This document shows positions 1 through 33,139 of a stretch of 33,139 nt of DNA, in pieces. Made by a program: the position numbers and the translations under genes. How positions within the stretch are numbered: position 1 is the first letter of the stretch; each line of letters begins with the position of its first letter. The notes under the pieces were generated by a model. It saw only the letters and a program-made list of their open reading frames with translations. It did not search any database and had not been told where the DNA came from. Origin of the DNA: Pseudomonadota bacterium (GTDB lineage Bacteria; Pseudomonadota; Alphaproteobacteria; ATCC43930; CGMCC-115725); assembly GCA_021812165.1 (NCBI GenBank), contig JAKAOO010000009.1, positions 1-33,139 on the forward strand. The letters run 5' to 3'.

Positions 1-1
1 C

Positions 2-445
2 GATCTCTTCCTTCTCTTCTGCGACGATCTTTCCTTCGAAGCCGAAAACACGAGCTACAAGTCTTTGAAGGCGGCGCTCGAAGGCGGCATCGAGGGAAGG
101 CCGGCAAACGTCCTCTTTTATGCGACCTCGAATCGCCGCCATTTGATGCCGCGCGAGATGATCGAGAACGAACGGGCGACCGCGATCAATCCGGGTGAAG
201 CCGTCGAAGAGCGCGTCTCGCTTTCCGACCGCTTCGGGCTTTGGCTCGGCTTTCACGCCCTCGACCAGGAGACCTATCACGCGATCGTCGAGGGCTATGC
301 CGCCCATTACGGCCTCGAAATGGGCGAAGAGGAACTCCTCGCTCGCGCCAACGAATGGTCGATCACCCGCGGATCGCGCTCGGGCCGGGTCGCCTGGCAA
401 TTCATCCAGGATCTCGCCGGAAGGCTCGGCAAGACCCTCACCTGA
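2..445 (+). CDS. DUF815-family AAA ATPase, C-terminal part (5' truncated by window edge)
   Basis: Open frame from base 2: DLFLLFCDDLSFEAENTSYKSLKAALEGGIEGRPANVLFYATSNRRHLMPREM... matches the DUF815 ATPase pattern; stop at 445. Confidence 0.85.
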   Translation, partial: DLFLLFCDDLSFEAENTSYKSLKAALEGGIEGRPANVLFYATSNRRHLMPREMIENERATAINPGEAVEERVSLSDRFGLWLGFHALDQETYHAIVEGYAAHYGLEMGEEELLARANEWSITRGSRSGRVAWQFIQDLAGRLGKTLT

Positions 446-541
446 CCCCGCGTTCCGCCCCGGTTGAGGCGCGAAGAGATGGCCGCGGTCGACCGCGGCG
501 CAAAGCCTTGTTAACTTCGACGCACAAAGACCGCGGCGAAC

Positions 542-580
542 GGTTACGGTGGGTTAGGGTTACGGGGTTACGGGTTACGG
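542..580. repeat. Degenerate short tandem repeat GGGTTA/GGGTTAC with G-quadruplex pattern
   Basis: ggttacggtgggttagggttacggggttacgggttacgg; four G-runs (551-553, 557-559, 564-567, 572-574) separated by TTA/TTAC. Confidence 0.8.
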
Positions 581-699
581 TGACAGTGCATTTAACTGAC
601 ATGCCTTCGGAGTCGTGAGCGTCGCGGCGATGTCTTACTTACTCACCAGTCTGTGATATAGGCTATAGTGGGAGCCCGGAAGAATGAGCGAACGAGGGC

Positions 700-835
700 G
701 GGTGTCCGTTTGATGGCGGCGAGCTGGGCGTCGATCTTTTCGCGCAGCTTCTCGCCCTCGCGCACCCGCTCCATCGCCATCAGCCGAATCGCTTCCAGCG
801 TGCGGTGGTCAAAACCGCGTCCATCTCGCTGCATC
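700..835 (-). pseudogene. IS630-like transposase N-terminal fragment
   Basis: Minus-strand frame reads MQRDGRGFDHRTLEAIRLMAMERVREGEKL..., resembling the N-terminal helix-turn-helix start of IS630-type transposases; the recognisable part is short and no catalytic domain follows. Confidence 0.6.
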
Positions 836-1232
836 CCAAATCGTCCCCCAGAACGAACCGCCTGCCAACCCAAATGTAGCCTCACTTCACGACTGCTGAG
901 TAATAAGCGACATCTCCCCCGGTAGACGTGACGCTCATCATCCGGCAAAGGTGGCCGCATACGCTGTCTGCCGATGCTACCGGTTATGACGATACGATCT
1001 GGATGCCGTGCCTGAGATATGAGGACAACAATTTCGATTGGTAGCCGACCGCGGAACGCCCGTGCGCGCAAGCGAGCGGCGTATCTGACATAGGAGGACA
1101 AGAATGCTTCCGGGCGACCGGGAAGACGAAATCGGTCGCGCGTTGCTTCCTGGCAGACCCTGGAGGGACGGCGCCCGGCTGCCCCCCCAAACTGATGTCC
1201 CGACCGCGAAGTCCGTGACATAAATCCGCGGT

Positions 1233-1383
1233 GTCATTGCGACCCCCGGACGGCCGCCCTCTCGGGCGTTCCGGGGGGAAGCATTCTCGCACTCGATGGT
1301 CTTGGGATTGCCCGAGATCGCTTCGTCGCGCAGTTTATCCTCGGGCCGCGCGAAGCGCGGACCCGCGGGCTCCTCGCAATGAC
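1233..1383. repeat. Dispersed MITE/REP-like element with 10-bp inverted termini GTCATTGCGA...TCGCAATGAC
   Basis: Perfect terminal inverted repeats at 1233-1242 and 1374-1383; internal hairpin gggccgcgcgaagcgcggaccc. Confidence 0.7.
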
Positions 1384-1477
1384 GGGAAATACTGCTGCGA
1401 ATTTGCGGCTCAGGACGCTGACAGCTTGTTGAAAAACTCTCGGAAGGGCTCGAAGCGGCCGGCAGCAGCCCGGTAAT

Positions 1478-1560
1478 CGTCATTCCCGCGAAAGCGGGAA
1501 TCGAGCGGGCCGAACGCCTTCCGGGTTCCGGCTCTCCGCTTCGCTGCGGCCGTAATGACG
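1478..1560. repeat. Dispersed REP-like element (CGTCATTCCCGCGAAAGCGGGAATC...AATGACG)
   Basis: CGTCATT/AATGACG inverted ends and internal hairpin attcccgcgaaagcgggaat, a common bacterial intergenic repeat form. Confidence 0.75.
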
Positions 1561-1603
1561 GAATTCGGTCTCTGCGGGGCTTTTCCGTCATCCTCCTAAG
1601 AGA

Positions 1604-2416
1604 CTAATGAACCCGTTCCGCGGAGGGCTCGTGCCGGTGGGCGTCGCGCTCGACCGGATGGCCGCCGGACATGACGAAAATGCGCCCCCTGATCGGCACC
1701 ACCTCGATCTCGGCTCCGTAGAGCCGCGACAGGACCGGACCCGTGACGACCTCCTCGACCGTCCCGAGGGCCGCCTGCCCGCGCCCCAGATAAAGCACGC
1801 GGTCGATCGCGCCGAGCAGAGGGTTGAGTTCATGGGCGGAGAAAAGCACGGTGATTTGAAGCTCGCGCCGAAGCGATCGCACGAGCGCGACGACTTCGCT
1901 CTCGTGGCGCGGGTCGAGGCTGATGAGCGGCTCGTCCAAAAGGAGAAGGCGCGGCTCCCCGATCAGCGCCTGGGCGAGAAGCAAACGCTGCCGCTCACCG
2001 CCCGAGATCTCGGCAAGAGGGCGCCGGGAGAGTTCGCGCGCGCCCACAAGTTCGAGAACGCGATCGACTTCCGCCCGCCCTCTCGCGCCGGCGATCGGCA
2101 GGCCGAGGCGATGGCCGTTATAGACGCTCGCGATGAAATCCGAGCCCCTGAGCCGCATGCCGGCGATGTCGCCGCGGACCTGCGGCATGTAGCCGATTGC
2201 GGGGTTGCCGCGCGTCGCCGGGCGCCCGAGAACGTGGATCCTCCCCCGGCTCGGCGGCACCAGCCCCAGGACGGCGCGCATCAGAGTGGTTTTGCCGGAG
2301 CCGTTCGGCCCGAGAACGCCGATAAATTCACCCGCGGCGATGCGCAAATCCACCTCCGAGAGGATGACGCGACTGCCGAGGGAAAGCGAGGCATCGCGGA
2401 ATTCTATGGCATTCAT
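1604..2416 (-). CDS. znuC: Metal (zinc/manganese-type) ABC transporter ATP-binding protein
   Basis: Walker A GPNGSGKT, signature ISGGERQ, Walker B LLLLDEP; adjacent to a ZnuA-type binding protein gene. Confidence 0.85.
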   Translation of the reverse strand: MNAIEFRDASLSLGSRVILSEVDLRIAAGEFIGVLGPNGSGKTTLMRAVLGLVPPSRGRIHVLGRPATRGNPAIGYMPQVRGDIAGMRLRGSDFIASVYNGHRLGLPIAGARGRAEVDRVLELVGARELSRRPLAEISGGERQRLLLAQALIGEPRLLLLDEPLISLDPRHESEVVALVRSLRRELQITVLFSAHELNPLLGAIDRVLYLGRGQAALGTVEEVVTGPVLSRLYGAEIEVVPIRGRIFVMSGGHPVERDAHRHEPSAERVH

Positions 2417-2422
2417 GGGCGC

Positions 2423-3298
2423 TTATGTCGCTAGCGCGCGATCGACCGCATCGAGTTCTCTCACCATCCAACCCTGGTAATTCTCGCCCGGAGGTTCGGT
2501 CTCCGTGACGCCCACCACAGGGATGTGGGAAGCCTCGGCGAGCCTCACCATGCGCCGGGCGACCGGGCCCGAGACCTGGCTGTTATAAACGAGCATTCGC
2601 ACCCGATGCATCCTCAGATCCGTCTCGAAGGCCGCGACCTCGGAGGCGCCCGGCTCGGTGTTGTTCATCATCGCGAGCTGAAAGCCCCGGTTTTCGACCC
2701 GCATCCCGAGCGCCTCGAACATGGCGCCGAAAACCGGTTCCGTCGCCGTCACGGGCGTGCCGGAAAGGCGCGCGCGCAACGCCGCGACCCTGGCCTCGAT
2801 CGGTTTCATCGATTGCTCGAACCGCGCGAGGCGCGCCTCATATAACGCCCGGTGCGCCGGGTCGGCTTTTTCGAGAGCGGTCGCGAACGCTTTCGCAAAG
2901 GCCGGCATCGTCTTCGGATCGTACCAGATGTGCGGGTTGTCGCCGGGCTTTGCGCCAACGAGATCGGCGACGGCGATCGCCTTGCGGTTCGAGCCCCTCG
3001 CCGCCCCGAGCAACCTTTTCATCCAAGGATCGTAGCCGATGCCGTTATAAACGACGAGGCGCGCGGCGGAGACGGCGCGCGCCACGGAAGGGCTTGCTTC
3101 GAAGAGGTGCGGATCTTGGTCGGGGTTTTTGAGGATGCTCGTCACCTTCACCTCGGGCCCGCCGATCTGCTGCGCCACATCGCCGTAGAAATTCTCGGCG
3201 GCAACGACGATGATGCGCGGCGCGGCGGAAGCAGGCGCCGGAGCGAACAGGATAGCGGCAGCCGCCAGGACGAGGAGCAACTTCAACCCGAACCCCAC
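2423..3298 (-). CDS. znuA: Metal ABC transporter substrate-binding protein (ZnuA-like)
   Basis: Signal peptide LKLLLVLAAAAILFAPAPASA then IIVVAAENFYGDVAQQIGG...DPHLFEASPS...NPHIWYDPKTM. GTG start chosen at 3298; the 809-aa ORF call extends spuriously over the divergent gene. Confidence 0.85.
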   Translation of the reverse strand: MGFGLKLLLVLAAAAILFAPAPASAAPRIIVVAAENFYGDVAQQIGGPEVKVTSILKNPDQDPHLFEASPSVARAVSAARLVVYNGIGYDPWMKRLLGAARGSNRKAIAVADLVGAKPGDNPHIWYDPKTMPAFAKAFATALEKADPAHRALYEARLARFEQSMKPIEARVAALRARLSGTPVTATEPVFGAMFEALGMRVENRGFQLAMMNNTEPGASEVAAFETDLRMHRVRMLVYNSQVSGPVARRMVRLAEASHIPVVGVTETEPPGENYQGWMVRELDAVDRALAT

Positions 3299-3330
3299 CC
3301 CACCGATGTGGCGGCCAGCAAGGGATTGTC

Positions 3331-3348
3331 GATACGATATAACGTATC
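3331..3348. promoter_or_regulatory. Zur-like palindromic operator GATACG-ATATAA-CGTATC
   Basis: Perfect 6-bp arms with an AT-rich centre in the divergent intergenic region between znuA-like and porin genes. Confidence 0.55.
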
Positions 3349-3418
3349 CTCTCCCTCGCTTCGCCGCCACCCCGCTCGGCCGGCGCCGGCGATAAAGGGA
3401 AAGACGCGGGAACGTAGG

Positions 3419-4777
3419 GTGCGCGAGCTTCGGCCCCTGCCGCGCTTCCTGGCGGCCGCCGCGTTCCTGCTCTCGGCCGTGCCGGCGCTCGCGCAAACCG
3501 CTCCCGCCGAGCAATGGCAGCGACGGAACCTCTTGGGCGACATTGGAGGCCTGCGCACGATCCTCGCGGAATACGGCGCTCGTCTCGATCTCTCCGAGAC
3601 GAGCGAAGTCTTCGGCAACCTGACGGGCGGCGTCCATCGCGGTTTCGAATATGCGGGGCTCACCAGGATGGCGCTCACGCTCGACACCGCGAAAGCCTTC
3701 GGCTGGAGCGGCGGCACCTTTTATGCCAGGGCGCTGCAGATCCATGGCCGCAATCTCTCCGCCGATAATCTCGCCGTCCTGCAGACGATCAGCAACATCG
3801 ACGCCGACCGGTCCACTCGCCTCTGGGATCTCTGGTACGAGCAGAAGCTGCCGCGCCTCAATCTCGATTTCACGATCGGCCAGGAGAACGTCGATCACGA
3901 CTTTATCGTCAGCAAATATGCCGGCCTCTTCATCGACGCGATGAACGGCTGGCCGGCGCTTCCCTCGAACGACCTCTATGCGGGAGGACCGGTTTACCCT
4001 CTTTCCTCCCCCGGCGTTCTCCTCAAGGGCAAGCCGGCAAAGGCCCTCACCGTTCTCGCCGGCGTCTTCGACGACAATCCGCCGGGCGGCCCGTTTTTCG
4101 ATGATTCCCAGCTGCGCGACGGCGAAGCGTCGGGGACGCGGTTCAATCTCGGGACGGGCGCGCTCATCCTCGCCGAGGTCCAATACCATGGAAAGATCCT
4201 GCCTTTTACGGGCGCGTCGCTTCCCGGCACCTACAAGCTCGGCGCCTGGATCGATACCGGGCGCTTTCCCGATCAGCGCTTCGACACCTCCGGGCTCTCG
4301 CTCGCCGCGCCGGGGAGCACCGGCGTCCCGCGCTTCCACCACGGCGACTTCAGCATCTACGGCGTCATCGACCAGAAGGTGTGGCGATCGCTCGGCGCCT
4401 TTCTGCGCGTCATGGGCGCGCCCGCCGATCGCAATCTCGTCGATTGGAGCCTCAACGCCGGGCTCGATCTCAAAGCCCCGCTGCCGGGGCGCAAGGACGA
4501 CTCTTTCGGTATCGCCTATGGCTGGGCGCATGTGAGCGGGCAGGCGAGCGCTCTCGACCGGGACGTCGCGATTTTCACCGGAAGGAGCTTTCCGATCCGC
4601 AGCGCCGAGCACATCGTTGAAATCACCTACGTCTACAGCCTTGCGCCGTGGTGGCAGCTGCAACCGGATCTGCAATACGTCGTCAACCCGGGAGGGGGCA
4701 TCCCGAACCCGCAGGACCCGCCGCAGCGCATCGGCAACGAACTCGTCGTCGGGCTCCGGACGACCCTCACCTTTTGA
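3419..4777 (+). CDS. OprB-like carbohydrate porin
   Basis: Signal peptide FLAAAAFLLSAVPALAQ then LLGDIGGLRTILAEYGARLDLSETSEVFGNLTGG..., terminal aromatic residue F (...LRTTLTF). GTG start 3419 inferred. Confidence 0.8.
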   Translation: MRELRPLPRFLAAAAFLLSAVPALAQTAPAEQWQRRNLLGDIGGLRTILAEYGARLDLSETSEVFGNLTGGVHRGFEYAGLTRMALTLDTAKAFGWSGGTFYARALQIHGRNLSADNLAVLQTISNIDADRSTRLWDLWYEQKLPRLNLDFTIGQENVDHDFIVSKYAGLFIDAMNGWPALPSNDLYAGGPVYPLSSPGVLLKGKPAKALTVLAGVFDDNPPGGPFFDDSQLRDGEASGTRFNLGTGALILAEVQYHGKILPFTGASLPGTYKLGAWIDTGRFPDQRFDTSGLSLAAPGSTGVPRFHHGDFSIYGVIDQKVWRSLGAFLRVMGAPADRNLVDWSLNAGLDLKAPLPGRKDDSFGIAYGWAHVSGQASALDRDVAIFTGRSFPIRSAEHIVEITYVYSLAPWWQLQPDLQYVVNPGGGIPNPQDPPQRIGNELVVGLRTTLTF

Positions 4778-4829
4778 GGGGCCTCGGGCGGGTTGGACAG
4801 GCCGTGCCGATCCGCCATATAAGCCGCGG

Positions 4830-5672
4830 ATGAAACGCATCCCCTTTTTCAAGATGCACGGGCTCGGGAACGACTTTGTCGTGCTCGACGCGCGCGCGAG
4901 CCTTTTTCCTCTCGATGCCGCGGGGGTGCGCGCGCTTGCCGACCGCCATACCGGGATCGGCTGCGATCAGGTGATCGAGATGCTGCCGGCGCGCAACCCG
5001 GCAGCCGACTTTTTGATGCGCATCCATAACCGCGACGGCAGCGCGGCCGAGGCGTGCGGCAACGCGACGCGCTGCCTCGCCTACCTTCGCTTGCGCGAGG
5101 GCGGCGAGCGGAGCATCGCGATCGAGACGGCGGCCGGGCTTCTTTTTGCCGAGGTCGAGGGGGAGGACCGCATCGCCGTCGATATGGGAAGGGCGAAGAC
5201 GCTCTGGAACGAGATCCCGCTTGCCCGCCCCTCAGACACGCTCTCGCTCGATCTCGTGGAGGGGCCCCTCTCCGCGCCCTGCTGCACCAACATCGGCAAC
5301 CCGCACGCGACCTTTTTCGTCGCCGACGCCGAGGCGGTCGATCTCGCCTCTCTCGGACCGGCGCTCGAGCATCACCCCCTCTTCCCCGAACGCGCCAATA
5401 TCGGCGTCGCGAGCGTTCTGGAGCCGGGGCGTATCCGGCTTCGGGTGTGGGAGCGCGGCGCCGGCCTCACCCGCGCTTGCGGCAGCGCCGCCTGCGCCGC
5501 TCTCGTCGCCGCCAATCGGCGCGGGCTTACGGGGCGCCGGGCCGCGGTCGCTCTCGACGGCGGCAGCCTCGAAATCCTTTGGCGTGAAGACGGCCACGTC
5601 GTGATGACGGGTCCGGCGGCGCTCTCGTTCGAAGGTTCTTTCGACCCCGCGCTTCTGCGCAGAGAGCCATGA
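4830..5672 (+). CDS. dapF: Diaminopimelate epimerase
   Basis: MKRIPFFKMHGLGNDFVVLDAR...EACGNATRC...GAGLTRACGSAACAA. Confidence 0.95.
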   Translation: MKRIPFFKMHGLGNDFVVLDARASLFPLDAAGVRALADRHTGIGCDQVIEMLPARNPAADFLMRIHNRDGSAAEACGNATRCLAYLRLREGGERSIAIETAAGLLFAEVEGEDRIAVDMGRAKTLWNEIPLARPSDTLSLDLVEGPLSAPCCTNIGNPHATFFVADAEAVDLASLGPALEHHPLFPERANIGVASVLEPGRIRLRVWERGAGLTRACGSAACAALVAANRRGLTGRRAAVALDGGSLEILWREDGHVVMTGPAALSFEGSFDPALLRREP

Positions 5673-6874
5673 GCGAGGTCGAGGTCATCACCTTCGGCTG
5701 CCGCCTCAACGCCTACGAAAGCGAGGGGATCGCCCGCGCCGCCGCCGCCGCGGGGCTCAGAGACGCGATCATCGTCAACACCTGCGCCGTCACCGCCGAA
5801 GCCGAACGCCAGGCGCGCCAGGCGATCCGGCGCGCGAGGCGGCTGCGTCCTTCGGCGCGGCTCATCGTCACCGGCTGCGCCGCGGAGATCTCGCCCGAAC
5901 GCTATCGCGCTCTCGCGGAGGTCGATGGCGTCGTCGCCAACAGGGCAAAGCTGAAGCCGGAAAGCTATGGCGCTCGGGCCGGCTGTCCGCTCCCTTCGGT
6001 CGACGGCTCCAGAGGCCCCGTCCGCGCCTATCTCGAGGTGCAAAAGGGGTGCGACCACCGCTGCACCTTTTGCGTCATCCCGCTCGGGCGCGGCCCGAGC
6101 CGTTCGGTGCCGCCCGCCGAAGTGGTGGCGGAAGCGCGGCGCCTCGTCGCCTCCGGCACCCGCGAGATCACCCTGACCGGCGTCGATCTGACCGCCTACG
6201 GCGCCGATCTCGGCGGGACGACGAGCCTCGGCGCTCTCGCCCGGCAGCTTCTCGCGGAGCTTCCGGAGCTGCCTCGGCTGCGCCTCTCCTCGCTCGATCC
6301 CTCAGAGATCGATTTGGAGCTTTGGCGTCTCCTCTCTGAAGCACCAAGGCTCATGCCGCATCTCCACCTCTCGCTGCAATCGGGCGACGATCTCATCCTG
6401 AAGCGGATGAAGAGGCGGCATTCGCGGGCCGCGGCGCTCGCCGTCGCCAGGCGCGCGCGAGCGCTGCGGCCGGAGGTGGCGCTCGGCGCCGATCTGATTG
6501 CCGGTTTCCCGACCGAAAGCGAGGCGGCCTTCGAGCGCAGCCTCGACCTCGTCGAGGAAGCCGGCCTCGCCTTTCTCCACGTTTTTCCCTATAGCCCGCG
6601 CCCGGACACCCCTGCCGCGCGCATGCCGCAGCTCGACCCCGCCCTCATCAAAGAGCGCGCGGCGCGGCTTCGAGAACGGGGCGAGGGAACGCGCATGGAT
6701 GATTTTTGCCGCCGCATCGGCAGCGAAAGCGAGGTCTTGGTCGAGCGCCCCGGGCTCGGCCGGGCCGCGTTTTACGCGCCCGTCCGCTTGGCTGCGAGCG
6801 AGGAGGACGGCGCCATCCGGCGTGTTGTTCTGGCGGCAGCGAATGGCGACGGCTTCGTGGGGGTGTTCCGCTGA
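5669..6874 (+). CDS. mtaB: tRNA (t6A37) methylthiotransferase MtaB
   Basis: TFGCRLNAYES...VNTCAVTAEAERQARQAIRR...GCDHRCTFCVIPLGRG radical-SAM motif; 4-nt overlap with dapF. Confidence 0.93.
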   Translation: MSEVEVITFGCRLNAYESEGIARAAAAAGLRDAIIVNTCAVTAEAERQARQAIRRARRLRPSARLIVTGCAAEISPERYRALAEVDGVVANRAKLKPESYGARAGCPLPSVDGSRGPVRAYLEVQKGCDHRCTFCVIPLGRGPSRSVPPAEVVAEARRLVASGTREITLTGVDLTAYGADLGGTTSLGALARQLLAELPELPRLRLSSLDPSEIDLELWRLLSEAPRLMPHLHLSLQSGDDLILKRMKRRHSRAAALAVARRARALRPEVALGADLIAGFPTESEAAFERSLDLVEEAGLAFLHVFPYSPRPDTPAARMPQLDPALIKERAARLRERGEGTRMDDFCRRIGSESEVLVERPGLGRAAFYAPVRLAASEEDGAIRRVVLAAANGDGFVGVFR

Positions 6875-7884
6875 TGCGGTTCTGGCGGCGCAGCGCGGAA
6901 GAGCCGGAAGAGCCGGAAGAGCCGGAAGCGCCGCAAGAGGCGCTGGAGCCCCGGGCTGCACCGGCGGAGGGCTGGTTCGGGCGGCTCAAAGCGGGGCTTG
7001 CAAAAAGCTCCGCCCGCCTCAACGAAGGCCTCAATAGGATCTTCACCCGCCGCCGCCTCGACGAGGCCGCGCTTTCCGAACTCGAAGAGCTCCTGATCGC
7101 AAGCGATATGGGGGTTCGCGTCGCCGAGGAGGTTGCGGCCTCGCTGCGCCGGACCCGCTTCAACCAGGAAGTGGCGCCCGAAGAAGTGCGCGCCGCGCTT
7201 GCGGCAGAGGTCGCCCGTCTCGTCGAGCCGGTATCGAGGCCGCTCGTCATCGACCGCGAGCGCCGCCCCTTCGTCATCCTCGTCGTCGGCGTCAACGGCA
7301 GCGGCAAGACGACAACGATCGCGAAGCTCGCCAGGCATTATCGCGATGAGGGGAGGCGGGTCGTTCTCGCCGCCGGCGACACCTTCCGCGCCGCCGCGGT
7401 CGAGCAGCTCGAGATCTGGGGCGCGCGCACCGGCTGCCCGGTCATCGCCCGCGGAGAGGGAGCGGATGCGGCGGGCCTTGCCTATGATGCGCTCCTTGAG
7501 GCGCAGAAAGAGGGCGCCGACATCCTGCTGATCGACACCGCGGGGCGCCTGCATAACAAGGCCGCGCTCATGGGCGAACTCCAAAAGATCGTGCGCGTTT
7601 TGAAAAAGCTCGATGCGGCCGCGCCGCATTCGGTCCTTCTCGTCCTCGACGCAACCACCGGCCAGAACGCCCACGCCCAAGCTGAGGCCTTTCGCGAGAT
7701 GGTCGGCGTCACCGGCATCGTCATGACAAAGCTCGACGGCACCGCCAAAGGCGGAGTTCTCGTATCCCTTGCCGAAAAATACGGCATCCCGATCCATGCC
7801 TTGGGAGTGGGCGAAAGTGCGGAGGATCTGCGTCCCTTCGAAGCGCAATCCTTCGCGCAAAACCTCGTCGGCCTCGAACCTTAG
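6874..7884 (+). CDS. ftsY: Signal recognition particle receptor FtsY
   Basis: VVGVNGSGKTTTIAKLA, AAGDTFRAAAVEQLE, DTAGRLHN, TKLDGTAKGG. Confidence 0.96.
   Translation: MRFWRRSAEEPEEPEEPEAPQEALEPRAAPAEGWFGRLKAGLAKSSARLNEGLNRIFTRRRLDEAALSELEELLIASDMGVRVAEEVAASLRRTRFNQEVAPEEVRAALAAEVARLVEPVSRPLVIDRERRPFVILVVGVNGSGKTTTIAKLARHYRDEGRRVVLAAGDTFRAAAVEQLEIWGARTGCPVIARGEGADAAGLAYDALLEAQKEGADILLIDTAGRLHNKAALMGELQKIVRVLKKLDAAAPHSVLLVLDATTGQNAHAQAEAFREMVGVTGIVMTKLDGTAKGGVLVSLAEKYGIPIHALGVGESAEDLRPFEAQSFAQNLVGLEP
6898..6933 (+). repeat. 9-bp tandem repeat (gaagagccg x3 plus gaagcgccg) encoding EEP repeats at the FtsY N terminus
   Basis: Direct reading of gaagagccggaagagccggaagagccggaagcgccg. Confidence 0.9.
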
Positions 7885-7936
7885 CGCTTGCAAAGCGGCC
7901 GTCGATTCCCTCTCATCGCTTTGTTGAAGAAAGGGG

Positions 7937-7965
7937 TTGCGGAATCGCTGCGATGGTGATACCGT
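7937..7965 (+). promoter_or_regulatory. Candidate gcrA promoter TTGCGG-N17-TACCGT with GANTC overlapping the -35
   Basis: -35-like 7937-7942, -10-like 7960-7965, GAATC 7942-7946; another GANTC (GATTC) at 7904-7908. Confidence 0.4.
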
Positions 7966-8011
7966 ATGTTGCGTCCCGTTGGGGAACGGGCCACACGATC
8001 CGGGGGGATCA

Positions 8012-8338
8012 ATGGAACTGACATGGTCGGAGGAGCGGGTCGAGCAATTGACTCAGCTCTGGGAGGAGGGGTTGCCCGCGGCCGAGATCGGCCGGCGCAT
8101 GGGTCTCTCCAAAAACGCCGTCATCGGCAAGGTCCATCGCATCGCGCTGACGCCGCGCATCATCACGGAACTGCCGCAGCGGCGATACGCCTTCGAGTTC
8201 ACCGGGCCGTCCTGCCTCTGGCCTTTTGGCCATCCGGGGCAGGACGATTTCCGATTTTGCGGGGTGCAGCCGTTGCCCGGAAAACCCTATTGCGCCGAGC
8301 ACGCGGCTCGCGCCTACGTCCGGCCGAAGGATCACTAG
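8012..8338 (+). CDS. gcrA: GcrA family cell cycle regulator (compact, 108 aa)
   Basis: MELTWSEERVEQLTQLWEEGLPAAEIGRRMGLSKNAVIGKVHRI N-terminal motif plus CLWPFGHPGQDDFRFCG...YCAEH C-terminal motif. Confidence 0.9.
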   Translation: MELTWSEERVEQLTQLWEEGLPAAEIGRRMGLSKNAVIGKVHRIALTPRIITELPQRRYAFEFTGPSCLWPFGHPGQDDFRFCGVQPLPGKPYCAEHAARAYVRPKDH

Positions 8339-8386
8339 CCCCGAGCCTAGATCGCGGCTCTTGCCCCGCTTCGACGGTCTTAGTCT

Positions 8387-9712
8387 TCAGGGCGCGACCG
8401 GCGGACGCGTAAGCGCGGGCGGGAGCGGGGCGCTGTCGAGTTCTTTGAGAAAGGCGACGAGATCGCTTTGTTCGTTTGCGCTCAGGTGCGGGATAAGACT
8501 GAGCGTTTTTTCCCGCACTCCGACGAGGCGCCCTTTGCTTGCCGCCTTGCCCTCGGCGTAAAAGAGGATCACCTCCCGCAGGCTGGCGAAGCGGCCGTCA
8601 TGCATATAGGGAGCGGTGAGCGCGACGTTGCGCAGACTCGGGGTCTTGAACTTGCCGAGCGCTGATTTCGGCGTCGGCAGGAATTCGAGTTTTTGCTTTG
8701 CCAGCCCCCTCGGGTCGTCGCTGAAGGGCCCGACCCCGTTGAAGATCGAGGCCTTCACCTCGGCCATCCCGGCGGCGCGCCCGGGATCGGGCGCTTCGCC
8801 AAGAAGGAGCGGCAGACCGAGGTTGTGGAATTGGCCGTCGCTCAAAAGCGGGCCCGAGTGGCAAAGATCGCAATGAGCCCTGCCGACAAAGAGCTTCAAT
8901 CCGCGCTTGGCGGCGACCGGCATCGCCTCTTCGCCCGCCACGTCGCCGGCTTTGAGCGCCCTCACATAGCGGTCGAAAGGCGAACCGCCGGCGACGAGCC
9001 TTCTCTCATAGGCCTCGATCGCCTTGCCGAGATTGCTGAACATGCGGTCGGCCGCTCTGCGGTCTGAGGGCGCCATCGCCGCCCAGGCTTTGGCGAGAGG
9101 CGAGTTCGGATCCGTCGCCGGGCGGGCGTGCGCCGGAAACCGCTTCGCCTCGCCCAGCGCGGGCGGCCGCCCGAACAGGGCTGCGTAGGCGTTGCGCAGC
9201 GGGCCGTCGCCATAAACGGCATGCAGGATGACAAGCCGGTCGCCGCCGAATTCGCGCGGATTTTCGAGGGGTTGGAGAGCTTGCGCCCACATCGAATCGG
9301 CGCGGCCATCCCAGAAATACCACTCGTCGAAGGCGGCGTTGATGATCGTCGGCGTGTTTCGCGTGCCGAGCGCCATCCCCTTCGCGACCCGCCGGCCGTC
9401 CGTGAAGCCGCGTGCGGGAATGTGACAGCTCGCGCAGGAGATCTTGCCGTTCGCGGAAAAGCGGGGATCGAAAAAGAGATATTGGCCGAGCGCCGCGGCG
9501 CGGGGGTCGTTCGCGACCCCGTCGGTCGGATCGGCCGGTGGCGTTCCGAGAGGCGAGAGCCTAAAGATCGCGGCAAGCTCGCTCTGCGTATAAAGGGCGC
9601 GGTCGTCGCTCGGAGCGGTGCTGGCGGCGTCGAGGCCGAGGGCGAAAGCCGAAAGCGCGGCAATGACGCCGATCGCGGCAATAGAGGCGCCTCTCCTCTC
9701 CCGGAGCGTCAT
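8387..9712 (-). CDS. Diheme cytochrome c peroxidase / MauG-family protein
   Basis: Two CXXCH motifs (CASCH, CDLCH), signal/anchor sequence, FTDGRRVAKGMALGTRNTPTIINAAFDEWYFWDGRADSMWAQALQP. Confidence 0.9.
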   Translation of the reverse strand: MTLRERRGASIAAIGVIAALSAFALGLDAASTAPSDDRALYTQSELAAIFRLSPLGTPPADPTDGVANDPRAAALGQYLFFDPRFSANGKISCASCHIPARGFTDGRRVAKGMALGTRNTPTIINAAFDEWYFWDGRADSMWAQALQPLENPREFGGDRLVILHAVYGDGPLRNAYAALFGRPPALGEAKRFPAHARPATDPNSPLAKAWAAMAPSDRRAADRMFSNLGKAIEAYERRLVAGGSPFDRYVRALKAGDVAGEEAMPVAAKRGLKLFVGRAHCDLCHSGPLLSDGQFHNLGLPLLLGEAPDPGRAAGMAEVKASIFNGVGPFSDDPRGLAKQKLEFLPTPKSALGKFKTPSLRNVALTAPYMHDGRFASLREVILFYAEGKAASKGRLVGVREKTLSLIPHLSANEQSDLVAFLKELDSAPLPPALTRPPVAP

Positions 9713-10188
9713 TTCCCGCAGCAGGGAAGCCTCAGATAGGCGACATCCTTTTTACCGTCCGCGCGAACCGTCGCCTTCAGCGTCCACGGCCCCATCATAT
9801 GAAAATACATCCCTTTGACGGTAAAGACGCCGCCATTCTCGGAGAGTTTCGGCGACGACTCCATGCCATGGGCAAAGCCGTGCTTCAGCCCGTGGCGCAT
9901 CCCGGCAAAAAGCGTCACTTTCGCGTCGCGAAGGAGCCTTTTCGGGTTGTGGCCGTCGTAGATGGCGAACTGCACGCCGAAGTATTTCTCGAACGGGATC
10001 GGCTTCGGGATTGATATCACTTTGACGAGAAAGAGGCGATCGGAACTGTAGACTTCTTTCGCGACCGCGAACCCTTGCGCCGTCGGCATCGCCATCTTCA
10101 TTCCCGAGAAGGCGGGAAAGGCCGCGAAAGCGAAAAGGGCCAAGACCGCGGCGACCGCGGCTCCCTTGATTGAGGAATGAGGACCCAT
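9709..10188 (-). CDS. Small secreted His/Met-rich protein (possibly FixH/YtkA-like fold)
   Basis: Signal peptide, GMRHGLKHGFAHGMES stretch, C-terminal PCCGK; 4-nt overlap with the peroxidase gene. Confidence 0.6.
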   Translation of the reverse strand: MGPHSSIKGAAVAAVLALFAFAAFPAFSGMKMAMPTAQGFAVAKEVYSSDRLFLVKVISIPKPIPFEKYFGVQFAIYDGHNPKRLLRDAKVTLFAGMRHGLKHGFAHGMESSPKLSENGGVFTVKGMYFHMMGPWTLKATVRADGKKDVAYLRLPCCGK

Positions 10189-10303
10189 GCGCCTCTCTCC
10201 CAATCCTATTTCTTCGAATGAGCGGGCTTATAAATCGACCGCGGAGCGGGCGCTCACGCGCGAATCGCCGCAGTAACGCGGATCGGTTGGGCCGCCCTCG
10301 CGT

Positions 10304-11074
10304 CTAATTTCGTTCGCCCAGCAGGGCTCGCACGACTTTCATGAGCCGGTCGGGGCTGACGGTGTCGGCGCTCTGGAAGATCTTGCGGATGCGGCCTTCT
10401 TTATCGACGATCTCGATCGCGTCGTTATGGAGGATGTCGTAATCGACGTGCGCCTTCTGCGCGAGCGGGTTGAGGACCTCAGGTTGGACCATTTGCGTCT
10501 CGCCGGGCTTTCCGGAAGAAATTGGCACCTTCTCATACCCGATGCCGAAGCCGTTCTGCACGATCCGGCGGATCGCCGCGGGCGAGCCCGTTAGATATTG
10601 CCAAGCCGGATCTTCCGGGTTCCAGCCATACTGTTTCAAAAACGCCCGCATCTGCGGCGGTCCCGTGCCCGCAGGATCGAGGTTGAGGGAAACGATCTCG
10701 ACCTTTTTCGCGATCCCGGCAGGACGCGCCTCGAGGTTTTCGAAATTGACGAGATGCGCGGCGATCAGAGGACAGAGGGTCGTGCAATAAGGAAAGAGGA
10801 AGGTGACGATCTGTACCTTTCCGGCGAAACTCTGTGACGAGATTTTCTGACCGAGTTGATTGACGAGCGTGTAGGTCGGCGCGGAATGGATGATGGGGAG
10901 TCGCGCCCGCCGCGGCGCGAATTCCTGTTCGCCTATGAAAAACCCGACCAAGAGGGCAGCGAGGATCGCCGCCGCCGTGCCGAGCCGCCGCGGCCACGGG
11001 CTCGGCCTTCGCGGAAAAGGAGTTTCCGCCGCCGTCATCCCTTTCTCATCGTTCCCTGCCCGCTCGGACGCCAT
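10304..11074 (-). CDS. SCO1/SenC family protein
   Basis: TM anchor, FLFPYCTTLCPLIAAHL (CxxxCP motif), NDAIEIVDKEGRIRKIF; start ATG 11074. Confidence 0.88.
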   Translation of the reverse strand: MASERAGNDEKGMTAAETPFPRRPSPWPRRLGTAAAILAALLVGFFIGEQEFAPRRARLPIIHSAPTYTLVNQLGQKISSQSFAGKVQIVTFLFPYCTTLCPLIAAHLVNFENLEARPAGIAKKVEIVSLNLDPAGTGPPQMRAFLKQYGWNPEDPAWQYLTGSPAAIRRIVQNGFGIGYEKVPISSGKPGETQMVQPEVLNPLAQKAHVDYDILHNDAIEIVDKEGRIRKIFQSADTVSPDRLMKVVRALLGERN

Positions 11075-11166
11075 CGCCTCTTCTCGGCCTTCATCCCGCC
11101 TGCCCCAGGATTTGGATAAAGCGTGCTTCCTCGATCGTGGCGGGTTGCCGCACGCAGTCCCGGCGC

Positions 11167-12342
11167 TCAGCGGGAAAGCGTGCGCATCGCGCGGTCGATC
11201 CCTTGCGGCGTCAAGGCGAACATGCGGTCTTCGATGAGCCCCCGAATGATGGCGATGCTCGGCATCGAGCCCCAGTATCTCTCCGGCACCGGGTTGAGCC
11301 AGACGGAGCGCGGATAGGCCGCGAAGAGGCGGGAGAGCCAAACGGCGCCCGGCTCGTCGTTCCAGCGCTCGACGCTGCCGCCCGGTTTTTCGATCTCATA
11401 AGGGCTCATGCTGGCATCGCCGACGAGAACGGCGCGATAGCTCTTGTCATAAGTGCGGAAGAGTTCGACGAGCCCCAACTCTTCGATGTGGCGGCGGTGC
11501 GCATCCCGCCACACGCTCTCGTAGAGGCAGTTGTGGAAATAGAAATGGACGAGGTGCTTGAAAACCGAACGCGCCGCGGAAAAGAGTTCTTCCGAGCTCC
11601 GCACATGGTCCTCCATCGACCCGCCGACATCGATGAAGAGGAGGATCTTGACGGCGTTATGCCGCTCGGGCACCAGCTTTAATTCGAGCCAGCCTGCGTT
11701 GTGCGCCGTCGCGCGCACCGTATCGTCGAGATCGAGTTCGAGGGCGCTGCCTTCGCGCGCAAACCGCCTGAGGCGCCGGAGCGCCACCTTGAAGTTGCGC
11801 GTGCCGAGTTCGACGGTGTCGTCGAGATTGCGGAAGAGCCGCCGGTCCCAGATCTTGACCGCCGTGCGGTTCCCTTGCGAGGAGCCGCCCATCCGTATCC
11901 CTTGCGGATTGTAGCCATGCGCGCCGAAAGGCGAGGTTCCGCCGGTGCCGATCCATTTGCCGCCGCCCGCGTGCCGCTCTTTCTGCTCGGCGAGAAGCTC
12001 TTGAAGGCGCTTGAAGAGTGCTTCCCACCCGCCCTGCGCGAGAACGCTCCTCTTCTCTTCTTCGCTCAACAGCCGTTCGGCCAGCTTTTTGAGCCAATCC
12101 TCGGGAAGCGGCCTTTTCAGATCATCGGGGCCGTCGAGTCCTTTGAAGCACTCTGCGAAGACGCGGTCGAAACGGTCGAGATAGCGCTCGTCTTTGACGA
12201 GAGCGGCGCGCGCGAGAAAATAGAAGCTGTCGGCATCGAATGCGACGACGCGCTTTTCGAGCGCTTCGAGGAGAGCGAGATGTTCGCGCAGGGAAACCGG
12301 GATCCCCGCGGCCTTCAGCCCCAGGAAGAACGAGAAGAACAT
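11167..12342 (-). CDS. VWA (CoxE-like) domain-containing protein
   Basis: MFFSFFLGLKAAGIPVSLREHLALLEAL...ILLFIDVGGSMEDHV (MIDAS-like DxGGS)...YDKSYRAVLVGDASMSPYE; partner of MoxR. Confidence 0.9.
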   Translation of the reverse strand: MFFSFFLGLKAAGIPVSLREHLALLEALEKRVVAFDADSFYFLARAALVKDERYLDRFDRVFAECFKGLDGPDDLKRPLPEDWLKKLAERLLSEEEKRSVLAQGGWEALFKRLQELLAEQKERHAGGGKWIGTGGTSPFGAHGYNPQGIRMGGSSQGNRTAVKIWDRRLFRNLDDTVELGTRNFKVALRRLRRFAREGSALELDLDDTVRATAHNAGWLELKLVPERHNAVKILLFIDVGGSMEDHVRSSEELFSAARSVFKHLVHFYFHNCLYESVWRDAHRRHIEELGLVELFRTYDKSYRAVLVGDASMSPYEIEKPGGSVERWNDEPGAVWLSRLFAAYPRSVWLNPVPERYWGSMPSIAIIRGLIEDRMFALTPQGIDRAMRTLSR

Positions 12343-12345
12343 GGC

Positions 12346-13197
12346 TCAGGATTGGCGCTCGCGGCGGTGGAGAAACGCGAGCCGCTCCAGCAGGTGAACA
12401 TCCTCTTCGTGTTTCAAGAGAGCGCCCGCAAGCGGCGGGATGAGCTTTCTCGGGTCCCGGCTCTGCAACACCTCCGCGGAAATCTCCTCGGCGAGAAGAA
12501 GCTTCAGCCAATCGAGAAGCTCGCCCGTGGACGGCCTCTTTTTGACGCCGGGAACCTCGCGGATATCGAAGAAGACCGAAAGCGCCTCGTGAATGAGCGC
12601 GCGCTCCAGACCGGGAAAATGCACGTCGATGATGCGCAGCATCGTCTCGCGGTCGGGAAAGCGGATGTAATGGAAAAAGCAGCGGCGCAGGAAGGCGTCC
12701 GGCAGTTCCTTTTCGTTGTTCGAGGTGATGACGACGATCGGGCGCTCTCGGGCGCGGATCACCTGCCGCGTTTCGTAGACGTAAAATTCCATGCGGTCGA
12801 GTTCCAAGAGAAGGTCGTTCGGGAACTCGATATCCGCCTTGTCGATCTCGTCGATCAGAAGAACCGGCGCCGCGGGCGCCGTAAAGGCCTCCCAGAGCTT
12901 ACCGGGCTTGATGTAATTGCCGATGTCATGGACCCGCTCGTCGCCGAGCTGGCCGTCGCGCAGGCGCGAGACGGCGTCGTACTCGTAAAGCCCCTGCTGG
13001 GCCTTCGTGGTCGATTTGATCGTCCAGGTGATGAGGTCGCGGCCGAGGGCGCGGGCGATCTCGTGAGCAAGGATGGTCTTGCCCGTCCCCGGCTCGCCCT
13101 TGACGAGAAGCGGGCGTTCGAGCGCGATAGCGGCGTTGACCGCAACCTGCAGATCCTCGCTCGCCACGTAACTGTCGGTCCCTTCGAAGCGTTGCAT
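12346..13197 (-). CDS. MoxR family AAA+ ATPase
   Basis: LVKGEPGTGKTILAHEIA Walker A, VLLIDEIDKAD Walker B, VVITSNNEKELPDAFLRRC. Confidence 0.93.
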   Translation of the reverse strand: MQRFEGTDSYVASEDLQVAVNAAIALERPLLVKGEPGTGKTILAHEIARALGRDLITWTIKSTTKAQQGLYEYDAVSRLRDGQLGDERVHDIGNYIKPGKLWEAFTAPAAPVLLIDEIDKADIEFPNDLLLELDRMEFYVYETRQVIRARERPIVVITSNNEKELPDAFLRRCFFHYIRFPDRETMLRIIDVHFPGLERALIHEALSVFFDIREVPGVKKRPSTGELLDWLKLLLAEEISAEVLQSRDPRKLIPPLAGALLKHEEDVHLLERLAFLHRRERQS

Positions 13198-13381
13198 GTC
13201 CTCGCCATCCCCGGCCTTGCGGGACCGGGATAACCCCTACCGCACGAATACGAAAGCCTCGGTAACGCGCATCAGGCGAACGCCCAAGACAGAGAAACCC
13301 TTCTCTTGCGGCACGAGACCCCGGCGTGCGGAAATGCCGCAGCGAACCCGCACCGCCCGCCTATCGGCCCGTTCGCAAGGC

Positions 13382-13597
13382 TCAGGCGTGCCCTTGAGGG
13401 TGGTCGGCCGGGTTTGGCAGAGCGGCCTGCGCCACCTGCGGCGGCGCCGGGGTGCCCTCTTCGTCTTTCAGTCCGGCCTTGAAGGCTTTGATACCCTTCG
13501 CGAAATCGCCCATGACCGTGGACAGCCTGCCGGCGCCGAAGAGAAGGACAACGACGCCGAGCACGATGATCCAGTGCAGCAGGCTGAAAGAGCCCAT
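13382..13597 (-). CDS. tatA: Sec-independent translocase subunit TatA (copy 1)
   Basis: [47 protein letters not shown]. Confidence 0.93.
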
Positions 13598-13704
13598 TTT
13601 CTAAGACCCCGCACGCTCAAGGGATCGCACCATAGCACGCCTCTTTCCTGAAAGCCTCACCCGAGGAAGCGAAAAAGAAGAACGCGGGCGCGGCGCGAAG
13701 AGGA

Positions 13705-13926
13705 TCAGACGTGCTCGTGCGGTTGATCGGCGGAGCTCGGCGGGGCGGCGGGCGGACCCTGAACGGACGGCGGAGCGCCGCCCGGTGCCTCGTCTTTGAG
13801 CCCGGCTTTGAACGCCTTGATGCCCTTCGCGAAGTCGCCCATCACCCCGGGCAACCTCCCGGCGCCGAAGAGAACGACGACGATGACGAGGATCAGCAGC
13901 AAATGCGGAAGGCTGAAGAAATCCAT
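13705..13926 (-). CDS. tatA: Sec-independent translocase subunit TatA (copy 2)
   Basis: [47 protein letters not shown]; start placed at ATG 13926. Confidence 0.93.
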
Positions 13927-14206
13927 AGCAAAGACCTCGAAAGCTCTGCGAATCGCGCGGCGGTAGGCTCCGTTCCTTGGACCTCGCCCGGAAGAAGGAA
14001 AAGAGACTGCAGGCACCATCCGCGCGTCGGCTTCTCCACAAGTTCGTGTTTGACGGCCGAAAATCAAGCGCTTTCGAGGTTCGCACGGAAGGCAACGGGG
14101 CTCTCGTGCCGGCGATCGCTCGCTCCGAGCAAAAGGCGTTGCGGGCGCGGCGATTTGGCGCTAACCGAAGGGGATAGCCTTATCGGCGCTTCCTTCAAGG
14201 ATTCGG

Positions 14207-14926
14207 ATGGCGGGCAATCTCGTGCAAGGCGCGCTCTTCACCGTGATGGTGATCCGCGCGGGGCTCCTGCGCGATCCCGCCTTCGACACGGAACTCGCCG
14301 AGCAGGTGCGGCGCAGCCCACGCTTTTTCAAGAACGCCCCGGTCGTCCTGGACCTCAAGGCCGCCGACGGCTTCGGCGAGGTGGCCGAATTCGCGGCGGC
14401 GCGCGAGATCTTGCGCCGGCATACCCTGACCCTCGTCGGCATCCAGAACGCTCTGCCGGCACAGTTCGAGGCGGCGGCGGCGGCCGGGCTCGCGAGCTTT
14501 GCTCCAAACGCGAGAGAACCAAGCCGCCGGGTTCGGCCCGAACCCGAACCCGCGCCCGAGCGGGAAGCGCCCGCTCCCCTGCCGCCGGCGTCGCCCGTCG
14601 GCAGAACCCGGCTCGTCACGGAGCCCGTGCGCTCGGGAATGCAGGTCTACGCCCGCGGCGGCGACCTCGTCGTCCTCGCGCCGGTGAGCCCGGGGGCCGA
14701 GGTCGCCGCCGACGGCCACATCCACATCTATGGCGCGCTCCGCGGCCGGGCGCTTGCCGGCGCGAGCGGCGACAAGGACGCGCGAATCTTTTGCAGCCGT
14801 CTCGAAGCCGAACTCGTCAGCATCGCCGGTCGCTATCTCGTGAGCGAGCAGCTTCCGGCCGACCGGCTCAATCTCGCGGTGCAGATTGCTCTCGTCGATG
14901 GACGGTTGACGGTCACGCCAAATTGA
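14207..14926 (+). CDS. minC: Septum site-determining protein MinC
   Basis: GMQVYARGGDLVVLAPVSPGAEVAADGHIHIYGALRGRALAGASGDKDARIFC; upstream of minD/minE. Confidence 0.95.
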   Translation: MAGNLVQGALFTVMVIRAGLLRDPAFDTELAEQVRRSPRFFKNAPVVLDLKAADGFGEVAEFAAAREILRRHTLTLVGIQNALPAQFEAAAAAGLASFAPNAREPSRRVRPEPEPAPEREAPAPLPPASPVGRTRLVTEPVRSGMQVYARGGDLVVLAPVSPGAEVAADGHIHIYGALRGRALAGASGDKDARIFCSRLEAELVSIAGRYLVSEQLPADRLNLAVQIALVDGRLTVTPN

Positions 14927-15003
14927 CGCTCATCTTGCGGGTGAGCGGGCGCGTCTTGCGGGAGGAAGCGCGAGTTTCGGGCCGGCGCAAGGAGGAGGCC
15001 TTT

Positions 15004-15816
15004 TTGGCGAAAATCATCGTCGTCACCTCGGGCAAGGGAGGCGTCGGAAAAACGACCACGGCCGCGGCCTTCTCGGCCGGTCTGGCATTGCGCGGCCACA
15101 AGACGGTGGTCATCGATTTCGATGTGGGCCTCAGAAATCTCGATCTCGTCATGGGCTGCGAGCGCCGCGTCGTGTTCGATTTCATCAACGTCATCAACGG
15201 TGACGCCAAGCTCAATCAGGCGCTGATAAAGGACAAGCGAAACGACAATCTTTTCATATTCCCGACTTCGCAAACCCGGGACAAGGAGGCCTTGAAGCGC
15301 GAAGGCGTCGACCGCGTTCTCGCCGAATTGAAGGAAAGTTTCGACTACATTATCTGCGACAGCCCCGCCGGCATCGAGCACGGCGCCATCACGGCGCTCT
15401 ATTTCGCCGACTGCGCGATCATCGTGACGAACCCCGAGGTCTCTTCGGTCCGCGACAGCGATCGCATCATCGGCATTCTCAATTCGAAATCGCGGCGCGC
15501 CGAGCGGGGTGAGACGCCGGTCAGCGTCAGTCTGCTCTTGACGCGCTACGCGCCCGACCGGGTCACCAAAGGCGAGATGCTGACCGTCGATGACGTGAAG
15601 GAGATTCTCTCGATCCCGCTCTTGGGGGTGATCCCCGAATCGGAGTCGGTCTTGCGCGCCTCGAACACCGGCACTCCGGTCGTGTTCGACGGGGAAAGCC
15701 CCGCCGGACACGCCTATCTCGACGCGGTCGCCCGCTTTCTCGGAGAACAGCGCGAGCTGCGCTTTTTGAAGCCCGACCGGCGGGGTCTCTTTCGCCTGAT
15801 CTTCGGCAGGGCGTGA
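15004..15816 (+). CDS. minD: Septum site-determining protein MinD
   Basis: AKIIVVTSGKGGVGKTTTAAAFSAGLALRG...DFDVGLRNLDLVMGCE; TTG start preceded by aaggaggagg. Confidence 0.95.
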   Translation: MAKIIVVTSGKGGVGKTTTAAAFSAGLALRGHKTVVIDFDVGLRNLDLVMGCERRVVFDFINVINGDAKLNQALIKDKRNDNLFIFPTSQTRDKEALKREGVDRVLAELKESFDYIICDSPAGIEHGAITALYFADCAIIVTNPEVSSVRDSDRIIGILNSKSRRAERGETPVSVSLLLTRYAPDRVTKGEMLTVDDVKEILSIPLLGVIPESESVLRASNTGTPVVFDGESPAGHAYLDAVARFLGEQRELRFLKPDRRGLFRLIFGRA

Positions 15817-16124
15817 TGGGGATTTTCAGCTTTTTCTTCCGCGAGCGGAAGCCGAGCGCGATTGTCGCGAAGGAACGTCTGCAGATCATTCTTGCGCATG
15901 AAAGGGCGAGCCGCGACGCGCCGGATTTCCTGCCCATTCTGCAACGGGAGCTGATCGATGTGGTGCGCCGCTACATCGAGATTCGCGACGACATGATCCG
16001 CGTCAAGCTCGGCAAGTCGGGCGAAGCCTCGCTTTTGGAGATCGACGTCGAATTCGACGGCGCCGGGATCAGTTTCTCCACGCCGAGCCGGCGCCGCCCA
16101 GGCGCCACTTTCGAGCCGGGGTGA
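15816..16124 (+). CDS. minE: Cell division topological specificity factor MinE
   Basis: MGIFSFFFRERKPSAIVAKERLQIILAHERASRDAPDFLPILQRELIDVVRRYI. Confidence 0.94.
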   Translation: MGIFSFFFRERKPSAIVAKERLQIILAHERASRDAPDFLPILQRELIDVVRRYIEIRDDMIRVKLGKSGEASLLEIDVEFDGAGISFSTPSRRRPGATFEPG

Positions 16125-16155
16125 AGCGCTTTTCTCGCGTGCGGATCGGCGTTCG

Positions 16156-17583
16156 TCAGCTTGCCATCTCGCGGCTTTTCAGGAACTGAAAGAACTCGAC
16201 CCCTTCGCGCAGGCGCCGGCCCGCCATCTGCGGGCTCTTGACCATCTCGGCGAGGAGCGCGGCGATCTTGCTGCGACGGAAATAGAAGCGCTTGTAGAAG
16301 GTTTCGACCGAATCGAAGATTTCGGTGTGCGAGAGGTGCGGATAGGAGAGCGGCGCGATCTGCACTCCCCTCTGATCGACGAGCTCGGCGTGTTCGAGAT
16401 CGAACCAGCCTTCTTCGACCGCCTGCCGATAAAGCACCGTGCCGGGATAAGGCGCGGCGAGCGACACCTGGATCGTGTGCGGATTGATCTCGGTCGCGAA
16501 GCGGATCGTTTCCTCGATCGTCTCCCTGGTCTCGCCCGGCAGGCCCAGAATAAAGGTGCCGTGGATCGTGATCCCGAGCTCGTGGCAATCGCGCGTAAAG
16601 CGCCGGGCCACGTCGATCCGCATCCCCTTTTTGATGTTGTGGAGGATCTGCTGGTTGCCCGTTTCGTAACCGACGAGGAGAAGCCTCAAGCCATTGTCGC
16701 GCAGCACCTTCAGCGTCTCGCGCGGGACATTGGCCTTGGCGTTGCAAGACCAGGTGAGGCCGAGCTTCCCGAGCTGGCGCGCGATCGCCTCGGCCCGCGG
16801 GCGGTCGTCGGTAAAGGTGTCGTCGTCGAAAAAGAGCTCCTTCATCTGCGGGAAACAGCGTTGCGCGAGACGCGCTTCCTCGGCGACGTGAGCGACGCTG
16901 CGCACCCGATAGCGATGGCCGCCGACGGTCTGGGGCCACAGGCAAAAGGTGCAGCGCGACCGGCATCCGCGCCCCGTATAAAACGAGACGTAGGGGTGCC
17001 GCAGATAGCCGATGAAATAATCTTCGAGCTTGAGATCGCGCTTGTAGACCTCGGTGACGAACGGCAGCGCGTCCATGTTTTCGAGGATCGGCCTCCCCGG
17101 GTTATGGACGAGAATCCCATTGCGGTTTCTGTAGCTGAGCCCCGCGATGCCCGCGAAGGGCCGGCCTTCGGCCACTTCCTTGATCGTGAAATCGAATTCC
17201 TCGCGGGCGACGAAATCGAGAGCCGAAGAGGCTTCGAGGCTCTCACTCGGCTCGGTCGCGACCTTGGCGCCGACGAAGCCGATCTTGAGGTTTGGGTTGG
17301 CGTCCTTGAACGCCTGCGCCACTCTCGTGTCGGAGGCGAAGGAGGGGGTCGAGGTGTGGACGACCAGAAGTTCGTATTGCCGTGCGAGAGCGAGGACTTC
17401 GGCGAGCGTCTTCCGCGCCGGCGGCGCGTCGACGAGCTTGCTTCCGGGAACGAGGGCGGCCGGCTGCGCGAGCCAAGTCGGATACCAGAACGAGCGGATC
17501 TCGCGCTTGGCCTGATAGCGTGACCCGGCTCCGCCATCGAACCCGTCGAAGGAGGGGGGATGCAGAAACAGGGTCTTCATCAT
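16156..17583 (-). CDS. hpnJ: Hopanoid biosynthesis-associated radical SAM protein HpnJ
   Basis: MMKTLFLHPPSFDGFDGGAGSRYQAKREIRSFWYPTWLAQPAAL...GRGCRSRCTFCLWPQTVGGHRYR. Confidence 0.93.
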   Translation of the reverse strand: MMKTLFLHPPSFDGFDGGAGSRYQAKREIRSFWYPTWLAQPAALVPGSKLVDAPPARKTLAEVLALARQYELLVVHTSTPSFASDTRVAQAFKDANPNLKIGFVGAKVATEPSESLEASSALDFVAREEFDFTIKEVAEGRPFAGIAGLSYRNRNGILVHNPGRPILENMDALPFVTEVYKRDLKLEDYFIGYLRHPYVSFYTGRGCRSRCTFCLWPQTVGGHRYRVRSVAHVAEEARLAQRCFPQMKELFFDDDTFTDDRPRAEAIARQLGKLGLTWSCNAKANVPRETLKVLRDNGLRLLLVGYETGNQQILHNIKKGMRIDVARRFTRDCHELGITIHGTFILGLPGETRETIEETIRFATEINPHTIQVSLAAPYPGTVLYRQAVEEGWFDLEHAELVDQRGVQIAPLSYPHLSHTEIFDSVETFYKRFYFRRSKIAALLAEMVKSPQMAGRRLREGVEFFQFLKSREMAS

Positions 17584-18776
17584 CGAGCCGTTTCTCCGTC
17601 GAGGGTGATGCGGCCGCTTGCTGCGAGGCGGAAACGCCGGCCCCGCCAGAAGACGGTTCTACCGAAAAAGCTGGCGACGAACACGACAAAGGACAAGGCA
17701 TCGCCCAAGGGAATCAGCCACAGCCCGCCCTTTTCGACGCCGAGCGCCTGTGCCACCTTCCCGGCCGCGCTCAATCGCAGGGCGCAGGAAATCACAAGAA
17801 ATCCGCACGAGGTCAAGTCGAATCGCAAAAGGGCGGCGAGAAGCATCGAAAGCGCGAGCGGATGCTCGAAGAGCGATGCCGCGTATCCGAGGGGCGCGAC
17901 CGTCCGGATCGTGCGCGCCCAGCGCAGCTCATGCCGCCACAGGCTCAAAAAGCTCTCTTCGCTCACGCGATGGTGGACGAGATAGGGAGAAAGGACGACG
18001 GAGAGCCCGAGCGCGCGCACGCGCTCGCCGAGCCGGTAATCGTCGGCGAGCTCCTCGCGCAAAGGCGCGAAGCCGCCGATCTTATCCAGAACCTCTCGCC
18101 GGAGCGCGATCGTCGCGCCAAAGCACCCCCCTCCCAGCCCAACTTTCGACGCGAGGATGGCGCTTGGCAGAAATCCGTAATTGATGTGAAGGGCGGCGAG
18201 CGCCGACCAGAAACCGCCGGTCGGCACGCCTTTATAGAGACAGGTCACGGCACCGACCCCCGGATCGGCGAGCGGTGCCGTGACCGCGGTGAGATAAGAG
18301 GGGCCGACCCGGATGTCGCTGTCCGACAAAAGGAGAAGATCGCCTGTGGCCGCCGGAAGCATGGCTTCGAGATTGGCGACCTTGAGATTCGAGGCGCGGA
18401 CCGGGGACCCGATGACGGGAACGATCTTCTTTTCCGGCAAGTCGCGGCGCAGAGCGCTCGCGACCTTGAGCGCCTCATCGCCGGGATCGCCGACGCCGAG
18501 AACGATCTCGAAGCGCGGATAATCCTGCTCGGCAAAGGAGCGCAGGTCGTCGTAGAGAGAAGGCTCGGCGCCGGCGAGCGGTTTCAAGACCGAGACCGTG
18601 GCGGCGGAGTCGCCCACCCCCGCCCTCTGCGTCCTCGGGAGCGCAGAGCCGGCACCCGCCGTCCCGCTTTTTCCAAACTGAGGCCGCCTGGAGAAATGCC
18701 GGGCGAAGATTGCCGCCGCAACCAGGTAGAGCCAGCCCGGCACAATGAGGACAAGAAGAAGGACCACCGGCGTCAT
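17580..18776 (-). CDS. hpnI: Hopanoid biosynthesis glycosyltransferase HpnI
   Basis: VSVLKPLAGAEPSLYDDLRSFAEQDYPRFEIVLGVGDPGDEAL...LLLLSDSDIRVGPSYL; 4-nt overlap with hpnJ; start ATG 18776 chosen. Confidence 0.92.
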   Translation of the reverse strand: MTPVVLLLVLIVPGWLYLVAAAIFARHFSRRPQFGKSGTAGAGSALPRTQRAGVGDSAATVSVLKPLAGAEPSLYDDLRSFAEQDYPRFEIVLGVGDPGDEALKVASALRRDLPEKKIVPVIGSPVRASNLKVANLEAMLPAATGDLLLLSDSDIRVGPSYLTAVTAPLADPGVGAVTCLYKGVPTGGFWSALAALHINYGFLPSAILASKVGLGGGCFGATIALRREVLDKIGGFAPLREELADDYRLGERVRALGLSVVLSPYLVHHRVSEESFLSLWRHELRWARTIRTVAPLGYAASLFEHPLALSMLLAALLRFDLTSCGFLVISCALRLSAAGKVAQALGVEKGGLWLIPLGDALSFVVFVASFFGRTVFWRGRRFRLAASGRITLDGETAR

Positions 18777-18816
18777 CGGCAGTTGAGCCCCCGCGGCTCT
18801 TCCCTCGCCGGCTTTT

Positions 18817-19437
18817 TCAGCCCGTCTGCAGCGCCGCCGCCTTTCGCTCCAAAGCACGCACGAGGCCTTCGGCGCCCGAGCGGCTCATCACGGCGGCAAA
18901 TTCCGAGCGCCGGACCGCGAGCTGGCTGATCGTGCCTTTGAGATAGACGTCGATCACCTGCCAGCGGCCGCCGTTTTGACGCATCAGATAGTTGAGGACA
19001 ATCGGCTTGCCGTCCGATCGGATGAGGCGCGTCTGTACGATCACCCCGTTCGGATTTGCGACCGGCTTTGGGGAAACTTGGAAATGCTGCCCTGAATAGC
19101 TGTCGAAATTGCTCGTATAGGTCGCGATCGTATAGCGCTGGAACGCGGCGATGAGCTTTCGCCGTTCATCCGATGAAAGCGAGGCCCATTTTGGGCCGAC
19201 CGCGATCCGCGTCATGGTGGCGAGGTCAAAGGTCTTGACGATTGCCGGCTGCAGTTCGTTGAAGCGTTGCGCGAAGCTTTCTTTTTTGCCCTTTTTCATG
19301 ACGCCGAGCAGGGTGGCGTAAAAGGCCTCGATCGTTGCCGCGGCGGCGGAGGCGGAGGCGGCCGGCGCCGCGAGCGCGCGTCCAAAGGCGAGCATGCCGA
19401 GAGAGGCGGTGATGAGGGTGCGTCGCGAGAAGTCCAT
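18817..19437 (-). CDS. hpnM: HpnM-type (MlaC/Ttg2D-like) phospholipid-binding protein
   Basis: ATIEAFYATLLGVMKKGKKESFAQRFNELQPAIVKTFDLATMTRIAVGPKWASLSSDERRKLIAAFQRYTIATYTSNFDSYSGQHF, adjacent to hpnI. Confidence 0.85.
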   Translation of the reverse strand: MDFSRRTLITASLGMLAFGRALAAPAASASAAAATIEAFYATLLGVMKKGKKESFAQRFNELQPAIVKTFDLATMTRIAVGPKWASLSSDERRKLIAAFQRYTIATYTSNFDSYSGQHFQVSPKPVANPNGVIVQTRLIRSDGKPIVLNYLMRQNGGRWQVIDVYLKGTISQLAVRRSEFAAVMSRSGAEGLVRALERKAAALQTG

Positions 19438-19642
19438 TATCGCCGTCGCTTCCTGGCTGGACGGGGAAAAAGCGGCACCTGCCGCCGCTCTGCCCGAGAG
19501 CGCAGGCTTGCTTTGCCCCCTTTATACGCATTCGAGGGCGGATGCGAATGAATTGTGGGAAAGGGCGGCGCTTGCGCCATATATTCGTGATTTGGTGAGG
19601 TTTAGGCCGCTCACCCGTTTGAGCGGAGGATGAAGCGAGATC

Positions 19643-20575
19643 ATGGAAGTGGTTCTGGCGCAGCCTCGCGGCTTTTGTGCGGGAGTCGAGCGAGCGATCG
19701 AGATCGTCGAGAGCGCGCTCGAAAAATATGGGCCCCCGATCTACGTTCGGCACGAGATCGTCCACAACCGCCATGTGGTCGAGCGGCTGCGCGCGAAAGG
19801 CGCACGCTTCGTCGACGAGATCGACGAGATTCCGCCCGGAAGCGTCACCATTTTCAGCGCTCACGGCGTCGCGAGTGCGGTCGAGGAACGGGCCGCCGAA
19901 CTCGGGCTCTCCGTTATCGACGCGACCTGCCCTCTCGTCTCGAAAGTGCATATCGAAGGCCAGCGTTACGCCCGCGAAGGGCGCGAGATCGTTCTCGTCG
20001 GCCATGCCGGGCATCCCGAGATCCAAGGGACCATGGGCCGCATCAAAGGCCGCGTGCACTTGATCTCGCGCCCCGAGGAGGTGGCCTCGCTCAGAGTCGC
20101 CGACCCCGAGAAACTCGCATTCATCACTCAGACGACGCTCAGCGTCGACGACACGCGGGCCGTCATCGAGGCCTTGAAAGCGCGCTTTCCGGCGGCAGTC
20201 GGTCCCGATACCAAGGATATCTGCTACGCCACCCAAAACCGCCAGCGCGCGGCGCGGGAACTCGCCCGGCGCGTCGATGTCGTTCTCGTGGTCGGGGCTC
20301 CAAACAGCTCGAACTCGAATCGCCTGCGCGAGATCGCGAGCGCAAGCGGGGTCAAGGCCTATCTCATCGAGGATGCCCGCGCGCTCGACCCGGCCTGGCT
20401 CGAAGGCGCCGGCGCCGTCGGCATCACCGCGGGCGCCTCGGCGCCGGCGGAACTCGTCGAGGAGCTGATCGCCCGGCTCTCGGAACTCGCAGAAATCGAA
20501 CTGTCGGAACTCGACGGGGTTCGCGAGAACGTTCGCTTCCGCATGCCGAAGGAGCTCCTGGAGGCGAGCCTTTGA
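19643..20575 (+). CDS. ispH: 4-hydroxy-3-methylbut-2-enyl diphosphate reductase
   Basis: [23 protein letters not shown]...[10 protein letters not shown]-like, [23 protein letters not shown]. Confidence 0.96.
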
Positions 20576-20629
20576 AAATCGCCTTCATATCCCGCGCCAA
20601 ACACCGCTTTTCTGACGAGGAGTAGCTCC

Positions 20630-21745
20630 GTGGGGATCCCCTTGCACCAAGCCCTTCGCGTCGGCGCCTATGTCGTCTCGCAACATCTGAAGGGCGTCTC
20701 TCGTTATCCTTTGGTTCTGATGCTCGAGCCGCTCTTTCGCTGCAATCTCGCCTGCGCCGGATGCGGCAAGATCGATTACCCCGACGCCATCCTCAACAAG
20801 AGGCTGAGTGTTGGGGAATGCCTCGAGGCGGTCGAGGAATGCGGCGCGCCGGTCGTCTCGCTGGCCGGCGGCGAGCCGCTTCTGCACAACGAAATCGAGA
20901 AGATCGCGGCCGGCATCATCGCCCGCAAAAAATATGTGTATCTCTGCACGAACGCGCTGCTGCTCACAAAAAAGCTCGATCGCTTCACGCCCAACCGGTT
21001 TTTCACCTGGTCCGTTCATCTCGACGGCGACCTTGAGATGCACGACCGTTCCGTCTCGCAATCGGGCGTCTATGAGCGCGCCGTAGCGGCGATCACGGCG
21101 GCGAAAGCGCGCGGTTTTCGTGTCAACGTCAACACGACGCTCTTCGATGGGGCGCAGCCGGAACGCGTCGCCCGATTTTTCGACGAGGTGACCCGGCTTG
21201 GCGTCGACGGGATCACGGTCTCACCGGGCTACGCTTACGAGCGGGCTCCCGACCAGGAGCATTTCCTCAACCGCCGCCGCACCAAGGAGTTGTTCCGCGC
21301 GATTTTCCGGCTCGAACCGCGGCGCCGCTGGGCGTTCAACCAGTCGGGACTGTTTCTCGATTTCCTCGCCGGCAACCAGCCGTATCGCTGCACCCCCTGG
21401 GGCAACCCGACCCGCAACGTTTTCGGCTGGCAGCGCCCCTGCTACCTCTTCGGCGAAGGCTATGCCAAGACCTTCAAAGAGCTGATGGAAGAGACCGATT
21501 GGGACGCCTACGGCACCGGCAATTACGAGAAATGCGCCGATTGCATGGTGCACAGCGGCTACGAAGCGACCGCGGTCATGGACGCCGTTCGCCACCCTCT
21601 GAAAGCGGCGGCGCAAGCCTGGCGCGGCGTCACAACGCAAGGCGAGATGGCGCCGGAGATCGATATTTCCCGCCAGAGGCCGGCCGAGTACGTCTTTTCC
21701 CGGCAGGTCGAAGAGGCGATGACGCGGCTAGACGCCGCCGACTAG
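20630..21745 (+). CDS. hpnH: Hopanoid C35 radical SAM protein HpnH (adenosylhopane synthesis)
   Basis: MGIPLHQALRVGAYVVSQHLKGVSRYPLVLMLEPLFRCNLACAGCGKIDYP; GTG start. Confidence 0.95.
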   Translation: MGIPLHQALRVGAYVVSQHLKGVSRYPLVLMLEPLFRCNLACAGCGKIDYPDAILNKRLSVGECLEAVEECGAPVVSLAGGEPLLHNEIEKIAAGIIARKKYVYLCTNALLLTKKLDRFTPNRFFTWSVHLDGDLEMHDRSVSQSGVYERAVAAITAAKARGFRVNVNTTLFDGAQPERVARFFDEVTRLGVDGITVSPGYAYERAPDQEHFLNRRRTKELFRAIFRLEPRRRWAFNQSGLFLDFLAGNQPYRCTPWGNPTRNVFGWQRPCYLFGEGYAKTFKELMEETDWDAYGTGNYEKCADCMVHSGYEATAVMDAVRHPLKAAAQAWRGVTTQGEMAPEIDISRQRPAEYVFSRQVEEAMTRLDAAD

Positions 21746-22399
21746 CGCGTGCAATGCCCGCGCGGGGCGGTTGAGCGCCGCGAGCGCCCGTCGCGTCTCG
21801 AACGCAAGAGCGCAGAGCGCGGCGATCTGACGCGGACGGCGGATCACATTGGCCAACACTCGCAGCATCTCGGGCGTGCCGTCCGCCGCGAGCGGGATGA
21901 GCGCCGCCGGCGGCAAATTGCGATCGCGCGTATCGGCGATCGAGCGCAGCACGAGGAATGGGATCTGCGCCTTCGTCGCGGCGCGGGCGACGACATCGCT
22001 TTCGAGGTCGACGGCAACGGCGCCGGTCTCCCGCCAGGCGCGCTCCTTTTCCCGGCGGATCGCGAGGATCGAGGGCGCGCCGTAGACGGGTCCTTCGACC
22101 GCTCCGATCTTGCGCGCCAGGGTGCTGAGGCGTCCGCAAAGCGTTTCCTCGCTTTTCCAGCGGCCGTCGGGCGCGATGACTTCTCCGGAGAGGACGACGT
22201 CGCCCGGTTCGAGATTGCTCGCGAGCGCCCCGGCAACGCCGAAGCTCACAAGGAACCTCGCTTCTGCGAGCGCGGTGTCCACCAGTGCCTTGGTACGCTC
22301 GCGATCGCCGGCGCCTACCACCACGGAAAATCCGGCGCGCCGCGCAATCTTCGCTTCGGCCGCCAGGCCCGAGGTGCAAAGCACCGTCAGTGCCCGCAT
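21728..22399 (-). CDS. hpnG: Hopanoid-associated phosphorylase HpnG
   Basis: LTVLCTSGLAAEAKIARRAGFSVVVGAGDRER...FGVAGALASNLEPGDVVLSGEV...AVDLESDVVARAA; start placed at ATG 22399. Confidence 0.9.
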   Translation of the reverse strand: MRALTVLCTSGLAAEAKIARRAGFSVVVGAGDRERTKALVDTALAEARFLVSFGVAGALASNLEPGDVVLSGEVIAPDGRWKSEETLCGRLSTLARKIGAVEGPVYGAPSILAIRREKERAWRETGAVAVDLESDVVARAATKAQIPFLVLRSIADTRDRNLPPAALIPLAADGTPEMLRVLANVIRRPRQIAALCALAFETRRALAALNRPARALHALVGGV

Positions 22400-22523
22400 G
22401 TCGTCCTGTCCCCCCGTTTTTGCAGGCTCCAGGAAGAGCCCGCGGGAGCGATCCGACCACAACCCCTACCTTCGTCGCGGCTCTCCGCGACGAGATCGCG
22501 ATCATCACGATTCGTTACGGTTT

Positions 22524-22552
22524 ATTACTGCGGACGCGTAACAATTTGTCAA
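22524..22552 (-). promoter_or_regulatory. Candidate sigma70-type promoter for hpnG: TTGACA-N17-AGTAAT
   Basis: Minus strand TTGACA (22552-22547), 17-nt spacer, AGTAAT (22529-22524), upstream of hpnG. Confidence 0.45.
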
Positions 22553-22634
22553 GATTGTAGCACCGACGGATTCTGGCGCCGCTGCCGGCGGCGCAGGCGA
22601 AACGGCGGCCGGTTCCCGCGGGCGCGCCCGCCGA

Positions 22635-24596
22635 TCAGATGCCGAACGGGACTTTCTTCAGACTTCCGCTTTTGAGACGGCGGTAGCGGGCGAGAGCCCA
22701 AAGCGGGAAAAAGGTGCGGTAGCCGTGATAGCGCAGGTAAAAGACGCGCGGAAAACCGACGGCCGTATACCAGGGCTCCTCCCAGTTGCCGTCCGCCTCT
22801 TGCGTCGAAAGAAGGTAGGCGATGCCCCGCTCCACGGCAGGATGGTCGACCTCGCCCGCGGCCATCAGCGCCAAGAGCGCCCAGGCGGTTTGCGACGCGG
22901 TGCTGTACGGCGCCTCGCCCTTCGCTACTCCCGGCCAATAGCTTTCCTCGCGCTCGCCCCAGCCGCCATCGGCGTGCTGGCGGGCGAGAAGCCAATGAAC
23001 CGCCCGCCGCATCTGCGGGCCATCGCGGGGGACGCCGACGGCGTTCAAGGCGGAAAGCACCGACCAGGTGCCATAGAGGTAGTTCGTCCCCCAACGCCCA
23101 TACCAGCAGCCTTCCGGCTCCTGCTCGCTGAGGAGATAGGCCGTCGCCGCCTTCACCGCCGGATGCTCCGCCGGGTAGCCGAGCTGCACGAGAAAGCCGA
23201 GGCAACGCGCGCTGACATCGGCCGTCGGCGGATCGAGAAGCGCGCCGTGATCGGCAAAGGGGATATAGTTCAGATAATAATGCGTGTTGTCGGCGTCGAA
23301 GGATCCCCACCCGCCGTTTTTGCTTTGCATGCCGATCGTCCACTCGGCCGCCCGTTCGAGCGCCCCCCGATAGCGCGCCCGATCGAAGCGGTCGAGAGCG
23401 AGCGCGACCGCGCCGGTGTCGTCGAGATCGGGGTAGTAGTCGTTTTCGTACTCGAACGGCCAACCGCCGGGGCGCAGCCCCGGGCGGGTCGCCGCCCAAT
23501 CGCCGGTGCAATCGAGGATCTGCTTTCCTTCGAGCCAGTCGCAGGCGCGCTGCAGATGGGGCTCGAGGCGGTCCTCGCCGACCTCCAGAAGAGCGTGCAC
23601 GACGAGCGCCGTGTCCCAGATCGGCGAAAAACAGGGCTGGCAATAATTGCGCTCGCCTTCGAGGACGAGAAGGCGGCCGAGCGCCGCGACCGCCACCTTG
23701 TAATCGGGGTGGTCGCGCGGATACCGGAGAGCCTCGTACATGAGGATGACGTTGGCCATCGGCGGAAAGATCGCGCCGAGGCCGCCCTCGCCGTTCAAGC
23801 GTTCCTTGACGAAGGCCACGGCCTTCTCGATTGCGCGCTGGCGCCAGCGCGCGGGGAAATGCGGCTGCAAAACCCGCAACATCCCGTCGAGAAGGGCAAA
23901 CGCGGTTGCGAGGGGCGATGAGGTGCGGCCTCTGATCCATCGTTTCACGGTTTCGGGCGGTTCGACGAAAAGCTCGGCGATCGAGAGGCGCCGCGGGTTT
24001 TGGGGTCGCGGTTTCAACGCCATGACGACGAGAAGCGGGACGAGAGTGGTGCGCGACCAATAGGAAATCTTGCTGATATGGAACGGCGCGGAGGCCGGCA
24101 GGAGCATCAGCTCGACCGGCATCACCGGTACCGCGCGCCAAGGAAGCTCGCCCCAAAGAGCGAGGAGGATCCGGGTAAAGACATTCGCGCGCCGCGCGCC
24201 GCCGGCGGCGAGGATCGCCGCTCGCGCTCGCGCCATATGCGGCGCATCCGGCGAATCGCCCGCCGCTTTCAGTGCGAAATAGGCCTTGACGGAGACGCTG
24301 AAGATGAAGCTGCCGCCATGGAAGAGCGGCCAGCCGCCGTCTTCCCCCTGGATCGCCCGAATATAGGCGGCAAGGCGTTCTTCGATCGCCGGATCGACCG
24401 TTCCGAGAAAATGCTGAAGGAGAATGTATTCGGCCGGGATCGTGACATCCGCTTCGAGTTCGAAGACCCAGTACCCCTCGGCATGCTGGCGCGCGAGCAG
24501 AGATCGGACCGTGCGCAGGATCGCCTCATCGAGCTCCGACGGCAGAAGCGCCTCTCTCTCGCCGGCTGCCGGTCTTGCTGTTATTCCGTCGTTCAT
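22635..24596 (-). CDS. shc: Squalene-hopene cyclase
   Basis: Multiple QW-type motifs (QSKNGGWGSFD, QEPEGCWYGRWGTNYLYGTW, QHADGGWGE, QEADGNWEE), catalytic DLDD (YYPDLDDTG); start ATG 24596. Confidence 0.96.
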   Translation of the reverse strand: MNDGITARPAAGEREALLPSELDEAILRTVRSLLARQHAEGYWVFELEADVTIPAEYILLQHFLGTVDPAIEERLAAYIRAIQGEDGGWPLFHGGSFIFSVSVKAYFALKAAGDSPDAPHMARARAAILAAGGARRANVFTRILLALWGELPWRAVPVMPVELMLLPASAPFHISKISYWSRTTLVPLLVVMALKPRPQNPRRLSIAELFVEPPETVKRWIRGRTSSPLATAFALLDGMLRVLQPHFPARWRQRAIEKAVAFVKERLNGEGGLGAIFPPMANVILMYEALRYPRDHPDYKVAVAALGRLLVLEGERNYCQPCFSPIWDTALVVHALLEVGEDRLEPHLQRACDWLEGKQILDCTGDWAATRPGLRPGGWPFEYENDYYPDLDDTGAVALALDRFDRARYRGALERAAEWTIGMQSKNGGWGSFDADNTHYYLNYIPFADHGALLDPPTADVSARCLGFLVQLGYPAEHPAVKAATAYLLSEQEPEGCWYGRWGTNYLYGTWSVLSALNAVGVPRDGPQMRRAVHWLLARQHADGGWGEREESYWPGVAKGEAPYSTASQTAWALLALMAAGEVDHPAVERGIAYLLSTQEADGNWEEPWYTAVGFPRVFYLRYHGYRTFFPLWALARYRRLKSGSLKKVPFGI

Positions 24597-25921
24597 AGAA
24601 GGGTTTTCCGTTTCGGCTGCCGTCTCAAAACCCCGATATTCCGCTCTTGCCCGGCGAGGACTGCGGCCGCGGCAAAGCCGGAGCGAATAGCCCCTTCGAT
24701 CGTCGCGGGCAACCCCGTATCGGTATAATCGCCTGCAAGGGCAAGATTTTGCCAACGCGTCGCCGCGCCGGGCCGCCGCCTCAACTCATCCGGGGAGGCG
24801 AGGAAGGTGGCGCGCCGCTCCTTGAGGATCCGCGCGGCGGGAAGGGGAGCCGAGGGAAGGCGATAGGCGAAAGCGACATCGCCCCACAAGCGCTCTCGGA
24901 GCGCCTCGATGCCTTCGTCAACGAGGTCATCGGCGGCGCTGACCGTGACCGAAAGGACCCCCTTCTTGCGAAAGATCCATTGCGCCGCGCCGCCGATGAC
25001 CGCGACGAAAAGCGGCGCTCCCGCGGGCGCTGCGGCGCGGAAATGGGCGTTGACGATCGGCGCGTGACGAGAGGGCACGGTGAGCCCCGGAACGAGCCGG
25101 CCCGCCGCCGTCGCCGGCACCGCGAGAACGACCCCGTCGCCCTCTTGAAGCGCGACTTCCGCCCCCTCGAAGGCGAGCCCCGAGACGCGCGCTCCGCTCA
25201 TGAGGAGAGTGCGCAGCCGCGCGCCGAAGCGGATCACCGCGCCCGCCGATTCGAGGCGCGCGAGGGCGGGCTCGACAAAGCTTTCCGAGAGCCCTTCGCG
25301 CGGGACGAGCGGCCGGCATGCCCGGCCGCCCTTCAACAGGGTCTCTTCGAGAACCCGGCCGAAAAGCCGGGCCGAGCCGCACGAAGCCGGGGTGTTGAGC
25401 GCCGCCACCGCCAGCGGCTCCCAGAGGCGCCGGTAAAGCGCGCGCTCTTCTCCGAGCGTCGCCGCCACCGTCGCCTGCGGATCGGCATGCCGCAGAGAGC
25501 GGGCGGCGAGATAATGGGTCGCCCGGCTTCCCGGAACGCGGCGGCGGCGCAGGAAGATCCACCACGGCAAAAGGCCGCGGTTGGGCCGCAGTTCCCAGCG
25601 CTCGCCGCTCGCGCGATCGACAAAGGGAAAGACCGGCTCCGCGGGGCCTTCGAACGTCGCGAGAGCGCCAATCCGCTCGATATAAGAAAGAGCGGCGGCA
25701 TTGCCGGAAAGAAGGAGATGGTTGCCGTTGTCGATGCGGCAGGAAAGCTCGCTGTCGTAGTAGGAACGGCAGCGCCCGCCCGCTTGCGGGGAGGCTTCGT
25801 AAAGCGCCACCCGGCGCCCCGCGGCGAGGAGCGAAATGGCCGCCGCAAGCCCCGCAAGGCCGGCGCCGACGACATGCACGACGCCATCCTGAGCCTGTCG
25901 AAGGAAGCCGCCCTCCGCCAC
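24593..25921 (-). CDS. hpnE: Squalene-associated FAD-dependent desaturase / hydroxysqualene dehydroxylase HpnE
   Basis: HVVGAGLAGLAAAISLLAAGRRVALYEASPQAGGRCRSYYD; 4-nt overlap with shc; GTG start uncertain. Confidence 0.92.
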   Translation of the reverse strand: MAEGGFLRQAQDGVVHVVGAGLAGLAAAISLLAAGRRVALYEASPQAGGRCRSYYDSELSCRIDNGNHLLLSGNAAALSYIERIGALATFEGPAEPVFPFVDRASGERWELRPNRGLLPWWIFLRRRRVPGSRATHYLAARSLRHADPQATVAATLGEERALYRRLWEPLAVAALNTPASCGSARLFGRVLEETLLKGGRACRPLVPREGLSESFVEPALARLESAGAVIRFGARLRTLLMSGARVSGLAFEGAEVALQEGDGVVLAVPATAAGRLVPGLTVPSRHAPIVNAHFRAAAPAGAPLFVAVIGGAAQWIFRKKGVLSVTVSAADDLVDEGIEALRERLWGDVAFAYRLPSAPLPAARILKERRATFLASPDELRRRPGAATRWQNLALAGDYTDTGLPATIEGAIRSGFAAAAVLAGQERNIGVLRRQPKRKTLL

Positions 25922-25936
25922 CCGTTTTCCGCGCCC

Positions 25937-26815
25937 TCAGATGAACCCGTGCCGCAAAACAAGCCAGAGCTTCTGCGGCTTCGACAGGCTGACCTTTTGC
26001 CGCGGATCGCGCCACCCCGACCGCAACAGCGCGTCGAGCGTCGCGCGATAGGTGGCGGCCATCACCGCCGCCGGCCGCATCGCCCGCCGCCGGCACGCGG
26101 ACATCGCTCTCTCAGCCTCGGAAAAATGCGCTTTCGCAAGTTCGGCGAGTTCGCGGCACGCCGCCCCCAATGCCGGATGTGAGAGAACGGCGCCCGGATC
26201 TCGGCCGTCAACGCCGTGGCGATCGAGGATTTCGCGCGGCAGATAGAGCCTCTTGCGAAGGGCGTCCTCTTCGAGGTCGCGCAGGATGTTGGTGAGCTGC
26301 AGGGCACGGCCGAGAGCCTCGGCGACGCGATGGGCAGGCTCGCTCGAATCGCCGAAGACCGGGACCGAAAGATGGCCGACCGCGCTCGCGACGCGGCGGC
26401 AGTAAAGGTCGAGCCAAGCGAGATCGGGAGCGAAAATGTCGCCCCGAGCGTCCATCTCCATCCCATCGATAACCGCGAGAAACTCCGCCCGCGAGAGGTC
26501 GTACCGCTCTACCGGCGCCTCCAGCGCGCGCGAGACGAGGCGAGAAGGCCGGCCGTGGTAAAGCGCGTCGATCTCTTCGCGCCAGCCGCCGAGAAGCGCC
26601 AGCTTTTCCGGCACCGGGCGATCCTCGTCGGCAATGTCGTCGACTTCGCGGCAGAAGGCGTAGATCGCATACATGGCGGCGCGCCTCTCGCGCGGGAGAA
26701 GGCGCATCGCCCAGTAGAACGAGGTCCCGGCCGCGGCGACCCGATCGCGAATGGCGACGCGAAGCGCTCTCTCGGCATAGGGGGCGCCCGCCGGCGCCTC
26801 GGCTAACCGCGCCAT
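25937..26815 (-). CDS. hpnD: Presqualene diphosphate synthase HpnD
   Basis: GTSFYWAMRLLPRERRAAMYAIYAFCREVDDIADE...QLTNILRDLEEDALRKRLYLP; start ATG 26815 chosen. Confidence 0.95.
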   Translation of the reverse strand: MARLAEAPAGAPYAERALRVAIRDRVAAAGTSFYWAMRLLPRERRAAMYAIYAFCREVDDIADEDRPVPEKLALLGGWREEIDALYHGRPSRLVSRALEAPVERYDLSRAEFLAVIDGMEMDARGDIFAPDLAWLDLYCRRVASAVGHLSVPVFGDSSEPAHRVAEALGRALQLTNILRDLEEDALRKRLYLPREILDRHGVDGRDPGAVLSHPALGAACRELAELAKAHFSEAERAMSACRRRAMRPAAVMAATYRATLDALLRSGWRDPRQKVSLSKPQKLWLVLRHGFI

Positions 26816-27660
26816 CCCCTGAAGGCGCCGAGAAGAAAGGCGGCGAGGAAATCGCTTTTGGCGAGCGCCACCCGCTCGCGCAGCGGATCGCCGCACGAAA
26901 GGCGGCGCGCGAGGCGCGAAGCCAGCTCGACGATCACCGCGCACTCGCATCTGAGGCCGCGGGCGGCGACATGCGAAGGGAGGCCGCGAGCGGTTGCGAT
27001 GAGCGCTTCGGTGCGGGCGAGAAGGCGCGCGAAAACGCGCGAAAGCTCCGGGCTGCTCTCCGGCGCAGCGAGAGCGGCAACACTCGTCGCTTCGGCTTCG
27101 AGATCTTCGAGAGGAACGTAGACGCGGTCGAGGCGGCGGTAATCGAGGCCGCAATCCTGCAGATGGTTGAGAACCTGGAGCGCCGCGCACAAGGCGTCGT
27201 TCGAGGGCCAGCTCTCCCGGCTCTCGCCGTGGAGATCCAGAACCTGGCGTCCGACGGGCGAGGCCGAATAGCGGCAATACCCCATCAGATCCTCCCAGTC
27301 GCGATAACGCAGCTTCGTCGCATCGAGCCGGAAGGCGCGCAAGAGATCATGACAATGCTCGGCGGAGAGACCGCGTTCGAGAAGGCTTCGGCGCATCGCC
27401 GCGGCGGCCGGAGCTTCCGACCCGGGGGCGCCGTCGAGAACGGCGGCCATGCGGTCGAGACGCCGCACCTTTTCGGCGGCTTCAAGCGCCGGGTCGTCGG
27501 CGATATCGTCGGCATTGCGGGCAAAGCGGTAAAAGGCATGAACATGCGGGCGCAGATCGCGGCGGATCAGAAAGGAGCCGACGGGGAAATTCTCGTCGCC
27601 CCGTCCTTTGCCCGAGGGCGCCTCCACGCTCGATGCGCGTTCTTCCACCACCGTCGTCAT
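26803..27660 (-). CDS. hpnC: Hydroxysqualene synthase HpnC
   Basis: DENFPVGSFLIRRDLRPHVHAFYRFARNADDIADDPALE...LQVLNHLQDCGLDYRRLDRVYVP. Confidence 0.94.
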   Translation of the reverse strand: MTTVVEERASSVEAPSGKGRGDENFPVGSFLIRRDLRPHVHAFYRFARNADDIADDPALEAAEKVRRLDRMAAVLDGAPGSEAPAAAAMRRSLLERGLSAEHCHDLLRAFRLDATKLRYRDWEDLMGYCRYSASPVGRQVLDLHGESRESWPSNDALCAALQVLNHLQDCGLDYRRLDRVYVPLEDLEAEATSVAALAAPESSPELSRVFARLLARTEALIATARGLPSHVAARGLRCECAVIVELASRLARRLSCGDPLRERVALAKSDFLAAFLLGAFRGWRG

Positions 27661-28658
27661 GAGAGATACCCGTTCGCGGCGAACCAGCGGAGCGCGTCGG
27701 CAATGCCCTCGCGGGCCGGACGCGCCCTGTAACCGAGTTCGCGTATCGCCTTTGCCGAAGTGAAGTACATTTTCTTCTTCGCCATGCGAACGCCGTTGCG
27801 GGTGATAAAGGGTTCCCGCCCCGTGAAGCGCGCCCAAGTCTCGGAGGCGACGGCCGCGCCATAGGCGAGAGGGCGCGGCACCTCGAAGGAAGGCGGGCGC
27901 AGACCCCGCTGCGTTGCGACCTCGGCGAGGATCGCTCGAAGCGGCATGTTTTCGCCGCCGAGAATGTAACGCTCGCCGATGCGGCCCGTCTGCGCGGCGG
28001 CGAGGTGACCCGCGGCGACATCGTCCACGTGGACGAGATTGAGACCGGTATCGACAAAGCCGGGAAGCTGGCCGCGCGCGGCTTTGAGAATGAGGCGCCC
28101 GCTCGGCGTCGGTTTCACGTCCCGCGGGCCGACCGGGGTTGAGGGGTTGACGATGACGGCCGGCAGACCGCGTTCGGCGACGAGAGCGCGGACGGCCTTC
28201 TCGGCGAGAAATTTCGACTGCTTATACGGACCGATCATGTCCTCGAAGCGGCTTGGCGTCTCCTCGTCGGCGGACCCGTCCGCAACGATGCCGAGAGCGG
28301 CGACGCTGCTGGTGTAAACGATTTTCTCGATCCCGGCGTCGAGCGCCGCCAGCATGGCGTTCTTCGTGCCCTCGACGTTGGTTCTCATCATCGCCGCCGG
28401 ATCCGGCACCCAAAGCCGGTAATCGGCCGCCACATGGAAGAGATAGCGGCAACCATGAAGCGCGCGCGCAAGAGACGCCGCGTCCTCGAGCGCGCCTTCG
28501 ACCGTTTCCAGTCCGAGCTCGGCGAGGTTGCGGCGGTCGCTTTCCGGCCGCACCAGGGCGCGAACGGTCTGGCCGGAAGAAATGAGGGCCGCGGCGACCG
28601 CCGACCCGACAAAGCCGGTCGCTCCGGTGACGAGGCATAAACCGGGTGATAAAGCCAT
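27657..28658 (-). CDS. hpnA: Hopanoid-associated sugar epimerase HpnA
   Basis: CLVTGATGFVGSAVAAALI...VYTSSVAALG...GPYKQSKFLAE...VNPSTPVGPRDVKPTPSGRLI. Confidence 0.93.
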   Translation of the reverse strand: MALSPGLCLVTGATGFVGSAVAAALISSGQTVRALVRPESDRRNLAELGLETVEGALEDAASLARALHGCRYLFHVAADYRLWVPDPAAMMRTNVEGTKNAMLAALDAGIEKIVYTSSVAALGIVADGSADEETPSRFEDMIGPYKQSKFLAEKAVRALVAERGLPAVIVNPSTPVGPRDVKPTPSGRLILKAARGQLPGFVDTGLNLVHVDDVAAGHLAAAQTGRIGERYILGGENMPLRAILAEVATQRGLRPPSFEVPRPLAYGAAVASETWARFTGREPFITRNGVRMAKKKMYFTSAKAIRELGYRARPAREGIADALRWFAANGYLS

Positions 28659-28712
28659 GGTGCGAGGATTTTAGAGAAACAAGAGAGCGTGTCGAGGCGG
28701 ATGGCGGCAGCC

Positions 28713-29537
28713 CTATCGCGCGGGTGCGGCGGCTTCGATCTGGCGCAGCCTCTTGGCGACGAGGCTCTTCCACGGCGCCCCCGCCGGCGCCTCGGCAAGG
28801 AGCGATTTCAAAGCCGCCGCAGCCTTCCCCGTCTCGCCCCTTTGCAGCGCCGCTTCCGCCAGATAATAGCGGCTGCGGGGGTTTTGAGGATCGCGGGCGA
28901 ACTCCCTCTCGGCGGCGGAAGTGACGGTCCCGCCGGCGGCGAGAACCAGAACCTCGCCGAGCTCGGCATGAAGCTTGGTGTTCCCGGGATCGAGCCGAAT
29001 TGCGGAGGCGTAGGCTTTCTCCGCCTCCGAGAAGCGGCCGAGTGCCGACAGCGAGCGGGCGAGAAGAATCCAGCCTTCGGGATCCTGCGGTTGGCGCGCG
29101 AGCCTTGCCTCAAGTTGCGCCACCGCCGCGTCGAGGTTCGGCATCATGCGTTCCGCCGTGAGCTTGCCGGGGTCGATCGCCGCCGGCGTGCCATAGGCGA
29201 AATAGAGCGCGAAGGCTGCTACGGGGAGAATTCCGGCAATCGCCGTAACCGCACCAAGCCGCCAGGTCGTCTCGGCGCGGCTTCCCGGCTCGAGGCGGCG
29301 GCTCTTGCGCTCGGCGGAGGCGAGAAGGCGCCGCGTGATCTCGGTCCGCCGGGCGGCGGCTTCTTCGCGCGAAAGGCCGGGCTCATCGAGCTCGGCAGCG
29401 GCAAGCTCCTGCCGGAAAACCGCGACCACGGCCTCTCGGTCGTCGACACCCTCCGCCCGCGGGCGCAACAGCGGATAAAGGAGAACGAAAACCGCCGCGA
29501 GCGCGATGAGGATCGCGATGCTCCAAAAGAGGATCAC
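28713..29537 (-). CDS. ccmI: Cytochrome c-type biogenesis protein CcmI
   Basis: N-terminal TM, YPLLRPR...VFRQELAAAELDEPGLSREEAAARRTEITRRLL, TPR repeats; 4-nt overlap with ccmH; GTG start 29537. Confidence 0.9.
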   Translation of the reverse strand: MILFWSIAILIALAAVFVLLYPLLRPRAEGVDDREAVVAVFRQELAAAELDEPGLSREEAAARRTEITRRLLASAERKSRRLEPGSRAETTWRLGAVTAIAGILPVAAFALYFAYGTPAAIDPGKLTAERMMPNLDAAVAQLEARLARQPQDPEGWILLARSLSALGRFSEAEKAYASAIRLDPGNTKLHAELGEVLVLAAGGTVTSAAEREFARDPQNPRSRYYLAEAALQRGETGKAAAALKSLLAEAPAGAPWKSLVAKRLRQIEAAAPAR

Positions 29538-30001
29538 GGCCCTTCGCCCAAAAGCATCTTCGCGCGCGCGTGCTCCTCGGCGCTCAGTGCCGGCACCCTC
29601 TCGCTTTTTCGCATGCGCCGCGCCCGGTAGGCGAGGAAGATCCCCGCCCCCAAGATCAAGGCCGGCGGCGTCAGCCACAAGAGGTAGGTGACCGGCAGAA
29701 AGGGCGGGTCCAGGAGAACGAAGATCCCGTAGCGGGAAACGATGTACGCGATCACCTGTTTGTTGCTTTCGCCGATGAGCAGGCGCCGCCTGATGAGGAG
29801 CCTCAGATCATGGGCGAGAGGCGCATCCGAGGCCTCGATCGACTCGTCCTGGCAAACAAGGCAGCGCAGTTCCCTGCCGATCGCTTCGGCGCGCGCTTCG
29901 AGGACGGGATTGGCGAGCTTTTCGGAAGGTTCGAGCGCCAACGCCGTTCCTCCGAAAAGGAGGAGCGCGAGCAACGCGGCAAAGAGAACCCGCCCGCTCA
30001 T
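29534..30001 (-). CDS. ccmH: Cytochrome c-type biogenesis protein CcmH
   Basis: IGRELRCLVCQDESIEASDAPLAHDLRLLIRRRL (LRCxxCQ motif); start ATG 30001. Confidence 0.94.
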   Translation of the reverse strand: MSGRVLFAALLALLLFGGTALALEPSEKLANPVLEARAEAIGRELRCLVCQDESIEASDAPLAHDLRLLIRRRLLIGESNKQVIAYIVSRYGIFVLLDPPFLPVTYLLWLTPPALILGAGIFLAYRARRMRKSERVPALSAEEHARAKMLLGEGP

Positions 30002-31983
30002 GAGGCCTTTGCCCTGCGCGCCGCGAGCGGGGCGGGCGCCCTCTTTTTTGCAAACCGCAGGCGGCGGTCGGCGAGCGAGACGAGACCGCCAAACGCGGCG
30101 AACCCCGCGCCGAACCAGATCCAAGGAACGAGCGGATTGTAGAAGGCCCGCAGAACATACCCTCCCTTGCCGTCCTCTTTGCCGAGCGCCAGGTAGAGAT
30201 CGGCAAAGCCGTTGGTGTGGATCGCGGTGTGGTTCGTCGTGGTCCCGGCGCGCGGATAGGAGCGCAACTCCGGATAAAGCATGTAGGAGACGCCGTGCGG
30301 CGGCTCTACTCGGATGCGGGCGCGTTCCGCCTCGTAGTCGGGCCCCTTTTTCTTGGCGACGCCGGTGAAATCGAGGGTGAACCCGGCGATCTTGATGCTG
30401 TCGCCGGGACGAACGCTCACGATCTTCTGGCTCCTCCAGGCGGACGAGACGACCACCCCCGCGATCAACATCCCGATCCCGAAATGGGCGAGAGAATAGC
30501 CGTAGGTGCCGCGCGGCAGATGCCGCAGCCGGCGCCACGCGTCGCCCCACTCGCGGCGGGAAACTCCCGCGCGTTCCAAGAGCTCGGTCGCGACGCCGAG
30601 CATCGCCCAAACGGCGAGAGCGACGCCACCGCTCGCCGCCCATGACGCCTTCGGTGCGAAGAGCCGGACGAGAAGCGCGATGAGAAGGGCTGCGGCGAAC
30701 GCCGGCACAAGGCGGACGACGACGCGCCGCAGATTGCCGTGGCGCCACGCGAGAGAGGGACCCACGACCATCGCGATGATGCCGGGGATGAGGATCGGGA
30801 CGAAGGTCGAATCGAAATAGGGCGGTCCGACCGACAACTTGATCCCGCTCCAAAGCTGCACAAAGAGCGGGTAAAAGGTGCCGAGAAAGACGGTCGCCAT
30901 CCCCGCCCCCAGCACGACGTTGTTGAGGACGAACGCCCCTTCGCGGCTGACGGGCGCAAAGGGTTTCCCTGCTTCGAGAAGCGGCGCGCGAAACGCATAG
31001 AGCAGGAGCGCGCCGCCGACCACGGCCGCGATCAGAAAGAGGATGAAGACGCCGCGGGCCGGGGAAAGCGCAAAGGCATGGACGGAGGTGAGGATGCCGG
31101 AGCGCACGAGGAACGTCCCGACGAGGCTCATCCCGAAGGTGAGGATGGCGAGAAGGAGCGTCCAGCGCACGAGGCTCTCGCGCTTCTCGACGGCCGAGAG
31201 CGAGTGCAGCAGCGCCGTCCCCAAGAGCCACGGCATAAACGAGGCGTTTTCGACCGGGTCCCACTCCCACCAGCCGCCCCAGCCGAGAACGTAATAGGCC
31301 CACCAGCTGCCGAGCGCGATGCCGGCGGTCAGCCCGCACCAGGCGAGAAGCGTCCACGGCCGCACGAAATGCGCCCACGCGGCGTCGATCCGCCCTTCGA
31401 TAAGCCCGGCGACGGCAAAAGAATAGGTGATCGAGAAGCCGACATAGCCTGAATAAAGGAGAGGTGGGTGAAAGGCGAGGCCGGGATCCTGCAACAGCGG
31501 GTTGAGGCCGAGGCCATTCGGAGGGACGGGGAAAATCCTCGCAAAGGGATTGGAAGTCGCGATGACGAAAGCGAGAGTCCCGCAGGAAAGAAGCCCCTGG
31601 ATGCCGAGCGCGCGCGCACGCAGGGAAGCCGGCAGGGCATTTCCGAAGAGCGCGACGAGGCCGCCGTAAGCCGCGAGAATGAACACCCAAAGCAGCATCG
31701 AGCCTTTATGGCTGCCCCACGCGCCCGTGATCTTGTAGAGAAGAGGGAGCGCTCGGCTCGAATTCTCGTAGACACTCTTGACCGAGAAGTCGGAGACGAT
31801 GTGGGCGTCGATAAAGATGCCGAAGGCGAGCGCCACGAGGGCGAGCTGGAGAAGCGCCGCGGGGCGGCAGAGATCCATCAGCGCGCGGCTTCCCGACGAA
31901 GCGCCTAGAAGCGGTACGATCCCCTCGATTCCGGCGACGAGAAAAGCGAGGATGAGCGCGAATTGGCCGATTTCGACGAGCAT
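29998..31983 (-). CDS. ccmF: Cytochrome c heme lyase subunit CcmF
   Basis: GWGGWWEWDPVENASFMPWLLGTALLHS (WWD domain), many TM segments. Confidence 0.96.
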   Translation of the reverse strand: MLVEIGQFALILAFLVAGIEGIVPLLGASSGSRALMDLCRPAALLQLALVALAFGIFIDAHIVSDFSVKSVYENSSRALPLLYKITGAWGSHKGSMLLWVFILAAYGGLVALFGNALPASLRARALGIQGLLSCGTLAFVIATSNPFARIFPVPPNGLGLNPLLQDPGLAFHPPLLYSGYVGFSITYSFAVAGLIEGRIDAAWAHFVRPWTLLAWCGLTAGIALGSWWAYYVLGWGGWWEWDPVENASFMPWLLGTALLHSLSAVEKRESLVRWTLLLAILTFGMSLVGTFLVRSGILTSVHAFALSPARGVFILFLIAAVVGGALLLYAFRAPLLEAGKPFAPVSREGAFVLNNVVLGAGMATVFLGTFYPLFVQLWSGIKLSVGPPYFDSTFVPILIPGIIAMVVGPSLAWRHGNLRRVVVRLVPAFAAALLIALLVRLFAPKASWAASGGVALAVWAMLGVATELLERAGVSRREWGDAWRRLRHLPRGTYGYSLAHFGIGMLIAGVVVSSAWRSQKIVSVRPGDSIKIAGFTLDFTGVAKKKGPDYEAERARIRVEPPHGVSYMLYPELRSYPRAGTTTNHTAIHTNGFADLYLALGKEDGKGGYVLRAFYNPLVPWIWFGAGFAAFGGLVSLADRRLRFAKKRAPAPLAARRAKAS

Positions 31984-32233
31984 AGAGTTCTATCCACCGG
32001 CAAAGGGACGGCGAGAGGGCGGAAAGTTATCACGCGCGGGGATTTCGCGGGAGTGCGCACTGGGACGCAGGCTCCGCCCGGCGCCCTGCTGCCCCAGCTC
32101 CGGCTCAAGAAGCCGGCCGAGCGCTGCGGCGCGGCCCCGCCGCCCTCTTGCGGTCCATCCCCGAAGATTCCGCGGCGCGCACCGCGCGGATACGATCGGG
32201 TAAACTCCCGCCCGAGCCTCAGGGGAGAAAGCG

Positions 32234-32653
32234 ATGCGAAGCGATCCGGATTGCGTCTTCTGCAAGATCGTTGCCGGTCAGATCCCGTGCTTCAAACTCT
32301 TCGAAGACGATGAGACGCTCGCCTTCATGGATATCAATCCTGCGAATGACGGGCACTCTCTCGTCATCGCGAAAGAGCACGTTGCGACGCTTTTCGAGAT
32401 CAGCGACGAATCCTTCGCCGCCGTTGCCCGCTCGGCCAGGAAGCTCGCGCGCGCGGTCGATCTCGCGCTAACGCCCGACGGGCTCAATTTGATCCAGGCG
32501 AACGGCAAAGGCGCGCAGCAGTCGGTGGCGCACTTTCACATCCACGTGCTGCCGCGCAAGCTCGGCGACGCGTTGAAGCTCAACTGGACGATGCGGCCCG
32601 GCAACCGCGACGCGATCGCCGCGCTCGCCGAAAAGATCCGCGGCTGCCTCTAA
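32234..32653 (+). CDS. HIT family protein
   Basis: CVFCKIVAGQIPCFKLFEDDETLAFMDINPANDGHSLVIAKEH...QSVAHFHIHVLPR (HxHxH). Confidence 0.95.
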   Translation: MRSDPDCVFCKIVAGQIPCFKLFEDDETLAFMDINPANDGHSLVIAKEHVATLFEISDESFAAVARSARKLARAVDLALTPDGLNLIQANGKGAQQSVAHFHIHVLPRKLGDALKLNWTMRPGNRDAIAALAEKIRGCL

Positions 32654-32677
32654 GCAACATCTTGTTGATCGGCACAC

Positions 32678-32708
32678 AACCCTCTCGCCCCCAGGGGCGG
32701 AGAGGGTT
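32678..32708. terminator. Strong stem-loop between convergent genes, possible bidirectional terminator or REP-like repeat
   Basis: aaccctctcgccccCaggggcggagagggtt: arms nearly perfectly complementary with one bulge. Confidence 0.55.
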
Positions 32709-32768
32709 CATCGGGCGCTGCAGACGCATGTGTATCAACCATCACAGGTTTGCTTTGCAACAGCGTGC

Positions 32769-33139
32769 TCAGCCGGCGAGAAGCGCGGCGATCGCGTCCT
32801 CCCAGGCCTCTGAGGTCTGGCGCACGTCCGCCTCGTCATGGGCGAGCGAGACGTAATATTTCGATTCGCCTTTGAGGATGCCGCGCTCGCGGAGAAGCGC
32901 GTTGAAACGCCGCATCAGCCTCGCATCCCCTTTGAGGGTTCCGCGATAATCGCAAACCGGCTCGCGGCTGAAGACGAGATCGAAAAGCGCAGGCTCGCCC
33001 GTCACCTGCGCCGCGACGCCTTTCTCGCGCAAAATCGCCGAAAGGCGCGCCATGAGTTCCCGGCCGGTCGCGAAAAGCTTCTCGTAAGCGCCGGGGCGGC
33101 GCAGGATCTCGATCGTTTTGAGCCCCGCCGCGGCGAGAT
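32769..33139 (-). CDS. Class-III aminotransferase (glutamate-1-semialdehyde aminomutase-like), C-terminal part, cut by window edge
   Basis: ...ARLSAILREKGVAAQVTGEPALFDLVFSREPVCDYRGTLKGDARLMRRFNALLRERGILKGESKYYVSLAHDEADV. Confidence 0.7.
   Translation of the reverse strand, partial: LAAAGLKTIEILRRPGAYEKLFATGRELMARLSAILREKGVAAQVTGEPALFDLVFSREPVCDYRGTLKGDARLMRRFNALLRERGILKGESKYYVSLAHDEADVRQTSEAWEDAIAALLAG

Follow-up and report, generated by a model that had tools for sequence, protein, structure and literature searches.

Little is known, as far as we are aware, of how zinc crosses the outer membrane where no TonB-dependent receptor takes it up. The annotation of OprB proteins routinely describes them as carbohydrate-selective. 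The locus described here raises the question of whether an OprB-family porin is controlled by Zur together with a zinc importer and serves as a route for zinc. The window, meaning the whole stretch of DNA that was analyzed (33,139 nucleotides), is the entire contig C32 of a 3.66-Mb genome assembled in 312 contigs. It contains a divergent regulatory region of 120 bp (3299-3418, no strand), flanked by a znuA-like gene (minus strand) and a gene for an OprB-family porin (plus strand). The first-pass annotation placed a Zur-like palindrome at 3331-3348 in this spacer and proposed that it controls both genes. The spacer was confirmed by the Pfam assignments of the flanking genes (ZnuA, 3.8e-50; OprB, 6.2e-91), and the palindrome lies where it was placed, with 8/9 of its base pairs complementary.

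The porin gene (3419-4777, plus strand, GTG start) encodes a 452-aa OprB-family outer-membrane porin, predicted to act as a zinc-starvation pore, with a Sec-type signal peptide, MRELRPLPRFLAAAAFLLSAVPALAQ, read from the translation of 3419-3496 (plus strand) and ending at a putative cleavage site. The match to Pfam OprB (PF04966) covers profile positions 2-372 of 372. On the other side of the spacer, the znuA-like gene for a zinc ABC transporter substrate-binding protein (2423-3298, minus strand) starts at GTG 3298 or TTG 3286 and is followed by a znuC-like ABC transporter ATPase gene (1604-2416, minus strand; Pfam ABC_tran, 7.5e-27), which in relatives is contiguous with znuA and znuB. In this genome znuB lies outside the window; the sole ABC-3 permease gene found is on contig C189, and the ZnuABC set is complete with the substrate-binding protein and ATPase in the window and the permease on C189. 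The znuB gene, which adjoins znuC in relatives, has moved to another contig. The flanks of both znu pieces (window 445-1604; L006:1-1003) are for the most part non-coding and in places resemble repeats; a short G/T-rich repeat of ggttacgg-type units is present to the left of znuC at 541-590 of the window. NCBIfam models were ambiguous as to the metal of ZnuA (Zn or Mn), with scores below cut-off; zinc specificity of the ZnuABC system is suggested by the Zur box.

A Zur-like Fur-family gene, L006:1804-2286(-), adjoins znuB on C189 in convergent orientation. The best NCBIfam model for its product is Zur (111 bits, below the cut-off of 167), and among solved structures the product is closest to 7dh7, a Fur-family regulator, and to 4mtd, the Zur of E. 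coli. The protein retains three residues of the latter, Tyr45, Asp49 and Arg52, which contact the central TATA and join the two dimers (PMC4219657).

The predicted operator, GATACGATATAACGTATC (3331-3348, no strand), is an 18-bp inverted repeat of the dimer-of-dimers type. Palindromicity by itself was rejected as evidence, since 18-bp palindromes with at least 8/9 pairs occur 12 times in the window versus 12.8 expected from shuffles; the expected count in a 120-bp region is ~0.04. The Zur character of the box was instead read from its cores. The plus-strand 13-bp core, GATATAACGTATC (3336-3348), overlaps a second core on the minus strand, GTTATATCGTATC (3331-3343), at a 5-bp offset, and both fit the form RNNNYxxxRNNNY and the pattern GWTATAWCRTAWC and thus carry a proteobacterial Zur core of the GTTA-N5-TAAC type, with outer letters GATA/TATC instead of the strict GTTA/TAAC on the plus strand. 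Only two perfect matches to GWTATAWCRTAWC were found in the 3.66-Mb genome, one per strand and 5 bp apart, and both lie within the palindrome. The reversed control pattern gave six matches at no more than one mismatch genome-wide. A search for another Zur site elsewhere in the genome yielded just two one-mismatch GWTATAWCRTAWC sites, which is the level of the control pattern, and the idea was rejected. Against the structural Zur motif RNNNYRNNRYNNYRNNNY, the box agrees at 8/8 constrained positions. This 18-bp motif describes the znu operator of E. coli, at which Zur binds as two dimers to overlapping sites of the form RNNNYxxxRNNNY (PMC4219657); the box in the window has the same layout. No sigma-70 consensus promoter and no terminator was detected in 3299-3418, so that any overlap of the box with the start sites is putative, a point counted against joint control of the two genes.

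Further scoring was obtained with a matrix trained on nine znuA promoters, none with an adjoining porin. The window box scored 18.2 (empirical p ~5e-4 per 320-bp upstream region), which is the lowest score in the true set and was counted against joint control of the two genes. The description of the palindrome as Zur-like therefore held against both motif and matrix, but it is not one simple site and consists rather of the two overlapping boxes. The box upstream of znuA is conserved, as most znuA promoters of the family have one of the same kind; none was found in four relatives (L039, L049, L050, L051) or before the relocated znuB. Taken on these sequence grounds, the palindrome is a genuine predicted Zur operator, far from a chance occurrence.

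When 108 sequences upstream of porin relatives were scored with the same matrix, the distribution was bimodal. Seven distinct porins divergent to znuA scored 18.2-30.2, and two further porins scored 24.6 (L150) and 23.7 (L103); all other regions scored below 14, with a shuffle 99% quantile of 13.5. Beside the window, divergent znuA/oprB pairs with a box occur in six further lineages (L072, L073, L078, L085, L107, L116), which are MAGs labelled Alphaproteobacteria, Rhodospirillales, Acetobacteraceae, unclassified Proteobacteria and Desulfocapsaceae. The core GATATAACGTATC is common to these six regions, and in 6/6 of them the best segment in common with the window lies on the box, with only some segment lengths exceeding the shuffled best. 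Lack of conservation of the palindrome had been named in the first-pass annotation as a result that would speak against it; the box was found to be kept with the divergent pair in six lineages and before oprB in L150 and L103. Many porin relatives do not have a Zur box, which was counted against joint control, and order-wide and class-wide porin searches gave no further znuA-linked porins among the matches listed. The MAG labelled Desulfocapsaceae (L073) has an oprB gene divergent to a group made up of znuA, znuC, znuB and a zur-like gene, and its porin and Znu proteins are 57-72% identical to those of the window genome, as would be seen after transfer across phyla or with a misbinned contig.

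Porin relatives were also found beside a different kind of importer. At least 44 of 101 adjoin an iron-type island containing an Fbp-like ABC importer, OprB, an NHL-type propeller and EfeB, a deferrochelatase/peroxidase; such context counts are lower bounds because flank lengths differ among loci. The island is conserved in L079, L083, L084, L092, L110, L129 and others, and a Fur-like box frequently precedes its OprB gene. Its importer presumably carries iron, with NCBIfam models not decisive and several proteins matching best to aminoethylphosphonate transporters. Zur boxes precede 7/7 zinc-linked porins and 1/40 iron-linked porins, and Fur-box matches (at least 13/19) precede 17/40 iron-linked and 0/7 zinc-linked porins, with 1.3% in shuffles. 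One genome (G027) contains one paralogue in zinc context and one in iron context. The Zur-linked porins do not form one clade, and at least 3-4 changes between zinc and iron context are needed. A single clade of Zur-linked porins was disfavoured (AU p 0.025), a value that is only a guide because the tree was built quickly and membership of the zinc group was set by gene context after the first tree was drawn. A tentative reading, to which we give somewhat less than an even chance, is that members of this OprB subfamily act as general metal pores of the outer membrane, the metal depending on the regulator and importer to which they are docked, and that the subfamily was repeatedly exchanged between the Fur-controlled iron island (Fbp-like ABC importer, NHL propeller, EfeB) and the Zur-controlled znu operon. 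Such exchange would mean that the pore was put to use for different metals with no change beyond its operator and neighbours.

One alternative concerns the nature of the substrate. The porin could be Zur-controlled and yet pass a sugar, an organic acid or a zinc chelate rather than free zinc, the link to zinc being physiological. The fold agrees with this, in that the structure model (pLDDT 78.7) has its best PDB match in OprB of P. putida (4gey; TM 0.79/0.85). Family and fold are common to the two proteins, whereas their identity in the structural match is 24% and the P. putida protein is a carbohydrate porin; we know of no link of that protein to Zur. A metal-ligand signature in the Zur-linked porins was also considered and rejected, as no His/Cys/acidic signature separating them from iron-linked porins was found, and its absence likewise suits a substrate other than free zinc. 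With an OprB fold and no residue signature of the zinc-linked members, nothing in the sequence shows selectivity. However, the relatives in iron-uptake islands (Fbp-like ABC importer, EfeB, EfeU) point to metals, and passage of a zinc chelate would still amount to a zinc route. Gene context thus argues against carbohydrate selectivity of the window porin, and this alternative was judged unlikely.

Alternatively, the box could be the Zur operator of znuA alone, with the porin a divergent bystander transcribed from its own promoter. The box at 3331-3348 lies only ~32 bp from znuA, as against 70 bp from the porin, and many znuA genes of the family have a Zur box with no porin seen adjoining. In L078 the porin starts ~280 bp from the box, which may there serve znuA alone. 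Against this reading, boxes were found before the porin at loci where znuA was not seen, between efeB and oprB in L150 (1214-1327) and between efeU and oprB in L103 (1331-1439), so that the porin itself is the predicted Zur target; L107 has two boxes, one close to each gene; and the divergent pair recurs in porins that, by the AU result above, are not of one clade. Control of znuA alone was considered improbable on this evidence. The position of the L150 and L103 boxes in an efe iron neighbourhood could also couple iron and zinc control. That the palindrome arose by chance, or serves a different member of the Fur family (Fur, Irr or Mur), is highly improbable. The genome does encode two Fur-family proteins besides the Zur-like one, and palindromes of like quality are common in the window, but the box matches the structural Zur motif as well as the matrix from znuA promoters; a Fur box in the divergent region was rejected as a match at background, Fur-box matches preceding 17/40 iron-linked porins against 0/7 zinc-linked ones.

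Shared Zur control of znuA and the porin, as proposed in the first pass, gained support from comparison of sequences, namely from conservation of the box, from boxes before porins without a visible znuA and from the Zur-like protein in the genome. Predicted regulation of the porin by Zur is well supported in this respect, and repression is its presumed direction. We regard it as probable that the palindrome is a bidirectional Zur operator for znuAC and the OprB porin, that both are released in zinc starvation, and that the porin provides a zinc route.

Related arrangements have been described for other metals and other porins. FeoP of Acidithiobacillus is an OprB-family porin of feoPABC with a Fur box and predicted Fur control (PMC2631029, PMC2621215), and Geobacter sulfurreducens has an OprB gene before feoAB with predicted Fur control (PMC545781). 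Both resemble the window in combining an OprB-family porin, an inner-membrane metal importer and a metal-responsive Fur-family box, but they involve iron, FeoB and Fur instead of zinc, ZnuABC and Zur, and FeoP is likened here by description and not by sequence. MspD of M. smegmatis is accessory to ZnuABC, and its induction follows zinc starvation or loss of zur by deletion (PMC13098993). Like the predicted window porin it is an outer-membrane porin tied to Zur and ZnuABC, and it was counted as a precedent for a Zur-controlled porin, although it is of the mycobacterial MspA type, from another kind of outer membrane, and the window porin is an OprB. Zur-regulated TonB-dependent zinc receptors, as in Caulobacter (PMC4176598) and of the ZnuD type, are likewise the outer-membrane part of a Zur regulon, but are energised where the window porin would be passive. 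Links to divalent metals by phenotype or expression, comparable to that of the window porin, are known for MnoP (manganese) and RopAe (copper), which are linked to metals without Zur and not described as OprB (PMC6011978), and for OprB-type porins of Anabaena, whose genes were not found under Zur (PMC9705863). A review lists an OprD porin as Zur-regulated (PMC6103462). A full-text search of the open-licence literature found no published OprB under Zur. In that literature the known Zur-regulated outer-membrane proteins are TonB-dependent receptors, an OprD porin and MspD, to which an OprB under Zur would add.

Under the favoured reading of a bidirectional operator, zinc-loaded Zur, probably in the form of two dimers that sit on the overlapping 13-bp boxes, would occupy the palindrome when zinc is sufficient and would block transcription both leftward (znuAC) and rightward (the porin). 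Zinc starvation would derepress znuAC and the porin together; the porin would then act as a passive outer-membrane route for hydrated zinc or a small zinc complex, which ZnuA and the ABC importer would take from the periplasm. Zinc passage through the porin is suggested by its context, and would be compatible with a pore that has no selectivity or a weak preference for cations and is simply produced under zinc scarcity, by analogy with MspD of M. smegmatis. Given a predicted Zur operator that appears real and a pairing of box and porin that recurs in distant bacteria, the porin is probably a zinc-starvation pore and not a sugar channel. A Zur-controlled OprB would constitute a concrete and testable passive route for zinc, and it suggests that an entire branch of "carbohydrate porins" may be misnamed and have a role in metal uptake.
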